From the NCBI GenBank assembly GCA_002841155.1, contig PHEH01000007.1, positions 1 through 64,000 on the forward strand: a stretch of DNA of 64,000 nt. The letters run 5' to 3'. This document shows positions 1 to 64,000 of this stretch, one piece after another (the first letter of the stretch is position 1; each line of letters starts with the position of its first letter). The translations under genes were made by a program, and so were the position numbers. The stretch is from Alphaproteobacteria bacterium HGW-Alphaproteobacteria-18 (GTDB lineage Bacteria > Pseudomonadota > Alphaproteobacteria > Caulobacterales > Hyphomonadaceae). The notes under the pieces were generated by a model that worked only from the letters and a program-made list of their open reading frames with translations, had not been told where the DNA came from and did not search any database.

Positions 1-117
1 CCCGTGAAAGCGGGCTGGGACGATCCCGTCTGGCAAAGCGCGATCCCGCCAAACATGGTTGGAGTTTTTTTGGAGGAGTCCCAAACCCCTCCGCCGGCCG
101 ACCCCTCAGCCCCAAAC

Positions 118-240
118 GCGGGTATCCTCCCCTGCGAAGCGGGGGAGGTGGACGCGAAGCGGACGGAGGGGGAGCCCCAAGCGCCGACACCTCCTAGCCG
201 AGAGCAGCCCCACCCCATAGTCATGGGGAGGGACAGGGTG
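118..240. repeat. REP-like intergenic palindromic repeat
   Basis: The stretch holds a hairpin with arms CCTCCCC (126-132) and GGGGAGG (142-148) around a GCGAAG loop. A second GCGAAGC unit and GGAGGGGGAG follow, and then a CCCCAC...GTGGAG block near 208-243. GC-rich gcgaagc palindromes flanked by CTCCCC/GGGGAG are a familiar intergenic repeat style in Caulobacterales and sphingomonads. Only one copy lies in this window, so family membership is inferred from appearance. The open frame that runs through it has no ribosome-binding site and looks non-coding. Confidence 0.5.
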
Positions 241-319
241 GAGCGCTCTCAATAGAAACGCAAACACCGGCCGCGCCCTAACCAGCGCGCGTTCCGGCCA
301 AATCCGCACCCCCAAACAA

Positions 320-345
320 AAACCCCTCCGTCACCGGAGGGGTTT
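320..345 (-). terminator. Rho-independent terminator of the aldehyde dehydrogenase gene
   Basis: Perfect 11-bp arms AAACCCCTCCG (320-330) and CGGAGGGGTTT (335-345) enclose a TCAC loop, about 25 bp after the stop codon of the minus-strand aldehyde dehydrogenase. On the minus strand the stem is followed by TTTG, so the U-tract is short but present. Confidence 0.8.
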
Positions 346-370
346 CTCAACTCAAAGCCCTGGAAAGATA

Positions 371-1783
371 TCAGCCCCGGCGCATGAACACCGTCTGCGC
401 CTGGCAGAATTCCAGGAGGCCGTCCTGACCGCCTTCGACACCGACGCCGGACTGCTTGTGCCCGCCAAAGGCGGCATGTGGGGAGAGGTGCTGGCTCTCA
501 TTGATCCAGACTGTACCGGCCTGAAGCTGCGCCGCCAGCGCTTGCGCCCGGTCGAGATCCTTCGTCCAAATCGACGCGCCAAGCCCGTAAATGCTGGCAT
601 TCGCCCGGCCGACAACCTCATCAATATTGTCAAACGACATCAGCGGCAGCACCGGGCCGAACTGCTCCTCCTGCACGATACGCGCATCTTCGGGGGGATT
701 ATCAAGGATCGTCACCGGAACGAAATAACCGGGCACATTGGAGGAATTGCCCCCGATCAGGAACTTGTAACCCTTATCCTTAGCGTCCTGGATCAGCTCC
801 AGTACACGCTCATACTGCGCCTTGTTCTGGATCGGTCCGATCTGCGTGCCCTGCTCTGCCCCATCGCCCACCTTGACGCTGCCGGCATAGTCGACAATCG
901 CCGCTTTCAAAGGTTCGTACACGTCCTTGTGGATATACATCCGCTTGGTCGCGATGCATATCTGGCCGGCGTTACGGAAAGCCGCCCAGAACAGCTGCTC
1001 TGCTACCGCTTTCACATCCACATCCGGCATCACGATGGCGGCGTCATTGCCACCGAGTTCCAGCGTCACCTTCTTCAGGTCTTTTGCCGCGCTCGCCATC
1101 ACTTTCTTGCCGGTTTCAGTCGATCCGGTGAAACTCACCTTGTCGATATCGGTATGCGCGGTCAGCCACGGGCCAAGCCGGTCACCCCCGGAAATCACGT
1201 TCACAACACCTGGCGGCAGGATCCCCCGGATCAATTCACCGATCTTCAGCGTCGTCAGCGGCGTTGTCGGCGCCGGCTTCACAACCACCGTATTACCCGC
1301 CAGCAGCGCAGGCGCGAGCTTGAACATCATGAGGATGATCGGGAAGTTCCAAGGCACAATTGCCGCCACCACGCCAATCGGGCCGTAGCGGGTGACCGCC
1401 AGACGCTCCGGCGAATCCTCTGAAACGTGTTCGGGGATGTCGAGCTTGGTGGTTTCCATCAGCCAATGCGCGCCACCGAGGACATCGCCCATCGCGTCGG
1501 GATGTGGTTTGCCCTGCTCCTGTGTCAGCAGGCGGGCGAGTTCTTCCCCATTCTGCGCAATCACGCCCGCAATCGCCTGCAATGCCTGGCGCCGCTGCTC
1601 GATCGGCATTGCCTTCCAGCCAGGCAGCGCCGCACGCGCTGCGGCGACCGCCTCGTCCAGTTGCACCTGGGTGCAATCGGGCGCCTGCGCAAACACGGCG
1701 CCCGTCGCCGGATTTTCCACCCCGTAGGTTTCGCTTCCGGAAACCGCCTGGCCGTTGATGGTCATCGTGTAGGTCTGGGACAT
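371..1783 (-). CDS. NAD(P)-dependent aldehyde dehydrogenase
   Basis: Cytosolic 470-residue member of the aldehyde dehydrogenase superfamily, oxidising an aldehyde to the carboxylate with NAD(P)+. Visible signatures are PWNFP (N146, oxyanion hole), the Rossmann-associated FTGST near 219, LELGG with the general base E242, and NAGQIC with catalytic Cys276. The length is typical. A GAGGAAACGAAG ribosome-binding site precedes the ATG. The gene stands alone and ends in a strong terminator at 320-345. Substrate specificity cannot be read from the sequence; aminoaldehyde, betaine-aldehyde or aromatic aldehyde enzymes would all look like this. Confidence 0.9.
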   Translation of the reverse strand: MSQTYTMTINGQAVSGSETYGVENPATGAVFAQAPDCTQVQLDEAVAAARAALPGWKAMPIEQRRQALQAIAGVIAQNGEELARLLTQEQGKPHPDAMGDVLGGAHWLMETTKLDIPEHVSEDSPERLAVTRYGPIGVVAAIVPWNFPIILMMFKLAPALLAGNTVVVKPAPTTPLTTLKIGELIRGILPPGVVNVISGGDRLGPWLTAHTDIDKVSFTGSTETGKKVMASAAKDLKKVTLELGGNDAAIVMPDVDVKAVAEQLFWAAFRNAGQICIATKRMYIHKDVYEPLKAAIVDYAGSVKVGDGAEQGTQIGPIQNKAQYERVLELIQDAKDKGYKFLIGGNSSNVPGYFVPVTILDNPPEDARIVQEEQFGPVLPLMSFDNIDEVVGRANASIYGLGASIWTKDLDRAQALAAQLQAGTVWINESQHLSPHAAFGGHKQSGVGVEGGQDGLLEFCQAQTVFMRRG

Positions 1784-1898
1784 CTTCTTCGTTTCCTCGG
1801 TATGAGTGTTCTGTCGCCTAACGCTAAGCCAGGTGGAAACAAAATCGAAGACGGATTCTCTCAGCCTATCCTTGGGGAAGGCCCAGCATGCGCCAATG

Positions 1899-1922
1899 GC
1901 GCGGGGAGATATCTCCCCGCGC
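1899..1922. other. 24-bp perfect palindrome
   Basis: Half-site GCGCGGGGAGAT is followed directly by its exact complement, with no spacer. A second palindrome, TGGCCTTAAGGCCA, lies at 1941-1954. Both fall between the lipoprotein stop codon (1962) and the aldehyde dehydrogenase start (1783). They may act as a 3' hairpin of the lipoprotein/phosphoesterase transcript or as a protein-binding site. No clear U-tract follows. Confidence 0.5.
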
Positions 1923-1961
1923 CCGGCACCATCACAAAGCTGGCCTTAAGGCCAACTCCCC

Positions 1962-2303
1962 TTATTGTGGCGTGCCAAGGCCTTCGTTGGACTCCTGGTC
2001 GGGCAAGACCGGATCATCCAGCATATCAGTTGTCGTATCGCCGCCCGTTTCTCCCGGCGCGGGCGTTCTTTCTTGCATCACTTCCGGAATTTCACCCGGC
2101 TGGGAGCCGACTGGCGGGATGGCCTGCGTTTCGGGCACAGGCGTGCCTTGAAGCATGCCGTCCCGCTCGTCTGCGTCAGTGGATTCTGTTGCGCGGTCAA
2201 AAGATGGCTCAACCGGCGCCAAGGGCTCTGGTTCATTCCCGCAGGCGGTGAGAGCCATACCGGCAAAGACGGCCATGCTCATTCCCAAAACTGATTTACG
2301 CAT
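1962..2303 (-). CDS. Small acidic lipoprotein of unknown function
   Basis: A 113-residue predicted lipoprotein. An N-terminal MRKSVLG start and hydrophobic stretch end in the lipobox LTAC (lipidated Cys near residue 20). The remainder is Pro/Glu/Asp-rich and probably disordered. I chose the ATG at 2303 because AAGGAG lies 7 bp upstream and because it gives a proper signal peptide; the frame stays open upstream, but that part reads as shadow sequence. It lies 19 bp downstream of the metallophosphoesterase and could be the last gene of that EcfG-driven transcript. No homologue is recognised. Confidence 0.75.
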   Translation of the reverse strand: MRKSVLGMSMAVFAGMALTACGNEPEPLAPVEPSFDRATESTDADERDGMLQGTPVPETQAIPPVGSQPGEIPEVMQERTPAPGETGGDTTTDMLDDPVLPDQESNEGLGTPQ

Positions 2304-2322
2304 TGTTCCGCTCCTTAGATGA

Positions 2323-3126
2323 TCATATCGAGACAACGCGCGGTGTACTGATCGGTTCCAGAGAGGTTGTATCCCAGCAGCCCTGCGCACTCTCATGGAA
2401 GCGCCCGTCCCGAAAGCTCTGAACATTGAGCGCGGCGATACCGTCGTGAATGGATACTATATTGAATGCCGGAGGCTGTGCCCGCAGCCGCGTGGACAGT
2501 GTACCAGCCGTTATGGCGATATACCCGCCAGAACCATCGCGTATCACTTCGGCATGCGGCGTATGAACATGCCCAGTCATGATTATCTGAACCGGACTCT
2601 CAGCAACGCGCCGGCTGGCTTCTTCCCCGCGCTTGGTCACAGTTTGCAAACTTGCCTTGGCAGGAGACAGGAAAGGATGATGGCAGGCGATTATCCGTAA
2701 GCCATCTCTATCTGCCGCACCGATGGCGCTGTCGAGGTCGTCAAGATCAACGCGCCCTTCGGCCCAGTTCATCCGCGCCTGCCAGCCGCGCGCCGTGTTC
2801 AGCCCACGGATTGAGATATCGCCAATATCCAACGGACCAGAAAGCCCGCCAAAGTAACGATCATACCGGCCAAACGCATCCGCAGCACGCGCGGGCAGGT
2901 TCAGCAAAGGCGTGTCATGATTTCCAGGCACACAGAGAACTGGAACCTGGAACTGCGAAAGCCAAATCTGCGCCGCCTCAAATTCTTCACGCTTGCCACG
3001 TTGGGTGAGATCGCCCGCAATGACAATTGCATCGACTCCCAACGCCTGAACAAGATCGCTAGCTGCCTCAAGTGCTTTCCTGTCTTCGCGGCCGAAATGC
3101 AGATCCGCAAAGTGGGCGATCTTCAT
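2323..3126 (-). CDS. Calcineurin-like metallophosphoesterase
   Basis: A 267-residue cytosolic phosphoesterase with the full dimetal signature set: D8-x-H10 (FADLH), GDLTQRG near 39-45, GNHD near 90 and GHVHTPH toward the C-terminus. The family includes cyclic-nucleotide phosphodiesterases (CpdA type) and UDP-diacylglucosamine hydrolases; the sequence alone does not settle the substrate. Its ATG overlaps the stop of the upstream lipid-kinase gene by 4 bp (ATGA), so translation is probably coupled. The shared EcfG promoter at 3991-4015 makes it a stress-induced gene. Pairing with a diacylglycerol-kinase-like enzyme hints at phospholipid metabolism (inference). Confidence 0.88.
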   Translation of the reverse strand: MKIAHFADLHFGREDRKALEAASDLVQALGVDAIVIAGDLTQRGKREEFEAAQIWLSQFQVPVLCVPGNHDTPLLNLPARAADAFGRYDRYFGGLSGPLDIGDISIRGLNTARGWQARMNWAEGRVDLDDLDSAIGAADRDGLRIIACHHPFLSPAKASLQTVTKRGEEASRRVAESPVQIIMTGHVHTPHAEVIRDGSGGYIAITAGTLSTRLRAQPPAFNIVSIHDGIAALNVQSFRDGRFHESAQGCWDTTSLEPISTPRVVSI

Positions 3127-3968
3127 GCCTCACCCCCGGCCACCAGGACACACGCAGCCTTCTGGATATATGAAATGTTGAGGCTTGCACCGGGCTCACA
3201 GGGCTCACCATCTATTGTCGCCGGAATGGGCATACCCTCGGCATGGCGCATTCGTATGGCACTGGCGCAATCGGAGTGAAAATGCGCCCCTTCACGCCAC
3301 CCCCTGACCAACGCATCGAGAGCGGATGCCGCCAGGTCGAGATGACTGTCGGGGGCAATGACTGCAATCTCCAGCCCACCCTCCGCGGCAGGCGTAACAG
3401 CAGCAGCGGTCGCAGGAAACTCCCTGTGCTTGTCAGGCTCGTCAACTTCAATATTGATGTTGCTGTCAATATCCAGCGCCTCCCGATCCGTCAGGATACT
3501 GACTGCCTCAAGGAGAGCCCCTTCACGTACAGCTTCCCGCGATGCCCCTATATGTGTCAGTTGCCCAAACAATGCGGCAACATAAAATCTCTGGCCGGAA
3601 ACTTCACCGGCAGGAATCCAGGTGGGTTTGGGGTTTTCCAGTACGGAATGAACAATCTTCTTCCAGTCGAGCTCGCCATTGTGCAACCTCTTGGGCAGAA
3701 GGTTCATGGTTCCGCCTGGCAGAACCAAAACCGGCACACGGCTGTTGGCCTGCTGAAGGACGCAGCAGATTGTTCCATCCCCGCCCCACACAGCAATCGC
3801 TTCCACGCCTTTCTTCATCAGGTCCGCGACCTGCTCTTCAATGTCAGCTTCCGGGTCAGCCGCAAAAACCGGCTCATGGCCCGTTTCAGCGATGACGCAC
3901 TCAAGCTGTGCCCGTCCGTCTTCCGGAACGGAACCGGACTTTTCATTCACGATCATACCGAGTTTCAT
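3123..3968 (-). CDS. Diacylglycerol kinase family lipid kinase
   Basis: A 281-residue protein of the DAGK catalytic family (YegS/DgkB-like). The nucleotide-binding motif GGDGT lies at 62-66, followed by a PGGTMNLL segment that corresponds to the usual PLGTxN substrate/ATP loop. It would phosphorylate a lipid hydroxyl such as diacylglycerol at the inner membrane face; it has no transmembrane helices. GGGAGACC upstream of the ATG acts as ribosome-binding site. A perfect EcfG promoter (GGAAC-N16-CGTT, 4015-3991) ends 23 bp before the start codon, so this is very probably a general stress gene. The metallophosphoesterase follows with a 4-bp overlap. Confidence 0.87.
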   Translation of the reverse strand: MKLGMIVNEKSGSVPEDGRAQLECVIAETGHEPVFAADPEADIEEQVADLMKKGVEAIAVWGGDGTICCVLQQANSRVPVLVLPGGTMNLLPKRLHNGELDWKKIVHSVLENPKPTWIPAGEVSGQRFYVAALFGQLTHIGASREAVREGALLEAVSILTDREALDIDSNINIEVDEPDKHREFPATAAAVTPAAEGGLEIAVIAPDSHLDLAASALDALVRGWREGAHFHSDCASAIRMRHAEGMPIPATIDGEPCEPGASLNISYIQKAACVLVAGGEA

Positions 3969-3990
3969 CTGTCAGGTCTCCCAAAGCATT

Positions 3991-4015
3991 AACGCTGATG
4001 CTTCCGGAAAGTTCC
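3991..4015 (-). promoter_or_regulatory. EcfG promoter of the lipid kinase operon
   Basis: On the minus strand, GGAAC (4015-4011), 16 nt, then CGTT (3994-3991), exactly the EcfG-type sigma consensus GGAAC-N16/17-CGTT of alphaproteobacterial general stress promoters. Start of transcription would fall near 3984, giving a leader of about 16 nt that still contains the ribosome-binding site. Confidence 0.88.
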
Positions 4016-4053
4016 GGCTGGGAAAATGGCAAGAAATAATGGCGGCGCCAGGC

Positions 4054-4078
4054 GGAACTCGTATCCCAGCAGCGCGTT
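4054..4078 (+). promoter_or_regulatory. EcfG promoter of the entericidin gene
   Basis: GGAAC (4054-4058), 16 nt, CGTT (4075-4078), an exact EcfG consensus. Predicted start of transcription is near 4085, about 30 nt upstream of the entericidin ATG at 4117. It diverges from the lipid-kinase EcfG promoter 38 bp away, forming a back-to-back stress promoter pair. Confidence 0.88.
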
Positions 4079-4116
4079 TTGGTAACATCTGCAGCTGACT
4101 GAAAAAGGAATATGGT

Positions 4117-4269
4117 ATGAAGAAAACAATCAGTATCCCCGTCCTGGCGCTGGCCGCTGTTTTTCTGGTGGCCTGCAACACGGTAGAAGGTGTCGGCGAA
4201 GATGTCGCCGCCGGGGGCGAAGCCATCCAGGATACCGCCCGCTCAACCCAGGAAGAAATCTCGGACTAG
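4117..4269 (+). CDS. Entericidin-family small lipoprotein
   Basis: A 50-residue lipoprotein: MKKT start, hydrophobic core, lipobox LVAC with Cys20, then the family signature NTVEGVGEDV...GGEAI and a hydrophilic tail ending SD. Entericidins are membrane lipoproteins described as toxin/antidote or envelope-stress proteins, and they are frequent members of alphaproteobacterial general stress regulons. AAAAGGAA precedes the ATG; an alternative ATG at 4112 runs straight into a stop. A perfect EcfG promoter lies upstream (4054-4078) and a strong terminator follows (4292-4319), so it is a monocistronic stress gene. Confidence 0.92.
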   Translation: MKKTISIPVLALAAVFLVACNTVEGVGEDVAAGGEAIQDTARSTQEEISD

Positions 4270-4291
4270 GTTTCCTCAAGCCTGAGATTGT

Positions 4292-4323
4292 AAGGCGCGC
4301 CTCGAAAGGGGCGCGCCTTTCGC
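4292..4323 (+). terminator. Terminator after entericidin (probably bidirectional)
   Basis: Arms AAGGCGCGCC (4292-4301) and GGCGCGCCTT (4310-4319) form a perfect 10-bp stem with an 8-nt loop, followed by TCGCTT on the plus strand. The minus-strand histidine kinase ends at 4349, so the hairpin sits between convergent genes and could serve both. Confidence 0.8.
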
Positions 4324-4348
4324 TTATGGGAAGCAACAGCCTGTCTGC

Positions 4349-6025
4349 TCATTCCGGGGAAGCGATCACAAACACAAGTTCGATGTCAATCTGATCCTCC
4401 TGGCTGTTATTGACCGAAACACTCCCACCGATCTGTCTGGCAAATGCGGAGAGGAAAAGGTTTGTGTCACGGTTCATTTCTGCGTTGCCTTCTTCATATC
4501 CGCCTTTGCAGGTCAGAGTCAGGCGGCAGTTTCCATTCTCGCGGTCAAACTGGAGCACAATGTCGGCTTCGTCGTCTTCATCCGCCTCCGGACATAAAAG
4601 ACCGACAGCTTCAAGAACGAACATTCCAAGAGGAACGGCCAAATCAGCCGGCAAGAGCCCAGGACTTACATCCGGGATCAGGTGCCTGCCTCCATCCACC
4701 CAGCCCTGTTGCTCATCAACCTGATTGCAGATTGCATTGAACAGATCCAGGGCCTCGACGCTATCAAGAGCCCCTTCATTCAAAAGCGTATGGTGAACGG
4801 CCGCCATCATGGCAACCCGGTGCGCCGCAACCCTCAGAGCACTTTGGGTCTCCGGAAGTGCCTCACCACGCCCCTGCAACTTCAGCATACTGAGCATCAC
4901 CTGCAAGTTGTTCTTCACGCGATGATGCACTTCGCGGAAAGCCGCCTTCATCTGAACGAGCGCGCCTTGAAGATCGGCCTCATGTTTGGATACACGGCTT
5001 GTGAGATCGTCAAACGCTTCAGCAACCTGCTGCACCTCAAGGGGGGCACGCGACAGTTCCGGCGCAAGCAGGGCATATCTGGCGGAGCTGCGCATATCAA
5101 GAATCCGGATGCGTATCCGCTCAAGCCAGCGCAGGACCATTGCATCTGCAATCCAGCTCGCCGCCAGAAGGGCTGCAAGATAGGCGAGGATAGGAACAAG
5201 GAATGCCAGGATAACTTCTGCGCGCTGCGGGGGCGCAGGAGAGCCAACCATCATCCACAGCCCCTCAGCCGAAAGTGGCAATAGAACGACATCCAGCGGC
5301 GGCCCCTGCTCAGGGTGAAGACGATAGGTTCTCTTATCGAGGGCTGCCCCTTCGCTGATCCATTCCATAGGAACGCCAGCAACAATGTTGGAGCCGATAA
5401 CCTGCCCACCCGGAACAACCAGGGAGCTTGTCACACCACTTGACTGGGACAGGGAGGACACGCGCGCAACCATATCTTCCAGAGACAGGCTGAGTGCAAT
5501 GGATCCTGTAAATGTGCCTTGGCTGTCTGTCTGCCGCCGCAGCATGTAGATCTGCGGGTCGCCCAAGGCCATACCCCGCTGCCCGCTCACCTCAATGGAA
5601 TCAACACCCTTTCTGAGCCGGTTATTCCACTCCAGCTGAGGCATTGGCATACCGGCGAGACTGTCGCCAACCTCGTTGCACGAGACAAGGCCGTCGGCAT
5701 CAAAGCGAAATGTGTTGCGCAGTGGCAGGTCGAGAACAGCCAGACGCTGGCCCATCTGACTACAATTCAGATCGGCATCATCAATTGTTATCATGCGCAT
5801 CGCCATCCGCGCCCGAACGAGCATGGCATCTGTCTGGCGCAAACGATCCTGCGCGCTGTTTTGCAGTTCGTGGAACCTGAGTTGGCGGGAAAACTGCTGC
5901 TCGCTCCAGGCGTGTATGGCGCCCATAATCAGGAGCGGGCTCAGGACAATCGCCATGGCGACGATCACCTGGAGCCGCAGGCTCAAGCGCCTGCGCCTGG
6001 AGCGCCCTTCCCTCATGACAGTCAT
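4349..6025 (-). CDS. GSR-locus HisKA_2 sensor protein with degenerate ATPase domain
   Basis: A 558-residue membrane protein. A basic N-terminus and TM1 (about 17-39) precede a periplasmic sensor region (about 40-268), TM2 (about 270-295), a linker and the dimerisation/phosphoacceptor motif EVHHRVKNN with H368. It is the third gene of nepR-ecfG-kinase, overlapping ecfG by 4 bp, which is the standard place of PhyK/PhyP-type regulators of PhyR. Oddly, the ATP-binding domain lacks the usual N-box: NELxTNAxKH is replaced by a LEAVGLL sequence. There is no DDGxG; LTCKGGYEEG stands there instead. It may therefore act as a phosphatase or phosphotransfer partner, as proposed for Sphingomonas PhyP. Co-transcribed from the EcfG promoters before nepR. 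Confidence 0.87.
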   Translation of the reverse strand: MTVMREGRSRRRRLSLRLQVIVAMAIVLSPLLIMGAIHAWSEQQFSRQLRFHELQNSAQDRLRQTDAMLVRARMAMRMITIDDADLNCSQMGQRLAVLDLPLRNTFRFDADGLVSCNEVGDSLAGMPMPQLEWNNRLRKGVDSIEVSGQRGMALGDPQIYMLRRQTDSQGTFTGSIALSLSLEDMVARVSSLSQSSGVTSSLVVPGGQVIGSNIVAGVPMEWISEGAALDKRTYRLHPEQGPPLDVVLLPLSAEGLWMMVGSPAPPQRAEVILAFLVPILAYLAALLAASWIADAMVLRWLERIRIRILDMRSSARYALLAPELSRAPLEVQQVAEAFDDLTSRVSKHEADLQGALVQMKAAFREVHHRVKNNLQVMLSMLKLQGRGEALPETQSALRVAAHRVAMMAAVHHTLLNEGALDSVEALDLFNAICNQVDEQQGWVDGGRHLIPDVSPGLLPADLAVPLGMFVLEAVGLLCPEADEDDEADIVLQFDRENGNCRLTLTCKGGYEEGNAEMNRDTNLFLSAFARQIGGSVSVNNSQEDQIDIELVFVIASPE

Positions 6026-6627
6026 CCGTTATGCCGGCTGAGCACGTCCACCTGTTCCATGATGTCGTTGAACGCGGCCTCTCCGGAGGTGACGTTGGAG
6101 CCTGTCGCGCCCGCGGGAACACCCTTCTCGCTGTTGAGCAATTCTGCCAGCGCCTTGCGTGCCCGGCTAACCCGGCTCTTGATGGTGCCGACCGCGCAGC
6201 CGACAATCTCGGCGGCCTCTTCATAGGCCATGCCGCCAGCACCGATCAGAATAATGGCCTCCCGTTGGTCTTGCGGAAGGTGCTCCAGCGCATTGCGAAG
6301 GGCTACCAGCTCAATCCCCTTGTCCGGGTCATCGGAGGCAACAAGAGTCGACTCCGCGACGCCAGGCTCAAGACTGGTCGAGCGCCAGCTGCGGCGTTTT
6401 TCAGAATAGAAGGAGTTACGCAAGATGGTGAATGTCCAGGCCTTGAAGCTCGTATTCTCGGTGTAGCTGTCGCGTGCATTCCAGGCCTTGAGCAGGGCGT
6501 CCTGAACCAGATCATCGGCCTGCGAAGGGTCTCCACACAAACTACGCGCGAACGCGCGCAGGTGCGGCGTGACCTCCATGAGGGCCGCCTTGAAGTCCGA
6601 TAATGAAAGTGCCTGAGTGGCGGTCAT
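6022..6627 (-). CDS. ecfG: EcfG-type extracytoplasmic function sigma factor
   Basis: A 201-residue ECF sigma factor. Region 2 carries the HLRAFARSLCGDPSQADDLVQ-type motif (residues about 22-42) that recognises -10 CGTT. Region 4 (about 110-165) contains LPxDQREAxxL and the VGTIKSRVSRAR helix-turn-helix that reads -35 GGAAC. It directs general stress transcription and is held inactive by NepR until phosphorylated PhyR sequesters NepR. The ATG overlaps the nepR stop codon by 4 bp and its stop overlaps the kinase start by 4 bp, so the three proteins are translationally coupled. A C-terminal extension of about 35 residues follows region 4. Confidence 0.95.
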   Translation of the reverse strand: MTATQALSLSDFKAALMEVTPHLRAFARSLCGDPSQADDLVQDALLKAWNARDSYTENTSFKAWTFTILRNSFYSEKRRSWRSTSLEPGVAESTLVASDDPDKGIELVALRNALEHLPQDQREAIILIGAGGMAYEEAAEIVGCAVGTIKSRVSRARKALAELLNSEKGVPAGATGSNVTSGEAAFNDIMEQVDVLSRHNG

Positions 6628-6833
6628 GCTTCACCATCAGGTCGCGGCTTCGAGCCAGCCTTGGCCTTTGCTTCAGCCTGTTCGAGCAGCTTGAAAAAGT
6701 CTTCCGGAACAGACTCGCCGACCACTCCATCATACATTTGACGGAGACGTTCGCCGATGGCCTGATTGCCCAGGCGCCGCTGTCCGCGGCGGGCCTCGGA
6801 ATCTTTTCCGTTCAGTTTTCCAGACTCGTTCAT
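6624..6833 (-). CDS. nepR: NepR anti-sigma factor
   Basis: A 69-residue anti-sigma factor. The central helix pair shows the family core: QRRLGNQAIGERLRQMYD followed by VVGESVPEDFFKLLEQ. It binds EcfG in unstressed cells and the sigma-like domain of PhyR under stress (partner switching). I chose the ATG at 6833, preceded by TTAAGG; the open frame reaches 6944 but the extra residues do not resemble the family and would overlap the promoter region. First gene of the nepR-ecfG-kinase operon, behind two exact EcfG promoters, so the operon is autoregulated. Confidence 0.93.
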   Translation of the reverse strand: MNESGKLNGKDSEARRGQRRLGNQAIGERLRQMYDGVVGESVPEDFFKLLEQAEAKAKAGSKPRPDGEA

Positions 6834-6905
6834 GATAAACCTTAAATCCAATTCACTTCCCGGCCTGTCGCCAAAGAAGGGCAGAATGGCCATATTCGTG
6901 CCATA

Positions 6906-6930
6906 AACGCCGTTATCATTGATAGGTTCC
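6906..6930 (-). promoter_or_regulatory. EcfG promoter P1 of nepR-ecfG
   Basis: Minus strand GGAAC (6930-6926), 16 nt, CGTT (6909-6906): exact consensus. The start of transcription near 6899 leaves a leader of about 65 nt before the nepR ATG at 6833. It is the proximal of two autoregulatory promoters. Confidence 0.88.
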
Positions 6931-6969
6931 ATGATGAACTGCACTTAGTAAAATTTTATAGTGCACCAT

Positions 6970-6994
6970 GAAACCAATCTGCATCCCATGCGTT
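6970..6994 (+). promoter_or_regulatory. Probable EcfG promoter of phyR (one mismatch)
   Basis: GAAAC (6970-6974), 16 nt, CGTT (6991-6994), differing from the GGAAC consensus at one base. The predicted start near 7001 is 24 nt from the phyR ATG. Its -10 CGTT is followed, after only GT, by AACG, the -10 of the opposing nepR promoter P2. Confidence 0.65.
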
Positions 6995-6996
6995 GT

Positions 6997-7021
6997 AACG
7001 CTCAGATAGCATAGAGGTTCC
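6997..7021 (-). promoter_or_regulatory. EcfG promoter P2 of nepR-ecfG, overlapping the phyR leader
   Basis: Minus strand GGAAC (7021-7017), 16 nt, CGTT (7000-6997): exact consensus. The -35 overlaps the phyR ribosome-binding region (GAGGTTCC) and the -10 abuts that of the phyR promoter, so both polymerases could not occupy the region together. Transcription would start near 6990 and read through P1 into nepR. Confidence 0.8.
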
Positions 7022-7024
7022 ACC

Positions 7025-7813
7025 ATGAGTCTGATCGCCCAATACGGTCCGCACCTTCCCTTCCTTCGTCGATATGCACGCGCCCTTACAGGCGCGCAGG
7101 AGAGCGGAGACGCCTACATCCGGGCCTGTCTTGAAGCCTTGAGTGAAGACCCCGGCTTGATGGTAAAGGCCTCCTCCCCCCGCGTCACTCTGTATGGCTT
7201 CTTTCATGCCATCTGGTCGACGACCGGCGCAAAACTGGAAACGGCGGGCAAACTCTCGGGCTCCTCGCCGGAAGCACGCCTGCGCAAGCTTGCCCCCATT
7301 CAACGCCAGGCCTTCCTTCTGACAACACTGGAGGGCTTCAGCCGCCCGGAAGCATGCGAGATCCTGGGCAAAAGCACCGCCGAACTCGAAAAACTCATCG
7401 AGGCAGCCCATCGCGAAATCGAACAACAGCTCTCCACATCGGTCCTCATCATTGAGGACGAACCGATCATTGCAGCAGACCTTGCAAACCTTGTGGAGGA
7501 TCTGGGGCACACCTTTGCGGGGAACGCTGCGACGCGCAAGCATGCCGTGGAACTTGCCCGCAGGGTCAAACCCGGACTGATCCTGTGTGATGTTCAGCTG
7601 GCAGATAATTCTTCAGGCATTGACGCGGTTCAGGATATCCTGGCCGACTTCGACCTGCCTGTTATTTTCATTACGGCCTTCCCAGAGCGCCTCCTAACAG
7701 GTGAGCGCCCTGAGCCCACCTACCTCATCACCAAACCGTTTCAGGATGATACGGTTAAGGCCGCCATCAGCCAGGCCCTCTTCTTCCACGCGCAAGCTGA
7801 GCCCCAAATCTGA
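7025..7813 (+). CDS. phyR: PhyR, sigma-mimicking response regulator
   Basis: A 262-residue master regulator of the general stress response. Residues 1-135 are a sigma-factor-like domain (sigma2-like, then sigma4-like with PIQRQAFLLTTLEGFS). Residues 138-258 form a receiver domain with acidic pocket E144/D145, phosphoacceptor D189 (LCDVQL), T217 and K237 (TKPF). Phosphorylation releases the sigma-like domain to bind NepR and so frees EcfG. The ATG at 7025 has GAGG upstream. It diverges from nepR-ecfG, with a near-consensus EcfG promoter at 6970-6994. Length and architecture are fully canonical. Confidence 0.96.
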   Translation: MSLIAQYGPHLPFLRRYARALTGAQESGDAYIRACLEALSEDPGLMVKASSPRVTLYGFFHAIWSTTGAKLETAGKLSGSSPEARLRKLAPIQRQAFLLTTLEGFSRPEACEILGKSTAELEKLIEAAHREIEQQLSTSVLIIEDEPIIAADLANLVEDLGHTFAGNAATRKHAVELARRVKPGLILCDVQLADNSSGIDAVQDILADFDLPVIFITAFPERLLTGERPEPTYLITKPFQDDTVKAAISQALFFHAQAEPQI

Positions 7814-7822
7814 GGGCAGATT

Positions 7823-7847
7823 GGAACCATTCGCTTTCTCCTTCGTT
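7823..7847 (+). promoter_or_regulatory. EcfG promoter of the DUF883-like/SLC13 gene group
   Basis: GGAAC (7823-7827), 16 nt, CGTT (7844-7847): exact consensus, beginning 10 bp after the phyR stop codon. The predicted start near 7854 gives a leader of about 25 nt that contains AAGGAG before the ATG at 7879. Confidence 0.88.
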
Positions 7848-7878
7848 GATGCAGCAAGGACACTGAAAGGAGAAAGCG

Positions 7879-8223
7879 ATGGCTACACCCCAAACTTCTA
7901 CGAGGAAATCGCGCGCCCGCATCAACGGTCACGACAAGAAGACAGCGGCAGCAGAAGCTGCACGCAATGATCTGCATACGGCACAAGAGGCTGCGGAGAC
8001 ATTTGTTTCAGCCGTCAAATCGTCGGCAAATCACTTTACCGAACATCTCGGCCGCGCCGTTGGCGAAAAGGTCGTGAAAGCCCAGCACGGCGCCGAGACG
8101 GTTGCCGACAAGGCAGCCGAAGCTCGCCACCGACTTGAAGACACCATCCGGGAACGCCCGCTGATGTCGGTTGGTGCAGCTGCTGGCGCCGGCGTACTTC
8201 TGGCTCTCCTGGCGCGCCGCTAA
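7879..8223 (+). CDS. DUF883/ElaB-like stress membrane-anchor protein
   Basis: A 114-residue protein: a basic N-terminus, a long amphipathic Ala/Glu/His-rich helix (about 25-92) with heptad character, then RERPLMSVGAAAGAGVLLALLARR. This last segment is the RxRP...GxxxGxxLxxLL(x)RR type C-terminal membrane anchor of DUF883/ElaB/YqjD proteins. Those proteins are stationary-phase inner-membrane proteins that can bind ribosomes (YqjD, E. coli). AAGGAG lies upstream of the ATG and an exact EcfG promoter lies at 7823-7847. Start of a probable three-gene group with the membrane protein and the permease that follow. Confidence 0.75.
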   Translation: MATPQTSTRKSRARINGHDKKTAAAEAARNDLHTAQEAAETFVSAVKSSANHFTEHLGRAVGEKVVKAQHGAETVADKAAEARHRLEDTIRERPLMSVGAAAGAGVLLALLARR

Positions 8224-8225
8224 GT

Positions 8226-8660
8226 ATGCTGGGCAGTCTGAAGCTTCGCGTCATCCTGATGGCCGGCGGGTCCGTAATAGGGCTCGCTGGCGCAGGCGCT
8301 CTGACATGGGCCGGTGTTGTTGCACTCACGCCCTGGCTTGGTCTTGCCGGGGCAGGCGTTCTGGTCGGCAGCGTATTGATCGCTGGCGGTGGCTTGGCAA
8401 TGTGGAAAGCAACGCGCCCATCCGTGCCTATGGAAGAAGAGTTTTCCGGTGTTACATCAGCGGCCACCAACACAATGGCCTATATCCGCGATGATACGCT
8501 CGACGCCCTGACAGACATGTCCCTCAGCGCAGTAAACAACATGGTGGACAAGCGCCCTATCCTCACAGTGCTAGGTGTCGGTGTGGCGGCTTATGCCCTC
8601 GCCCGAGCGCCAAATACAAGCGCCGGCATTGTTGACCGCATGCTATCCCGTCTGATCTGA
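8226..8660 (+). CDS. Small membrane protein of unknown function
   Basis: A 144-residue protein with two hydrophobic Gly/Ala-rich segments near the N-terminus (about 10-33 and 36-58), a soluble middle region (about 65-110) and a third hydrophobic stretch near 113-130 ending ARAPNTSAGIVDRMLSRLI. It starts 2 bp after the stop of the DUF883-like gene and ends 25 bp before the SLC13 permease, so all three probably share the EcfG promoter at 7823. The layout recalls holin-superfamily/YqjE-like companions of YqjD-type proteins, but no diagnostic motif is seen. Function unknown. Confidence 0.7.
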   Translation: MLGSLKLRVILMAGGSVIGLAGAGALTWAGVVALTPWLGLAGAGVLVGSVLIAGGGLAMWKATRPSVPMEEEFSGVTSAATNTMAYIRDDTLDALTDMSLSAVNNMVDKRPILTVLGVGVAAYALARAPNTSAGIVDRMLSRLI

Positions 8661-8685
8661 TCTACCGCAGATCGGGGATGCATAC

Positions 8686-10527
8686 ATGACACTTCCTCAA
8701 GCCGGCATCTTTGCCATCCTCGCCGTGACGGCCCTGCTCTTCGTTTGGGGGCGGTGGCGTCATGACCTGGTCGCCCTCGGCGCGCTCATGGCTTGCGTCA
8801 TTACAGGCCTCGTCGATCCCGGCAACGCCTTCTCGGGCTTTGGAAACCCTGCTGTCATTACTGTAGCATCGGTTCTCATCCTCAGTTTCGCGCTTCAGAG
8901 CACTGGAGTTGTAAACACACTGACAGCCCGCCTCCTGCCCTCGGCATCGGGCAGCACAGTCTCCATCATTGCGCTCTCAGCTCTGGCAGCGGGCCTTTCT
9001 GCCTTCATGAACAATGTTGGCGCCCTCGCACTGCTCATGCCCGTTGCGATCAAGACAGCAGAACGCCTGGGCATTTCTCCCGGCCGCGTCCTGATGCCCG
9101 TTTCATTCGCGTCCATTCTGGGCGGGATGACAACCTTGACCGGTACGCCGCCCAACCTGATCGTCGCCGGGTTCAGCGGACAGGACGGCGGCAGTGGCTT
9201 TACGATGTTCGATTTTGCGCCGGTTGGGCTCGCCGTAACGGCAAGTGGTCTTATCCTCATCGTCCTCGCCTGGAAGCTTGTTCCTGCGCGCGAACGCACG
9301 AACCTCTCCAGTTTTGAAACAGCGCCCTATATCATCGAGGCACGCGTAAAACCTGACTCTGCAATTATCGGCCAATCCCTTCGGGACATCGAATACCAGC
9401 TTGATACGACCGATGCCCAGATCGTCAGCCTGCTACGGAATGACCAGCGCATCTCCGCGCCAAGCCCCTACAGGGAAGTTCGCGCTGATGACGTTCTGGT
9501 CATTGAGGCAGACCCTGAGGCTATTGGCGACGCTCTGTCCAAGCTTGGACTTTCTCTGGATGCCGTGGACAAGACCGAAGAGGAGACAGCCCAGGAAAAA
9601 GTCCGAGATCCTGCCTCAGAAAAGGATGAAAAGGAAAAGAGCCCTCCCGCCACAAGCCGCCTCCAATCGGGCGATGTCATTCTGATGGAGCTGGCAGTTC
9701 GTCCCAACGCGCTCCTGCTCGGTCTTTCCATCAAACTGATTGATTTGCGCCGTGAGTTTGGCGTCAACCTCATAGCCCTGTCGAGAGACGGCAAGGAGTC
9801 GATGGCGCGCCTGAACTCCACCCCGATCCGTTCGGGCGATGTGTTGCTGGTTCAGGGCACAACGGACGCAATCCTCGAATTTGCCAACCGGTATGGCTGC
9901 GTTCCTCTGGCGGAACGCCCCCTGAAAATCCCGAACACACGCAAAGCACTGCTCGCAGCGATCATTATGGTGCTTGCAGTCTGCGGGGCCGCCTTTGGCC
10001 TATTGCCAGCCGCCATAACCTTCGCAGCAGGCGTACTTGCCGTGGCCGTTTTCAAAGTCATCCCCCTGCGCAAGCTTTATGAGCCGATTGACTGGCCGGT
10101 CGTTATTCTGCTCGGCGCGCTTATTCCTGTGGCTGGTGCGATGTCCACCACAGGCGCTGCCGACCTCCTCGCGCAAGGGCTCATCAGCGCTTCAGGCGGG
10201 GTCAATCCCGTCTACACGATGATCATTCTGCTGATCGTTACGATGACGCTCTCGGACTTCATGAACAATGCCGCCACCGCCGCTGTCATGTGCCCCATCG
10301 CCCTGGGCGCGGCAGCGCAACTTCAGGTCAATCCGGACACGTATCTCATGACCGTCGCCGTGGGGGCTTCCTGCGCGTTCCTGACGCCTATCGGCCACCA
10401 GAATAATGCGCTGATACTCGGCCCTGGCGGATTTCGTTTCGGAGATTACTGGCGCCTTGGCCTGCCGATGGAAATCGTCGTAATTCTTACAGCAACCCCT
10501 ATGCTGCTCTGGGCCTGGCCGCTCTGA
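8686..10527 (+). CDS. SLC13-family permease with two RCK_C domains
   Basis: A 613-residue inner-membrane transporter (divalent anion:sodium symporter/ArsB-NhaD superfamily). N-terminal membrane helices contain the SAFMNNVGALALLMP hairpin motif. Two cytosolic TrkA-C/RCK_C domains follow at about 210-290 and 325-405, separated by a charged KEEE-rich linker, and then a second membrane half with MTLSDFMNNAATAAVMCP. Such proteins transport sulfate or other dicarboxylate-like anions; RCK_C domains usually bind regulatory ligands. Third gene after an EcfG promoter, so a stress link is likely, although a separate promoter cannot be excluded. Substrate unknown. Confidence 0.85.
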   Translation: MTLPQAGIFAILAVTALLFVWGRWRHDLVALGALMACVITGLVDPGNAFSGFGNPAVITVASVLILSFALQSTGVVNTLTARLLPSASGSTVSIIALSALAAGLSAFMNNVGALALLMPVAIKTAERLGISPGRVLMPVSFASILGGMTTLTGTPPNLIVAGFSGQDGGSGFTMFDFAPVGLAVTASGLILIVLAWKLVPARERTNLSSFETAPYIIEARVKPDSAIIGQSLRDIEYQLDTTDAQIVSLLRNDQRISAPSPYREVRADDVLVIEADPEAIGDALSKLGLSLDAVDKTEEETAQEKVRDPASEKDEKEKSPPATSRLQSGDVILMELAVRPNALLLGLSIKLIDLRREFGVNLIALSRDGKESMARLNSTPIRSGDVLLVQGTTDAILEFANRYGCVPLAERPLKIPNTRKALLAAIIMVLAVCGAAFGLLPAAITFAAGVLAVAVFKVIPLRKLYEPIDWPVVILLGALIPVAGAMSTTGAADLLAQGLISASGGVNPVYTMIILLIVTMTLSDFMNNAATAAVMCPIALGAAAQLQVNPDTYLMTVAVGASCAFLTPIGHQNNALILGPGGFRFGDYWRLGLPMEIVVILTATPMLLWAWPL

Positions 10528-10552
10528 TATTGCCGGCCAAAAGCTTTTCCTT

Positions 10553-10577
10553 GGAACCTCGAAAGGATGAGCGCGTT
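10553..10577 (+). promoter_or_regulatory. EcfG promoter of the DUF1328 gene
   Basis: GGAAC (10553-10557), 16 nt, CGTT (10574-10577): exact consensus, 54 bp before the ATG of the small membrane protein at 10631. Confidence 0.88.
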
Positions 10578-10630
10578 TCCTTTTCACGGACCGACAGATT
10601 TGGTCAGAGACACAAACAAAGGAGACTTCC

Positions 10631-10804
10631 ATGCTTGGTTGGGCACTGACATTCTTTATTCTTGCGATCATCGCCGCCTTGCTTGGCTTCGGCGGAATTG
10701 CCGGCGCCGCCGCGAGCATCGCGAAAATTCTTTTCTTCGTATTCCTGGCGCTTCTCGTTGTGACATTTGTTGCACGCGCGCTGCGCGGCCGAAGCATCAC
10801 CTGA
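10631..10804 (+). CDS. DUF1328 (YtjA-type) small membrane protein
   Basis: A 57-residue, almost entirely hydrophobic protein beginning [20 protein letters not shown], with [15 protein letters not shown] in the middle and a basic RALRGRS tail. This is the hallmark pattern of the DUF1328/YtjA family, whose members have two short membrane helices and unknown function and often appear in alphaproteobacterial general stress regulons. AAAGGAG lies upstream of the ATG. An exact EcfG promoter (10553-10577) precedes it and a UUCG-capped terminator (10848-10872) follows, so it is monocistronic. Confidence 0.93.
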
Positions 10805-10847
10805 CAGGGCAATGGCCTGCGCTATGGCCTGTCACCCCCACACTTCC

Positions 10848-10872
10848 AAGGGCGCCTTCGGGCGCCCTTTTT
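10848..10872 (+). terminator. Rho-independent terminator with UUCG tetraloop
   Basis: Stem AAGGGCGCC (10848-10856) and GGCGCCCTT (10861-10869), closed by the stable TTCG tetraloop and followed by a T-run. It ends the DUF1328 transcript. Confidence 0.92.
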
Positions 10873-10931
10873 ATGAACTCCACTCATCATTTCTGTCGCT
10901 GAACTGACAAAGAAATACTTTTGAATATCAG

Positions 10932-10957
10932 GGAACTGAATCTGCCTCCGGAACGTT
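10932..10957 (+). promoter_or_regulatory. EcfG promoter of the CsbD gene (17-nt spacer)
   Basis: GGAAC (10932-10936), 17 nt, CGTT (10954-10957). The 17-nt spacing is within the accepted range for this sigma class. It lies 51 bp before the csbD-like ATG at 11009. Confidence 0.8.
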
Positions 10958-11008
10958 ATTAAGATGTGTGCCACGAAGGCGCATTCAGATATCCGCACGG
11001 AGACTGCC

Positions 11009-11203
11009 ATGACCAACAAGAACACTGTCAAGGGCGTCGGCAACCAGATTGCTGGCAATAGCAAAGAGGCCGCAGGCAAAGTGACCGGCAACAAGAAGCT
11101 GGAAGCAGAAGGCCGTGCTCAGGAATTGAAAGGCGATGTTCAGCGCGCTGCTGGCAAAGCTGAAGAGAAGTTGAAAAAAGTAGCGGACGATATCCGCAAG
11201 TAA
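11009..11203 (+). CDS. CsbD-family stress protein
   Basis: A 64-residue hydrophilic protein with the CsbD pattern: N-terminal NTVKGVGNQIAG, then KEAAGKVTGNKKLEAEGRAQELKGDVQ and AAGKAEEKLKK. CsbD proteins are small general-stress proteins of unknown biochemical role (SigB-controlled in Bacillus, EcfG-controlled in alphaproteobacteria). The ATG at 11009 gives the normal family length; upstream in-frame codons run into the promoter. An EcfG promoter with 17-nt spacing precedes it and terminator hairpins follow (11205-11226, 11282-11320). Confidence 0.93.
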   Translation: MTNKNTVKGVGNQIAGNSKEAAGKVTGNKKLEAEGRAQELKGDVQRAAGKAEEKLKKVADDIRK

Positions 11204-11281
11204 TCCTGACTATTTAAAATCAGGATACGGAAGAAATTCAGGCGCCCGTCAGCGTCCCCCACCCCCACGTGTGGCGCCTGT

Positions 11282-11320
11282 CCGCCATCCAGCTCAGGCT
11301 GGGTGGCGGTTTTCGTTTTT
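11282..11320 (+). terminator. Rho-independent terminator after csbD
   Basis: Arms CCGCCATCCAGC (11282-11293) and GCTGGGTGGCGG (11298-11309) pair over 12 bp with one G-U, loop TCAG, followed by TTTTCGTTTTT. A weaker hairpin, TCCTGA/TCAGGA, lies just after the stop codon near 11205-11226. Confidence 0.9.
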
Positions 11321-11332
11321 GGAAAGAGATTG

Positions 11333-12415
11333 TCAGTCCGGAGACTCGTCGCTCATCTGGTGAACGAGCGAGAAATCGACGCGAAGACCATCAGGGCTCA
11401 TGACACGGGACACCTGACCGCCCGCTGATGTCACAATGCGCTGTATAACCGCCAGCCCGGTATGGGTGGAAGAAGATGTCTCTGTCTGGTCGTCTGAGAC
11501 GTCCTCAAGCGGCTCAATCCAGGAAATATGCAGCCAGTCTTCCTCAATCCGGCCCTCGCAATGAATGGCACTGCCATTGCGCAGAGCGCCATATTTCAAA
11601 GAGTTCGTCGTGAGTTCTCCTATGACCACGGCAATGACGCGCATCTGCGCTTCATCCACCAGGCAATCGGGTAGGCCGGTCACATTGATCGTTTCCTCGC
11701 TGACGCCTGCTGCATCGACAAGATCGGAAACCAGCGAGCGCAACGGAAAGTCGCTGGCGGCATCCACCAGCTTACCCTGCGCCACGGCAAGGGAAGAAAA
11801 CCGTGCGACCAGATCCTCAGCAAATGTCTGATGCTCGGGTGTTTGACGCGCGCTGATCTTGGCAATCGCGCTGGCAACTGCAAAGGCATTCTTCAGCCTG
11901 TGACGCATCTCAAGTGCGATTGTGTCGTACATCTTGCGATTTGTAACGGCGTCCGTCACGTCCTTGGACACAACAAGCACACCGCTCACTTCGCCCAGCC
12001 CATCGCGTATCGGCACAACGCGCACATCCCACCATTTGGGACGCCCTCGCGCCGTGGGGCAGAAACCCCGGAAGTCAGATATTTCGCCAGCCGCACCTTT
12101 TACTGTCGCATCCTGCACCATCGAATGGGAATCCTCAGGCCAGAGATCCCACCAATGCCGCCCGATAACATCGGTCTCGGCATTCAGCTGGCGAGACAAC
12201 AGGCCAGCCGGATTCATGTGCCGGATGCGGCCGCTCAGATCGAGGATCTTGATGCAATCCCGGCTGCTCTGAAGCAGCGCCGCAAGAATAGGATCAGACA
12301 GGCTAGACGACAGATCTTCTGTCGTGATGGAGACCGATCCGCCATCAAGTGCCGGGCTAAGATGCATTGTACCAAACTCCTCGTTCGGTCCCACGGCTGA
12401 ATTGCTATCCTGCAT
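11333..12415 (-). CDS. PAS-domain HWE-family histidine kinase
   Basis: A 360-residue soluble sensor kinase. A PAS domain (about 40-155) is followed by the phosphoacceptor motif EMRHRLKN with H172 and a complete ATP-binding domain: N-box GELTTNSLKYG with N271, then the diagnostic W-x-E of HWE kinases (W299, E301) and a GLAVIQRI G2-like box. It has no transmembrane segment, so it senses a cytosolic signal. It lies at the edge of the general-stress island, and HWE kinases often feed PhyR. Unlike the GSR-locus kinase-like protein, its catalytic domain looks intact, making it a plausible PhyR kinase (inference). An alternative start is the internal Met at residue 17. Confidence 0.88.
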   Translation of the reverse strand: MQDSNSAVGPNEEFGTMHLSPALDGGSVSITTEDLSSSLSDPILAALLQSSRDCIKILDLSGRIRHMNPAGLLSRQLNAETDVIGRHWWDLWPEDSHSMVQDATVKGAAGEISDFRGFCPTARGRPKWWDVRVVPIRDGLGEVSGVLVVSKDVTDAVTNRKMYDTIALEMRHRLKNAFAVASAIAKISARQTPEHQTFAEDLVARFSSLAVAQGKLVDAASDFPLRSLVSDLVDAAGVSEETINVTGLPDCLVDEAQMRVIAVVIGELTTNSLKYGALRNGSAIHCEGRIEEDWLHISWIEPLEDVSDDQTETSSSTHTGLAVIQRIVTSAGGQVSRVMSPDGLRVDFSLVHQMSDESPD

Positions 12416-12768
12416 CCCCTAATACACCAGAATGAAGCGGAAATACACGTTGTGCGCAAGCCCTGGTTGTTAGTTCAGGTGCAGTCGGGGAAATGTAGTT
12501 AACAGCAAGCAAAGCATGGGAAGCCTTGCGTGACGTTTGGCCGGAAGCCTGATGTTTCCGGGGCATCCGCCACCTGAAGATATCAAGCATGCTCTCTGTA
12601 CAGATTTTAATGACACGGCCCCTGACATATCCGAATTCAACCAATGATCATATTCGCAAGTCACGAGGTTGGCCCAGGAAACAAAAAGATACCAGAGGTT
12701 CATACGCAACCGGCCGCTACCTGGATTTCACGGCAGAAAGCTATTTTTGCAGGCAGGCCCGATCATAC
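12416..12768. other. Intergenic region without recognised gene
   Basis: The 353 bp between the HWE kinase start and the Rnk-like gene stop hold no frame with a convincing ribosome-binding site. A short inverted repeat CCGGAA (12541-12546)/TTCCGG (12556-12561) is present. No EcfG motif was found on either strand. It should contain the kinase promoter. Confidence 0.5.
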
Positions 12769-13155
12769 TCAGGAATGCGATACATCAAGCACTTCCAGGC
12801 TGTGATCGCGGCCATCAGAGCCCATCCAGGTCATCATATCCCCGACCCGCAGACCGATGAGCATCGCGCCCACCTGGGTCAGGACTGATATCCGCTTTGC
12901 TTCGATATTTGCCTCGTAGGGGTAGACGAGCGAGAAGTCCTCATACCGGGCCCCATCATATTGAAAGCTCACCCGGTCATGCATGCGCACAACATCAAGG
13001 GGCACCTCGCCGGCTGGCGAAACGCGGGCGCGGGCAAGCTCTTCTATCAACGTATCAGCAGCAGGCTCCCTGCCCTGAACGGCGTAGGCAAGATCGGAAA
13101 GCCGCTCAAGTTCGGCTTCGGTGACATATACAGGTGGGCGGGCAGTGTGGGACAT
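12769..13155 (-). CDS. Rnk/GreA-C-terminal-like RNA polymerase-binding protein
   Basis: A 128-residue protein. The N-terminal part (about 10-50) is a short helical region with VYVTEAELERLSDLAY. The rest is a GreA/GreB C-terminal FKBP-like domain with VRMHDRVSFQYDG, FSLVYPYEANIEAKRISVLTQVGAMLIGLRVGD and a closing SLEVLDV. This is the pattern of Rnk (nucleoside diphosphate kinase regulator), which binds the RNA polymerase secondary channel. GGAGCTACT precedes the ATG. Monocistronic; the gap upstream (13156-13369) contains an inverted repeat, GCCCCTGAT (13233-13241)/ATCAGGGGC (13263-13271). Confidence 0.82.
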   Translation of the reverse strand: MSHTARPPVYVTEAELERLSDLAYAVQGREPAADTLIEELARARVSPAGEVPLDVVRMHDRVSFQYDGARYEDFSLVYPYEANIEAKRISVLTQVGAMLIGLRVGDMMTWMGSDGRDHSLEVLDVSHS

Positions 13156-13369
13156 AGTAGCTCCGAATGCATGAAAGCGCCGCGGCCAATTCTGGCGCGG
13201 ACGAAGGAGAATGTGTGTGAGATAGTTTTCGCGCCCCTGATAACGCCCGCTCTTCAGGCACGATCAGGGGCTAGCGGCGTGCGGCAGCACGCGCAGCGGG
13301 AATAAAAAGAAGAGCCGGTCTCAACGACATGTCACCAAGATGATCGCAGGGGCAATATAGTCAAGCCGT

Positions 13370-13852
13370 TCACTCAGTAACGCGCCCATCCCACTCGCCC
13401 TTGCGCGCGCCTGGCCCAGGATGGGGCATCACTTCTCTGGGGTCTAAAGCCTCCCCACACTCTGAGCAGGTCAGCACGCTTCGGAAATCATGCCCGCAGG
13501 CCTTATGCCGGTGAAGCAGTGGCGGCCCCTTTTTTCCGGCATAATGCGTATCCCCCCAGTGAACGAGGCTTATGATGACCGGGTAAAGGCCCAACCCCTT
13601 TTCCGTAAGCCTGTACTCATACCGCAGCGGCACCTGGCTGTAGGCAACCCTCTCCAGAACCCCATGCTCCACCAGATGCTTCAGGCGCTCGGCCAACACG
13701 CGACGGGCAATTCCGAGCCGCTCCTGAAAGTCATCAAACCGGCGCACACGGAGGAATGCCTCACGTAGCACAAGCAACGCCCAGCGGTCTCCCACAACAG
13801 CCATCGCCCGCGCCAGCGAACAATTCTCCCGGTCAAGTTCCTGCCATTTCAT
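13370..13852 (-). CDS. HxlR-family transcriptional regulator
   Basis: A 160-residue winged-helix regulator. C11 (NCSLARAMAVVGDRWALLVLREA) and FDDFQERLGIARRVLAERLKHL carry the family signature, followed by the wing YRLTEKGLGLYPV. An added C-terminal extension carries H-K-A-C-G-H-D and L-T-C-S-E-C-G, which look like a small zinc ribbon and are common in this subfamily. It diverges from the SDR/isomerase pair with 66 bp between starts, so it probably regulates them. The intergenic GTCTT (13876-13880)/AAGAC (13886-13890) inverted repeat is a candidate operator. Confidence 0.88.
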   Translation of the reverse strand: MKWQELDRENCSLARAMAVVGDRWALLVLREAFLRVRRFDDFQERLGIARRVLAERLKHLVEHGVLERVAYSQVPLRYEYRLTEKGLGLYPVIISLVHWGDTHYAGKKGPPLLHRHKACGHDFRSVLTCSECGEALDPREVMPHPGPGARKGEWDGRVTE

Positions 13853-13867
13853 GGGTCACTTTTATCA

Positions 13868-13896
13868 TTGACTTAGTCTTATTTCAAGACCTACTT
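13868..13896 (+). promoter_or_regulatory. Candidate promoter/operator between the HxlR and SDR genes
   Basis: TTGACT (13868-13873) resembles a -35, with a weak -10 (about 13891-13896) 17 bp on. The inverted repeat GTCTT-N5-AAGAC (13876-13890) lies in the spacer, where a repressor would block polymerase. The -10 is poor, so this is tentative. Confidence 0.4.
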
Positions 13897-13918
13897 GTCG
13901 AACAACAGGGAGGCATAC

Positions 13919-14662
13919 ATGCCAGACCGAAATGCAACATGCGCCATAATAGGCGCTGGAGACTTCATCGGCTCCGCCATCGCAAAAAAGTTTGCCGCCG
14001 AGGGCTACACCGTCTTCGCCGGCCGCCGCACGGCAGAAAAACTTGAAAAGCTTAAAAGCGATATCGAAGCGGATGGCGGCACATGCATCGCGCGCGGCCT
14101 TGATGCCCGCAAGGAAGAAGATGTCACCGCCTTCTTGCGGGAAGCAGACGCCCACGCCCCTCTGGAAGTTGTCATCTCCAATCCCGGCGCCAATGTCTAT
14201 TTCCACCTGCTCGACACGAGCGAGCGCGTGTTCTTCAAAGTTTGGGAGATGGCCTGCAAGGCGGGCTTCCTTACCGGCCGGGAAGCTGCCCGCCTGATGC
14301 TGGCACGCGGCAAAGGCTCAATCTTCTTTACAGGCGCAACTGCCAGCCTGCGGGGAGGAATAGGCTACGCCGCCTTCGCCAGCGCCAAGGGTGGCCTGCG
14401 CATGATGTGTCAAGCCATGGCGCGCGAGCTTGGCCCTCAGAATATCCATGTCGCCCATCTCATCATCGATGCGGGAGTTGATACCGATTTCGTCCGGAAC
14501 CGGATCAAGTCCGCCCGCGGCGAAGAGGCTGCCGCAAACCTGGCTCCCGATACCCTCATGAACCCCGCCTCTATCGCCGACGCCTACTGGTATCTCCACC
14601 AGCAGAACCGCGATGCCTGGACATTCGAAATGGATCTGCGACCCTATAAGGAAACCTGGTAA
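13919..14662 (+). CDS. Short-chain dehydrogenase/reductase lacking the catalytic Tyr
   Basis: A 247-residue Rossmann protein. The nucleotide-binding loop GAGDFIGSAIAKKF lies near residues 12-25, a GRR stretch after strand 2 suggests NADP(H), and SNPGAN corresponds to NNAG. The catalytic Ser lies in TGATAS, but the YxxxK motif reads F-A-S-A-K, with Phe in place of Tyr. This variant occurs in a known SDR subgroup whose activity is unclear. GGGAGG lies upstream of the ATG at 13919; an in-frame TTG at 13895 has no such site. It overlaps the isomerase gene by 1 bp (TAATG), so the two act together. Confidence 0.87.
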   Translation: MPDRNATCAIIGAGDFIGSAIAKKFAAEGYTVFAGRRTAEKLEKLKSDIEADGGTCIARGLDARKEEDVTAFLREADAHAPLEVVISNPGANVYFHLLDTSERVFFKVWEMACKAGFLTGREAARLMLARGKGSIFFTGATASLRGGIGYAAFASAKGGLRMMCQAMARELGPQNIHVAHLIIDAGVDTDFVRNRIKSARGEEAAANLAPDTLMNPASIADAYWYLHQQNRDAWTFEMDLRPYKETW

Positions 14663-15258
14663 TGAAGACGGTAGAATTCCAGTTCGATTTCGGCAGCCCC
14701 AACGCCTATCTCGCCCACCGCGTAATCCCCAACATCGAGGCCCGCACCGGCGCGCGCTTCATCTATACGCCCGTTCTCCTCGGCGGCCTGTTCAAGTTGA
14801 CGAACAACCAGTCGCCAATGATGGCGTTCGCCGGCATCCCGAACAAGATGGCCTATGAGAATCTGGAAATGCGCCGCTTCGTTGCGCGCCATGACATCCC
14901 CTTTCAAATGAACCCGCATTTTCCGGTCAACACCCTGCTCCTGATGCGCATGGCAACCGCAGCCGTCATTGAGGGTGGCCTCAGGGCTTATGTCGACGCC
15001 GCCTACCGCCTGATGTGGGAAACGCCCAAAAAGATGGACGATCCCCAGATCGTGGCCACCGAACTCACCGCCGCCGGTATCGACGCCGACCGCTTGATGC
15101 GCCGCGCACAGGAAGCTGACGTAAAACAGCGCCTTATGGCCACCACGGAAGATGCCGCCAAGCGCGGCGCCTTCGGCAGCCCGACCTTTTTCCTCGAAGG
15201 CGATATGTATTTCGGCAAGAACACCCTTCCGGAAATCGAAAATCAGCTCGCCAACTGA
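14662..15258 (+). CDS. 2-hydroxychromene-2-carboxylate isomerase family protein (DsbA fold)
   Basis: A 198-residue DsbA-fold/kappa-class GST-like protein. The N-terminal FDFGSPNAYLA replaces the CxxC of thioredoxins with SPN, as in HCCA isomerases (Ser is the glutathione-activating residue). A helical insert follows and the C-terminal GAFGSPTFFLEGDMYFGKN contains the cis-Pro loop. The family isomerises HCCA in naphthalene degradation, but many members have other glutathione-dependent roles. Start codon overlaps the SDR stop (TAATG). A terminator follows at 15281-15310. Confidence 0.87.
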   Translation: MKTVEFQFDFGSPNAYLAHRVIPNIEARTGARFIYTPVLLGGLFKLTNNQSPMMAFAGIPNKMAYENLEMRRFVARHDIPFQMNPHFPVNTLLLMRMATAAVIEGGLRAYVDAAYRLMWETPKKMDDPQIVATELTAAGIDADRLMRRAQEADVKQRLMATTEDAAKRGAFGSPTFFLEGDMYFGKNTLPEIENQLAN

Positions 15259-15280
15259 GTCGATTGTCCGAAAATCCCGG

Positions 15281-15310
15281 CAAGCAGGCTGGGAGCCTGC
15301 CTGTTTTTTT
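15281..15310 (+). terminator. Rho-independent terminator after the isomerase gene
   Basis: Arms GCAGGCT (15284-15290) and AGCCTGC (15294-15300) with loop GGG, extended by partial pairing on both sides and followed by CTGTTTTTTT. Confidence 0.9.
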
Positions 15311-15406
15311 GACGCGCTGCACAAACAGCCCGCATCCTGTAGATTTTACTCCTGTTAATAACGCGTCCGGAAGATTTAAAATTGCTCCGCTCCAGCAAAC
15401 GCGCAG

Positions 15407-15426
15407 TTTCAACATGTCAGTTGAAA
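15407..15426 (+). promoter_or_regulatory. Inverted repeat upstream of the TonB receptor
   Basis: Perfect 7-bp arms TTTCAAC (15407-15413) and GTTGAAA (15420-15426) with a 6-nt spacer, 16 bp before the start codon of the receptor. It may be a repressor operator or a leader-RNA hairpin upstream of the GGAGG ribosome-binding site (15433-15437). Confidence 0.45.
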
Positions 15427-15442
15427 TTGCACGGAGGACTAT

Positions 15443-17827
15443 ATGCGGAGCTTTCTTCACGGGATTCTCAAACCAAGTATCAGCACGCTGGCTATGGCCG
15501 CAGCCATCAGCGTGCTTCCAGTCGTCGCACAGGCACAGGAAGCGCCAGTTGCCGAAGATGACGCTGTCATGGAAGCGGTCGTCGTCGAAGGACGGCGCAT
15601 TTCCCAGACCGATCTGGCCATTGGCACCGGGCAAGCAACCAACACGGTAGGTGTGACGCGGGAAGAGCTGCTCTCGGCTCCCGGCGGGATCTCCGGCCTG
15701 AAAATGCTGGAAACCCTGCCCGGTTTCAACGTCCAGACCGATGGCGCGCTGGGGCTCTACGAGTTCGGTAACTCGGTCACCGTGCGCGCCTTTAACCTCC
15801 AGCAAATCGGCTTCGTACTCGACGGCGTGCCGATGGGCCGGTCTGATGCCTTCGGCGGCAGCCCGATTTTCCGTTATGTGGATAACGAGAACCTCGGCTC
15901 GGTCATCGCCTCGCCCGGCGCCGGTGACGTGTCCCTGCCAAGCTATGCTTCGCTCGGTCCGATCGTTTCCTACAATTCCATCTTGCCCAGCGAAGAGATG
16001 GGCGGGATCGCCTCGGTCACCATTGGGGATGATAACCTTCAGCGTACGTTCCTTAAGCTGGAGACAGGACGGATCGGCGGCTTCTCCGCCTATATCAGCC
16101 GCTCCAAGACGGACAGCGACCTGTGGCGCGGCGCCGGCTCGATCGACCGCGAGCACCTCGAAGGCAAGCTGCGCTACGACTTCCAGAACGACGCCTTCCT
16201 TCAGGCGGGATATGTCAGCAACGACTTCTTCGACTATGATTCTCCGTCGATGAGCCGTGCCACGTATAATCTACGCGGCCGCGACTATGGCTATCTCGGG
16301 GCGATCCCTGACAGCTGCATTTCTCCGAGGCCAAACGTCTATGACTTTAACGGCGATGGCGTAATCAACGGCAGCGACTTCACCCCGGTCTTTACCCAAG
16401 GGTCCTGCATGGATTACTATGAGGACCGGATCAACATCCGTGACGACACGCTCTACTCCCTGAAGGGCGGCGTCCCGATTGGTGAGACGATCACTCTTGA
16501 GGCCACCGCATATTATGAAGACAAGGACGGCTACGGCGTCTCTCCCGACAGCTATAGCAACACGCTCGGTATCTACAATCGCCAGCTGGCGGCCGGACTT
16601 GATGTCGTGCATCCACGCGGCGTTCAGTATGGCCTCTCAGGGGTCGGCGGCATCCGCAAGGGTATTGTCGCCGGGCTGACATGGGAAGTCGCCAACCATA
16701 CGTTCGAGGCCGGCTTCTGGACCGAAAAGGACGAATATCACCGCACACAGCTGCGCCTGAACAAGACCGGCGGCACAGCCGATGGCGATGTGATCTGGGA
16801 CGAGGTGGCCTATTATCGCCGCGACTATGATTCCCAGCGCGATACCAAGCAGTACTATCTGAAGGACACGATTCGCCTGCTGGACGACAAGCTCGCTCTG
16901 GAGCTTGGCCTGAAGCTTCTGGACATTGACTACGCGCTCGATGGCTACCGCGATTTCAAGGACTATGAAGAGTTCCAGCGTCCAGTCTCAATCCGCGCCT
17001 CTTATGAGAGCGATCCCCTGCCGATGATCGGCGCGGTCTACTCTCTCAACAGCACAGATCAGATCTTCAGCTCCTTCTCGCAGAACTACGCCCTGCCACG
17101 CGGGACCGATGACATCTTCTCAACTGCGTCAGAGTTCGCAACTCCGAAAGCGGAGAAATCTGACAACTTTGAAATCGGCTTCCGAACCAACCGACCGACC
17201 TTCAATGGAGCGGTTTCGGCATTCTATACCAGCTTCCAGAACCGCCTTGTGGCCGATGTTATTCGGAACCCGGAAACTTTCGAGACCGAGACCATCTATG
17301 TCAATGCCGGCGGCACAACGGCTTATGGGTTTGAACTCTCCGGAGTGTGGAACCCGGAATTCCTGAACAAGCAGCTCTTTGCTGATGTCAACCTGACCTA
17401 CAACCATGCCGAACTGGATGATGGGTTCGGTCACGACCTTCAGGGCAATATCATTAACCCTGCGGGAAGCCGCCTTGCCGACAGCCCCGAATGGCTGTTC
17501 ACGGGCGGCATCACCTGGGAGCCCACCGAATGGCTCGTGGCAAACATCTCCACCAAATACACCGGCGAGCGCTATGCCGACTTCGCCGAGGGCGCGTATC
17601 AGGATGACAATGTGATGGAAAGCTACTTCCTCTGGAGCGGCTATATTGACATTGGTGGCCCCAACAATTTCGGCCTACCCGAGAATGTCAGCCTACGATT
17701 CAATATCGACAACATCTTCGATGAAGACACGCTCGCCTTCACATTCACCACAACCGGCAGAGGCGCTGCAACCTACAGGCCCCTCAACCCCAGAACAGCG
17801 CAGATTACCCTGACAGCGAGGTTCTGA
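15443..17827 (+). CDS. TonB-dependent outer-membrane receptor with an EF-hand-like loop
   Basis: A 794-residue receptor: Sec signal peptide (cleavage near AQA-QE, residue 32), plug domain (about 45-190; VLDGVPMGR) and 22-strand barrel ending in the aromatic TLTARF. The TonB box is probably within EAVVVEG. Residues 301-312 read as a canonical calcium loop (D301, N303, D305, G306, I308, D312) between Cys292 and Cys322, probably an extracellular loop. It imports an unidentified large or scarce substrate. GGAGG precedes the ATG. The transporter and aminotransferase genes follow closely on the same strand, suggesting one uptake/processing operon. Confidence 0.92.
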   Translation: MRSFLHGILKPSISTLAMAAAISVLPVVAQAQEAPVAEDDAVMEAVVVEGRRISQTDLAIGTGQATNTVGVTREELLSAPGGISGLKMLETLPGFNVQTDGALGLYEFGNSVTVRAFNLQQIGFVLDGVPMGRSDAFGGSPIFRYVDNENLGSVIASPGAGDVSLPSYASLGPIVSYNSILPSEEMGGIASVTIGDDNLQRTFLKLETGRIGGFSAYISRSKTDSDLWRGAGSIDREHLEGKLRYDFQNDAFLQAGYVSNDFFDYDSPSMSRATYNLRGRDYGYLGAIPDSCISPRPNVYDFNGDGVINGSDFTPVFTQGSCMDYYEDRINIRDDTLYSLKGGVPIGETITLEATAYYEDKDGYGVSPDSYSNTLGIYNRQLAAGLDVVHPRGVQYGLSGVGGIRKGIVAGLTWEVANHTFEAGFWTEKDEYHRTQLRLNKTGGTADGDVIWDEVAYYRRDYDSQRDTKQYYLKDTIRLLDDKLALELGLKLLDIDYALDGYRDFKDYEEFQRPVSIRASYESDPLPMIGAVYSLNSTDQIFSSFSQNYALPRGTDDIFSTASEFATPKAEKSDNFEIGFRTNRPTFNGAVSAFYTSFQNRLVADVIRNPETFETETIYVNAGGTTAYGFELSGVWNPEFLNKQLFADVNLTYNHAELDDGFGHDLQGNIINPAGSRLADSPEWLFTGGITWEPTEWLVANISTKYTGERYADFAEGAYQDDNVMESYFLWSGYIDIGGPNNFGLPENVSLRFNIDNIFDEDTLAFTFTTTGRGAATYRPLNPRTAQITLTARF

Positions 17828-17873
17828 TCATGGGGGCAACCGTCTTCCGACTACGTGAAAGGGTCTGCATCTT

Positions 17874-18818
17874 ATGATCCTTACGCCCGATACGCTCCTG
17901 TTCATCGCGGCCATGCTGGCCGCAGGGGCGCTCGCTGGTTTCGTGGCAGGACTATTCGGCATCGGGGGCGGCTTTGTCGTCGTCCCCGCGCTCGCCTCGG
18001 TGCTCACATTGCTGAGCGCCGGGGCAGATGCCATCGCCAGCGACAAGATTATGCACGTCGCTATCGGCACATCCCTTGCCACGATCATCTTCACATCCCT
18101 GCGATCCGTTCAGGCGCATGCCAAACGCGGCGCGGTCGATTTTGAAATCCTGAAAAGCTGGACACCCTGGGTGGTGATCGGTGTCGTGCTTGGCCTCTTT
18201 ATTGCGCAATATCTTGATGGCCACGCCTTGAAGATGACCTTCGGGGTCGGCGTGTTCATCATGGCCTGGCATTTCCTTTTTCCGGTGCTCACCCAACGCG
18301 GACCTGTCTCGAACGAGATGCCCAAAGGCTTCATGCGCGGCGGCCTCGGCAGCGTGCTTGGCGGCTATTGCACGCTGCTCGGCATCGGCGGGGGCACGCC
18401 CGCCGTGCTCATCATGACACTCAGCGGACAGCCCATGCATCGCGCCGTTGCCACCGCCGCCGGCTTTGGCACCATCATCGCGGTGCCGGGCACCATCGGC
18501 AGCATCATCGCAGGCTTTGGCCAATCGGGATTGCCTTTCGGCTCGCTGGGCTATGTGAACATCATCGCCGCGCTTGCCATCACATCCATGAGCGTCATCA
18601 CCGCCCCCTGGGGCGTTGCTGTCGCACACAGTCTGAACGCGGTGCATCTTCGCCGCGCGCTTGGGCTTTACCTGCTCGTCACCTCCAGCATCATGCTGGT
18701 CTCGGCCTTCACGCCGCCCGCGCGCGGCATACCGCTCATCGTTGATGCCACCCCCGTGGCAGCCACCATGAGCGCAGACATTTCAATCCCGAATCCGGAG
18801 AAAGATCATGGGTTATAG
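17874..18818 (+). CDS. TauE/SafE-family membrane transporter
   Basis: A 314-residue, eight-helix inner-membrane protein with the duplicated family motif GLFGIGGGFVVVPAL (near 26-40) and LLGIGGGTPAVLIM (near 168-181). The family exports or imports small sulfur-containing or other organic anions (sulfite, sulfoacetate, taurine-derived compounds). It starts 46 bp after the TonB receptor and its end overlaps the aminotransferase start by 11 bp. The context suggests movement of the substrate or product of the exported aminotransferase across the inner membrane (inference). Confidence 0.9.
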   Translation: MILTPDTLLFIAAMLAAGALAGFVAGLFGIGGGFVVVPALASVLTLLSAGADAIASDKIMHVAIGTSLATIIFTSLRSVQAHAKRGAVDFEILKSWTPWVVIGVVLGLFIAQYLDGHALKMTFGVGVFIMAWHFLFPVLTQRGPVSNEMPKGFMRGGLGSVLGGYCTLLGIGGGTPAVLIMTLSGQPMHRAVATAAGFGTIIAVPGTIGSIIAGFGQSGLPFGSLGYVNIIAALAITSMSVITAPWGVAVAHSLNAVHLRRALGLYLLVTSSIMLVSAFTPPARGIPLIVDATPVAATMSADISIPNPEKDHGL

Positions 18819-19971
18819 ACTTACACGGCGCGGCCTTTTCTCGGCAGGCGCAGGCGCTGCGGCTGTTGGTCTTGCAGGCTGCGCAAACACGACCTCTGCA
18901 ACGGCCGCCGTAGAGGCGCGCGGCGCCTTCCCACTGGAACCAGAAGGCAAAATCCTCTTCGGCCCCCCAGCAGACCTTGCGCTCCTCTCGCGGAACGAAA
19001 ACCCTTACGGCCCGGCGCCTTCAGCGCTGAAAATGATACAGTCATCCGCAGAAAAAGGCGCTTACTACACCAATGACGAAGCGGTGCAGACACTCGCCAG
19101 CCTGATCGCAGATCGCCACGGGGTTTCGCCCGAACAGATCGTCATCACAACCGGGTCCGGCGAAGCCCTCAGCGCCCTCGCCCTCATATATGGCCCCAAA
19201 GGCCCTATCGTTGCCCCGCGCCTCTTCTGGGATACGACGGCGCTCTATGCGGCAAAACTCAACATGGCAACCATCCTGCGTATTCCGCTTACGGAAGACA
19301 TGGATATGGACCTTGCTGGCATTGACGCGGCCATCACGCCGGAAACCGGTATGGTGCAGCTGTGCAACCCCAACAACCCCACCGGCATCGCCATGCCCGG
19401 ATCGGTCATTCGCCCTGCCGTTGCGAAAATGGCAGAGAAGACAACCGTTGTTGTTGACGAGGCCTATATCGAACTTGTCGATGACGAAGCCTCGATGACC
19501 TGCGTGCCGTTGATCAAGGAAGGCAGGGACGTCATCGTCACCCGCACTTTCTCGAAGATCTACGGCATGGCCGGCATTCGCGTCGGCTATACGATCTCGT
19601 CAGCAGAGACCGCCGAAAAGATCCGCAACACGACAATGGCCTGGACGCCCTGTACCTCCATCGCTGCCGCTATCGGCTGTTATGATGATACCGCTTTCAT
19701 CGACTATTCGAAGTCAAAGATCGTGGAAGCGCGCGACATGATCACCACGACGCTCGACACACTCGGCCTCACCTATCTGAAATCGCAGACGAACTTCGTC
19801 TACTTCCAGAGCGGTATACCCGCCAATGATCTTCAGAAAGCCATGGCCGCCGAGAAGATCTCCATCCGCGGGCAATACATGGACTACATGCCGTGGAGCC
19901 GCGTATCGACCGGCAAGATCGAAGACGTGGAACGCTTCTGCAAGGCTCTGCCGCGCCTCTTGAACGCTTAG
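18808..19971 (+). CDS. Exported PLP-dependent aminotransferase (HisC-like) with Tat signal and lipobox
   Basis: A 387-residue fold-type I aminotransferase. Catalytic features are clear: NPNNPTG (187-193), VDEAY with D217, TFSK with the PLP Lys250 and R258 in GIRVGY. The N-terminus is unusual: TRRGLF at 6-11 is a twin-arginine motif, followed by a hydrophobic stretch and the lipobox LAGC (Cys25). The enzyme is thus predicted to be exported folded with its cofactor and perhaps lipid-anchored. Cytosolic HisC proteins lack this. It overlaps the TauE-type gene by 11 bp, has GGAGAAAG upstream and follows the TonB receptor. A role in processing an imported amino compound in the periplasm is inferred. 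Confidence 0.88.
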   Translation: MGYRLTRRGLFSAGAGAAAVGLAGCANTTSATAAVEARGAFPLEPEGKILFGPPADLALLSRNENPYGPAPSALKMIQSSAEKGAYYTNDEAVQTLASLIADRHGVSPEQIVITTGSGEALSALALIYGPKGPIVAPRLFWDTTALYAAKLNMATILRIPLTEDMDMDLAGIDAAITPETGMVQLCNPNNPTGIAMPGSVIRPAVAKMAEKTTVVVDEAYIELVDDEASMTCVPLIKEGRDVIVTRTFSKIYGMAGIRVGYTISSAETAEKIRNTTMAWTPCTSIAAAIGCYDDTAFIDYSKSKIVEARDMITTTLDTLGLTYLKSQTNFVYFQSGIPANDLQKAMAAEKISIRGQYMDYMPWSRVSTGKIEDVERFCKALPRLLNA

Positions 19972-20040
19972 CGGGACCACGGTTTAATAATCTGCCTGCG
20001 GAATTTAGGAAACGCCCATCCGGAAAAGCGCAATCAAAGA

Positions 20041-20068
20041 CCGGATCGATGAAATTTCATCGATCCGG
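20041..20068. other. 28-bp perfect palindrome
   Basis: Half-site CCGGATCGATGAAA is followed by its exact complement without a spacer. It lies between the aminotransferase stop (19971) and the diguanylate cyclase start. Without a T-run on the plus strand it is a weak terminator; an operator or mRNA 3' stabilising hairpin is equally possible. Confidence 0.6.
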
Positions 20069-20092
20069 GATAGCCAGGCTTTAAACCTGAGT

Positions 20093-21247
20093 ATGCATAA
20101 CAGCATGGTAACCAATATGTCCGGGGGAACCTTCTCCATGCTCACCTATCCGCCGCCGCGCTTTGAACAGCAGAAATCTGAAGTGCTTCAGCGCTACCGG
20201 ATTCTGAAAAGTGAAACCGTTCATGATGCGAGCCATATTGCCCGCACAGCGTCGCTTGCGCTGGGCGCGCCCATCGTGATCGCCGCATTGAACGAGCGCT
20301 ATCGCGCATGGTATCGCGCCGCTCACGGCGTCTCTGAAAATGATTTTGACAACCTCCAGGCATTCTGCGCCCACGCCAACCTTGCCGATGAAGCCTTCGC
20401 AGTTACCGATACGCGCCTGGAACCCTATTTTACGCGCGACCCGGCTGTCATGGGCCCTTCGAATGTTATCTTCTTCGCTGGCGCCCCACTCAGCGATCCT
20501 GATGGCAAGCGCTTTGGCACGCTCTGCCTGATCGACAGCCAGCCGCGGACGTTATCTCCTGACGAGATCAGGCTTATGAAGAGCATGGCACATATCGTCA
20601 GTCAGGATATCTGCGTCTACAGCGCGGGCCGCTATGCTGTGCAGGATCTGATTGATGCCGAGGAAGATCGCTGCGCACTCTATGATCTGGCCGTCACAGA
20701 CCCGCTGACGAAAGTCCTGAACCGTCGCGCCTTTTTCCGCTATGCCGAACGTGAAGTGCAGCGTGCGCATCGACATGACCATCCTGTCAGTGTCCTGATG
20801 TTCGATATTGATAACTTCAAGAAGGTCAACGATGTACACGGGCATGCTGCCGGCGATGAGGTCATTGTCCGCCTGGCGCGCCTTGTGACCGAAAATATAC
20901 GTGAGGCAGACCTGCTCGGTCGCCTCGGCGGCGAAGAGTTTGGCCTGATCCTGCCGGAAACAAACATGGACGCGGCTCTGATACTGGCCAACCGTCTGCG
21001 CGATGCGGCCAGGGACCTCCGCTTCACCAGCACGGAGGGGGCTTTCAGTGTCACCATCAGCCTTGGCGTCAGCCAGCCTGAAGGCAGTGACGCCGATATT
21101 CATCCGTCCCTGGAGCGGGCCGACAAGGCACTCTATCGCGCCAAGCGGCTAGGCCGTAACCGGGTAGAGTTGATGCCGGCTGGCAATACGGAAAGCGCAT
21201 GCATTATTCCGTTGCCGCTGCCTCACAGGCGGAGTGATGCCGCCTGA
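20093..21247 (+). CDS. GAF-GGDEF diguanylate cyclase
   Basis: A 384-residue cytosolic enzyme making cyclic di-GMP from two GTP. A GAF sensor domain (about 40-175) is followed by a short linker and a GGDEF domain (about 200-365). The active-site motif is GGEEF at 279-283, and the product-inhibition I-site R270-x-x-D273 sits five residues before it, so the enzyme should be active and feedback-inhibited. No transmembrane segment. The start is uncertain: ATGs at 20093, 20105, 20117 and 20138 are in frame, and only the last has a GGGGGA ribosome-binding site. Confidence 0.9.
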   Translation: MHNSMVTNMSGGTFSMLTYPPPRFEQQKSEVLQRYRILKSETVHDASHIARTASLALGAPIVIAALNERYRAWYRAAHGVSENDFDNLQAFCAHANLADEAFAVTDTRLEPYFTRDPAVMGPSNVIFFAGAPLSDPDGKRFGTLCLIDSQPRTLSPDEIRLMKSMAHIVSQDICVYSAGRYAVQDLIDAEEDRCALYDLAVTDPLTKVLNRRAFFRYAEREVQRAHRHDHPVSVLMFDIDNFKKVNDVHGHAAGDEVIVRLARLVTENIREADLLGRLGGEEFGLILPETNMDAALILANRLRDAARDLRFTSTEGAFSVTISLGVSQPEGSDADIHPSLERADKALYRAKRLGRNRVELMPAGNTESACIIPLPLPHRRSDAA

Positions 21248-21252
21248 TCCGG

Positions 21253-21750
21253 TCAGGCCTGCCCCCTGAGAGGTTCAAGCCGCTTCATGCCGGCTTCCAG
21301 GCCAACGAGGGCGAGATTTTCCTGGATTGTCACGCCGGCAATCACCTTTTCCGGCGCAATCTCCGCCAGGGGCGCCAGCACAAAACTGCGCAGCAACATG
21401 CGTGGATGGGGTAAGATCAGCCTCTCCTCATCCACCTCCACATCGTCATAGTACAGAACATCCATGTCGAGCGTGCGCGGTCCCCAGCGCAGGCTGCGCT
21501 CGCGGCCATGTTCCCGTTCGATGGCGAGGCAGGCGTCGAGCACCTCGATAGGCGAAAGCGAGGTCTCGATCAGCACGCACGCATTGAGAAAATGCGGCTG
21601 ATCCTCAATGCCCCAGGGCGGCGTTTCCCAGAGCGAGGAAACGGCTGTGACCCGCACACCGTCCCAAGCCTCAAGTGCGCGCACCGCGCCGGCGAGGTGC
21701 GCCTGCCGATCGCCCAGATTTGAGCCAAGACTGAGCGCCGCTTCAGCCAT
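21253..21750 (-). CDS. folK: 2-amino-4-hydroxy-6-hydroxymethyldihydropteridine pyrophosphokinase
   Basis: A 165-residue HPPK. The N-terminal SLGSNLGDR motif, WETPPWG and FLNACV, and the signature RWGPRTLDMDVLYYDD with LPHPRM are all present. It transfers pyrophosphate from ATP to hydroxymethyl-dihydropterin in folate synthesis. The ATG at 21750 puts SLGSNLGDR at the usual place; a longer frame upstream reads as shadow. The start overlaps the end of folB by 8 bp. Last gene of the pab/fol operon. Confidence 0.93.
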   Translation of the reverse strand: MAEAALSLGSNLGDRQAHLAGAVRALEAWDGVRVTAVSSLWETPPWGIEDQPHFLNACVLIETSLSPIEVLDACLAIEREHGRERSLRWGPRTLDMDVLYYDDVEVDEERLILPHPRMLLRSFVLAPLAEIAPEKVIAGVTIQENLALVGLEAGMKRLEPLRGQA

Positions 21751-22108
21751 GGCGTTCCCGCTCGATGGCGATGCCGACATGATTGACGATGTGCCGGATG
21801 GGCGCACGCGGCTTGCGGATTTCAATGCGAACCTTCTGTATCGGCTGAAAGCTTGCGAAGATCGCCGAAGCAATCCGCTCCGCCAGGGTTTCGATCAGGT
21901 TGAACACTTCATTCTCGGACACGCCCGCCACGAGGTCACATATTTCGCCATAACAGACGGTGTCTTCCATCACATCGCGGGGCGGCTTGTCGGTATGCAT
22001 GTCGCAGGTGATGTCCACCTCGAAGATCTGGCCGAGCGCCTTCTCCGCCTCTTTCAGGCCGTGATAGCCGTGGATGCGGAGATTGCGGATGATGATCTCA
22101 GTTTTCAT
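21743..22108 (-). CDS. folB: Dihydroneopterin aldolase
   Basis: A 121-residue FolB: N-terminal IIIRNLRIHGYHGLKEAEKALGQIFEVDI contains the family's GxxGxxxxE motif, with a central VCYGEICDLV and LIETLAERIAS. It cleaves dihydroneopterin to hydroxymethyl-dihydropterin and glycolaldehyde. It starts inside the end of folP (11-bp overlap) and overlaps folK by 8 bp, so translation is coupled through this part of the folate operon. Confidence 0.93.
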   Translation of the reverse strand: MKTEIIIRNLRIHGYHGLKEAEKALGQIFEVDITCDMHTDKPPRDVMEDTVCYGEICDLVAGVSENEVFNLIETLAERIASAIFASFQPIQKVRIEIRKPRAPIRHIVNHVGIAIERERHG

Positions 22109-22931
22109 GCCCTGCCCCTTCGATCGCCTGATACAGGCGCAGCAAATCGGTGTGCTCAGCTACATCATGCACCCGCAGGACGCGAGCGCCCCGCTGCAGC
22201 GCCATCAGATGGGCGGTGAGCGTGCCAGCGAGGCGATCATCTACGGCCCGGCCTGTGACATGGCCGATAAAGCTCTTTCGGGAAAGCCCCACCAGGACAG
22301 GGCAGCCATACCGGGAAAGCGTGCCGAGCCCTGCGATCACCTCAAGGTTCTGTTGCTGCGTCTTGGCAAAGCCGACGCCGGGGTCCAGCCAGACGCGCTC
22401 TTTGGGAATGCCCGTGCGAGCCGCCTTCTCGAACGCGCGCTCAAAGAAGGCGTGCATATCTGAGAGGACATCGACTGCTTCGTCCGCCTGCCCGCGATGG
22501 TAGGTGATCACCACGGCCGCGCCGGTTTCTGCAACCGTAGCGGCCATATCCGGGTCGCCCGTCATGCCGGTCACGTCATTGATGATGACGGCCCCCGCCT
22601 CCACCGCCGCGCGGGCAACGGAGGCTTTCACCGTATCAATGGAGATGGGCGCGTCGATCCGCGCGGCCAGATGCCGGATGATGGGCAGGACGCGGACAAG
22701 CTCCTCCGCCGCTGACACCGGCGCCGCGCCGGGGCGCGTGGACTCCCCGCCAATGTCGAGGATGCCGGCGCCCTCGGCCAACATCTGCATGGCCTGCGTC
22801 TCAGCCGCGACCAGCGTGGTGTGCTTTCCCCCATCGGAGAAACTGTCCGGCGTTACATTGAGGATACCCATGATGACAGGCTCAGCGCGAACGCGGGCCA
22901 GCACCTTGTCTCGCCGGTCTGCATCAATCAT
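22098..22931 (-). CDS. folP: Dihydropteroate synthase
   Basis: A 277-residue TIM-barrel enzyme joining p-aminobenzoate to the pterin; target family of sulfonamides. Motifs: MGILNVTPDSFSDGG, DIGGESTRPGA, SIDT, INDVTG, DPGVGFAK and GLSRKSFIG. I chose the ATG at 22931 because GGAAGGAGG precedes it at ideal spacing; an upstream Met at 22967 lies inside pabC. Overlaps pabC by 8 bp and folB by 11 bp. Confidence 0.95.
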   Translation of the reverse strand: MIDADRRDKVLARVRAEPVIMGILNVTPDSFSDGGKHTTLVAAETQAMQMLAEGAGILDIGGESTRPGAAPVSAAEELVRVLPIIRHLAARIDAPISIDTVKASVARAAVEAGAVIINDVTGMTGDPDMAATVAETGAAVVITYHRGQADEAVDVLSDMHAFFERAFEKAARTGIPKERVWLDPGVGFAKTQQQNLEVIAGLGTLSRYGCPVLVGLSRKSFIGHVTGRAVDDRLAGTLTAHLMALQRGARVLRVHDVAEHTDLLRLYQAIEGAGHEN

Positions 22932-23751
22932 CGAAGCCTCCTTCCAGCAGGGTTCTACCGAGACCAATCAATCCGGCGGGCAGTTCAGTTTCGAATGTCC
23001 GGCCTGAAAACTCTCTGACTGGCTGGAAAATACGCAGACTGTTGGTGAGGAAGATGCTGTCAGCCTCGGCAAGGCGTTCCGGCGTCAGGCTTTCCTGCGC
23101 CGTTTCGAGGCCTGCCTCTCTTGCCGCCGCCAGCAGCCAGCCGCGCACCACACCGGGCAGCACACCTTCCGAAAGCGGCGGCGTCACCAGCAGGTTTCCA
23201 AACAACGCAAAGACATTTGCCGCTGAGGCGCAGGCGACCCGGCCTTCTGGCGAGAGCATGAGCGCCTCATCATACCCCATCGCCATCGCCTCGCGCAGCG
23301 CCATGATATTGTCCGTATAGGACAGGGTCTTGTGGCGCGCGGAGGGGGATGTGGGGTTACGGCGGATGTTGCTGATCCGCAGGCTGACGGGCGGCATCGG
23401 GAATGCCATGTCCATCGGTGAAAAGCGGGCCAGGATCGTTGCCGCGCCCGTGGCTTCCCCAGACAGGCCGCGCCCGCCGGGGCCGCGCGTGATGGTGAGG
23501 CGCAGCGCCCCATTGGCGCCTTCCGGAACCGTCTCCTGCGCCAGAGACTCCAGCGCCGAAATGTTCACGCCAATCCCCAGCGCCGCAGCGTCAGCGGCCA
23601 GCCGCAACAGATGCGCACGTTTCCGTATGATCTGTCCACCAACAATGCGCGAGGTATCAAACACCCCATCAGCAAGGAGCAAACCGCGATCAGTCAGATC
23701 AAAAAGCTCAGTATTTTCAGATATTGAGCCAGGCTGATGGCACCGGATCAT
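22924..23751 (-). CDS. pabC: Aminodeoxychorismate lyase-type PLP enzyme
   Basis: A 275-residue fold-type IV PLP protein with catalytic Lys141 (HKTLSYTDNI), LLLADGVFDTSR near the N-terminus and EGRVACASAANVF in the cofactor phosphate loop. Fold-type IV also contains branched-chain and D-amino acid aminotransferases, but the position between pabA and folP makes 4-amino-4-deoxychorismate lyase (release of pyruvate to give p-aminobenzoate) the natural reading. Overlaps both neighbours. Confidence 0.88.
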   Translation of the reverse strand: MIRCHQPGSISENTELFDLTDRGLLLADGVFDTSRIVGGQIIRKRAHLLRLAADAAALGIGVNISALESLAQETVPEGANGALRLTITRGPGGRGLSGEATGAATILARFSPMDMAFPMPPVSLRISNIRRNPTSPSARHKTLSYTDNIMALREAMAMGYDEALMLSPEGRVACASAANVFALFGNLLVTPPLSEGVLPGVVRGWLLAAAREAGLETAQESLTPERLAEADSIFLTNSLRIFQPVREFSGRTFETELPAGLIGLGRTLLEGGFDD

Positions 23752-24332
23752 GTTCGCCTCCAGGCGCGGGCGAGATTGAGGAAGTTCTGGAGCAGGGCCG
23801 GGCCATGCTCGGTGAGGATCGATTCAGGATGGAACTGGATACCATAGATGGGCTTTGTCGGATGCGACAGCGCCATCACCTCGCCCGAGGGCGAAAGGGC
23901 GTCGATGAGAAGCTCGCTGCCTACCGCTGGCGGCGCGGCGATGAGGGAATGATAGAGGCCGACGTCAAACGTCTCGGGCAGCCCTTCAAACAATCGCTTG
24001 CCGGTATGCGTGATCCGCGCCGCGCGGCCATGGGCGGGCGCGCGGGCATGGGTCACCGGCCAGCCATGGGCCGCCGCAATCGCCTGATGGCCAAGGCAAA
24101 CACCCAGGATCGGCAGGCGCGCGCCGAGCCCGTCGATCACAGCGAGGGAGACACCGGCCTCCGCAGGTGTGCACGGCCCCGGTGAAATCACAAGCGCTTC
24201 GGGCGCCAGCGCCTTGATCTCCGCAACACTGATCCGGTCGCTGTCCACCACCTCTATCTGGCAGCCCAACTCGCGGAAATAGCGCGCCAGATTGAACACG
24301 AAGCTGTCCCTATTGTTCAGCATCAGGATCAT
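23748..24332 (-). CDS. pabA: Aminodeoxychorismate/anthranilate synthase glutamine amidotransferase subunit
   Basis: A 194-residue class I glutamine amidotransferase: NRDSFVFNLARYF start, oxyanion SPGPCTP, nucleophile Cys79 in GVCLGHQA, and the HPES catalytic His/Glu near 168-171. It supplies ammonia to PabB. ATGA overlap (4 bp) with pabB. Position within a pab/fol operon favours PabA over TrpG, although the protein may serve both. Confidence 0.93.
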   Translation of the reverse strand: MILMLNNRDSFVFNLARYFRELGCQIEVVDSDRISVAEIKALAPEALVISPGPCTPAEAGVSLAVIDGLGARLPILGVCLGHQAIAAAHGWPVTHARAPAHGRAARITHTGKRLFEGLPETFDVGLYHSLIAAPPAVGSELLIDALSPSGEVMALSHPTKPIYGIQFHPESILTEHGPALLQNFLNLARAWRRT

Positions 24333-25687
24333 GATGCCACCACCGGAAAACCTGCCTCGGCCATGATCCGTTCGGCCTTGAGCCGGATCTCATCATACTC
24401 CGCCTCCGGATCAGACAGAAGCGTGATGCCTGCCCCCGCCCACAGCCGCGTCACCTCCGGCAGGCATTCCAGCGTGCGGATCAGAATGGAAAAATCCACC
24501 GCGCCGTCATGGCCGATCCACCCCATCGAGCCGCAGAAAACACCGCGCGGGGCCGGCTCCAGCTCGTCGATGATCTCCATCGCCCGCAGCTTCGGCGCCC
24601 CGGTGATCGACCCGCCGGGGAAGACCGCCTCAAGCAGGGCCACCGCGTCCTGCCCCGGCGCCAGCTCTCCCTCCACCGTCGAGACGAGGTGATGAAGATT
24701 GGCGAAACTCTCCAGCCGGCAGAGGGAGGATACCGACACAGACGCAGAGGTGCAGACCCGCGAGATATCGTTCCGCAGGAGGTCCACGATCATCACATTT
24801 TCCGCCCGGTCCTTCTCCGAGGCGCGCAGCGCCGCGCGGGCAGCCTGGTCCTCGGTTTCGTCTTCCTGCCGCCGGATGGTGCCTTTGATGGGCTCGGCTT
24901 TCACACGGCCCTCCCCGTCGGCGCTGATCAGGCGCTCGGGAGAAAAGCTGGCGATCATCCGTCCTTCAAACACGCCGAAGGCGGAAAAGGGCGCCGGAGA
25001 GCGGGCCCGGCCAGAGAGGTATTGCACGAAGGCGGCGTCGCGGCTGAGCGGCGGAGCTGTCCAGAGGGCCGCCCCGTTTGCCTGATAGATGTCGCCTTCG
25101 CGGATATAATCGCGGATGCGGGAAACACTGGCTTTGTAGGCGCTGGCAGAACTTTCTGCCATCCATGTGAGCTTTTCGGGCGGCGGCAAAGGCGGGGCGG
25201 CCTCTGCCAGTTTCGCTTTCAGGCGGCTGATTTTCTCCTGTGCCAGGGTGTCATCCGGCGCAGTATCGCCTGGCTTCAATCCCGCAGAATAAATCGTGGC
25301 GGTTTGCGCGCGGTGATCGAAGGCGATCACCGTGTCGTAGAGGCCAAACTCCAACGCCGGCGCGGCTATTGGTGTATGACGAGAGCGGAAACGGCTCATA
25401 AAGGCCGGCGCAAAGTCGTAGGACAGGTAGCCCGCGGCCCCGCCCTGGAACGGCGCGCCACCCGCTAGGCGCTCCGCCCTGAACTGTGCGCGCCAGTGCC
25501 GGAGTTGCCTCGCCGCCCCCGCTGAAGCCTCAACACGCAGGCGCTCCACCGGCCACAGGCAGATGTAGGAATATTGCGATCCGGGATGATCTGGTGCGGC
25601 GCTGTCGAGCCAGAGAAAGCCGTCCTCCCCCCGCAGGGCCCCTGCAGCAGCGACAGGATCAAAGGAGGGCAGCGCGTCAGCCAGCAT
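24329..25687 (-). CDS. pabB: Aminodeoxychorismate synthase component I
   Basis: A 452-residue chorismate-utilising enzyme. The C-terminal catalytic domain (about 175-445) has REGDIYQANGA, FSPERL, KAEPIKGTIRR, ENVMIVDLLRNDISRVC, the FPGGSITGAPKLRAMEIIDELE signature (PIKGT rather than PIAGT, typical of PabB) and GAGITLLSDPEAEYDE. First gene of pabB-pabA-pabC-folP-folB-folK. The start has AGAGAAG upstream. No dedicated operator is obvious in the 142-bp gap before it. Confidence 0.94.
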   Translation of the reverse strand: MLADALPSFDPVAAAGALRGEDGFLWLDSAAPDHPGSQYSYICLWPVERLRVEASAGAARQLRHWRAQFRAERLAGGAPFQGGAAGYLSYDFAPAFMSRFRSRHTPIAAPALEFGLYDTVIAFDHRAQTATIYSAGLKPGDTAPDDTLAQEKISRLKAKLAEAAPPLPPPEKLTWMAESSASAYKASVSRIRDYIREGDIYQANGAALWTAPPLSRDAAFVQYLSGRARSPAPFSAFGVFEGRMIASFSPERLISADGEGRVKAEPIKGTIRRQEDETEDQAARAALRASEKDRAENVMIVDLLRNDISRVCTSASVSVSSLCRLESFANLHHLVSTVEGELAPGQDAVALLEAVFPGGSITGAPKLRAMEIIDELEPAPRGVFCGSMGWIGHDGAVDFSILIRTLECLPEVTRLWAGAGITLLSDPEAEYDEIRLKAERIMAEAGFPVVAS

Positions 25688-25802
25688 GGGGCTTCTCTAG
25701 CCGGTGGCAGGAAGGGCGGAAAGGCGCAGAGGCCTTAGAACGCCTGCAAATGCGGGACAATTCGCCCCGGTCGGCGCATCGGCAAGGAATTCCGGGTGAT
25801 TT

Positions 25803-25817
25803 TGCAAACCGTTTGCA
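25803..25817. promoter_or_regulatory. Candidate operator for the metal-efflux genes
   Basis: Perfect inverted repeat TGCAAAC-C-GTTTGCA, 12 bp before the start of the His-rich periplasmic protein and in the divergent gap to pabB. Position and symmetry suit a repressor site; the cognate regulator is not in the window. Confidence 0.45.
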
Positions 25818-25829
25818 GTAACAAGCGGC

Positions 25830-26192
25830 ATGCGCCCGGCTCGCCTCATCCTCTGGCTTCGCAGCCTTGTTGCCGCCTTTCTGGTGGTATCGCTGGTTGG
25901 AACGCCCGCTTTGGCGGCGTCGGAACCGCCGGATGCGCATGCAGAAATCTCCCGCATTCACAATGAGATAGCCGTTTCCACCGACACTGTGTCCATCGGC
26001 GACGCGCATCAGCATAACGACGACCATTGCGAAGAAATCCATGGCTGTGGCAGCTGCCACTTCCACTGGATCGCCAGCAAAACCGAGCCTTCTCTGCCGG
26101 CAAACCGGGTGGCTCCGGCTGAGGCCACACTTACGGCCGAGCCCCTGATTTACCTCGCCAAAACAGGCCCCTACCGGCCCCCTCGCGGCTGA
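25830..26192 (+). CDS. His/Cys-rich periplasmic protein of a metal-efflux operon (CzcI-like)
   Basis: A 120-residue protein with a Sec signal peptide (about 1-29, cleavage after ALA). A metal-binding cluster follows at about 58-80: D-A-H-Q-H-N-D-D-H-C-E-E-I-H-G-C-G-S-C-H-F-H. The C-terminus is Pro-rich. Small His-rich periplasmic proteins of this kind are found before RND metal pumps (CzcI in Cupriavidus). It lies 55 bp upstream of the adaptor gene, presumably in the same operon. The exact family is unrecognised; a metal sensor or chaperone role is inferred. Confidence 0.72.
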   Translation: MRPARLILWLRSLVAAFLVVSLVGTPALAASEPPDAHAEISRIHNEIAVSTDTVSIGDAHQHNDDHCEEIHGCGSCHFHWIASKTEPSLPANRVAPAEATLTAEPLIYLAKTGPYRPPRG

Positions 26193-26247
26193 TCCCTGAA
26201 CGTTTCGCGGCCATTGGCCGGTTCTGGATCAATCCGAGGAAAAGTCT

Positions 26248-27597
26248 TTGTCGTTCAAGATCGATTGCGCCCGTATGGCGCCCGCGCTGCTGTATCGGTT
26301 GAGCAGTATTTATAATAGATTCAAAAGGTTGTCGCTTCTGGTGCCCCTTGCGCTGGTACTGGCTGCCTGCGGCGCGCCAGACCCTGCCAAGCTGGGTCAT
26401 GACGCGCATGATCATGGCCATGACGAGGACAATTCAGGACAATCCAGGACAAATCAGGACACTTCGGGACACTTTGAGACAGAGGGCGACGAAGATCATG
26501 ACCACGATCACGACCATGAAGAGACCGAAGGCGACCATGTTGAACTCTCCGCCGAGGCAGCCCGGGAAGCGGGCATCGTCATCGCGACGGCAGAGCTTGC
26601 CGCGCTGTCCTCCACGCTGAAGCTGCCGGCCGAGATCCGCTTCGATGCGGACCGGATTGCCAATGTGACGGCGAGCATCGACGGGATCGTCGCCCGCGTG
26701 AATGCGCGCGAGGGCGCCGCCGTGCGCAAAGGGGAGACGCTGGCCGTGCTGAGCAGCCGGGAGCTGGCGGGCCTCAAGGCGGACTATCTGACGGCCCTCT
26801 CCGCCGAGACCCTCTCCCGCGACACGCTGATGCGCGAAGAGCGGCTCTGGGAGCACAGGATCACGGCCGAGGCCGCCCTGCAGGCCGCTCGCGCAGGCGT
26901 GGCCGCCGCAGAGGCCACCCGCAAGGCGGCGGAGAACAAGCTGCATGCCGTGGGTGTCGGCCATGGCGCGCTGGAGAAGATGGTGGACGCGCCCGATGGC
27001 GCCCTCGCCAGCGCAGCGATCCTGGCGCCGATGGGCGGAACCATCGTGCGGCGCAATCTGTCGCTGGGCGACATGGTGACCACAGAAGTCACCGCGCCCC
27101 TGTTCGTGATCGCCGATGACAGCGTGTTGTGGGCCGATATTGCCGTCTACAAGAATGACTATGGCCGCCTTCAGGAAGGCATGGCCGTTCTGCTGCGTCA
27201 GGAGACGGGCGCCGTGGCGGCGGAGGGCACTATTGCCTTCATCCTGCCGCTGATCGAGGAAACCTCCCGCACGGCCACCGCGCGGGTGATCCTCGACAAC
27301 AAGGAGCGCCGGCTGCGCCCCGGCCAGTTCGTGACGGCAGAGATTGCGGCCGGGGACGGCGCGCCTGTGCTGCGCGTACCCGAAGCGGCCATTGTGCAGG
27401 TGGAGGGCAAGGCATCCGTGTTCGTCCCGGCGGAAGACGGTTTTGAACCCCGCGCGGTCGAGACAGGTGCCAAGGCGGGCGGCTTTGCTGAAATCCGCTC
27501 CGGTCTTGAGGCCGGTGACCGCTACGTATCCGAAGGCGCCTTCACGCTGAAAGCTCAGCTTGAAAAAGACGCTTTCGGCGACGGCCACGCGCACTAG
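26248..27597 (+). CDS. RND efflux membrane-fusion adaptor (CzcB-like) with His-rich linker
   Basis: A 449-residue periplasmic adaptor. The TTG start has GAGGAA 5-6 bp upstream. A hydrophobic segment ends in lipobox LAAC (near 41), and a linker (about 50-97) contains HDAHDHGHDE and DEDHDHDHDHEE metal-binding runs. Beta-barrel/lipoyl/hairpin regions follow, with the biotinyl-lipoyl half VARVNAREGAAVRKGETLAVLSS typical of CzcB/CusB. A second His pair ends the protein (GHAH). The part of the linker reading NSGQSRTNQDTSGHFE is encoded by a 10-bp-period TGTCC/GGACA repeat also seen after tex and hutF. It couples the RND pump to an outer-membrane channel not encoded here. Confidence 0.87.
   Translation: MSFKIDCARMAPALLYRLSSIYNRFKRLSLLVPLALVLAACGAPDPAKLGHDAHDHGHDEDNSGQSRTNQDTSGHFETEGDEDHDHDHDHEETEGDHVELSAEAAREAGIVIATAELAALSSTLKLPAEIRFDADRIANVTASIDGIVARVNAREGAAVRKGETLAVLSSRELAGLKADYLTALSAETLSRDTLMREERLWEHRITAEAALQAARAGVAAAEATRKAAENKLHAVGVGHGALEKMVDAPDGALASAAILAPMGGTIVRRNLSLGDMVTTEVTAPLFVIADDSVLWADIAVYKNDYGRLQEGMAVLLRQETGAVAAEGTIAFILPLIEETSRTATARVILDNKERRLRPGQFVTAEIAAGDGAPVLRVPEAAIVQVEGKASVFVPAEDGFEPRAVETGAKAGGFAEIRSGLEAGDRYVSEGAFTLKAQLEKDAFGDGHAH
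26427..26481 (+). repeat. GGACA array, copy A (six 10-bp units, inside a coding sequence)
   Basis: GGACA occurs at 26427, 26437, 26447, 26457 and 26467, with GAGACA at 26476, i.e. an exact 10-bp period. It lies in frame inside the linker of the efflux adaptor and has the GGACA orientation on the coding strand. It shares a 25-bp core with copies B (45634-45668) and C (56223-56299). Confidence 0.8.
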
Positions 27598-27609
27598 GAG
27601 GCGGCCAAC

Positions 27610-30600
27610 ATGAAAACCCTGATGCACCACATTGCGGGCGGATGCCTTCTTGCCGCCATCGCCGTCCTCGTGCTGACGCTGGGGGGCCTCTTTGCCTTCC
27701 GCGCCCTGCCCGTGGACGCCTTTCCCGATCCCTCGCCTTCGCTGGTTCAGGTCTTCACCGAAACCGGCGGGCTCTCGCCCGAAGAGGTTGAGCGGTATGT
27801 GACCTTCCCGATCGAGACGGCGATGTCGGGCCTGCCGAAGATGCAGTCCATGCGCTCGACATCGAATTTCGGGCTCTCGGTCGTCAACCTCTATTTCGAG
27901 GATGGCACAGACATGTATTTCGCCCGGCAGGTCGTCGGCGAGCGGCTGGCCGAAGCCTCCGAAGCGATCCCGCAAGGTTTCGGCACGCCAAAAATGGGAC
28001 CAATCTCCACCGGCCTCGGCATCATCCTTTATTTCCGGCTGGAAGATGAAACCGGCGCGCGCTCCCTTATCGAGATGCGCGAAATTGCCGACTGGATGAT
28101 CAAATATCCGCTCCAGTCCGTAGACGGCATAACCGAAGTCCTGACCCTCGGCGGCTATGAGAAGGAATACCAGGTCCGCCTCAACCCTGACCTTCTGATC
28201 GGCCACGACATTGGCCTCAGCGATGTGATCGCCGCGCTGGAAGCAGGCAACCGCACCGAAGGCGCGCAATATATCGAAAGCGGCGCCGAGCAGTTTACCG
28301 TACGCGGCGCGGGCCTTGCGCACACTCTGGACGACCTTGCTGAAACGCCCGTGAAAACCCAGGACGGGCGCGCCGTGCGCGTCGGGGATCTCGGCGAAGT
28401 CGTCCTCGGCGGCGGCGTGCGTCAGGGGCTTGCGACGGCCAATGGCAAGGGCGAAGTGGTCGCCGGGCTGGTGCTGAAGCTCTATGGCTCCAACACATCG
28501 GAGGTGATCGCGCGCGCCCAGCAGCGCTTTGAGGAGATCAACAAGACCCTGCCTGACGGCGTAACCGCCATTCCCTATTACGATCAGGGAACGCTGGTGG
28601 AAAAGGCTGCCGCAACCGTAACCACCGCCCTCTGGCAGGGCGCATTGCTCGTCGCCGCGCTGATCTTCCTGTTCCTGGGCGGATGGCGGCCGAGCCTTGT
28701 CGTGGTGCTGTCGATCCCCTTCTCCGTGGGCTTTGCCTTCATCGCGATGCAGGCGCTCGGCATCAGCGCAAACCTGATGTCGCTGGGCGGCGTGGCGATT
28801 GCCATCGGCATGATGGTCGACGGAGCGATTGTGATTGCCGAAAATGTCGACCGGGGATTCCGGGAACGCGCAGAGGGCGAGACAAACCAGCAGATCGTCG
28901 CGCGGGCGAGCGCAGACGTGATCGCGCCGCTGATCGCCGCTGTGGCGGTGGTTATCATCGTGTTCCTGCCGTTGTTTGCCTTGCAGGGGGTGGAGGGCAA
29001 GACCTTCCGGCCGCTCGCCGCCGCCGCCGCCCTCGCGATGCTCGGTTCACTCATCTATGCCGCGCTCATCGCCCCGGCGATGGCGTTCGGCCTGATGCGC
29101 CCGCCGAAGAAAGCGGCCCGTACCGGCCCCGACCGGGCGGGCCGCATCGTCCAGCCCATCGCCGCCTTCTTCATCCGGAGACGGACGGCCGCGATTGCCC
29201 TGGCGCTGGGCCTGCTGGCCGCAGGCGGATTGGCACTCTCGCAGCTGGGTTCGGAGTTCCAGCCCGCACTGGAAGAAGGCGATATCGTCATGCGCATCAC
29301 CATGGCGCCCTCGATCTCTCTCACCGAAGCGGCCGCCACGGTGACCCGGATCGAAAAGCGCCTGCTGGAGACCTTCCCGGAGGTCGCTTCCGTGGTCAGC
29401 CGCATCGGACGCGGCGAAGTGGGCGCCCATGCTGACCCGGTAAACTCGTCTGAAAGTTTCGTCGCCCTCAAGCCGCGAAACCAGTGGCGCAAGGGGCTTT
29501 CACCGGATGATCTGCGCGCGGCCATCTCAGACAATCTGGGCGCCTATCCGGGCGTGCAGGTCAGCGTCGGCCAGCCGATTGCCATGTCGGTGGATGAACT
29601 CGTCACCGGCACACGGGCACAGCTCGCCGTGAAGATATTCGGTCCTGATACGGATGTGCTGCTCGAAAACTCGCAGACGCTGCAAACCATCCTTCAGGAC
29701 ATACGCGGCGCCAGCGATGTTCAGGCCGACCAGATCACCGGCGCGCCGCAACTGGTGGTCTCGCCAGACCGGGTGGCGCTCGGCCGGTATGGCCTCAGCG
29801 TAGACGACGCATTGGAAGCCATGCGCGCGGGCGTTGGCGGGGCGCAGGCGGGCGCCGTGTTCGAAGGCGTCCGGCAATTCCCCGTCACCGTGCGTTATGC
29901 CGAGGAAAGCCGCCGCGACGCGGCCGCCATCGGGCGCATTGTGCTGCGCGCGGAAAGTAGCGCGAAGGTTCCACTGGAAGCGGTCTCCGACATTCGCGAG
30001 GTGACCGGCCCCCGCCAGATCACCCGCGAGAATGGGGAGCGGTTCATCACGGTGCAGTTGAATGTACGCGACCGCGACATTGGCTCTTACGTGGCCGAGG
30101 CGCAGGCCGCAACGACCGAAGCTCTGGTGCTTCCGCCCGGCTATCGCCTCGAATGGGGCGGTCAGTTCGAGCTGCAACAGAAGGCCAATGCGCGCTTTGC
30201 CCTCGTCATTCCGGTGACGCTGGGGATCGTGATGATCGTCCTTCTGCTGACATTCAGGCGACTGGCATCTGCTGCGCTGATCCTCCTCAACATCCCCCTC
30301 GCTTTGACCGGCGGGGCGCTGGCGTTGTGGGTTGCGGGGCTGCCCGTGTCTGTGCCCGCGACGGTTGGCTTCATTGCGCTGTTTGGCATCGCGCTCGGCA
30401 ATGGGATGGTTCTGGTGAGCTTCATGGACGCGTTTGCCCGGAAGGGGCGCCCTGCCGACGCGCTTGCCATCGAGGCAGCATGCCTGCGCGCCCGGCCTGT
30501 GCTGATGACGGCGCTGACCACGGCGCTCGGCCTCGCCCCGTTGCTGTTTGCCACCGGCGTCGGCGCCGAAGTACAGCGGCCACTCGCGACGGTGGTGATG

Positions 30601-30690
30601 GGTGGCCTCGTCACCTCGACCCTGCTCACCCTACTGGTGTTGCCCGCGCTGCACCGCTGGTTTGCGCCAAAGGCAGATGCGCCTGGTTAG
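27610..30690 (+). CDS. Heavy-metal efflux RND transporter (CzcA/CusA-like)
   Basis: A 1026-residue RND pump with twelve membrane helices and two large periplasmic loops, exporting metal cations with proton antiport. TM4 carries AIGMMVDGAIVIAEN, matching the AIG-x3-DGA-x3-xEN pattern of the poorly studied HME5 class rather than DFG-x3-DGA (CzcA, Zn/Co/Cd) or AIG-x3-DAA (CusA, Cu/Ag). The metal is therefore not assignable. It starts 12 bp after the adaptor with GGAGG upstream. No CzcC-type outer-membrane component is nearby. Its 3' end overlaps the convergent LOG-family gene by 4 bp. Confidence 0.92.
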   Translation: MKTLMHHIAGGCLLAAIAVLVLTLGGLFAFRALPVDAFPDPSPSLVQVFTETGGLSPEEVERYVTFPIETAMSGLPKMQSMRSTSNFGLSVVNLYFEDGTDMYFARQVVGERLAEASEAIPQGFGTPKMGPISTGLGIILYFRLEDETGARSLIEMREIADWMIKYPLQSVDGITEVLTLGGYEKEYQVRLNPDLLIGHDIGLSDVIAALEAGNRTEGAQYIESGAEQFTVRGAGLAHTLDDLAETPVKTQDGRAVRVGDLGEVVLGGGVRQGLATANGKGEVVAGLVLKLYGSNTSEVIARAQQRFEEINKTLPDGVTAIPYYDQGTLVEKAAATVTTALWQGALLVAALIFLFLGGWRPSLVVVLSIPFSVGFAFIAMQALGISANLMSLGGVAIAIGMMVDGAIVIAENVDRGFRERAEGETNQQIVARASADVIAPLIAAVAVVIIVFLPLFALQGVEGKTFRPLAAAAALAMLGSLIYAALIAPAMAFGLMRPPKKAARTGPDRAGRIVQPIAAFFIRRRTAAIALALGLLAAGGLALSQLGSEFQPALEEGDIVMRITMAPSISLTEAAATVTRIEKRLLETFPEVASVVSRIGRGEVGAHADPVNSSESFVALKPRNQWRKGLSPDDLRAAISDNLGAYPGVQVSVGQPIAMSVDELVTGTRAQLAVKIFGPDTDVLLENSQTLQTILQDIRGASDVQADQITGAPQLVVSPDRVALGRYGLSVDDALEAMRAGVGGAQAGAVFEGVRQFPVTVRYAEESRRDAAAIGRIVLRAESSAKVPLEAVSDIREVTGPRQITRENGERFITVQLNVRDRDIGSYVAEAQAATTEALVLPPGYRLEWGGQFELQQKANARFALVIPVTLGIVMIVLLLTFRRLASAALILLNIPLALTGGALALWVAGLPVSVPATVGFIALFGIALGNGMVLVSFMDAFARKGRPADALAIEAACLRARPVLMTALTTALGLAPLLFATGVGAEVQRPLATVVMGGLVTSTLLTLLVLPALHRWFAPKADAPG

Positions 30691-31439
30691 ATGATCTCCG
30701 GCACGTCCAGGCCGAGGTCGAGGAGGCTTTCCCAGGTCTCTTCCGGATCGTCGGCGAACTTGAAAAGCTTCAGGTCGTCCGGATTGATCATGCCCGCTTC
30801 GGCGAGCGCCTCGAAATTGACGATGCGGTTCCAGAAGGCCCGGTCATAGAGGACGACGGGCATGTGATGGCCCTTGCCGGTCTGGCTGAGGGTGAGGAGT
30901 TCAAACAGTTCGTCCATCGTGCCGAAACCGCCCGGAAAGATGACGAGGGCGCGGGCGCGCATGGCCAGATGCATCTTGCGCATGCCGAAATAGTGGAACT
31001 GGAAGCTGAGCTGGGGGGTGATGTAGGGGTTGGGCGCCTGTTCGTGGGGCAGCTGGATATTGAAACCGATGGTGACGGCGCCGGCGTCGCGCGCGCCGCG
31101 ATTGGCCGCTTCCATCACGCCGGGACCACCGCCCGTGGTGATGACATTGTCGCGCCAGCCCGTGCCGTCGCAGAGGGCGCCGCCACGCTCGGAGGCAATG
31201 CGGCCGAAGGTGCGCGCACCATTATAGATGCGGGATTGCCATTCACCGCCATCCTCGCGGATGCGGGCGCTGCCGAAAGCGACGAGGGTGGTACGGACAC
31301 GCTCGCGGCGAAGGTATTCCTCGGCCTTGGCGTATTCCATCATGAAGCGCGCGCCCCGCATCGAGTCGCCCAGGATGAATTCCTGGTCGAGCGCGGCCAG
31401 TTCGTAGACCGGATGGTCGCCTTGATCGTCTGCGGCCAT
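30687..31439 (-). CDS. LOG-family protein (TIGR00730-type nucleotide phosphoribohydrolase)
   Basis: A 250-residue Rossmann-like protein with both family motifs: GGGPGVMEAANRGA and PGGFGTMDELFELLTL, the PGGxGTxxE active site that hydrolyses (cytokinin-type) nucleoside 5'-monophosphates to base and ribose 5-phosphate. The N-terminal extension (about 1-55) with AEEYLRRERVRTTLVAFGSARI is typical of the long subfamily. The bacterial role is mostly purine-nucleotide salvage. Separate transcript running against the RND pump gene. Confidence 0.9.
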   Translation of the reverse strand: MAADDQGDHPVYELAALDQEFILGDSMRGARFMMEYAKAEEYLRRERVRTTLVAFGSARIREDGGEWQSRIYNGARTFGRIASERGGALCDGTGWRDNVITTGGGPGVMEAANRGARDAGAVTIGFNIQLPHEQAPNPYITPQLSFQFHYFGMRKMHLAMRARALVIFPGGFGTMDELFELLTLSQTGKGHHMPVVLYDRAFWNRIVNFEALAEAGMINPDDLKLFKFADDPEETWESLLDLGLDVPEII

Positions 31440-31483
31440 GAGAGCCTCCTGTTCGAGATAAAGAGCGCCCCTCTCAGGGCAGT

Positions 31484-31879
31484 TTATTTTGCAGGACAGC
31501 GGGCAATGACTTTGATCTCGAAGTCAAACCCGGAAAGCCAGGTGACGCCCACGGCAGTCCAGTTCGGATAAGGCGGCTGGGGAAAAACGCGGCTTTTTAC
31601 TTCCATCACGGTTCCGATCTGGGCCTCGGGGTCGGTATGAAAACTGGTGACATCCACGATGTCACTGAGGCCGCACCCTGCCGCGTCGAGCACGGCCTGG
31701 AGATTGTCGAAGGCCAACTGCACCTGCTTGGCAAAATCGGGCTCCGGCGAGCCATCCGGGCGGCCGCCAACCTGACCAGAAACAAAAAGCAGGTCTCCGG
31801 AGCGGATCGCCGCCGAATACCCGTGCTGCTCGTAAAGGGCGTGACGGCCCGCAGGAAAGATGGGTTCGTTCCGGGACAT
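31484..31879 (-). CDS. RidA/YjgF-family protein without the catalytic Arg
   Basis: A 131-residue Rid-family protein: FVSGQVGGRPDGS, FDNLQAVLDAAGCGLSDIVDVTSFHTD and a C-terminal FEIKVIARCP. Canonical RidA hydrolyses reactive enamines/imines using an Arg in an aRsxVxV motif; here the aligned stretch is N-W-T-A-V-G-V, so the Arg is missing and imine deaminase activity is doubtful. AGGAGAAC precedes the ATG at 31879; the longer frame upstream lacks a site. Subfamily function unknown. Confidence 0.88.
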   Translation of the reverse strand: MSRNEPIFPAGRHALYEQHGYSAAIRSGDLLFVSGQVGGRPDGSPEPDFAKQVQLAFDNLQAVLDAAGCGLSDIVDVTSFHTDPEAQIGTVMEVKSRVFPQPPYPNWTAVGVTWLSGFDFEIKVIARCPAK

Positions 31880-32010
31880 GTCGTTCTCCTGTCTGAAGGT
31901 CGCCCCCCCTGGGGCGATTTGAAATGGAGCGCACATATAGGGAAGGTTTCGCGAAATGCGATCAAATGCCCTGCCGTGGATGACGCGCGGTGGCGGGCCG
32001 GGGACCGTTA

Positions 32011-34179
32011 TCAGGCGGAGCGGTCGTGGGCAGCCCCTGCGGGCAGCATGTGACCGCCATTGAGAACGCTACGGGTGAGCGGCCGGCCTGAGGCGGCGTA
32101 GATGGCGCTGACACTGGCCAGGTCGCGGCAGGAGTTCAGCAGCGCGATCTTCTCGCCCTTGCTGAGCGAGGCGACGTATTCGGCCGCCGACTCGGTCGTC
32201 TCCGTGCGGGCGCGGGCGATAGCGAGGGGCGCGTGCACCTCGTTGCGGCCGAGCGACCAGTGGGTGTCCACAAGCGCGCAGCGGCGCTGCTGCTTCACCT
32301 GGTCGAGGAGGAGTGCGTAAAGGTCTGACGGGCGCAGGTCAGCAAAGACATGCTGGGCTTCCTGCGCCGCGGCGAAGGAGGCGGGCATCACGACTTCGGC
32401 CGGAGAAACCAGCGCGCCCGCCTTGCGGAAGGCCTGGCCTGCCGAACGCTTGGCCGTCCAGTAGGACAGCGGCACCGACAGGATCAGGCCAATCGTCGCC
32501 GGGGCAAGCCAGGCGGCATAGACCGGCGAGATGATCAGGGCGGCAACCGAGAGGACGACGCCCAGCGTCATGGCCGGGGCGCTGTGGCGCAGCGTGGTCA
32601 GCAGCGAGTAGCCATCCTCGGTGCGCTTCTGCGGCGACCAGCCGGAGTCCCGCCCGCTGAGCACGGCAATGACGGCGCTGGTCTGGGTGACCATCATGAT
32701 CGGCGCAATCAGCACCGACAGCAGCGTCTCGGTGACCACGCCCAATGTCGTACGGAAAAGGCCAACCTGACGGCGCCAGAGCGGGCTGATGAGGCCATAG
32801 ATGAGACCGTAAATCTTCGGCGCGAACAGGATCGCCATCGTGAGGATGAAGAGGTTGAGCGCGCGTACGGAGTCGATGACCGGCCAGGTGGGGAACAGCG
32901 AGAAGCCATCGCCGAAATAGGACGGGCGCATGAAGCTGTTCTGCAAGGAGAGCGCCATACCGACCGTGATGAAGATCAGCCAGAGCGGCGATGAGAGGTA
33001 AGAGAAGATGCCGGTGATCAGGTGGAACCGGCTGGTCCAGGCGAGGCCGCGCGTTTTGAGCAGCACCAGCATGTGCTGCATGTTGCCCTGGCACCAGCGG
33101 CGGTCGCGGATCACAAGGTCGATGATCGTCGGCGGGCCCTGCTCAAACGAACCGCTGAGGGCCGGCTTGATCTCGACATTCCAGCCGGCGCGGCGCAGCA
33201 GCGCGGCTTCGACGAAGTCATGGCTGAGGATGTGGCCGCCAAATGGCGCGCGGCCGGGCAGCTCCGGAAGGCCAGCGGCCTCTGCCATCGCCCGCACACG
33301 GATGATCGCGTTATGGCCCCAGAAATTGCCTTCCTTCTGCGCCCACCAGGCAATGCCATGGCCAAGCACCGGCCCATAAAGGGCGGCGGCAAATTGCTGG
33401 ATACGGGCGAAGAGACTCTCGGCCCCGACCAGTTGCGGGATCGTCTGGATGAGGCCCGTGCGCGGGGCTTCTTCCATCTGTCGGACAAGCTCAAGCAGCG
33501 TGTCGCGTTCCATATAGGAGTCGGCATCATAGACGATCATATAGTCGTAGCGCCCACCCCAGCGGGTGACGAAGTCGCGGATGTTGCCGGACTTGCGGTG
33601 ATGGTTGATCGTGCGGCGGCGATACCAGACGCGCACATCAGACGGCGCGTGCTGGCGGATGCGCTCGAAAGCGGCCTCCTCGGCGAGGGCAACATCCGGA
33701 TCGGTCGTGTCGCTGAGGATGAAACAGTCAAACCGGCCCGGCGCGCCCGACATCATCTGCGCCGTGGCCAGCACCGTGCCGAAGATGTGTTCGACATTCT
33801 CATTATAGATCGGGAAGGCAATCACGGTGCGTGTATTGCGCAGGTCCGGCCCTGCCCCTTCGCGCGGCTTCTTCGCCAGCGTGCCCAGCGCGGAGAAGAA
33901 TCCCACAGTCGCGTTGATGAAAGCGTAGCAGACCCAGACAATGTTGATCGCGAAGATCGCCAGCAGGGCCCATTCCAGCAGGGTCAGCCCAGAGACAGAA
34001 AGTACCTCGTGCATCTCGTACGTTGCCCAGGCGGTAAGGCCGAGGGAGGCAATGATGAGGAACAGCTTGCGCCAAAGGTCAGAGGCGGGACGGCGGCCTG
34101 AGGCGGGAACGGGGCCAGCCAGAGACTGGCTCGGCATCTCGATCGGAAATTCAGTGGGACGTGCGCGCAGCAAGGTCAT
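32011..34179 (-). CDS. opgH: Osmoregulated periplasmic glucan glucosyltransferase
   Basis: A 722-residue inner-membrane family 2 glycosyltransferase (MdoH/OpgH). Two N-terminal helices (about 38-55, 64-92) precede the cytosolic catalytic domain with VYDAD (D218, D220), a further Asp region near HDF (about 320) and the RRWCQGN acceptor motif (360-366). Several C-terminal membrane helices follow. It polymerises UDP-glucose into the glucan backbone. The ATG at 34179 overlaps the opgG stop codon (ATGA) and has GGCGGAAGG upstream; an in-frame TTG at 34191 is less likely. Confidence 0.92.
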   Translation of the reverse strand: MTLLRARPTEFPIEMPSQSLAGPVPASGRRPASDLWRKLFLIIASLGLTAWATYEMHEVLSVSGLTLLEWALLAIFAINIVWVCYAFINATVGFFSALGTLAKKPREGAGPDLRNTRTVIAFPIYNENVEHIFGTVLATAQMMSGAPGRFDCFILSDTTDPDVALAEEAAFERIRQHAPSDVRVWYRRRTINHHRKSGNIRDFVTRWGGRYDYMIVYDADSYMERDTLLELVRQMEEAPRTGLIQTIPQLVGAESLFARIQQFAAALYGPVLGHGIAWWAQKEGNFWGHNAIIRVRAMAEAAGLPELPGRAPFGGHILSHDFVEAALLRRAGWNVEIKPALSGSFEQGPPTIIDLVIRDRRWCQGNMQHMLVLLKTRGLAWTSRFHLITGIFSYLSSPLWLIFITVGMALSLQNSFMRPSYFGDGFSLFPTWPVIDSVRALNLFILTMAILFAPKIYGLIYGLISPLWRRQVGLFRTTLGVVTETLLSVLIAPIMMVTQTSAVIAVLSGRDSGWSPQKRTEDGYSLLTTLRHSAPAMTLGVVLSVAALIISPVYAAWLAPATIGLILSVPLSYWTAKRSAGQAFRKAGALVSPAEVVMPASFAAAQEAQHVFADLRPSDLYALLLDQVKQQRRCALVDTHWSLGRNEVHAPLAIARARTETTESAAEYVASLSKGEKIALLNSCRDLASVSAIYAASGRPLTRSVLNGGHMLPAGAAHDRSA

Positions 34180-35879
34180 TCCTTCCGCCAACGGTAAAGC
34201 CAGGTTTCGGTGATAGGCTTCCCCCCTTTGGTGAGCAGGGCACGAAGCTCTGCCACATCAATGTTCTGTGCTTCGAGTTCGAAGCTGAGCCGGACATTTC
34301 CGGTCTCTGGATTGGTCTTGACTATGGGATTGAGGATCTTGCCGGCAGAGGTCGAGATGTCTGCCTCGACGCCTTCCAGAAGGGCTTCCGGGATATGCTC
34401 GTAATCAATCACGAACAGCTGTTGAGATGCGGCGGGCTTCACACCGGCAAAGGTGTTCTTCACCGCCGCCACATCTGGCACGGCCGGATTGAGCAGGCTC
34501 CATTTCATGTCATACGACACGGTGTAGGCAGTGCCCGGACGCCAGGCCGATTGGGGGCTCCAATAGGCGACGATATTGTCGTTGTACTCGTTGACGGTCG
34601 GGATCTCGACGAGCGTAAGCCGGCCTTCGCCCCAACCAGTCCTAGGTTGTATCCATACGGAGGGGCGATGGTGATAGCCCGCCTCAATGTCGGAATATTC
34701 CTCGAACGCGCGCTTGCGCTGCACCAGGCCGAAACCAAGCGGCGGGCGGTCTGCCAGGACCGACACCTGCAAGTTCTTCGGATTGAACAGCGGCCGCCAG
34801 ACCCACTCGCCATTATACATCTGGATCGAGAGCCCCTCAGAATCGTGCACCGCCGGGCGGAAATCACTGGGGAACTTGCGAATGTCGTGGGGCGAGAAGA
34901 AATACATCGACGTCAGCGGCGCGATGCCAACGGTTGTCAGTGTTTTGCGGGGAAACAGCGTGGCGGTGACCTGCATCCTGGTTTCCGCGCCTGGCGTCAC
35001 CGTGAATTCGTAAGCACCCGTGATGCTTTCCCCGTCCAGCAGCGCATACATGCGGACGGTGTCAGCGCCCGGTGCCGGCTTGACCAGCCAGAACTCTCGG
35101 AAATACGGGAACTGCTCCCCTTCCGGCGACGCGGTTCCGATGGAGATGCCGCGCGCCGAGGCGCCATAGAGATTGCCTGCCCCCAGGGCGCGGAAGAAAC
35201 TGGCGCCGCGAAAGCTGATCAGCTCATCCCATTTACCGGCCACATTCAGCGGGGTGACAATGCGGAAACCCGCAAAGCCAAGCAGCGTCTTCGTTTCATC
35301 CGACAGCGGAAGATCAAAAAAGTTGAAATCGTCCGGCGCGTAAGGACGGGCAACTTCCTTGCCATTCTCAATGATGTTCAGGCGGATCGCCTGATTGAAC
35401 AGATAGCCGCGCGGATCGGGCAGGACGCGGAACCTGTCGGAGCTGTCCTGCCAGAGGACCGCTTCCTTTTGCAGCTGGATACGGCGGTAGGCATCGTAAT
35501 CCATCGCGCCAGCCTCTTTCGGGATGCCGGGCGGTGTCTGGTAGGGGCGGCTGGCGAGGATCTCAGCCTTGCGGTGGACATCTTCAAAGTCAAACTCTGG
35601 CGTCGCGGCGGGCGCGGGCGCGGCGGACGCATCTTCCTCAGACGCGGCAAGAGCAGCTGCCGCCTCGGCGCTCAGCGTTTCGACAACGGCTTCTGGCGCG
35701 GCGGCGGCCAGTGGCGCGGGCGGCGTCGCGCCCTCTTCTGGCGCAGGCTCGTCGATCTGAACGTCCTGTTGCGGCGCTTCGGGCGCAGGATCGGCAGGCG
35801 GCGAACAGCTGGATATCAGGAGCCCGGCGAGCACACAGCCGCACACGATCCTGAAAGTGACGCCGGAAATCTGCCTCAC
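34176..35879 (-). CDS. opgG: Periplasmic glucan biosynthesis protein, lipoprotein variant
   Basis: A 567-residue OpgG/MdoG-family protein shaping the glucans made by OpgH. The family domain spans about 92-560: FDFEDVHRKAEILA, YRRIQLQ, FREFWLVKP, SMYFFSP, DFRPAVHDSEGLSI and NGEWVWRPL. Ahead of it sits a type II signal with lipobox ISSC (Cys25) and a roughly 65-residue Ala/Pro/Glu-rich linker, so the protein looks membrane-tethered rather than freely periplasmic as in E. coli. Upstream gene of the opgGH operon. Confidence 0.92.
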   Translation of the reverse strand: MRQISGVTFRIVCGCVLAGLLISSCSPPADPAPEAPQQDVQIDEPAPEEGATPPAPLAAAAPEAVVETLSAEAAAALAASEEDASAAPAPAATPEFDFEDVHRKAEILASRPYQTPPGIPKEAGAMDYDAYRRIQLQKEAVLWQDSSDRFRVLPDPRGYLFNQAIRLNIIENGKEVARPYAPDDFNFFDLPLSDETKTLLGFAGFRIVTPLNVAGKWDELISFRGASFFRALGAGNLYGASARGISIGTASPEGEQFPYFREFWLVKPAPGADTVRMYALLDGESITGAYEFTVTPGAETRMQVTATLFPRKTLTTVGIAPLTSMYFFSPHDIRKFPSDFRPAVHDSEGLSIQMYNGEWVWRPLFNPKNLQVSVLADRPPLGFGLVQRKRAFEEYSDIEAGYHHRPSVWIQPRTGWGEGRLTLVEIPTVNEYNDNIVAYWSPQSAWRPGTAYTVSYDMKWSLLNPAVPDVAAVKNTFAGVKPAASQQLFVIDYEHIPEALLEGVEADISTSAGKILNPIVKTNPETGNVRLSFELEAQNIDVAELRALLTKGGKPITETWLYRWRKE

Positions 35880-36235
35880 TCCATGTTACTCCTGTCCAAC
35901 ACCCGGCCCGGTCATCCGGGAGCCGTTTTTTTGCAGCGCAATATACCCTGAGCCTGTCTAACGAACGCGGCCGCGATTGGTTGCTGCTCGAACTGAGCCT
36001 CCCTGGCTGGGCGGCATCGGTCGAAGCTCAATCTATCCGTAAATACAGGTTAACTACGGGCACGGCATCGGATGGGAGGGGCAAACGAAGGGTTCGTTTT
36101 TCATGAGAATGAGGCAAACCGAGGGCGCTTTTATGACCCCTGCACCCTTCTCCTGTCGCATAGCTGTCATGACCGACAATATTGCAGCGCAGCACAAAAT
36201 TCGGTCAGCTTCTGCCTCTGGCAAAGATAAAAAAA
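35880..36235. other. Intergenic region upstream of opgG
   Basis: No gene is recognised between the opgG start and the secDF terminator. It should contain the opgG promoter. A compact inverted repeat AAACGAA (36083-36089)/TTCGTTT (36093-36099) with a 3-nt loop and trailing T's is present; it could be a small hairpin terminator or an operator. A plus-strand frame from 36103 has no ribosome-binding site and an unlikely composition. Confidence 0.4.
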
Positions 36236-36274
36236 GGGAGCGCCGCAAGGACAGGCAGGTCTGCGGCGCTCCCC
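36229..36274 (-). terminator. Rho-independent terminator of secDF
   Basis: Arms GGGAGCGCCGCA (36236-36247) and TGCGGCGCTCCC (36262-36273) pair perfectly over 12 bp. On the minus strand the stem is followed by TTTTTTTATC, a strong U-tract, 11 bp after the secDF stop. Confidence 0.93.
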
Positions 36275-36284
36275 GCCGAGGGGG

Positions 36285-38807
36285 TCAGGAGAGCGAAGAC
36301 TCCGCCGGAACCACCTCGGCATGCTGATGCCGCTGGGCGAGATTGCCGAGCAGCAGAAGGATCGGCGCGGCGATGAAGATCGACGACATCGTCGCGATCA
36401 GCACACCAAACACCATTGGAAGGGCGAAATTCTCCACCGCCTTGCCGCCCCAGATCGCCATCGGCACGATGGCCAGAAGGGTCGTCATCGAGGTGAAGAT
36501 ACAGCGCGTCAGCACCTGGTTGATGCTGGTGTCGATGATGGCGCGAAGATCATACCGCTTGGCGAGGCGTATGTTCTCGCGCATCCGGTCATAGACGACG
36601 ACCTTGTCGTTCACCGAATAGCCGATGAAGGTCAGCAGGGCGGCGATGGCGGTCAGGTTGAAATCCAGGCCAAGAAGAACGAAGAAGCCGATCATCTTCG
36701 TCGTATCGAGCGCCAGGGTGACGATCGCGCCGATGGCGAAGTTCCATTCAAACCGCCACCAGATATACAGCAGCATCGCAAGGCTCGCGAGGCCAACCGC
36801 AATCATGCCATTGCGGGCAAGCTCGCCGGAGACCTTCGGCCCGACCACTTCTGTACGCTCGACAGAAATACCCGGATCAATCTGATGCAGCGTCTGGCGG
36901 ACGGTGTTTATGGCCGCCGTCTGCGCCCCCTCCCCGCCATCCTGACGCTGGATACGGATCAATACGTCTTCCTTGCCGCCGATCTGCTGAAGGGTGATTT
37001 CACCCAGCCCGAGATCGCCAAGTTCGGCGCGCAGCTGGGAAAGATTGGCTGCGCCCGGCGTGTTGATCTCAACCTGGATGCCTCCGGTAAAGTCGATGCC
37101 GTAGTTCAGGCCCGGATTCACCATAAGGCCAATCGAGGCGACCGAAAGCAGGATCGAGGTGGCAATGCCGAAATAGCGCGCCTTCATGAAGGAGATCTTC
37201 GAACCATCGGGCACCAGCCGGAACAGCGGATCGACATTGATCTTCCGCATCCGGCGATGACGCACCCACGCTGTCATCAGGACACGCACCACCGTTACCG
37301 CTGTAAACAGCGAAACGCCGGTGCCGATGATCATCGTTACGGCAAAGCCTTTCACAGGCCCGGAGCCGAACATGAAAAGCAGCGCCGTGGCGATCAGCGT
37401 GGTGATATTGGCGTCAAGAATGGTCGAATAGGCGACATTGAAGCCACGGTCGAGCGCCGCAAGTGCGCTGACACCCTTTCTGCTTTCCTCGCGGATGCGC
37501 TCATTGATGAGGATGTTGGCATCAACCGCGATACCAATTCCCAGAATGATACCGGCAATCCCCGGCAGGGTCAGCGTAGCGCCCAGAAAGGTCAGTATAC
37601 CAATTGTCAGTGCAACGTTCAGGAATAGAGCAAAGCTCGCGATCAGGCCCCAGCCGCGATACAGCATGATCATGAAGGCAACCACGAGGCCAAAACCGAT
37701 CAAGCCGGTATAGAGCCCCATGCTGATGACATCCGCGCCGAGATCTGGCCCGACTGTGCGCTCCTCGATCACGGTCAGAGGGGCCGGCAAGGCCCCCGCC
37801 CGCAGAAGCGCCGAGAGCATCGCCGTCTCTTCGATGGTGAAGTTGCCGGTGATCTGGCCCGAACCGCCCAGGATGGGGGTCTGGATGACCGGCGCAGTCA
37901 GCACCTTTCCGTCCAGAACGATGGCAAACGGCTTGCCGACATTGTTCTTCGTGATGTCGGCGAACTGCTTCGTGCCGACCGAGTCGAACCGAAAGGTGAC
38001 GATGGGTTCATTGGTCTTCTGGTCAAAGCCTGAGCGGGCATCTGACAGGCGCTCACCACTGAGCGCGACCCGGTCATAGATCGGCAAGGACTGGCCGGTC
38101 TTTGCATCCGGAAGAAGGCTGACGCCTTCAGGGGGCGGGGCGCCAAATGTATCAGGCGCAACCATGTGGAACGACATCTGCGCGGTCGAGCCCAGCAGTT
38201 CACGTAAACGGGTGGGGTCTTGCAGTCCAGGAAGCTGAACTAGGATGCGATCAGAGCCGACGCGCTGGATTGTGGGTTCGGCGACACCGACCTGATCAAC
38301 CCGCTGGCGCACAATCTCGACACTCTGGCCGATGGCCTGATTGATCCGGTCAGCCGTGCCCGCCTCGGAGAAGGAGAGCGTAATCACATCGCCCTTCGGC
38401 TGGATAATTATATCGGGCACGGAGCCCGCAAGACCTGCCTGCTGAACCTGCGTCACCTGTTCGCGCAGCTTGCCGAGGATACGGCTGCGGCCGTCAGGAT
38501 CGGTGATCCGCGCCACAACCGTGTCGCCTGCAACCTCAACCTTGCCCCGCACGGCTTCGGTGCTCATCAATGTCCGCGTTTCGGCGGCGAGGGATTTCAA
38601 CCGGTCGGCCTGCAAGGCAGGCGCATCTACTTCCAGCACAAGATGCGAGCCGCCGCGCAGATCAAGCCCCAGCGTGATCTGCTTCTTGGGAAGCCAGTCG
38701 GGCATAGCGGAAATCTGCTGCGGTGACAGCACGTTTGGCAGGGCCGCAAGCAGCCCGATAACAATGATAACGATGTAGGTTACCAGAACGGTTCTGGTGG
38801 TACGCAT
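36285..38807 (-). CDS. secDF: SecD-SecF fusion, protein translocase accessory subunit
   Basis: An 840-residue RND-superfamily protein that uses the proton gradient to complete Sec-dependent export. The SecD half (about 1-510) has LGLDLRGGSHLVLEVD and IPGIAGIILGIGIAVDANILINERIREE. The SecF half (about 545-840) has YGIDFTGGIQVEI and LTFIGYSVNDKVVVYDRMREN. Twelve membrane helices are expected. Separate secD and secF are the rule in many proteobacteria; the single-chain form is one of the clade hints here. I chose the ATG at 38807 with AAGGATTTT upstream rather than an in-frame ATG at 38882. No yajC lies next to it. Confidence 0.94.
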   Translation of the reverse strand: MRTTRTVLVTYIVIIVIGLLAALPNVLSPQQISAMPDWLPKKQITLGLDLRGGSHLVLEVDAPALQADRLKSLAAETRTLMSTEAVRGKVEVAGDTVVARITDPDGRSRILGKLREQVTQVQQAGLAGSVPDIIIQPKGDVITLSFSEAGTADRINQAIGQSVEIVRQRVDQVGVAEPTIQRVGSDRILVQLPGLQDPTRLRELLGSTAQMSFHMVAPDTFGAPPPEGVSLLPDAKTGQSLPIYDRVALSGERLSDARSGFDQKTNEPIVTFRFDSVGTKQFADITKNNVGKPFAIVLDGKVLTAPVIQTPILGGSGQITGNFTIEETAMLSALLRAGALPAPLTVIEERTVGPDLGADVISMGLYTGLIGFGLVVAFMIMLYRGWGLIASFALFLNVALTIGILTFLGATLTLPGIAGIILGIGIAVDANILINERIREESRKGVSALAALDRGFNVAYSTILDANITTLIATALLFMFGSGPVKGFAVTMIIGTGVSLFTAVTVVRVLMTAWVRHRRMRKINVDPLFRLVPDGSKISFMKARYFGIATSILLSVASIGLMVNPGLNYGIDFTGGIQVEINTPGAANLSQLRAELGDLGLGEITLQQIGGKEDVLIRIQRQDGGEGAQTAAINTVRQTLHQIDPGISVERTEVVGPKVSGELARNGMIAVGLASLAMLLYIWWRFEWNFAIGAIVTLALDTTKMIGFFVLLGLDFNLTAIAALLTFIGYSVNDKVVVYDRMRENIRLAKRYDLRAIIDTSINQVLTRCIFTSMTTLLAIVPMAIWGGKAVENFALPMVFGVLIATMSSIFIAAPILLLLGNLAQRHQHAEVVPAESSLS

Positions 38808-39102
38808 GCGGAAAATCCTTAGGGATGCCTGAAACCGGGGGCCATCGCGCATGGCGGCCGGTGTTTGCGCCAATCTCGCCATATCCGGCGAAGGCGCAGT
38901 CTGGCTGTCAGTTCATCCGATAAGTGGCCGGAGCGAAGGCCTTGCGCACGGCAGAGACAGTCCGGGAAGCGCTGTCTCTTACAGGGGTAATGTGCGGTTA
39001 TGCTGGGTCTCCGCCCCGGCCAGGGATCTGCCTTGGAGGGCAAGACAGATCACACTGATCAGGATGAACGGCAGGCTGCGAACGGGCGCAGCGGCCTGTA
39101 AA

Positions 39103-39489
39103 TCAGGCGGAGACAGGCGGCGCGCGGGGCGCCGAAAAGCGTGTTGAAAGACAATGCGCTGTAGAGAGGCCCACAGGGGGATCAGGCAGCGACTCCTGCG
39201 CCGCAACCGGGAAGGCATACCCTTCAAACACCGCAAACACGGCTGGGGGCGTATCGTCCCCATCAGATGGCGTGATCTGAAGGCGCACCCTCTGGTCGCG
39301 ATCTGCCTTCGGCAGGATGGTATGTGCAACCTGCGTGGCGCCGCCGCTGGCTTCTGTAATCGGCAATACAGGCGCAGCCGCCTGGTTGCCCGAGGATATC
39401 GCTGTTGCCGCCAACATCATGAAGCCGAGCACTGCAATCAGCAGGCTGCCCGGATGCAGTTTTCTCGTGGAGGAAAGTCTGCGGCTCAT
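39103..39489 (-). CDS. Hypothetical protein with a signal peptide or anchor
   Basis: A 128-residue frame: basic MSRRLSSTRK start, hydrophobic segment (about 15-33, LLIAVLGFMMLAATAI), then a soluble, Pro/Asp/Ala-rich region with LQITPSDGDD and a Pro-rich end. The composition fits a small exported or membrane-anchored protein, but neither ATG (39489 or 39498) has a clear ribosome-binding site and no family is recognised. The surrounding 950-bp gap otherwise has no gene; the part at 38808-39102 shows nothing notable. Confidence 0.4.
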   Translation of the reverse strand: MSRRLSSTRKLHPGSLLIAVLGFMMLAATAISSGNQAAAPVLPITEASGGATQVAHTILPKADRDQRVRLQITPSDGDDTPPAVFAVFEGYAFPVAAQESLPDPPVGLSTAHCLSTRFSAPRAPPVSA

Positions 39490-39689
39490 TGCGCCCATGT
39501 AAACATTGTGATGGCGCTACGCCATAGGAAAACGTCAGCCTTTCGACCCGCCCCTGTCCCTCTGGAACCTTCCCGGTCACACTCATGGAATCTGTCTTCT
39601 CCCATGCATGCCGTGATGATGTGGCCCGCCCCCGGACCTGCCCGAGACCTGATCTTTTCTCGCCAGGCGACAGGCTGAAACGATATCGC

Positions 39690-39723
39690 TTGACGTTCGA
39701 ATCCATTGTGAGTAAACACTCAC
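39690..39723 (+). promoter_or_regulatory. Promoter with overlapping TetR-type operator for the KAS III operon
   Basis: TTGACG (39690-39695), 17 bp, TAAACA (39713-39718) forms a sigma70-like promoter. The -10 lies inside a perfect inverted repeat GTGAGT-AAAC-ACTCAC (39708-39723), the size and style of a TetR-family operator. A bound repressor would block transcription. The start codon is 34 bp further on, with GAGAGG upstream. Confidence 0.65.
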
Positions 39724-39757
39724 TTATGAATACGGAACGCACTCAGAGAGGCCCCGA

Positions 39758-40753
39758 ATGTTGAACGCAGCCCTTCTTGGCACAGGCGCGCGCGCCGGAG
39801 GCAAGGCCCTGCCGTCAGCCGAAATTGACGCCCGCCTGGGCAAACCCGCCGGCTGGACCGAAGGCGCGAGCGGTGTCATTTGCCGCCCCGTTCTGGCCGA
39901 AGGCGAAACTCAGGAGAGCCTCGCCCTGGCCGCCGCGCAGCTGGCCCTTGCCGATGCCTGTCTTGATGCCAGCGATATCGACCTCCTCCTCTTCGCCTCC
40001 GCCGTGGGCCGCCAGCCGATCCCCTCGACCGCCACGCTGATCAAGCGCGAGCTTGGCCTCAGCCACTGCGCCGCCCCTGCCTTTGACATCAACGCCACCT
40101 GCCTCAGCGCGGTCGCCGCCATGGAAGTCGCCGCGCTCTACATCGCCGCTGGCCGCGCCCGGCATGTGCTCATCGTAGCCAGCGAGATCGCCACCCGCGC
40201 CCTGCCCTGGGCGGACGATCCGGCTACAGCCGCCCTCTTCGGCGATGGCGCCGCCGCGCTCATCCTTGGCCCGGCTCAAGCGGGCGGCCTGCATCTGCGG
40301 GATGCGGCCCTCGAAACCTGGGCGGAAGGCTATGACTACTGCGCCTTGCCCGCCGGCGGCACGCGCTATGATCTGCACACAAACCGGCAGGCCTTCGAGG
40401 AGAACGCTTTCTTCCGCATGGATGGTCACGCCCTGTTCAAGCTGACGCGCGCCAGACTGCCCGGCTTCATCGCCCGCCTGCTCGATCGCGCCGGCTGGCA
40501 GCAGGAAGAGGTTGACCTTGTGATCCCCCATCAGGCAAGCCCGCTGGCGCTGGAGCATATGATCCGCAAATGCGGCTTTGCCCGCGACCGCGTCGTTTCC
40601 ACCGTCCAGCAGACGGGCAATCTCGTCGCCGCTTCCATCCCCATGACGCTCGACACCGCCCGCCGGGAAGGCCGCATCGCGCCGGGCAGCAAGGTATTGC
40701 TGATAGGCACGTCGGCGGGCGTCTCCATCGGCGGAGCCACGCTGCAGGCATGA
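39758..40753 (+). CDS. 3-oxoacyl-ACP synthase III-like condensing enzyme
   Basis: A 331-residue FabH/OleA-superfamily thiolase with complete Cys115 (INATCLSAV), His258 (IPHQASP) and Asn288 (QTGNLVAAS) triad and a GTSAGVSIGG C-terminal loop. It would perform a decarboxylative or head-to-head Claisen condensation of acyl thioesters. It lacks the standard FabH position next to plsX/fab genes. Instead it opens a five-gene operon in which every neighbour overlaps by 4 bp, so it is probably the chain-initiating or condensing step of a specialised lipid or secondary metabolite. Preceded by an inverted repeat overlapping its promoter. Confidence 0.9.
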   Translation: MLNAALLGTGARAGGKALPSAEIDARLGKPAGWTEGASGVICRPVLAEGETQESLALAAAQLALADACLDASDIDLLLFASAVGRQPIPSTATLIKRELGLSHCAAPAFDINATCLSAVAAMEVAALYIAAGRARHVLIVASEIATRALPWADDPATAALFGDGAAALILGPAQAGGLHLRDAALETWAEGYDYCALPAGGTRYDLHTNRQAFEENAFFRMDGHALFKLTRARLPGFIARLLDRAGWQQEEVDLVIPHQASPLALEHMIRKCGFARDRVVSTVQQTGNLVAASIPMTLDTARREGRIAPGSKVLLIGTSAGVSIGGATLQA

Positions 40754-41718
40754 GCGGCACGATCATCACCGGCGCCACGGGCTTTCTCGGCGGCGCGATT
40801 GCCCGGCGGCTGCTGGCCGAAGGCGAGCGTGTCATCGCGCTTGGCCGCGACCGCGCAAAGCTCGCCGCCCTTGCCGAGGCGGGCGCGGAGACCCACGCCC
40901 TTGATCTGTCCTCTGATGAGCCTCTGCCCAATCTCGATGCCAGCGGCCTCATCCACTGCGCCGCGCTCTCTTCCCCCTGGGGCTCCCGCGTCGCCTTCGA
41001 GCGCGCCAACATCATCGGCACCCGCCGCGCGCTCCATCTGGCACTGGAGGCAGGCGCCCACCGCTTCGTACACATCTCCTCGCCCAGTATCTATTTCCGC
41101 TTTGCCGATCAGGACGCTGTGCCCGAAGACATGCACCTGCCGCCCCCGGTGAACGCTTATACCGCCACCAAGGCCGCCAGCGAACAACTGGTGCTCGCCG
41201 TGCCGGATCTCTCCCCCATCATCCTGCGCCCGCGCGGGCTGTATGGTCCCGGAGACACCGCCCTCCTGCCCCGCCTTCTGCGTGCCGCCGCCACCCGTCC
41301 ACTGCCTCTGATGCGCGGAGGCATCGCGGCGACGGACCTTACTTATATCGACGATGTCGCAGATGCCGCGATCACCGCCCTGCGCGCACCCTCCGCCCCC
41401 TCGCAGATTTACAACGTCTCCGGCGGCGAGGCGCTTTCCATCAAGACGGTAGCAGAGCGTGCCGGGGAAATGGCAGGCATCAACGTCCGCTGGCGGAAGA
41501 TGCCCTGGCCGCTGGTAAAGGCCGCCGCCCGCGCCTCCGAAGCCCTCTGCGCTGCGCTGCCCGGCCGCCCGGAGCCACCCGTCACTGCCTACAGCGCTGG
41601 CCTCTTCGCCTTCCGCCAGACGCTGAGCCTCGCCCGCATAGAGCGCGAGCTTGGCTGGCGCCCGCAGGTTTCCTTTGCCGAGGGACTTGCTAGAACCTTC
41701 GCAGAGAGGGCGCCATGA
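40750..41718 (+). CDS. NAD(P)-dependent epimerase/dehydratase (3beta-HSD/OleD-like)
   Basis: A 322-residue extended SDR: GATGFLG at 8-14 binds the dinucleotide, SSPSIYF carries the catalytic Ser, and AYTATKAASE the YxxxK pair; RPRGLYGPGD and TYIDDVADA are typical of the extended class. OleD-like enzymes reduce the beta-keto acid made by an OleA-type condensing enzyme, which would fit its place after the KAS III gene. ATGA overlap with both neighbours. I chose the ATG at 40750; the longer frame upstream is antisense-like shadow. Confidence 0.87.
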   Translation: MSGTIITGATGFLGGAIARRLLAEGERVIALGRDRAKLAALAEAGAETHALDLSSDEPLPNLDASGLIHCAALSSPWGSRVAFERANIIGTRRALHLALEAGAHRFVHISSPSIYFRFADQDAVPEDMHLPPPVNAYTATKAASEQLVLAVPDLSPIILRPRGLYGPGDTALLPRLLRAAATRPLPLMRGGIAATDLTYIDDVADAAITALRAPSAPSQIYNVSGGEALSIKTVAERAGEMAGINVRWRKMPWPLVKAAARASEALCAALPGRPEPPVTAYSAGLFAFRQTLSLARIERELGWRPQVSFAEGLARTFAERAP

Positions 41719-42491
41719 TTCACCCCGAATTTCCAAACAGTGCGTTCGTTTCCGCGCCCGAACGCTTCGTCCTGAAGGGCGGGCGCTGGGCCCCGGTGCG
41801 CCTGCCCGTTCGCTATGGCTGTTTCGATCACCGCATCTTCGGGCGCTGCCTCATAGACACCGGCTATTCCCCCCGCGTCACCAGTGGCAAGCGCAGCCTG
41901 CCACTCTGGCTCTATTCTAAAGTGCTCAGCCCGAAACTGACCCCGCAGGCCCTCCCCGCCGCTGAGCCGCGCGTCAACTGCATCCTCCTCTCCCATCTGC
42001 ATGCAGATCATGTCAGCGCCCTGAAGGACTATCCCGACGCGCGCATATTCGCCGATGGCGCGGCGGTCGAGCATTTCCTGTCAGCGGGCTGGTTTGGGCG
42101 CACCCATAAAGGCTGCTTCCGGGAACTCCTCCCCGATGATCTGCGCGAGCGTCTGCTGCCGTTCGAAGCCCTGCCGCGAGAAGAAGCCCCCCATGGCCTC
42201 GGCCCGGCGGCCGACATTTTCGGCGATGCCAGCGTCCTTGCCGTGCCCCTGCCGGGCCACATGCGCGGCCATACCGGCTTCCTCTTCAACGGCCCCGTCG
42301 CGCCGCTTCTCTATGCCGCCGACGCGGACTGGCTCTCCCGCGCCATCTTCGAGGATCGCTCGCCGGGATACCCTGCGCGGCTCGTGCTGGACGATCCCGC
42401 CGCCGCCGCACAGACTGCCCTCCGTATCCGGAATTTCATTGCGCTGGGCGGGCGTCTTGCCCTCTGCCATGATCCAGAAGCGCCGGCATGA
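41715..42491 (+). CDS. Metallo-beta-lactamase-fold hydrolase
   Basis: A 258-residue binuclear-metal hydrolase. HLHADH (94-99), the GHMRGHTGF His, an ADADW Asp and a C-terminal CHDPEAP His match the lactonase/thioesterase branch of the fold (AHL-lactonase-like spacing). It may hydrolyse an acyl thioester or lactone intermediate of the operon's product. Overlaps both neighbours by 4 bp. Confidence 0.87.
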   Translation: MIHPEFPNSAFVSAPERFVLKGGRWAPVRLPVRYGCFDHRIFGRCLIDTGYSPRVTSGKRSLPLWLYSKVLSPKLTPQALPAAEPRVNCILLSHLHADHVSALKDYPDARIFADGAAVEHFLSAGWFGRTHKGCFRELLPDDLRERLLPFEALPREEAPHGLGPAADIFGDASVLAVPLPGHMRGHTGFLFNGPVAPLLYAADADWLSRAIFEDRSPGYPARLVLDDPAAAAQTALRIRNFIALGGRLALCHDPEAPA

Positions 42492-43753
42492 ACCTCTCCG
42501 CCACCGTCTTCACACTCGCCGCCTTTGCCGAGGCACGCCGCCGCCAGGCCTCTGCGCGTTCGCGGCATCATTTGCTCACCGCGCAACAGAAGCGGCTGGA
42601 TAAATTCCTCGCTGGAAAAGCGGCCGCAGTGCCCGCCTTCGCTGATTTTCAGGGCCTTCCCCTCGGCGACTGGCCGGTAATGGATAAGGCTGCCCTGATG
42701 ACAGATTTTGCCCGCTACAACCGCCTCGGCCTCACCGCACCCGAAGGTTGGGCGCATCTTGAGGCGGGCACCGCCCCCAAGGGCTACGCCATCGGCGCCA
42801 GCACCGGCACCTCGGGCAATCGCGGGCTCTATATCGTCTCGGCGCGCGAGCGCTATCGCTGGCTCGGCACCATCCTCGCACGCGCCCTGCCAGACTTTCT
42901 CGTCCGCCGCCACCGCGTGGCAATTGTCCTGCCCGCCAACAGCCGCCTCTATGACGCCGCCAATGAAAGCGGGCGCCTGCAGCTCCGCTTCTTTGATCTT
43001 GGCCAGGGCATCGACGCGCAGTTTTTGCCGCTGGCGGAGTTTCAGCCTACGGTCATTGTCGCGCCGCCGAAATTTCTTCGTGCGCTCTCTGAAAGTGACA
43101 CATCACTCGCGCCCGAACGCATCTTTTCCGGCGCCGAAGTGCTCGACGGGGAAGACCGCCGCATCATTGAGGCGCGTTTCGGGCATAAGGTGCGCGAGAT
43201 CTACATGGCCACCGAAGGCCTCTTCGCCATTGCCTGCAAACACGGCACGCTGCATCTTCTGGAAGACCAACTCGCCTTCGAATTCCTGCCCATTGAGGAC
43301 AGCGATACGCTGGTAACCCCCCTCATCACGGATTTCTCGCGCGAAACTCAGGTGATGGTCCGCTACCGGATGAATGATGTTCTGGAGCTTTCGGACGCGC
43401 CCTGCCCCTGCGGCGCGCCCCACCGCGCCATCAGGCAGATCCATGGCCGCTGCGACGACATTTTCACCCTCCCCAGTTATGGCCGCCCCGTGCGCGTCAC
43501 GCCGGATGTGATCCGCAATGCCGTGCTGCGCGCGGACAAGCGCATTTCCGATTTCCGGGTCACGCAGATTGCGCGCAACAAGGTGCTGCTGGAACTGAAA
43601 GCCGAAGAGGCAGACTGCCTGCCTGCTGCGCGCGCCAGCCTCGATGCGCTGTTCCGAGCCTGCGGCGCTGCGCCGGAGGTCACGGCCGCCACCGCCGCGC
43701 TCGCCCCGCCTTCGGATCACAAGCTACGCCGCGTGCGGGTCGCCCTCCCATGA
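42488..43753 (+). CDS. Adenylate-forming enzyme, coenzyme F390 synthetase/PaaK-like
   Basis: A 421-residue ANL-like enzyme. The ATP loop STGTSGNRG lies at 105-113, with EIYMATEGLFA (aromatic/Glu adenylate motif) near 240 and YRMNDVLELS near 295. A CPCGAPHR stretch (zinc-type, as in PaaK/F390 synthetases) and GRCDDIF follow. It should activate a carboxylic acid as its adenylate. F390 itself is unlikely in this organism, so the substrate is probably an aryl or acyl acid of the pathway. 4-bp overlaps with its neighbours. Confidence 0.85.
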   Translation: MNLSATVFTLAAFAEARRRQASARSRHHLLTAQQKRLDKFLAGKAAAVPAFADFQGLPLGDWPVMDKAALMTDFARYNRLGLTAPEGWAHLEAGTAPKGYAIGASTGTSGNRGLYIVSARERYRWLGTILARALPDFLVRRHRVAIVLPANSRLYDAANESGRLQLRFFDLGQGIDAQFLPLAEFQPTVIVAPPKFLRALSESDTSLAPERIFSGAEVLDGEDRRIIEARFGHKVREIYMATEGLFAIACKHGTLHLLEDQLAFEFLPIEDSDTLVTPLITDFSRETQVMVRYRMNDVLELSDAPCPCGAPHRAIRQIHGRCDDIFTLPSYGRPVRVTPDVIRNAVLRADKRISDFRVTQIARNKVLLELKAEEADCLPAARASLDALFRACGAAPEVTAATAALAPPSDHKLRRVRVALP

Positions 43754-45012
43754 GGGTCTCGATCCAGACCCTCGGGAGCCTCGGCGATGTGATGCCCTAT
43801 ATCACCACCGCCCGCGCCCTCATGGCGGGCGGCGATGAGGTCACCCTGATGGCCCCGCGCGAATACACCGCTACGATCATCGCCCACGGCGTCACGCCCG
43901 CCACCGCGCCCGCCTTCTCCCTGAATGAATGGAATGCCGAGGCCGAGCGGCGGGGCACATTGTCCGATCCCGTACAATTCTTCCGGGACTGGGGCGAGAT
44001 GGTCGTGCCCTATGTAGAAGACATCACCGCCCATTGCCTGATGGCGGCCGAGCACGCTGACATCCTGCTGGGCAACAGCATCTGCGCGCCCGCCCGCGTC
44101 ACGGCGGAGGCCTATGAAATCCCCTACATTCTCAGCGCCCAGCAGCCCGTCCTCAGCCCCACGCGCGAGGCCCCGTGCGCCATGATGTGGCGCCCATGGC
44201 AGGGCGCCTGGATGAACAAGGCGGGCTACCTCACGGTCGATATTGCTCAGCGCCTGATGCTCGAAGCTTTGAAGGAACAGCGCCGCGCGCTGGATCTCCG
44301 CCCCATCCCGGAAGGCGGCATGCGCCGCCACCTTGGCCAGCCGCTCGCCCACGTTACCAGCGTCTCACCCGCGCTTCTTCCGGCCCGGCCCGCAGACTGG
44401 CGCGCGAACGATCATCTCACGCCCTATCCGTCTCTGGATGTTCAGGGGCCGGATGACCTACCGCCCGCGCTTCTGGATTTCCTAAACAGCGGCGCGCCGC
44501 CCCTGCATGTCGGCCTCGGCTCCTTCGAGAGCGACGCCGAACGGGAACAGATGTCCCGGCTGATGCGCGCCATCCGCCGCCTGCGCCTGCGCGCCATCAT
44601 CTCCTCGGGCCTTGCAGAGCAGCTGCCGCACGAGCTGACCAAGGACCATTTCATCGCCGGCCACGTCTCCCATCCCGCGCTCTTCCCGCTCTGCGCCGGT
44701 GTCATCCATCATGGCGGCGCAGGCACGCTCGACACCGCCCTGCGCGCGGGCACGCCGCAGCTGATCGTGCCTGACCGGCTCGACCAGTTCTGGCATGGCG
44801 CGCGCCTGCGCGAGATCGGCGTCGCCCCGGCCCATATCACCGGCAGGACCACCGAAGATGAAATGGCCGGGTTGCTGACGGAGCTCACAAGCCCGGAGAT
44901 GCGCGCCCGGGCGCAGGCGCTTGCCCCGGCCCTGCGCGCCCGTAATGGCGCCGGTGATCTCGCCGCTTTCACACGCGGCGAAAGAGAGCGCTTCCAACAA
45001 AATGCGAGATAA
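43750..45012 (+). CDS. Family 1-type glycosyltransferase
   Basis: A 420-residue GT-B enzyme of the UGT/sterol-glucosyltransferase style. The N-terminal TLGSLGDVMPYITTARAL is the G(S/T)xGDVxP motif. The C-terminal donor site is HHGGAGTLDTALRAGTPQLIVPDRLDQFWHG, with Asp/Gln in the PDxxDQ donor-sugar position. It probably glycosylates the product built by the preceding four enzymes. Its last 44 bp overlap the 3' end of the convergent DedA-family gene. Confidence 0.9.
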   Translation: MRVSIQTLGSLGDVMPYITTARALMAGGDEVTLMAPREYTATIIAHGVTPATAPAFSLNEWNAEAERRGTLSDPVQFFRDWGEMVVPYVEDITAHCLMAAEHADILLGNSICAPARVTAEAYEIPYILSAQQPVLSPTREAPCAMMWRPWQGAWMNKAGYLTVDIAQRLMLEALKEQRRALDLRPIPEGGMRRHLGQPLAHVTSVSPALLPARPADWRANDHLTPYPSLDVQGPDDLPPALLDFLNSGAPPLHVGLGSFESDAEREQMSRLMRAIRRLRLRAIISSGLAEQLPHELTKDHFIAGHVSHPALFPLCAGVIHHGGAGTLDTALRAGTPQLIVPDRLDQFWHGARLREIGVAPAHITGRTTEDEMAGLLTELTSPEMRARAQALAPALRARNGAGDLAAFTRGERERFQQNAR

Positions 45013-45565
45013 CCCCCGCAATCAGGAACACGGCCTGCCCGGCGGCCAGCAGCGCCCATTTATGCGCCGCGATGAAGGCCTCCACATCCACATTGCCCCG
45101 GCCCGCGCCCCAGGCCGCCGCGTAGCCAATCGCGACGAACATCCCGACGCCGAGCGTCACGCCCAGCGCTGAGCCCACCGCGAAGCGCTGCCACGCCATG
45201 CCCGCGCTGCCGCACACCGGCGGCATGAACCAGGCAATCGGCCCGAGGAGCCGCGAGACCGCCACCGCCTTGATGCCATGGCGCGCCAGCAGGCCGCGCG
45301 TCTTGCGCAGCGCCGCCCGCCGCGAGCGCTTAGCCAGCGCAAAGCGGTTGAATACGGGCCGCATCTGCCGCCCGATCAGATAGCCCGTCTGGTCGGCCGC
45401 ATACGCCCCGGCAAAGACCGCCGCCACCGCCCACCATGCCCGCTCGGTGAACAGCAGCCCGCCGGCCATCAGGAAGAAGGCTTCCCCGAACACGAAGAAG
45501 CAGAAGCCCAGCGTCGCGTCGAAGAACGCGCCGAGGAAGAGAGTCAGAAGCAGCGAAACCGACAT
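44969..45565 (-). CDS. DedA/VTT-domain membrane protein
   Basis: A 198-residue inner-membrane protein with the VTT (SNARE-associated) domain: FGEAFFLMAGGLL, the re-entrant AYAADQTGYLIGR motif, FLLARHG-type helix (RGLLARHGIKAVAVSRLLGPIAWFMPPVCG) and a final membrane helix. DedA proteins act as lipid (undecaprenyl-phosphate or phospholipid) flippases. I chose the ATG at 45565; the upstream codon at 45589 is TTG without a ribosome-binding site. It converges on the glycosyltransferase gene with a 44-bp overlap, so the two may interfere transcriptionally. Confidence 0.82.
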   Translation of the reverse strand: MSVSLLLTLFLGAFFDATLGFCFFVFGEAFFLMAGGLLFTERAWWAVAAVFAGAYAADQTGYLIGRQMRPVFNRFALAKRSRRAALRKTRGLLARHGIKAVAVSRLLGPIAWFMPPVCGSAGMAWQRFAVGSALGVTLGVGMFVAIGYAAAWGAGRGNVDVEAFIAAHKWALLAAGQAVFLIAGVISHFVGSALFRRV

Positions 45566-45633
45566 GTTTTTCCAGGGCCAGATGAGCAAAGGCCGCCGCG
45601 ATCTCCGCGACGGCCCTGCCTGTCTACAATTGC

Positions 45634-45668
45634 TGTCCTGATTTGTCCCGGATTGTCCTGATCTGTCC
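45634..45668 (+). repeat. TGTCC array, copy B (four 10-bp units, after tex)
   Basis: TGTCC at 45634, 45644, 45654 and 45664, exactly 10 bp apart, ending where the tex stop codon (45668-45670) begins. On the tex coding strand the unit reads GGACA, the same orientation as in copies A and C. Confidence 0.85.
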
Positions 45669-47983
45669 TATTTGAGACGCGAGAGAACACTGAACGGGCT
45701 GTCGGATGGCTTGGATTGGTCCTTCGCAGGCGCCGTTTTGCCCGAAGGCGCAGAGGCAGCCTTGTCCGGCGCGCCGGAGGGGCGCTTGCCCCCCTGTTTC
45801 ATGCTGAGGGCAATGCGCTTGCGGGCGACATCCACCTCCATCACCACCACGCTCACAACCTGCCCTGTTTTCACGGCGTCATGCGGGTCTTTGATGAAGG
45901 TGTCAGACATCTCCGAGATGTGGACAAGCCCGTCCTGATGCACGCCGATATCCACGAACGCGCCAAAGGCGGTGACGTTAGTCACCACGCCTTCAAGGCG
46001 CATGCCGGGCTTCAGGTCGGTCACCTTCTCGATGCCCTCCTGGAAGGTCGCTGTCTTGAATTCGGGGCGCGGGTCGCGGCCGGGTTTTTCCAGCTCTTTC
46101 AGGATGTCCCGGATCGTCGGCACGCCGAATGTCGCGTCGGCAAAGTCTTCCGGTTTCAGCTTTGAAATGAAGGCTTTATCGCCGATGATCGTTTCGACTT
46201 TGCGGCCCGCCGCCTTGGCGATGCGCTCCACCACCGGATAGGCTTCAGGGTGAACCGCCGAGGCGTCCAGCGGGTTCTTGCCATTCATGATGCGCAGAAA
46301 TCCGGCGGCCTGCTCAAAGGCTTTCGGTCCGAAACGCGGCACTTTCTTCAGCTCATTGCGCGCCTTGAACGGGCCATTCTGCTCACGATACGCCACGATG
46401 TTCGCCGCAATCGTTGCGTTGAGACCCGCCACCCGCGCCAGCAGCGCCACAGATGCCGTATTCACGTCCACACCCACCGCGTTCACGCAGTCTTCCACAA
46501 CACCGTCGAGCGAGCGGGCAAGGCCTGCCTGATCCACGTCATGCTGATACTGGCCAACGCCAATCGCCTTGGGCTCGATCTTCACCAGCTCCGCCAGCGG
46601 ATCTTGCAGACGCCGCGCAATCGAGACCGCCCCGCGCAGGCTGACATCCAGTTCCGGGAATTCCTTGGCCGCCAGTTCCGACGCTGAATAGACCGAGGCG
46701 CCCGCTTCCGACACCATGATCTTGGTAAGCTTCAATTCCGGCAGCTTCGTGCCGAGATCGCCGACCAGCTTCTCGGTCTCGCGGCCCGCCGTGCCATTGC
46801 CGACACTGACCAGCTCCACCTTGTGGCGCTTGCAGAGGGTCGCCAGCGTCATCAGGGAGCCGGCCCAATCTTTCTTCGGTTCATGCGGATAGATGGTCGC
46901 CGTTTCCAGCAGTTTTCCGGTCGCGTCCACCACCGCCACCTTGCAGCCCGTGCGGATGCCGGGGTCGATCCCCATCACCACTTTCGGGCCAGCGGGCGCC
47001 GCCATCAGCAGGTCATGCATGTTGCGAGAGAACACCTTGATGGCGTCGCGATCGGCGCCCTCTTTCACGCGGCTGATCACATCGCGCGAGGAGGAGGGCT
47101 CCATCTTGCTTTTCCAGGCAGCTTCGGCGGTATCCATCAGCCAATCGTCGCCGGGGCGGCCCTTCTTGGCGATGCCGAACTCGGTGCGGATTTCGCGCAG
47201 CGCCGGATGCTCGCGGCCCTGCTCCACCGGCACGGCGAGTTTCACTTTCAGCACGCCTTCCTTCTGCCCGCGCAGCACAGCCAGCGCGCGGTGGGACGGC
47301 ATCTGCGTGACCGGCTCATCAAAATCGAAATAGTCGGAAAACTTCGCGCCGTCCTGCTCCTTGCCTTTGACGAGGCTGGAGCCAAGCTTGCCCTCTTTCC
47401 ACACTGTCTCGCGCACCTTGCCGACAAGGCGCGGCGTCTCGGCGATCCGTTCCACCAGAATGTCCCGCGCGCCTTCCAGCGCCGCGTCGAGATCCTTCAC
47501 GCCCTTGCCGGACGCGATGAAGGCCTTGGCCTCATCGAACGGCGAAAGCGAAGGGTTTGCCAGCAGGCGTTCGGCCAGCGGCTCGAGGCCCGCTTCCTTC
47601 GCGATGGTCGCCTTGGTGCGGCGTTTCTGTTTGTAGGGGGCGTAGAGGTCTTCAAGCGCCACCTTGGTCAGCGCCCAGTTGATCTCGCGCTCCAGCGCCG
47701 GGGTCAGCTTGCCCTGCTCGCGGATGGCGCTCAGCACCGTTTCACGGCGCTTGGCGAGGTCAGTGAGATAATCGAGCCGTTCGGCAAGGTTGCGCAGCTG
47801 CGTATCATCCAGCCCGCCCGTGCGTTCCTTGCGATAGCGCGCAATGAAGGGCACCGTCGCGCCCTCCTCCAGCAGCTCCATGACAGACTGAACCTGCCGC
47901 TCCTGAACGCCCAGCTCATCAGCAATGATACGGGCAATCGAGGGGGGAGCAGCCTGGGAAGAAGAACGAACCTGTCCGGTCAT
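45668..47983 (-). CDS. tex: Tex, RNA-binding transcriptional accessory protein
   Basis: A 771-residue Tex protein: N-terminal helical domain with TVPFIARYRKERTGGLDD, the YqgF/RNase H-like domain (VMGIDPGIRTGCKVAVVD), helix-hairpin-helix repeats (LNATIAANIVAYREQNGPF and KVPRFGPKAFEQAAGFLRI) and a C-terminal S1 RNA-binding domain (RLEGVVTNVTAFGAFVDIGVHQDGLVHIS). A Lys/Ser/Pro-rich tail follows. It interacts with RNA polymerase and nucleic acids. ATG at 47983 chosen; upstream in-frame Met codons would add residues not seen in the family. A TGTCC array follows the stop directly. Confidence 0.95.
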   Translation of the reverse strand: MTGQVRSSSQAAPPSIARIIADELGVQERQVQSVMELLEEGATVPFIARYRKERTGGLDDTQLRNLAERLDYLTDLAKRRETVLSAIREQGKLTPALEREINWALTKVALEDLYAPYKQKRRTKATIAKEAGLEPLAERLLANPSLSPFDEAKAFIASGKGVKDLDAALEGARDILVERIAETPRLVGKVRETVWKEGKLGSSLVKGKEQDGAKFSDYFDFDEPVTQMPSHRALAVLRGQKEGVLKVKLAVPVEQGREHPALREIRTEFGIAKKGRPGDDWLMDTAEAAWKSKMEPSSSRDVISRVKEGADRDAIKVFSRNMHDLLMAAPAGPKVVMGIDPGIRTGCKVAVVDATGKLLETATIYPHEPKKDWAGSLMTLATLCKRHKVELVSVGNGTAGRETEKLVGDLGTKLPELKLTKIMVSEAGASVYSASELAAKEFPELDVSLRGAVSIARRLQDPLAELVKIEPKAIGVGQYQHDVDQAGLARSLDGVVEDCVNAVGVDVNTASVALLARVAGLNATIAANIVAYREQNGPFKARNELKKVPRFGPKAFEQAAGFLRIMNGKNPLDASAVHPEAYPVVERIAKAAGRKVETIIGDKAFISKLKPEDFADATFGVPTIRDILKELEKPGRDPRPEFKTATFQEGIEKVTDLKPGMRLEGVVTNVTAFGAFVDIGVHQDGLVHISEMSDTFIKDPHDAVKTGQVVSVVVMEVDVARKRIALSMKQGGKRPSGAPDKAASAPSGKTAPAKDQSKPSDSPFSVLSRLK

Positions 47984-48107
47984 GAACGCGCGCCTTATGC
48001 AAACGTTGGAAACTCTTGCCCTCATTGGAGCAAGCTTCCTCAATTGAAGACAAGACGTTTACACCTCGTTTACGCTCAAGGCACGCGCTGTGAATTGCGC
48101 GGCCGTG

Positions 48108-48593
48108 TCAGGCTTTCTCAGGCACAGCCGCCCGGAGATTATCGCGCAGGCTGGATATCGACTGCTGCAACTGGCTGAGCTGTTCCACCGTCAGCCCGGT
48201 CGCCTCAAGGATCTGCCCCGGCACGCAAGCAGCCTCCGCCAGAAGACCGCGCCCGTTGTCCGTCAGCGAGATACGCACCTGCCGCTCATCGGTCTTGTCC
48301 CGTGTCCGGCTGACGAAACCCGCCCCTTCGAGACGTTTGAGGAGCGGGGTGAGTGTGTTAGACTCCAAGAACAGATGCTCGCCCAATTCACTGACGCTCT
48401 GCCCCTCGGCTTCCCACAGGGCGACCATCACGAGATATTGCGGATAGGTCAGCCCCAGCGGCTCCAGGATCGGCTTATAGACCCGATTGAACGCCAGCCC
48501 AGCCGAATACACGGCAAAGCATAGCGAATGATCCAGAACAGCCAGGCCATTCCCGGGGGAACCTTTGGTGGATGTCTCGCGTTTTTTCTTCAT
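48108..48593 (-). CDS. ohrR: MarR-family peroxide sensor OhrR
   Basis: A 161-residue winged-helix repressor. LDHSLCFAVYSA holds the reactive Cys25, whose oxidation by organic hydroperoxides releases DNA in OhrR. The rest is YPQYLVMVALWE, LGEHLFLESNTLTPLLKRLE (recognition helix) and the wing DKTDERQVRISLT. It diverges from ohr, with two matched inverted repeats between the genes. ATG at 48593 gives the canonical Cys position. Confidence 0.92.
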   Translation of the reverse strand: MKKKRETSTKGSPGNGLAVLDHSLCFAVYSAGLAFNRVYKPILEPLGLTYPQYLVMVALWEAEGQSVSELGEHLFLESNTLTPLLKRLEGAGFVSRTRDKTDERQVRISLTDNGRGLLAEAACVPGQILEATGLTVEQLSQLQQSISSLRDNLRAAVPEKA

Positions 48594-48603
48594 AGGCGGA
48601 ATA

Positions 48604-48673
48604 TAAATCGCACACGATTTAATCGCAAGGCTTGAAGTCTTAACGGGGATGCGCAATATACATCGCACGCGAT
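48604..48673. promoter_or_regulatory. Two OhrR operators between ohrR and ohr
   Basis: Site 1, TAAATCG-CACA-CGATTTA (48604-48621), is a perfect inverted repeat. Site 2, ATCG-CACG-CGAT (48662-48673), repeats its core, and both are followed by TAATCGC. Centres are 55 bp apart, about five helical turns, which would let two dimers bind the same DNA face and control both genes. Confidence 0.75.
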
Positions 48674-48724
48674 CTAATCGCCAAAGATACTTCAGGACGG
48701 AACCAACAGAAAAGGATGTTCCCC

Positions 48725-49150
48725 ATGGCCATCAATGTTCTCTACAAGACCACCGCAACGGCCACAGGCGGCCGCGATGGCCGCGCGACAACCGCTGACG
48801 GCGCGCTGGATGTCGCCCTTGCCATGCCAAAGGAACTTGGCGGCAGCGGCAACGGCAATAACCCCGAACAGCTTTTCGCTGCCGGCTATGCGGCCTGCTT
48901 CCTAAGCGCCATGAAAGCGGTGTCCTCACAGGGCGCCCATTTCAAACTGCCGGCAGAATCCACCGTGTCGGCCACCGTCGGCATCGGCCCGCGTGAAGAC
49001 AAGGGCTTCGGCCTGGTTGTGAAACTCGACATTGCCATCCCCGGCGTTGAGCGCGCAGACGCTGAAAAACTCGTCGCCGACGCGCACGAGGTCTGCCCCT
49101 ACTCCCACGCAACAAAGGGCAACATTGACGTCACGCTGAACGTGCTCTGA
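48725..49150 (+). CDS. ohr: Organic hydroperoxide resistance protein Ohr
   Basis: A 141-residue OsmC/Ohr-fold peroxidase that reduces organic hydroperoxides with lipoyl-type dithiols. The two redox cysteines are present: Cys58 in AAGYAACFLSA and Cys124 in HEVCPYSHATKGN. The ATG at 48725 is chosen because AAAAGG lies 9 bp upstream; an in-frame ATG at 48716 is too close to that site. Divergent from ohrR. Confidence 0.94.
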   Translation: MAINVLYKTTATATGGRDGRATTADGALDVALAMPKELGGSGNGNNPEQLFAAGYAACFLSAMKAVSSQGAHFKLPAESTVSATVGIGPREDKGFGLVVKLDIAIPGVERADAEKLVADAHEVCPYSHATKGNIDVTLNVL

Positions 49151-49723
49151 TGCGATGCGCGGGCGCTCGCGGCAAACTCCGCGGGCGCCTGAGCACGCCT
49201 GCTTGCGGCGGCCTGAGTCGCACTGCCTGAATACCCATGAAGGACCAGAAATAACCCTCCTTTATGTTTGGATAGGATATATTGATGGTGCTTATTATTG
49301 GCACTGACCGCGCCGCGCCGGCGCCCCGGATACCTCTATAATTCTGTTTTATTTGAACTATTTTTTATGTTCCGAGCCCCATCTCGAAGCCCGCCCCGGC
49401 TGGCGCAACCTCAGATCACCGGGTCGGCTCGCCACATCTTCACATCGTCAGAAAAAAGAACTTAAAAGGGTTTGACTGGCCGTTAAGGCTTCCCTATCGC
49501 TGGCGCCGGGGCAGAGACCCCGGCAGCGTCGGCATTGTTCGCGCGGCTGATAATGGCGGGAGGCATCCTCGCTCCGTGCATGCACGGTCCGAGCTTCCTT
49601 GATGACAATGACAAACCTCACGGCGCGCGCCTTTGGCGTGATCCCTGTCGCTTTGCCGTGTCTGGCCATCATCCGCGCTTGCCGCCGCCGGCCACATTAC
49701 AAGTCAGCCCAGGGAGAATTCTC
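49151..49723. other. 573-bp intergenic region before the second TonB receptor
   Basis: No supportable gene is seen. The 5' part (about 49240-49370) is AT-rich compared with its surroundings and could hold the promoter. A 14-bp perfect palindrome CCGTGCATGCACGG lies at 49574-49587. The receptor frame stays open upstream of 49724, but that part has no signal peptide or ribosome-binding site. Confidence 0.45.
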
Positions 49724-52051
49724 TTGAAGAAACTCAATTGCCGTCCACTGCTCACCGGAACCTCGGCGATCGCACTGGCCACCCTCTTCGCGCCGCTCGC
49801 CTTCGCTCAGGTCGAAGAACAGCCCTCCGAAGTTGGGGCCGAACAAAGCGATCTCAAGCTCAACCAGATTGTCGTGACCGCCACGCGCCGCGCGACCAAC
49901 CTTCAGGACACAGCCGTCGCCGTTACCTCGGTTGACAAGGAATTCATGGCCGAAGCCCGCGTCGAGAATATCGGCGATATCACCGCCGTTTCGCCCAGCG
50001 TCACCTTCCGTAACACCTCCAACCCTGCCACTTCGTCAAACCTCCAGATCCGCGGCATCGGCACCACTGGCGCCAACCGCGCCTTTGAAGGCGCGGTTGG
50101 GGTTTTCGTGGACGGCGTTTACCGCTCGCGCCCCGGCGCGGCGCTTCAGAGCTTCCTGGATGTCGGCAGCTTGCAGGTACTGCGCGGGCCCCAGGGCACG
50201 CTGTTCGGAAAGAACACGTCCGCTGGCGCAATCCTTCTGGAAAGCTCCACGCCCGTCATCGGCGAAATGCGCGGTGACTACGCTCTCTCCATCGGCAATT
50301 ACGAAGCCGTGACCGGCCAGGTGACCGTGAATGCCCCCATCGGAGACAAGGCTGCCTTCCGCCTGTCTGGCATCAGCGCCAACCGTGCGGGCTTCTTCGA
50401 GAACCCCAACACCGGTGAAGACTATAACGAGCGCCGCGGCATGGGCCTCAAGGCGCAGTTCCTGTATGAGCCGACCGATACGCTGAGCCTGCGCATCATT
50501 GCCGATCATTCGCGCTCGGATGAAAACTGCTGCTTCGGCACTGTCGACGCCATCCCCGGCCCGGTGCAGGACGTGGTTGATCAGATCATCCGCGAACGCG
50601 GCCTCGTGCCCACATCGCGCCGGAAGGATGAGTACCAGTCCGTGCTCAACATTCCGCCAGATCAGCTTGTCGAAGACACAGGTTACACCGTGAAAGCCGA
50701 CTGGGATGTCGGCCCCGGCAAGCTTTCCTCGGTTACCGCGCTTCGTCAGTACAAGGTCGACCAGATGACCGACGCCGACTTCTCCGGCGCCGATCTCCTG
50801 CAACTCCACGAGAAGTTCAAGAGCAACTTCTTCTCGCAGGAGTTCAGCTTTTCCGGCGATCACGGCTTTGGCGCCGAAGGTAACGCCGACTATGTAGTTG
50901 GCGTCTTCTATTCGGATGAACGCATCAAATCCGGCCGCACAGGATGGTGGGGCGAGGATCTTCAGCGCGTGTTTGAATTCACCCTCCCCCCGACGCTGGT
51001 GTTCGATGCCTCTCCCGGCCTTCGCTCAATCGAAGTCATCGAAGGGAACAACCAGTCACTTGCCGTTTTCGGTCAGTGGGACGGCCGCATCAACGAGAAT
51101 TGGGGTGTCACGGCAGGTCTGCGCTGGTCGCAGGAAGAAAAGCAGGGGCAGTTTGAAAACCTCTACTACCGCCCCAACCCCCTGGATGTGTACAAGGTCC
51201 TCGGCGTCCAGCCGGCGCCCCACTTCAACACCACCCAGACCGATGAAGCCTTCAGCGGCACGCTCGGCGTTCAGTATCACTTCAATGAAGATGTGATGCT
51301 CTACGCCAGCTACAACCGCGGCTTCAAGGCGGGCGGGGTAAACCTCGACGCTAACGCGGCCGGTGGTTTCCGTCAGAACCCGGACTTCTTCCCCGATGCC
51401 GTCCCCGGCGATCCGACCTATGACCCGGAATACGTCAACGCCTATGAACTCGGCCTCAAGACCGAGTTCTGGGCTGGCCGCGGCCGTGCAAACTTCTCCG
51501 CGTTCTATAACGACATGACGGACTTGCAGGTTGCGCGCTTTGTCGGCACGCAGTTTCAAGTCTTGAACTCGGCAACCGCTGAGGTCTATGGCGCTGAAGT
51601 GGAAAGCGCGTTCGAGCTGACCGAAGACTTCTCTCTGGACGCTGCCGTCACATGGCTGCCCCAGGCAGAGCTGGGCGAGGATGCGTCGCTTGGCCCGGTT
51701 CTCTCTGGCCGCCGCTTTGCGGTTGCCCCGGAGCTTTCCGGCAGCATCGCCCTGCGGATGAACAAGCCGATCACGGATGATCTCTCGCTCGTGGGCCGCG
51801 TTCAGATGCAATATTCGGGCGGCTACTACACCGGCAACTCCGACTTCTCCGAACAGGGCGGCTATGGCCTCACAAACCTGAACTTCGGGGTCAAGTCGGT
51901 CGATGGCTGGACGCTTGAAGCCTGGCTCCTGAACGCCTTCGACAAGCGTTATGTCACCAACCACTTCTCAACGACGCTGCAGTCGGGAGACGTCAACGCC
52001 TATATGAGCGCGCCGCGCACATTCGGTGTCACCCTGCGCGGATCGTTCTGA
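49724..52051 (+). CDS. TonB-dependent outer-membrane receptor
   Basis: A 775-residue receptor. The TTG start at 49724 has AGGGAGA upstream and gives a clean signal peptide ending AFAQ (about residue 27); no ATG would. TonB-box-like NQIVVTATRR is followed by the plug (VFVDGVYRSRPGA, QVLRGPQGTLFGKNTSAGAI) and a barrel with YASYNRGFKAGGVN, ending in FGVTLRGSF. This is the subfamily common in Sphingomonadales and Hyphomonadaceae for complex organic substrates. An MFS transporter gene follows 129 bp on, which may carry the same solute across the inner membrane (inference). Confidence 0.93.
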   Translation: MKKLNCRPLLTGTSAIALATLFAPLAFAQVEEQPSEVGAEQSDLKLNQIVVTATRRATNLQDTAVAVTSVDKEFMAEARVENIGDITAVSPSVTFRNTSNPATSSNLQIRGIGTTGANRAFEGAVGVFVDGVYRSRPGAALQSFLDVGSLQVLRGPQGTLFGKNTSAGAILLESSTPVIGEMRGDYALSIGNYEAVTGQVTVNAPIGDKAAFRLSGISANRAGFFENPNTGEDYNERRGMGLKAQFLYEPTDTLSLRIIADHSRSDENCCFGTVDAIPGPVQDVVDQIIRERGLVPTSRRKDEYQSVLNIPPDQLVEDTGYTVKADWDVGPGKLSSVTALRQYKVDQMTDADFSGADLLQLHEKFKSNFFSQEFSFSGDHGFGAEGNADYVVGVFYSDERIKSGRTGWWGEDLQRVFEFTLPPTLVFDASPGLRSIEVIEGNNQSLAVFGQWDGRINENWGVTAGLRWSQEEKQGQFENLYYRPNPLDVYKVLGVQPAPHFNTTQTDEAFSGTLGVQYHFNEDVMLYASYNRGFKAGGVNLDANAAGGFRQNPDFFPDAVPGDPTYDPEYVNAYELGLKTEFWAGRGRANFSAFYNDMTDLQVARFVGTQFQVLNSATAEVYGAEVESAFELTEDFSLDAAVTWLPQAELGEDASLGPVLSGRRFAVAPELSGSIALRMNKPITDDLSLVGRVQMQYSGGYYTGNSDFSEQGGYGLTNLNFGVKSVDGWTLEAWLLNAFDKRYVTNHFSTTLQSGDVNAYMSAPRTFGVTLRGSF

Positions 52052-52180
52052 TCTGACTGACGCAACGTAAGCTGCAAGGATTTGCGGTCACCCTTCCAAA
52101 AAGGGGTGACCGCAAGTTCATTTCTGAACATAAACCCCGCATCTGGTTTCAACAGAAACGATCTCAAGAGTGGAAACTCA

Positions 52181-53515
52181 ATGTCCCCGACGCTCCTGCC
52201 GCCCAGCATTGCCGCCAACCCGCAACAGCGCATCCGGGTTACCTTATGGCTCCTGCTGATCGTCAATGCGTTCAATTTTGTTGACCGTCAGATCGTCAAT
52301 ATCCTGGCCGAGCCGATCAAGAATGATCTCGGCCTTACCGACACACAGATCGGCCTGATGACGGGCCTCGCCTTTGCGGTCGTCTACACCACCCTCGGCA
52401 TTCCGATTGCGCGCTGGGCAGACAATCCAAAGTCAAATCGCGTCGGTATTGTCGCAGGCTCTCTCGCCATCTGGTCGGGCATGACGGCGGTTTGCGGCCT
52501 GGCGCAGAACTTCTGGCAATTGCTGCTGGCACGCATTGGCGTCGGCGTGGGCGAGGCTGGCTGCACACCGGCCTCCCACTCGCTGATTGGGGATACGGTT
52601 CCGCCGGAAAAGCGCGGATCGGCCATTGCCTTCTTCGGCCTGGGCATTCCGATTGGCTCGCTGTTCGGCATGGTCATCGGCGGCGTGCTGGCAGATGCCG
52701 TGGGCTGGCGCATCGCCTTCATGGCGGTCGGCATTCCCGGTGTGCTTCTGGCCATCGTCCTCTGGTTCCTCGTGAAGGAGCCCCGCAAGGACGGCACGCT
52801 GGCTGAAGCGGCCGCGCGCCTCAAGGCCAGCCAGGCCGCCCCCCGCGCCTCGATCCGCGAAACCATCACCGAAGTGCTCGGCTCGAAGGTCTTCATCTAC
52901 GCCACCCTCGGCGCGTCCTTCGTGGCCTTCCTCGGCTATGGCAAAGGCGTCTGGAACGGCATCTTCCTGATCCGCACGCATGGCCTCTCGCTCACTGAAG
53001 TCGGGCTGCTTTACGGCGTCAGCGCTGGCCTTGGCGGCATCGCGGGCACATGGCTCGGCGGCTGGACGTCTGACAAGTTCGGCATAAAGAAACCGGTGCA
53101 CTATATGCTCGCCCCGGCGGTCGCGATGCTGCTCACCGTGCCGATCCTGCTGATCGGTTATGCTGGCCCAGTCTGGGTCGCCATCCCGATGCTCTGTGTC
53201 TCGGCGGCGCTCTCGGGCGTCTATTATGCGCCCACCTTCGGCTGCGTTCAGCTGCTCATCAGCCCGGCCTCGCGGGCTGTGGCGGTCTCGCTGATGCTGT
53301 TCACGCTGAACCTCATCGGCCTTGGCCTTGGCCCGCTCGTCTTCGGCATTCTGTCGGATAGACTTGAGCCGATTGCAGGTACCGAAAGCGTGCGCTGGTC
53401 GCTCTATGTGGCAGGCTGTATGGGCGTCATCCCGACGGTCCTTTACTGGCTCGCCAGCAAGAATATTGCCCGAGAGCTGGCTGAAAAATCCGCGCGCGAC
53501 ACGGCGCTGTCTTAA
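52181..53515 (+). CDS. MFS transporter, Spinster-like
   Basis: A 444-residue, twelve-helix major facilitator protein. FNFVDRQIVNILAEPIKNDLGLTDTQIGLMTG is the hallmark start of the Spinster-type group, followed by ARWADNPKSNRVGIVAGS (motif A-like) and RIGVGVGEAGCTPASHSLI. Eukaryotic Spinster proteins move sphingosine-phosphate; bacterial substrates are unknown. The ATG at 52181 has AAGAG upstream; the longer frame before it is unlikely. A strong terminator follows. Confidence 0.9.
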   Translation: MSPTLLPPSIAANPQQRIRVTLWLLLIVNAFNFVDRQIVNILAEPIKNDLGLTDTQIGLMTGLAFAVVYTTLGIPIARWADNPKSNRVGIVAGSLAIWSGMTAVCGLAQNFWQLLLARIGVGVGEAGCTPASHSLIGDTVPPEKRGSAIAFFGLGIPIGSLFGMVIGGVLADAVGWRIAFMAVGIPGVLLAIVLWFLVKEPRKDGTLAEAAARLKASQAAPRASIRETITEVLGSKVFIYATLGASFVAFLGYGKGVWNGIFLIRTHGLSLTEVGLLYGVSAGLGGIAGTWLGGWTSDKFGIKKPVHYMLAPAVAMLLTVPILLIGYAGPVWVAIPMLCVSAALSGVYYAPTFGCVQLLISPASRAVAVSLMLFTLNLIGLGLGPLVFGILSDRLEPIAGTESVRWSLYVAGCMGVIPTVLYWLASKNIARELAEKSARDTALS

Positions 53516-53533
53516 GGCAAGCGCCAGAAACAA

Positions 53534-53565
53534 AAACGGGATCAGGTCACCGCCTGATCCCGTTT
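53534..53565. terminator. Bidirectional Rho-independent terminator
   Basis: Perfect 13-bp arms AAACGGGATCAGG (53534-53546) and CCTGATCCCGTTT (53553-53565), loop TCACCG. It lies between the convergent MFS (plus) and glutathione transferase (minus) genes, with T-rich flanks both ways. Confidence 0.93.
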
Positions 53566-53581
53566 CCCATTTTCAGTTAGC

Positions 53582-54367
53582 TCAAGGCCCGGTGAAACGA
53601 ATATTCCCGGCCTTGATCCCACTCAGCACAATATCTGCTCCACCGGTCTTCATCATCCATTCCAGGCGATGATCCCGGTACTGACGCTTGAACAGACCTG
53701 CCTTCACAGCCTGGTCCACCTGGCTCATGCCGGTGATCGAGGCGACGGATTCCTTCTGCGCCAGCGCCACGCTTTCCCGGCCGTTTGCCCGGTCCAGCCA
53801 GCCCGCCAGGCGCGAGCCCTCCGCTGGCTTGATGCCAAAGCCTGCCGCGCCGTTGAGATAGGGCACCACGCTGAGATCACCCCAGCCGAACTGCGCTCCG
53901 GTGAACCATTCCCGGTCCCCCAGATACCCATCCAGCACCGCGAAGAACGCCTCCGCCTGCTGGCGGGCCTTGGCTTCCATGTCTTCCTTCCTGGCGCCCT
54001 CCGCGCGGCGAAAGAAGTTAAGCTCGCCCAGCCCCCAGGTGATCGCTTCGAACTGGGTGTCCATCACGTCTTCGATCATCCGCATACGCGCGCGCTCGGC
54101 AGGCGCGTTGGGCATCATCGGCGGGGCTGGCCAGACTTCCTCAATGTATTCGAGGATAATGGTGCTGTCGAATATCTCCACATCGCCATGGATCAGCGCG
54201 GGCACCTCGCCCCGCGGATTGGCCTTGGCAAAGCCGCCCGCCGTCGCGCCCGTGCCGATGCCCTCGGGCAGGCGCGTTTCAAACGGCACGCCCTTTTCCC
54301 GCAGCGAGATTTTCACCTTCTGCGCATAGGGCGACAGCGGATGCTCATAGAGGATCAAATCGGACAC
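53582..54367 (-). CDS. Glutathione S-transferase family protein
   Basis: A 261-residue protein. The N-terminal thioredoxin-fold domain has YEHPLSPYAQKVKISLREKG (Ser/Tyr near 12-14 as catalytic candidates), NPRGEVPALIHG (cis-Pro) and DSTIILEYIEE (glutathione-binding Asp-Ser). An all-helical C-terminal domain extends to the end and is somewhat longer than usual. It starts 11 bp after the conserved protein at 54379-55419, in the same operon. Substrate unknown. Confidence 0.88.
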   Translation of the reverse strand: MSDLILYEHPLSPYAQKVKISLREKGVPFETRLPEGIGTGATAGGFAKANPRGEVPALIHGDVEIFDSTIILEYIEEVWPAPPMMPNAPAERARMRMIEDVMDTQFEAITWGLGELNFFRRAEGARKEDMEAKARQQAEAFFAVLDGYLGDREWFTGAQFGWGDLSVVPYLNGAAGFGIKPAEGSRLAGWLDRANGRESVALAQKESVASITGMSQVDQAVKAGLFKRQYRDHRLEWMMKTGGADIVLSGIKAGNIRFTGP

Positions 54368-54378
54368 GCCTTACGCCC

Positions 54379-55419
54379 TCAATACCCTGCGAGACGGCCC
54401 AGGGGCCGCCCGTCGACGATCTGGTCGAGATACTCGCTCATGCCATAGCCAACCTTGCCATCACAGCGATACTCGGTCATCGCCTCGGTAATCCGCGTGG
54501 TCAGCTCCTGCCCGTCCGGCGAGGTCCGCCGATTGCGCAGCGGTATGAGCGAGAGCACCTTGCCGGTAACGGTATACGCCTTACCACTCTTGGTACGGAT
54601 CTTTGCTTCCAGGTCTGTCTGGTATTCGCTGGCGTCCCAATTGCTGGAAAGTTCGGCGGCGACGATCCCGTCATAGACGCCGTCACGGAATACCATGCCG
54701 CTCTGATGTACGCCGCCTTTGCCATCGCCCATCACATTGAACATCATGCCGAAATCGGCGCCGAAATTCATCGGGCACCAGCGATACCATTCAATCGCCT
54801 GCCAGTGGCGCGGCCCCCAGGATTTGTCGCGCAGCCCAAACCCGTCGATCTCCAGCCGTTCACCGCCGCATTCGATGAAGCCCTTTGCAGCGCAATGCTG
54901 TTCATAGTGCGCCTTGGCGAAGGATTTCTCCGGATCGATTTCCAGCGGTGTTCCGTCCGCCTTCACCGTCTCCCCGCCATACATCGGCGAGAGACCGGTA
55001 TAGATCATCTCCATCTTGCAGGGCAGGCGCGGATTGTTGCGGAAGGCCACTTTGGGGTCAGCCATCTGGCCGGGCTCTTTGAGCACCAGCAGCTCGCCGG
55101 AATACGTTACCCTCAACGTCTTGAACGGCTCCACGACATCAATGCGCAGGCCGCCCGCGTTCATCTGTGAATTGTCACTGATCTCAGGCCGCGCAAACAT
55201 GAAACCAACCCGGCCATCGGGGAAGTACACGCAGATCGACATTTCAGCGTAGCGCTGGTTGGGCCGGTTGCCGAGGCGGAACCACGCACCCGCGCGCTTG
55301 CCCGCGTCGAACACGTTGAAATACATGCTTTCATTGTAATTTTCCGCGCTACCCGGATCATGGGTGAACTCGTCTTCCGGCGCGAGAATGGTCTTGTAGC
55401 CTTCAGCTGCTTCAGCCAT
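54379..55419 (-). CDS. Conserved protein, CrtC/AttH-like double lipocalin-type fold suspected
   Basis: A 346-residue soluble protein without signal peptide. ESMYFNVFD, FRLGNRPNQRYAEMSI, the central GLRDKSWGPRHW motif and MGDGKGGVHQSG resemble proteins annotated as DUF7064/7065 (related to AttH/CrtC hydroxyneurosporene synthase folds). The D-x-SWGPRxW motif is their most conserved segment. Biochemical role unknown; such genes often lie near steroid, terpenoid or aromatic catabolic genes. GGGGAG precedes the ATG. Co-transcribed with the downstream glutathione transferase. Confidence 0.75.
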   Translation of the reverse strand: MAEAAEGYKTILAPEDEFTHDPGSAENYNESMYFNVFDAGKRAGAWFRLGNRPNQRYAEMSICVYFPDGRVGFMFARPEISDNSQMNAGGLRIDVVEPFKTLRVTYSGELLVLKEPGQMADPKVAFRNNPRLPCKMEMIYTGLSPMYGGETVKADGTPLEIDPEKSFAKAHYEQHCAAKGFIECGGERLEIDGFGLRDKSWGPRHWQAIEWYRWCPMNFGADFGMMFNVMGDGKGGVHQSGMVFRDGVYDGIVAAELSSNWDASEYQTDLEAKIRTKSGKAYTVTGKVLSLIPLRNRRTSPDGQELTTRITEAMTEYRCDGKVGYGMSEYLDQIVDGRPLGRLAGY

Positions 55420-55520
55420 GGCAATCTCCCCTGATATTCAGTTATCAGACGAACCTGCCACGCGTTTTGACGGATACAAGCCTGTCCTTGCGTCAGAAGC
55501 CCGCGCATACGGGATACTAC

Positions 55521-56243
55521 TCAGGCCTGCCGCCGGGTCAGTTCGCCGATGAAGGAATGCCGATCGCCGGGGAAAGTCTGCCACACATGCGTCACCGGCA
55601 TACCGTTCAGCCATGTCCGCCGCTCCAGCATCAGGCAGGGGACGCCTTCGGCAATGTCGAGATGCGCAGCAATGGCCGGGTCGGCCGCCACCGCGAAGAT
55701 CCGGTGCTCGGCCTGCGACCAGGGCACATGCCCCAGCAGCCAGGTGCCCGGTGGCATTGTGGAGAAATCCTCCCCCTCCACTTCGGGCACCGCCGCAAGG
55801 TTCACAAGCCGCCGCTCGAAACCAAACGGCTGCCCATCGGCGCGGTGCACCCCGCGCAGCTCAATCAGTCGCGCGCCCCTGCCCGCCAGCGCTGCCTCCT
55901 CCGCCCCTTTCGCCGCCCGCACAGACCGGTGCAGGAGCTGGTAGCCATAAGCATAACCCTTCCGCTCCAGGTCGAGGCGAATGTCGGGAATGTCGAGGAT
56001 GGTGGAATCGCTGGGCGGATGCGCCACGAAGGATCCCGCCCGCTTCCGGCGCACGACCAGGCCGCGGCTGGCCAGCTCGCTCACCGCCCGGTTCACCGTC
56101 ATCCGAGAACAGTCGTAAATTTCCATCAGCTCCCGTTCGAGCGGGATACGGTCATCGGGTTTCAGGCCTCCTGAGAGGATCTGCCGCTCGATGTCCGAAC
56201 GGATGCGTTCGCTAACCGATACTGTCTCGCTGGTGTCCCGCAT
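55521..56243 (-). CDS. hutC: HutC, GntR-family repressor of histidine utilisation
   Basis: A 240-residue GntR/HutC regulator. The winged helix (about 10-75) has IERQILSGGLKPDDRIPLERELMEIYDCSRMTVNRAVSELASRGLV; the ligand-binding UTRA domain follows, with WLLGHVPWSQAEHRI and a PxTHVWQTFPG end. Urocanate is the usual inducer. I prefer the ATG at 56243, which gives the normal N-terminus; a GTG at 56300, overlapping the hutF stop, would add 19 residues (RDKAGQSGTDQDISGH) encoded by the TGTCC array. Downstream of hutF in one operon; its operator is probably at 57685-57712. Confidence 0.9.
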   Translation of the reverse strand: MRDTSETVSVSERIRSDIERQILSGGLKPDDRIPLERELMEIYDCSRMTVNRAVSELASRGLVVRRKRAGSFVAHPPSDSTILDIPDIRLDLERKGYAYGYQLLHRSVRAAKGAEEAALAGRGARLIELRGVHRADGQPFGFERRLVNLAAVPEVEGEDFSTMPPGTWLLGHVPWSQAEHRIFAVAADPAIAAHLDIAEGVPCLMLERRTWLNGMPVTHVWQTFPGDRHSFIGELTRRQA

Positions 56244-56299
56244 GTGTCCCGATATGTCCTGATCTGTCCCGGATTGTCCGGCTTTGTCCCGGTTTGTCA
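56223..56299 (+). repeat. TGTCC array, copy C (seven to eight units, hutF/hutC junction)
   Basis: TGTCC or a one-base variant at 56245, 56255, 56265, 56275, 56285 and 56295 (exactly 10 bp apart), with looser units at 56234 and 56223. It begins at the hutF stop codon and runs over the proposed hutC start. On the hut coding strand it reads GGACA. Units TGATC and CGGAT between TGTCCs match copies A and B. Confidence 0.85.
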
Positions 56300-57667
56300 C
56301 GCCAGAAGCTTCCCGAGGGCGGCCTTGTAGCGCGCCTCGATTGAGGGTCTGTGAATATGCTGTCCTCCCTGCACGATATGGTCGCCGCGCCGCCAGACAT
56401 CTGAAATCGCTTGGTTTTTCCCCCGGAATACCCAGGCGTCCAGCACCCGGTCTCCCCCGTCCGCCACCTCGGGCAGTACAGCGGCGCTGAGCGCGGCCAT
56501 ATCCGCCGGATTGCCGGGCGCCAATCCAACAGCAATCCCCGCCGCCCGGCCACCGCCAGAAAGCGCGTGTTCAAACAACGAACGCCCCGTCGAGGCATAG
56601 CCCTCGCCGGTCATGACATTGCGCGAGAGCGTCTTGAATCTCTGGGAATATTCCAGCATCCGCAACTCGTCCGCCGCGCTGATCGAAACATTGGAGTCGG
56701 TGCCAACGCCGTAGTGTCCGCCATAGGAAACAAAGGCGTGACCATCGAAGAGTCCGTCGCCCAAATTCGCCTCGGTCACCGGGCACAATCCCGCAACCGC
56801 CCCCGTTTTCGCTATCCCGTGGATTTCCCGGTCGTTCGTATGCGTCGCATGCACAAGGCACCAGCGCGGGCCGACATCTGCGTTGTGCAACAGCCACTCC
56901 ACAGGCCGCGCGCCAGACCAGGCAAGGCAGTCCTCCACTTCCTTCTCCTGCTCGGCAATATGGATGTGGACAGGCCCGGCCTTATCCATCCCCAGCAACG
57001 CCTTGAGCTCAGCCGGCGTCACCGCACGAAGGCTATGGGGCGCCAGACCCAGCACAAAATCAGGCTGATTGGCGCCGTGCTTCCGGGCCGCTTCCAGCAG
57101 CGCCGCAAAGCCCTCAAGATCACTCAGGAACCGCTTCTGCCCGTCCATCGGGGGCTGCTCGCCAAAACCCGAATGTGCATAGAACACCGGCAGCAGCGTC
57201 AGCCCCAATCCTGTATCGCCCGCAGCGCGCACCACCTGCCCGGCCATCTCCGCCGGGTCGGCATAGCGCTGCCCGCTTTGGTCATTATGGACATAGTGAA
57301 ACTCGCAGACGCGCGTGAACCCTGCCTCCAGCATCTCCGCATACGCCATCGCCGTAATCGCGTGGATATCCTCCGGCCCAATCCGGCTGACAAAGCGATA
57401 GAGTAAATTTCTCCAGGACCAGAAACTGCCCTGACCATTTCCCCGAACTTCCGTCAATCCAGACATCGCCCTCTGGAAAGCATGGGAATGAAGGTTGGTC
57501 AGTCCTGGCAGAAGAGACCGCCCACGAACGGCCCCTGAAGGAGGCGCCACATCCACAGACACTGCCGCAATGAGCCCGCCCTCAATCGTGATCGCCACCC
57601 CGCTCGCCCAGCCCGAGGGCAGCAGCGCGTGATCGAACCAGAGATGCTCTGAAGATTTCCCCGCCAC
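56297..57667 (-). CDS. hutF: Formimidoylglutamate deiminase
   Basis: A 456-residue amidohydrolase converting N-formimino-L-glutamate to N-formyl-L-glutamate and ammonia. Metal and active-site motifs: [15 protein letters not shown], a VHIHIAEQ His, VHATHTN, and [23 protein letters not shown]. The GTG start at 57667 has GGAGGG 6-8 bp upstream and lies just inside the operator; extending further would cross the operator and hutI start. It diverges from hutI-hutH-hutG-hutU and is followed by hutC. Confidence 0.93.
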
Positions 57668-57684
57668 TGGACATCCCTCCGACT

Positions 57685-57712
57685 CTTCTATTATGTCTAT
57701 ACATATTAGAAG
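57685..57712. promoter_or_regulatory. HutC operator in the hutF-hutI intergenic region
   Basis: Twelve-bp arms CTTCTATTATGT (57685-57696) and ACATATTAGAAG (57701-57712), one mismatch, spacer CTAT. The TATGT...ACATA core resembles the TGTA-N-TACA type sites of HutC/GntR regulators. It sits centrally between the two divergent hut transcripts. Confidence 0.8.
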
Positions 57713-57744
57713 AAATCCGATGCGAATACAACGGGGACCGGAGG

Positions 57745-58950
57745 ATGCCAATCAAGCGTATCTGGACAAACGCCCGCCTCGCCACGATGTCGGCCCGCCT
57801 CCCCGGCCTCGGCATCATTGAGGATGGCGCCCTCGCCGCCGAGGGCGAGCGGATCACCTATGCCGGTCCTGCCTCAAATGCCCCTCCCACGGAGGGGTAT
57901 CAGGTCATCGACTGCGGTGGCCGCTGGCTGCTCCCCGGTCTCATCGATTGCCACACCCATCTCGTCTATGCGGGCAGCCGCGCGCAGGAATTCGAACTCC
58001 GCCTCGCCGGAGCGAGCTATGAGGAAATCGCCCGCGCCGGTGGCGGCATTCGCGCCACCGTCAACGCTGTCCGCGCGGCCAGCGAAGCCCAGCTTGTGGC
58101 TGAAAGCCTGCCCCGCCTCGACGCGCTGATCGCCGAAGGCGTCACCACGATCGAGATCAAGTCCGGCTATGGCCTCAGTGTTGAGCACGAACTGAAACAG
58201 CTCCGCGCCGCCCGCACGCTCGGGCAGGTCCGCCCTATTGATGTGGAGACAACCCTCCTCGCCGCTCACGCCCTGCCGCCCGAATATGAAGGCCGGGCGG
58301 ACACCTATATCGATCTCGTCTGTAACGAGATCATTCCCGCCGCCGCCAAGGCGAAGGCCGCCAGCGCCGTGGACGCTTTCTGTGAAACCATCGGCTTCAC
58401 GTCGGAGCAGACGAGCCGTGTACTGAGCGCTGCGCGGCATCACGGCCTCGGCGTAAAGCTCCATGCCGACCAGCTCTCAAACCTGCATGGCGGCGCGCTG
58501 GCCGCCAGCCACAACGCCCTCTCCGCCGATCATCTGGAATATCTTGACGACGCCGGCATCGCCGCCATGGCACAGGCAGGCACCGTCGCCGTCATGCTGC
58601 CGGGCGCCTACTACTTCCTGCGCGACACCCACGCCCCGCCTCTGGAGGGCCTGCGGCGCGCGGGCGTTTCTCTTGCAATTTCAACCGACTGCAACCCCGG
58701 AACGTCCCCGCTCACCTCTCTCCTCCTCGCCATGAATATGGGCGCGACGCTCTTCCGCATGACGGTCGAGGAATGCCTCCTCGGCACGACGCGCCATGCT
58801 GCCCGCGCGCTTGGCCTTCAGGCAGAGACCGGCACGCTGGAATCCGGAAAGCTCTGCAATCTGAGCATCTGGGACATTGATCGCCCCGCAGAACTCGTCA
58901 ACGCGATGGGCCTCAACCGGCTCCACGCCCGCATCTGGAGAGGCCAATGA
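57745..58950 (+). CDS. hutI: Imidazolonepropionase
   Basis: A 401-residue amidohydrolase opening the imidazolone ring to N-formimino-L-glutamate, third step of histidine breakdown. Metal ligands HTH at 70-72 ([13 protein letters not shown]), [20 protein letters not shown] and [10 protein letters not shown] are all present. The ATG directly follows GGAGG; GGGGA further upstream gives better spacing. First gene of hutIHGU; its stop overlaps the hutH start by 4 bp. Confidence 0.95.
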
Positions 58951-60488
58951 CCGCCATCACCTTAACGCCCGGCGCCGTCCCGCTCTCCAGCTGGCGCGCC
59001 CTCTGGCAAGGCGCCACGCCCCGGCTTGATCCGGCCTGCGCAGACGCCATTTCCGCAAGCGCAGCGGCCGTCGCGCGCATTCTCGCCAAGGGCCAGCCCG
59101 TCTACGGCATCAATACCGGGTTTGGAAAACTTGCCGCCGTGCGCATTCCGGACGACCAGCTCGAAACGCTCCAGCGCAACATCGTCCTCTCCCATGCCGC
59201 CGGTGTGGGGGAGCCTTCACCTCCAAACATCGTCCGCCTGATGATGGCCCTGAAGATGGCAAATCTCGGCCGCGGCGCATCCGGCGTCCGCCCTGAAACC
59301 ATCGCCCTCATGGAGGCGATGCTCGCCGCAGACCTCCTTCCGGTCATACCTGCGCAGGGTTCCGTCGGCGCTTCAGGCGATCTCGCCCCGCTCGCCCACA
59401 TGGCCTGCGCGCTGATTGGCGTCGGGGATGTGTTCCTGAAAGGCGAGCGCATGAGCGCGGTAGCCGCCTTTGGCAAAACCGGCCTCACGCCCCTGCCGGC
59501 GCTGGCCGCCAAGGAAGGCCTCGCCCTCCTCAACGGTACGCAATTCTCCACCGCCTGCGCCCTGGCGGGCCTGTTTGAGGCCGAACGCATCCTGCAAAGC
59601 GCCCTCGTCACCGGCGCCCTTTCCACCGAGGCCGCCAGAGGCTCCGACGCCCCCTTTGACGACCGCATCCACCAGCTGCGCGGCCATAAAGGCCAGATCG
59701 ACTGCGCCGCGATCCTCCGGGATCTGATGGCAGGCTCTGCCATTCGCGCCTCGCATCTGGAAAACGACACCCGCGTGCAGGACCCCTATTGTATCCGCTG
59801 CCAGCCCCAGGTCGCCGGCGCCGCGCTCACCCTTCTGCGCCAGGCCGCAGACACGCTGCTGACCGAGGCCAATGGGGTCTCCGACAATCCGCTGATCTTT
59901 CCGGAGACGGATGAAGCGCTTTCGGGTGGCAACTTCCATGCCGAGCCCGTCGCCTTTGCCGCTGACATGATCGCCATGGCCCTCTGCGAGATCGGCTCCA
60001 TCTCTGAACGCCGCGTCGCCATGCTGGTCGATCCGGCGCTCTCCGGCGTGCCCGCATTCCTTACGCCCCGGCCCGGCCTCAATTCCGGCTTTATGATCCC
60101 GCAGGTCACCGCCGCCGCGCTCGTCTCCGAGAACAAGCAGATGGCCTATCCCGCCAGCGTCGATTCCATCCCCACTTCCGCCAACCAGGAAGACCACGTC
60201 TCCATGGCCGCTCATGGTGCCCGGCGGCTCCTGAAGATGGCGAAGAATGTGGACTTTGTGCTCGGCATCGAACTCCTCGCCGCAGCGCAAGCCTGCGACT
60301 TCCATGCGCCGCTGAAATCCAGCGCCGCCCTGGAAGCCCTGCGCGCACTTGTCCGCCGCGATGTCCCGCCCCTGGATCATGACCGCCTCATGCACCCGGA
60401 CATCGAAGCTGCCACCGCTCTCATCCGCAGCGGCGAGGCAACACGCGCCGTCCGCTTCGCCCTGCCCAAACTGGAGACCGCCCCATGA
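58947..60488 (+). CDS. hutH: Histidine ammonia-lyase
   Basis: A 513-residue lyase turning L-histidine into urocanate and ammonia. The Ala142-Ser143-Gly144 tripeptide ([14 protein letters not shown]) forms the MIO electrophile; YGINTGFG (Tyr53) and NQEDHVSM are further active-site segments. Length and MIO position match characterised enzymes. Overlaps hutI and hutG by 4 bp each. Confidence 0.97.
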
Positions 60489-61303
60489 CCGGCTGGCTCA
60501 CCGTGAAGGAGGGCAACCGCCCCCTCATCGTCTCCTTCCCCCATACGGGCACGACCCTGCCGGACGATATTGCCAGCAACTTCGTCTCGCCCGAGCGCGC
60601 CCGGCGCGACACGGACTGGTGGATCGACAGGCTCTACGCCTTTGCCGCAGACATGGGCGCGACGCTTGTTCACACCGCCATCTCGCGCTCTGTGATTGAT
60701 GTGAACCGCGATCCGACCGGCGCCTCGCTCTATCCCGGCCAGAATACAACAACCCTCTGCCCCCAGACGACCTTTGACGGCGCCCCGCTCTACCGGCCGG
60801 ACCAGGAGCCCAGCGACACCGAAATCGCCCGCCGCCGGGAGGCTTACCATATTCCCTATCATCAGGCGCTGGAAAGCCAGATCGCTCGCCTGCGGGCCAC
60901 GCACGGAAAAGTCGTACTCTATGATGCACACTCCATCCGTTCACAGATCCCTGACCTGTTCGAGGGCCTGCTGCCGGTCTTCAATGTCGGCTCAAACTAC
61001 AAAACCACCTGCGCGCCGCAACTTGCCGAAAAGGTCGAAACCATCTGCGCCGCTTCCGGCCAGCCCACCGTGCTCGACGGACGCTTCCGCGGCGGCTGGA
61101 CCGTACGCCATCATGGCCGGCCCGGCAACGACGTCCACGCCATCCAGATGGAGCTTTCCTGCCGGGGCTATCTGCGCGAGCCCATCGGCGCTGTGACGGA
61201 TGCCGACTGGCCTGTGCCCTTTGATCCTGACTACGCCGCCCCGATGATCGCCGCCTTGAGAGAGGTGCTCGGCGCCTGTCTCGCTTTTACCGAACGCCCC
61301 TGA
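60485..61303 (+). CDS. hutG: N-formylglutamate deformylase
   Basis: A 272-residue zinc amidohydrolase releasing formate and L-glutamate, the last step when HutF is used. [39 protein letters not shown] and YDAHSIRS carry the metal and catalytic residues. Presence of both HutF and this HutG fixes the five-step (formylglutamate) route. Overlaps hutH by 4 bp; hutU starts 10 bp later. Confidence 0.94.
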
Positions 61304-61313
61304 GGAGACCGCC

Positions 61314-62981
61314 ATGCCCTATCCCGCCAATGTCCGCGGAATCCGCGCGCCCAGAGGCCCGCAGCTCAACACGCTGAGCTGGCTCACCGAAGCGCCCCTC
61401 CGGATGCTGATGAACAATCTCGATCCCGATGTCGCCGAACGCCCGGAAGATCTTGTTGTATATGGCGGCATCGGCCGCGCGGCGCGCAACTGGGACGCTT
61501 TCGAGACCATTGTAGAGACGCTGAAGCGCCTGAAGGATGACGAGACCCTCCTTATCCAGTCCGGCAAGCCCGTGGGCGTCTTCCGCACCCATGCCGACGC
61601 GCCGCGCGTCCTCCTGGCAAACTCGAACCTCGTGCCCAAATGGGCCAATTGGGATCATTTCAACGAACTCGACCGCAAGGGGCTGATGATGTACGGCCAG
61701 ATGACGGCCGGCAGCTGGATCTATATCGGCGCGCAGGGCATCGTTCAGGGCACGTATGAAACCTTTGTCGAGATGGGCCGCCAGCATCATGATGGAAACC
61801 TGAAGGGCAAATGGCTGCTGACCGCAGGGCTTGGTGGCATGGGCGGGGCGCAGCCGCTCGCCTCTGTGATGGCGGGCGCGTCCTGCCTCGCCATAGAATG
61901 CCAGCTCTCCAGCATCGAAATGCGGATGCGCACCGGCTATCTCGATGCGTGGACGGACGACCTTGAAAAAGCCCTCCACATGATTGACGAGAGCTGTAAA
62001 TCCGGCACGCCGAAATCCGTTGGCCTGCTGGGCAATGCCTGCGAAATTCTCCCAAAGATTCTGGAGCTTGGCCGCCTTCCGGACCTGCTCACAGACCAGA
62101 CCTCGGCCCATGATCCCGTCAACGGGTACCTACCCAAGGGATGGAGCGTCGAAGACTGGAAATCCCGCCGGGCCAGCGAGCCCAAGGCGGTAGAAAAAGC
62201 CGCCCGCGCCTCAATGGCCGAACATGTGCGCGCCATGCTGGAATTCCAGAAGCGCGGCGTTGCGACCGTCGATTATGGCAATAACATCCGCCAGGTCGCG
62301 CTCGATGAAGGCGTTGAGAATGCCTTCGATTTTCCAGGCTTTGTACCGGCCTATATCCGCCCGCTTTTCTGCCGTGGCATCGGCCCTTTCCGCTGGGCGG
62401 CCCTCTCGGGCGATCCTGAGGACATCTACCGCACAGACCAAAAAGTCAAAGAACTGATTCCGGACAATCCCCATCTTCACACCTGGCTCGACATGGCTCG
62501 TGAACGGATCAAGTTCCAGGGGCTTCCCGCGCGCATCTGCTGGGTTGGCCTCGGGGACCGCCACCGCCTTGGCCTTGCCTTCAACGAGATGGTCGCCAGC
62601 GGCGAACTCAAGGCCCCCGTCGTCATCGGGCGCGACCATCTGGATTCCGGCTCCGTCGCCTCGCCCAATCGTGAGACCGAATCCATGCGCGACGGATCAG
62701 ACGCCGTCTCCGACTGGCCACTTCTCAATGCCCTCCTGAACTGCGCCTCAGGCGCGACATGGGTGTCACTGCATCATGGCGGCGGCGTCGGCATGGGCTA
62801 TTCCCAGCACGCCGGGATGGTGATCTGCTGTGATGGCACGCAGTCCGCCGCCCGCCGGATAGAGCGCGTGCTGTGGAATGATCCGGCAAGCGGCGTCATG
62901 CGCCACGCAGATGCGGGCTATGACATCGCAATTGAGAGCGCCCGCGAACACGGGCTTGACCTGCCCGGCCTCAAAGGCTGA
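61314..62981 (+). CDS. hutU: Urocanate hydratase
   Basis: A 555-residue urocanase using tightly bound NAD+ as electrophile to make imidazolonepropionate. [14 protein letters not shown] is the NAD-binding segment; [23 protein letters not shown] and WVGLGDR are family motifs, and [15 protein letters not shown] closes the active site. GAGGAGACC precedes the ATG. Last gene of the plus-strand hut operon; no strong terminator is seen before the convergent lipocalin gene 12 bp away. Confidence 0.97.
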
Positions 62982-62993
62982 GCACCCCCTGGA

Positions 62994-63551
62994 TCAAGCC
63001 GGATTACCGGCATAGATCAGCGGCGCGGTTTCAAAGCCGAGGCCTTCAGCTTTCCTCAGGATACGGTCTATTGTTGCCTGCGGCGGCGCGGGGTCGCGCG
63101 CGAGTATCCAGAGATACTTACCGCTCGGCGCGCCAACGAGCACGGCCGAATAGTCCGCCTCAAGATGAAGTACCCAGTAATCGCCTTCCGCAAACGGCAC
63201 CCAGGACGGCGCAAATTTCACCTTCAGCTTTGCCCCGTTCGAGCCTTCAACGACGCGCGCCTTACCTTCGGCGACGTCCATCCTGCCATCTTCCTTTGTG
63301 CAGCTGTTGATCACCGAAATCCGGCCATCGGGCAGCTGCGCATAATCCGCCATCGCTGTAACGCATCCGCGCTCGAATGAATTGGGATAACGCGCAATTT
63401 CGTGCCATCTGCCCACATACCGATCAAGATCAACTTCCGCCACAACCGGCAGATCTGCGTCTGACGCGCGGTAGTCCGGCTGCGAGATACACGCCGCCAG
63501 CACGAGCGCCGAAAGCGGCAGCAAAGCATTTTTCAGTTTCATGGGGCTCAT
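62994..63551 (-). CDS. blc: Outer-membrane lipocalin
   Basis: A 185-residue bacterial lipocalin (Blc). Signal with lipobox LAAC, then the lipocalin signature DLDRYVGRWHEIARYPNSFERGC, VxNSCTKEDG, YWVLHLEADYSAVLVGAPSGKYLWILAR and a final helix. Blc binds lysophospholipids or fatty acids and is often stress-induced. ATG at 63551 has AAGGAT upstream; a second ATG at 63542 is possible. A one-mismatch EcfG motif lies upstream (63588-63612). Confidence 0.92.
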   Translation of the reverse strand: MSPMKLKNALLPLSALVLAACISQPDYRASDADLPVVAEVDLDRYVGRWHEIARYPNSFERGCVTAMADYAQLPDGRISVINSCTKEDGRMDVAEGKARVVEGSNGAKLKVKFAPSWVPFAEGDYWVLHLEADYSAVLVGAPSGKYLWILARDPAPPQATIDRILRKAEGLGFETAPLIYAGNPA

Positions 63552-63587
63552 CCGATCCTTGCTGGAAATCCAGTCATCGGAACATGT

Positions 63588-63612
63588 AACGGGCGACGCG
63601 GGCAAAGGTTGC
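63588..63612 (-). promoter_or_regulatory. Possible EcfG-type promoter of blc (one mismatch)
   Basis: Minus strand GCAAC (63612-63608), 16 nt, CGTT (63591-63588), 37 bp before the start codon. One base off the consensus; the chance of a random match is not negligible, so this stays tentative. Confidence 0.4.
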
Positions 63613-63634
63613 CTTTCCGGACAGCCATCGCCGA

Positions 63635-64000
63635 TTACTTGGCAATGCCGCGCAGAACGGTCTCAGCTGCAAAGGCGGCGTATTCGCGGGCCAGCTCCTG
63701 GCCAACTTTCGTTTCGCCCACCAGTTCGCGTACCGTGATACGGGTTGAGAAGATGTACTGGCACGCGCCATTGATCAGGAAATAGGCGTATTTGGAATCG
63801 ACGCTTCGGAACTGCCCGGCGGCAATGCCGTCTGATATGATCTGCTTCTGCGCCTCAATCAGCGGCAGCATGAAACTCGACCAGATGGACCTGGTGCCAT
63901 CTCTATCCGTATCGGATTCCCTCAGGAAGTTCTCGAGCAGCCGGTTGAGATAAGGATAGCGCGAATAGGTGCGGATGATGCCCTGGATATGGATGCGCAG
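63635..64000 (-). CDS. TetR-family regulator, C-terminal part (gene continues beyond the window)
   Basis: The last 121 residues of a TetR-like protein; the N-terminal helix-turn-helix lies beyond position 64000. The visible helical ligand-binding domain reads GIIRTYSRYPYLNRLLENFLRES, then IEAQKQIISDGIAAGQFRSVD, a typical TetR C-terminal segment, and NGACQYIFSTR. The frame is open to the edge and the stop is at 63635. Ligand and targets unknown; it runs the same way as blc, 83 bp upstream of it. Confidence 0.8.
   Translation of the reverse strand: MRIHIQGIIRTYSRYPYLNRLLENFLRESDTDRDGTRSIWSSFMLPLIEAQKQIISDGIAAGQFRSVDSKYAYFLINGACQYIFSTRITVRELVGETKVGQELAREYAAFAAETVLRGIAK

Follow-up and report, generated by a model that had tools for sequence, protein, structure and literature searches.

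The operon lies in the window analyzed here (64,000 nucleotides of contig PHEH01000007.1 from Alphaproteobacteria bacterium HGW-Alphaproteobacteria-18, Hyphomonadaceae). It comprises five forward-strand ORFs of the families named in the initial annotation, each overlapping the next by 4 bp (ATGA at 4 of 4 junctions), which agrees with the earlier view that they are one translational unit. The -4 spacing at each of the three junctions among the first four genes is also found in the five nearest relatives (loci L032 and L067-L070), so the overlaps exceed chance. The boundaries first drawn hold for the five genes, but an upstream palindrome and a convergent DedA/VTT gene had been overlooked (Table 1).

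Table 1. Genes and sequence elements of the operon and its flanks (window coordinates).
Feature	Position	Strand	Basis or remark
KAS III-type ketosynthase, MxnB/CorB-like, 331 aa	39758..40753	+	ORF, family profile and alignment
Extended SDR, OleD-like but far under OleD cut-off, 322 aa	40750..41718	+	
Metallo-beta-lactamase-fold hydrolase, lactonase-like, 258 aa	41715..42491	+	
TIGR02304 PaaK-like adenylase, 421 aa	42488..43753	+	289 bits, cut-off 251.9
GT1 glycosyltransferase, 420 aa, lineage-specific finishing enzyme	43750..45012	+	
DedA/VTT membrane protein, 198 aa, convergent	44969..45565	-	44 bp overlap with GT; co-inherited with GT
Possible promoter TTGACG-17-TAAACA	39690..39718	+	Putative, read by eye
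Perfect 16-bp palindrome GTGAGTAAACACTCAC, likely operator	39708..39723	n/a	Upstream of operon

The GTGAGTNNNNACTCAC motif of the palindrome also lies upstream of the ketosynthase (KAS) gene in L032, L067, L069 and L070; L068 and the other 30 distinct loci lack it. The regulator was not found, because the exact operator pattern occurs at a single site in the genome. An arrangement similar to the possible promoter precedes the KAS gene in L032, L069 and L070; a consensus promoter scanner returned no promoters in 39300-45700. The sixth gene (PF09335, 47.8 bits; cut-off 33.9) is present in 9 of 9 genomes with the glycosyltransferase (GT) type of operon and in 0 of the 82 others of one family sample, the DedA genes of L034, L036 and L067 having been located by tblastn.

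The KAS residues Cys115, His258 and Asn288 occupy the positions first reported and are invariant across the 39 aligned rows (including two duplicates). By family profile, the closest solved relatives of the KAS family are the alpha-pyrone ketosynthases MxnB and CorB (282 and 271 bits), with FabH at 247 and OleA at 113 bits; the chain scoring 282 bits is 4v2p, which we take to be MxnB. A search with the single sequence reverses this order (FabH, 164.9; MxnB, 150.5 bits). A GG(T/S)R-like segment aligns with MxnB/CorB and not with FabH. Ile88 stands at the position of OleA Glu117, 27 residues before Cys115, as Val94 of MxnB stands before Cys121; according to the available text of two studies, the catalytic glutamate is E117 in OleA and E105 in PpyS, and MxnB and CorB carry an aliphatic residue there (PMC4578411, PMC5724707). 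Among the 39 rows this position is Ile in 33 and Leu in 6. In the accessible part of PMC4578411 a tree places MxnB and CorB inside the FabH clade, so ranking next to them does not alone give function; nor can the second KAS substrate be told, since the Cys-His-Asn triad is common to FabH and MxnB. A housekeeping FabH identity was rejected: the KAS scores 200.7 bits, below the TIGR00747 cut-off of 292.1, and another gene of the genome scores 392.8.

The first two genes had been likened to OleA and OleD, a kinship that we reject on the residue at the glutamate position, the profile score (OleA against the chain taken as MxnB) and a search of eight genomes with the OleD model, in which 0 of 8 had a match over cut-off. 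The SDR itself reaches 163 bits against an OleD cut-off of 580, and its best curated models are 2-alkyl-3-oxoalkanoate reductases. OleB and OleC are missing from the operon, as was noted before, with the metallo-hydrolase and the PaaK-like adenylase in their place. The metal ligands of the hydrolase (HxHxDH, H, D, H: H94, H96, D98, H99, H182, D203 and H252) are present in 39 of 39 rows, and the curated models that match it are AHL lactonases, far under their cut-offs (AttM equivalog, 42.8 bits; cut-off 390). An analogy with PqsA-E was rejected: the hydrolase profile matched 33 chains at E≤0.001, and none of them is PqsE. The adenylase exceeds the cut-off of TIGR02304 (NCBI ‘F390 synthetase-related protein’), a single-protein family with no assigned function; no product or pathway for it was found in the open-licence literature. 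Since aromatic acids are the substrates of several PaaK-like relatives, the acid activated here might not be a fatty one.

Conservation outside the source genome is extensive, and what is kept as a unit is the set of the first four genes (KAS III, SDR, metallo-hydrolase and TIGR02304 adenylase) and not all five. Of 42 loci examined, 38 have this core in full (36 of them distinct), and in three of these the adenylase scores under the TIGR02304 cut-off. Exceptions include genome G432 (L063), which within 12.8 kb has adenylase, ATP-grasp and GNAT genes but none of the remaining core genes, and plasmid pMPPla107 of P. amygdali (L087), with the adenylase alone. The core genes are inherited together: their pairwise divergences correlate at r = 0.85-0.92 (shuffled maxima ≤0.27), without correction for kinship. 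Among 91 genomes of the family, counted for adenylase, KAS and hydrolase with the SDR left out, these genes occur in 18, 17 and 17, respectively; KAS accompanies the adenylase in 16 and the hydrolase does so in 17, counts that include the effect of shared ancestry. Gene-by-gene annotations of this core exist in E. coli, Rhizobium, Shinella and Paenibacillus, among others, and it is also carried on plasmids of Rhizobium, Shinella and Paracoccus; of the 5,426 E. coli genomes that are complete, 672 have the desaturase-type version. Ten congeners lacking the GT operon (eight without the core and two of the DUF3419 type) were compared for an empty site, and Tex was not beside SecDF in the stretches compared, a result neutral as to insertion. 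Tex was sought in 12 genomes; two are outside that comparison, one lacking a match and the other having a match that is partial and lies at the start of a contig.

Several alternative finishing modules occur on this constant core, the GT being one. Across the 36 distinct loci, 13 have GT1, 12 have ATP-grasp with Rieske and/or GNAT, five have DUF3419, three have PAP2 with a fatty-acid hydroxylase and desaturases, and three have none of these; no locus (0 of 36) combines two of the four signatures. Locus L052 is labelled class C in the tree by kinship, its module not having been found. In class D relatives DUF3419, presumably the BtaA family of betaine-lipid headgroup enzymes, is beside the core at the place held by the GT in the window, and it has no match in the window's genome. 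The C-terminal domain of the GT is EryCIII-like (51.8 bits; cut-off 31.7), its HHGGAGT motif is conserved across 14 full-length rows (of which 12 are distinct), and its best curated model is the rifamycin-inactivating Rgt (113 bits; cut-off 800).

What stands of the earlier interpretation is the translational unit, the conservation, the implied chemistry (condensation, reduction, hydrolysis, acid activation and glycosylation) and the lack of a described cluster with a known product, none having been found in the open-licence literature; the Ole kinship and the five-gene unit do not. The likely product of the core is an undescribed lipid, to which a sugar would be added here and different groups in other lineages. 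On balance, we lean towards an operon that makes a glycosylated specialized lipid by the following route, the same core being joined elsewhere to another finishing module. The adenylase would convert a carboxylic acid to its AMP ester, acting either first or last, and the MxnB-like KAS would join an acyl thioester from fatty-acid metabolism with a second unit, either acyl or malonyl. The 3-oxo group would then become a hydroxyl through reduction by the SDR, the metallo-hydrolase would open a thioester or lactone and free the chain, the GT1 enzyme would add a sugar to the hydroxyl, and the convergent DedA/VTT protein would translocate the glycolipid through the membrane. Control would be exerted by a repressor that binds the palindrome; other lineages would keep the four enzymes and exchange the finishing module. 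The lipid nature is suggested by neighbors in other lineages (fatty-acid hydroxylase, desaturases, PAP2 and DUF3419) and here by DedA/VTT. Also in favor of this reading are the completeness and correlated divergence of the core, its conserved catalytic residues, the finishing modules that never occur two to a locus, and the separate FabH of the genome. Against it stand the absence of a carrier protein from the operon, the FabH rank in the single-sequence search, the aromatic acids used by PaaK-like relatives, and the loci that have the adenylase without the rest of the core.

Alternatively, the KAS could act as MxnB and CorB do and make an alpha-pyrone out of two acyl chains, with the other enzymes preparing the chains or opening the lactone and the GT glycosylating the ring hydroxyl. 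Consistent with this are the aliphatic residue at the glutamate position, as in MxnB and CorB, the top profile rank, the GG(T/S)R-like segment and the lactonase-like hydrolase. However, the operon encodes neither a PKS nor a carrier protein, pyrone formation does not require an SDR of its own, and the rank is weakened by the FabH-clade placement. We consider a pyrone unlikely. Less probable still is head-to-head condensation followed by ketoreduction and ring closure driven by the adenylase, yielding a 2-alkyl-3-hydroxy acid or beta-lactone that the hydrolase or tailoring enzymes would process. The lipstatin pathway follows a logic parallel to this Ole-type sequence, and both share kinds of chemistry with the operon (thiolase-fold condensation, extended SDR, adenylase, hydrolase) in an equal number of steps; the reductase models matching the SDR also fit. 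Against it, the OleA glutamate is replaced in every row, the SDR falls far under cut-off, the adenylase is PaaK-like and not OleC, and OleB is absent from the operon.

Lower again we place a route in which the hydrolase frees a 3-oxo acid, CO2 is lost and the SDR turns the ketone into a secondary alcohol that is then glycosylated; it would account for the hydrolase and offer an alcohol as acceptor to all finishing enzymes, but leaves the adenylase with an upstream role only. Most improbable is that these genes serve to break down or inactivate an acyl compound or signal from outside. The hydrolase and GT1 do resemble lactone-cleaving and drug-inactivating enzymes, yet the lactonase and Rgt scores are both far under cut-off, and a condensing enzyme, with desaturase or DUF3419 neighbors elsewhere, points to synthesis.

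Rhamnolipid synthesis uses RhlA/RhlB, which the glycosylated-lipid reading resembles in its GT1-type enzyme, here proposed to glycosylate a hydroxy-lipid, whereas a dedicated four-enzyme core takes the place of RhlA. More tentatively, the core may define an undescribed class of bacterial lipids, a possibility that we rate below even: a non-glycerol scaffold made by four enzymes shared across phyla, with modules that can replace one another (sugar, amino acid, aminocarboxypropyl group, sulfate or chain desaturation) and, for the glycosylated branch, a membrane transporter of its own, also made by about one in eight completely sequenced E. coli. If so, many genomes contain an entire lipid pathway whose genes were annotated singly without the whole being recognized, its alternative endings, two inside one genus, would be natural experiments in headgroup exchange, and a substrate would be suggested for a DedA-family protein. 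Tractable hosts are at hand in E. coli and in the carriers of the Rhizobium, Shinella and Paracoccus plasmids.

TfmR of Xanthomonas, as described in the available text of PMC6637906, does not concern this cluster. Coenzyme F390 synthetase is named in a P. syringae transposon table that includes a mutant (available part of PMC9823363) and in an Acinetobacter phenol study (excerpted text of PMC5501837), neither implying kinship to the operon's adenylase, and the accessible portion of a ladderane genomics paper mentions an F390 synthetase once, in D. psychrophila (PMC2649909).

The operon's five genes (table) overlap by ATGA at all four junctions, as the initial annotation had it, and their protein families are already known and curated, with NCBI naming the genes singly. 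Among named relatives, a Hyphomonas sp. MAG is the closest, with 81-86% identity over the proteins of the four-gene core (ketosynthase, SDR, hydrolase and adenylase). Below, L-numbers denote loci fetched and compared and G-numbers genomes of a 91-genome family sample.

Coordinates of the operon, its neighbors and related gene sets
Feature	Record	Coordinates	Strand	Content
Palindrome	window	39708-39723		likely operator, upstream of KAS
Operon	window	39758-45012	+	five genes in order: KAS III (KAS), extended SDR, metallo-beta-lactamase fold hydrolase (MBL), TIGR02304 adenylase, GT1 glycosyltransferase (GT)
DedA/VTT gene	window	44969-45565	-	convergent, 44-bp overlap with GT gene
E. coli KE48 set	L086	5457-12338		seven genes: core, PAP2, sterol-desaturase family, acyl-CoA desaturase
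P. amygdali pMPPla107	L087	7890-9188		adenylase without rest of core
Paracoccus plasmid	L083	3465-5140		sulfotransferase and TetR genes adjoining core
Ketogulonicigenium plasmid	L084	3422-5028		sulfotransferase and TetR genes adjoining core

The window KAS scores below the FabH cut-off (200.7 vs. 292.1 bits), and FabH proper is another gene of the same genome (392.8 bits). Cys115, His258, Asn288, Gly200 and Gly201 are invariant in 39 of 39 aligned rows (two of them duplicates). Against solved chains, a 19-row KAS profile ranks 4v2p, which we take to be MxnB, first (282 bits), followed by CorB (271), FabH (247) and OleA chains (113), while the window sequence alone places FabH ahead of 4v2p (164.9 vs. 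150.5 bits). PMC5724707 identifies 3S23 as OleA, and PMC4578411 gives Val94 in MxnB and CorB at the position of the functional glutamate of OleA and PpyS. The window KAS differs from OleA and PpyS in having Ile88 there, and the OleA likeness originally proposed for it is thus not upheld by either the scores or this residue. The companion proposal, an OleD-like SDR, stands insofar as the best models are OleD-type reductases, but the score is far below cut-off; Tyr137 and Lys141 occur in 38 of 39 SDR rows, the remaining row being a gap.

The hydrolase model (pLDDT 93) is closest in fold to the AHL lactonase AhlX and 4-pyridoxolactonase. The adenylase exceeds the TIGR02304 cut-off (289 vs. 251.9 bits), and its model (pLDDT 88) has BT_0428 and PaaK as closest folds, with TM-scores of only ~0.6 and large rmsd. 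Asp297, Arg321, Lys412, Cys306 and Cys308 are present in 41 of 41 adenylase rows; Cys250 and His256 are found in 40, the last row being a gap. These cysteines and the histidine possibly form a metal site. The closest solved chains to the GT are GtfB and a sterol glucosyltransferase.

Co-occurrence of the families, a check suggested in the initial annotation, was borne out for the four core genes: gene prediction on 42 loci recovered all four core genes in 38 (36 distinct). The exceptions are L048; L065 and L066, the two contigs over which G408 splits its core; and L063 (G432), in which the adenylase lies near GNAT and ATP-grasp genes and KAS, SDR and hydrolase are absent from the 12.8 kb fetched. 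An adenylase scan of a species-genome collection gave 17 loci, 16 with the full core and one at a contig end. TIGR02304 has matches in 60 of 398 genomes sampled from the phylum, seven above cut-off including the window's own genome; the core is present at all nine best other matches (six over and three under cut-off), the remaining 50 being much weaker. In the family sample, the adenylase occurs in 18 genomes (E≤1e-30), KAS in 17 (E≤1e-70) and the hydrolase in 17 (E≤1e-25), with KAS and adenylase together in 16 and hydrolase and adenylase in 17 (Fisher p ~1e-14 and ~2e-17, respectively, uncorrected for kinship); G406, with a KAS match and no adenylase, and G432 count against co-inheritance. 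Pairwise divergences across the 36 distinct loci are correlated for all six core gene pairs (r = 0.85-0.92; the highest values reached over 300 label shuffles were 0.20-0.27). The commonest order is KAS-SDR-MBL-adenylase; SDR is last in L040, and the adenylase is on the opposite strand in three Sphingomonas loci.

Genes within 5 kb of the core define finishing modules at the 36 distinct loci: GT1 (13 loci), ATP-grasp with Rieske and/or GNAT (12), DUF3419 with a VanA-like protein (5; class D), and PAP2 with a fatty-acid hydroxylase and two desaturases (3). No locus of the 36 carries two of these four signatures; L040, L052 and L062 have none, and L040 carries GT2 and GT1-like genes of its own. 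Mapping the five module labels onto the adenylase tree takes 5 changes (minimum possible 4; L052 scored as class C through kinship), with the ATP-grasp label alone needing 3. Within the window's genus (29 genomes sampled), six are GT type and five DUF3419 type; the DUF3419 gene adjoins the adenylase in all five. Tests of seven GT-type genomes, six of them from this genus, and of four genomes lacking the core found no DUF3419 gene. G424, from another genus, has two DUF3419 genes elsewhere in its genome. The VanA-like protein lacks the Rieske CxH...CxxH motif in all five class D loci (L039, L058-L061), the motif being kept in 12 of 12 other members of its cluster; it may have been repurposed as a Rieske-less protein. 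Three class D loci (L058-L060) and one ATP-grasp locus (L064) have, close to the core, a cytochrome P450 gene belonging to a single cluster. L039 comes from a MAG labeled Candidatus Sulfopaludibacter, which we suspect is mis-binned; the locus groups with four window-genus loci (100/100, adenylase tree). The sulfotransferase and TetR genes, assigned by Pfam for the Paracoccus plasmid only, are a further kind of finishing module.

Because the four core enzymes are constant while the finishing enzymes change, the gene content is best explained by a shared hydroxylated lipid scaffold with variable finishing. The condensing enzyme, SDR, hydrolase and acid-activating enzyme would build the scaffold, to be completed by a sugar transferase, DUF3419, an ATP-grasp/GNAT set, a sulfotransferase or desaturases; the neighboring genes and the KAS family are the reasons for reading the product as a lipid. 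Neither the enzyme classes nor the logic is new in kind, we found no description of the gene set or its product in the open-licence literature, and a new lipid class is possible.

The DedA/VTT gene follows the GT. GT matches (E≤1e-30) occur in 17 of the 91 family genomes, nine being the operon's own (46-100% identity) and eight distant genes elsewhere (27-33%); DedA orthologs (E≤1e-30) occur in exactly those nine and in none of the other 82. All 12 distinct GT-type loci extending far enough have the gene (L038 stops within the GT gene), and it was not found (E≤1e-6) in any fetched locus outside the GT type. Maricaulis has it in the same place, with different genes farther out. Upstream of KAS, the perfect 16-bp palindrome overlaps a candidate -10 hexamer; TTGACG-17-TAAACA, read by eye, is a possible promoter, and a promoter scanner found none. 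The palindrome motif occurs once in the window's genome and is found ahead of KAS at five of the six closest loci, being absent from L068 and the other 30 loci.

Plasmid records with an adenylase match number 26, of which 14 were opened (the E. coli one was taken from the E. coli collection), and 12 of these 14 hold the complete core together. The other two are P. amygdali pMPPla107 and Pseudomonas Leaf58 (L080), in which the core genes are spread across about 9 kb. Two Bacillota records among the 12 have an ATP-grasp gene between KAS and SDR, and a predicted conjugative Rhizobium plasmid carries the core with DUF3419. The E. coli KE48 set is flanked by narI and tRNA-Tyr (one record). Matching DNA was found by megablast, which misses divergent copies, in 672 of 5,426 complete E. 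coli genomes, a non-random sample (671 at ≥80% of length); 671 places are chromosomal and 2 on plasmids. L078 (Shinella) and L091 (labeled Roseateles sp. XES5, marked UNVERIFIED_ORG) share a nearly identical gene order, including a MerR/glutaredoxin pair, and the Roseateles label may be wrong.
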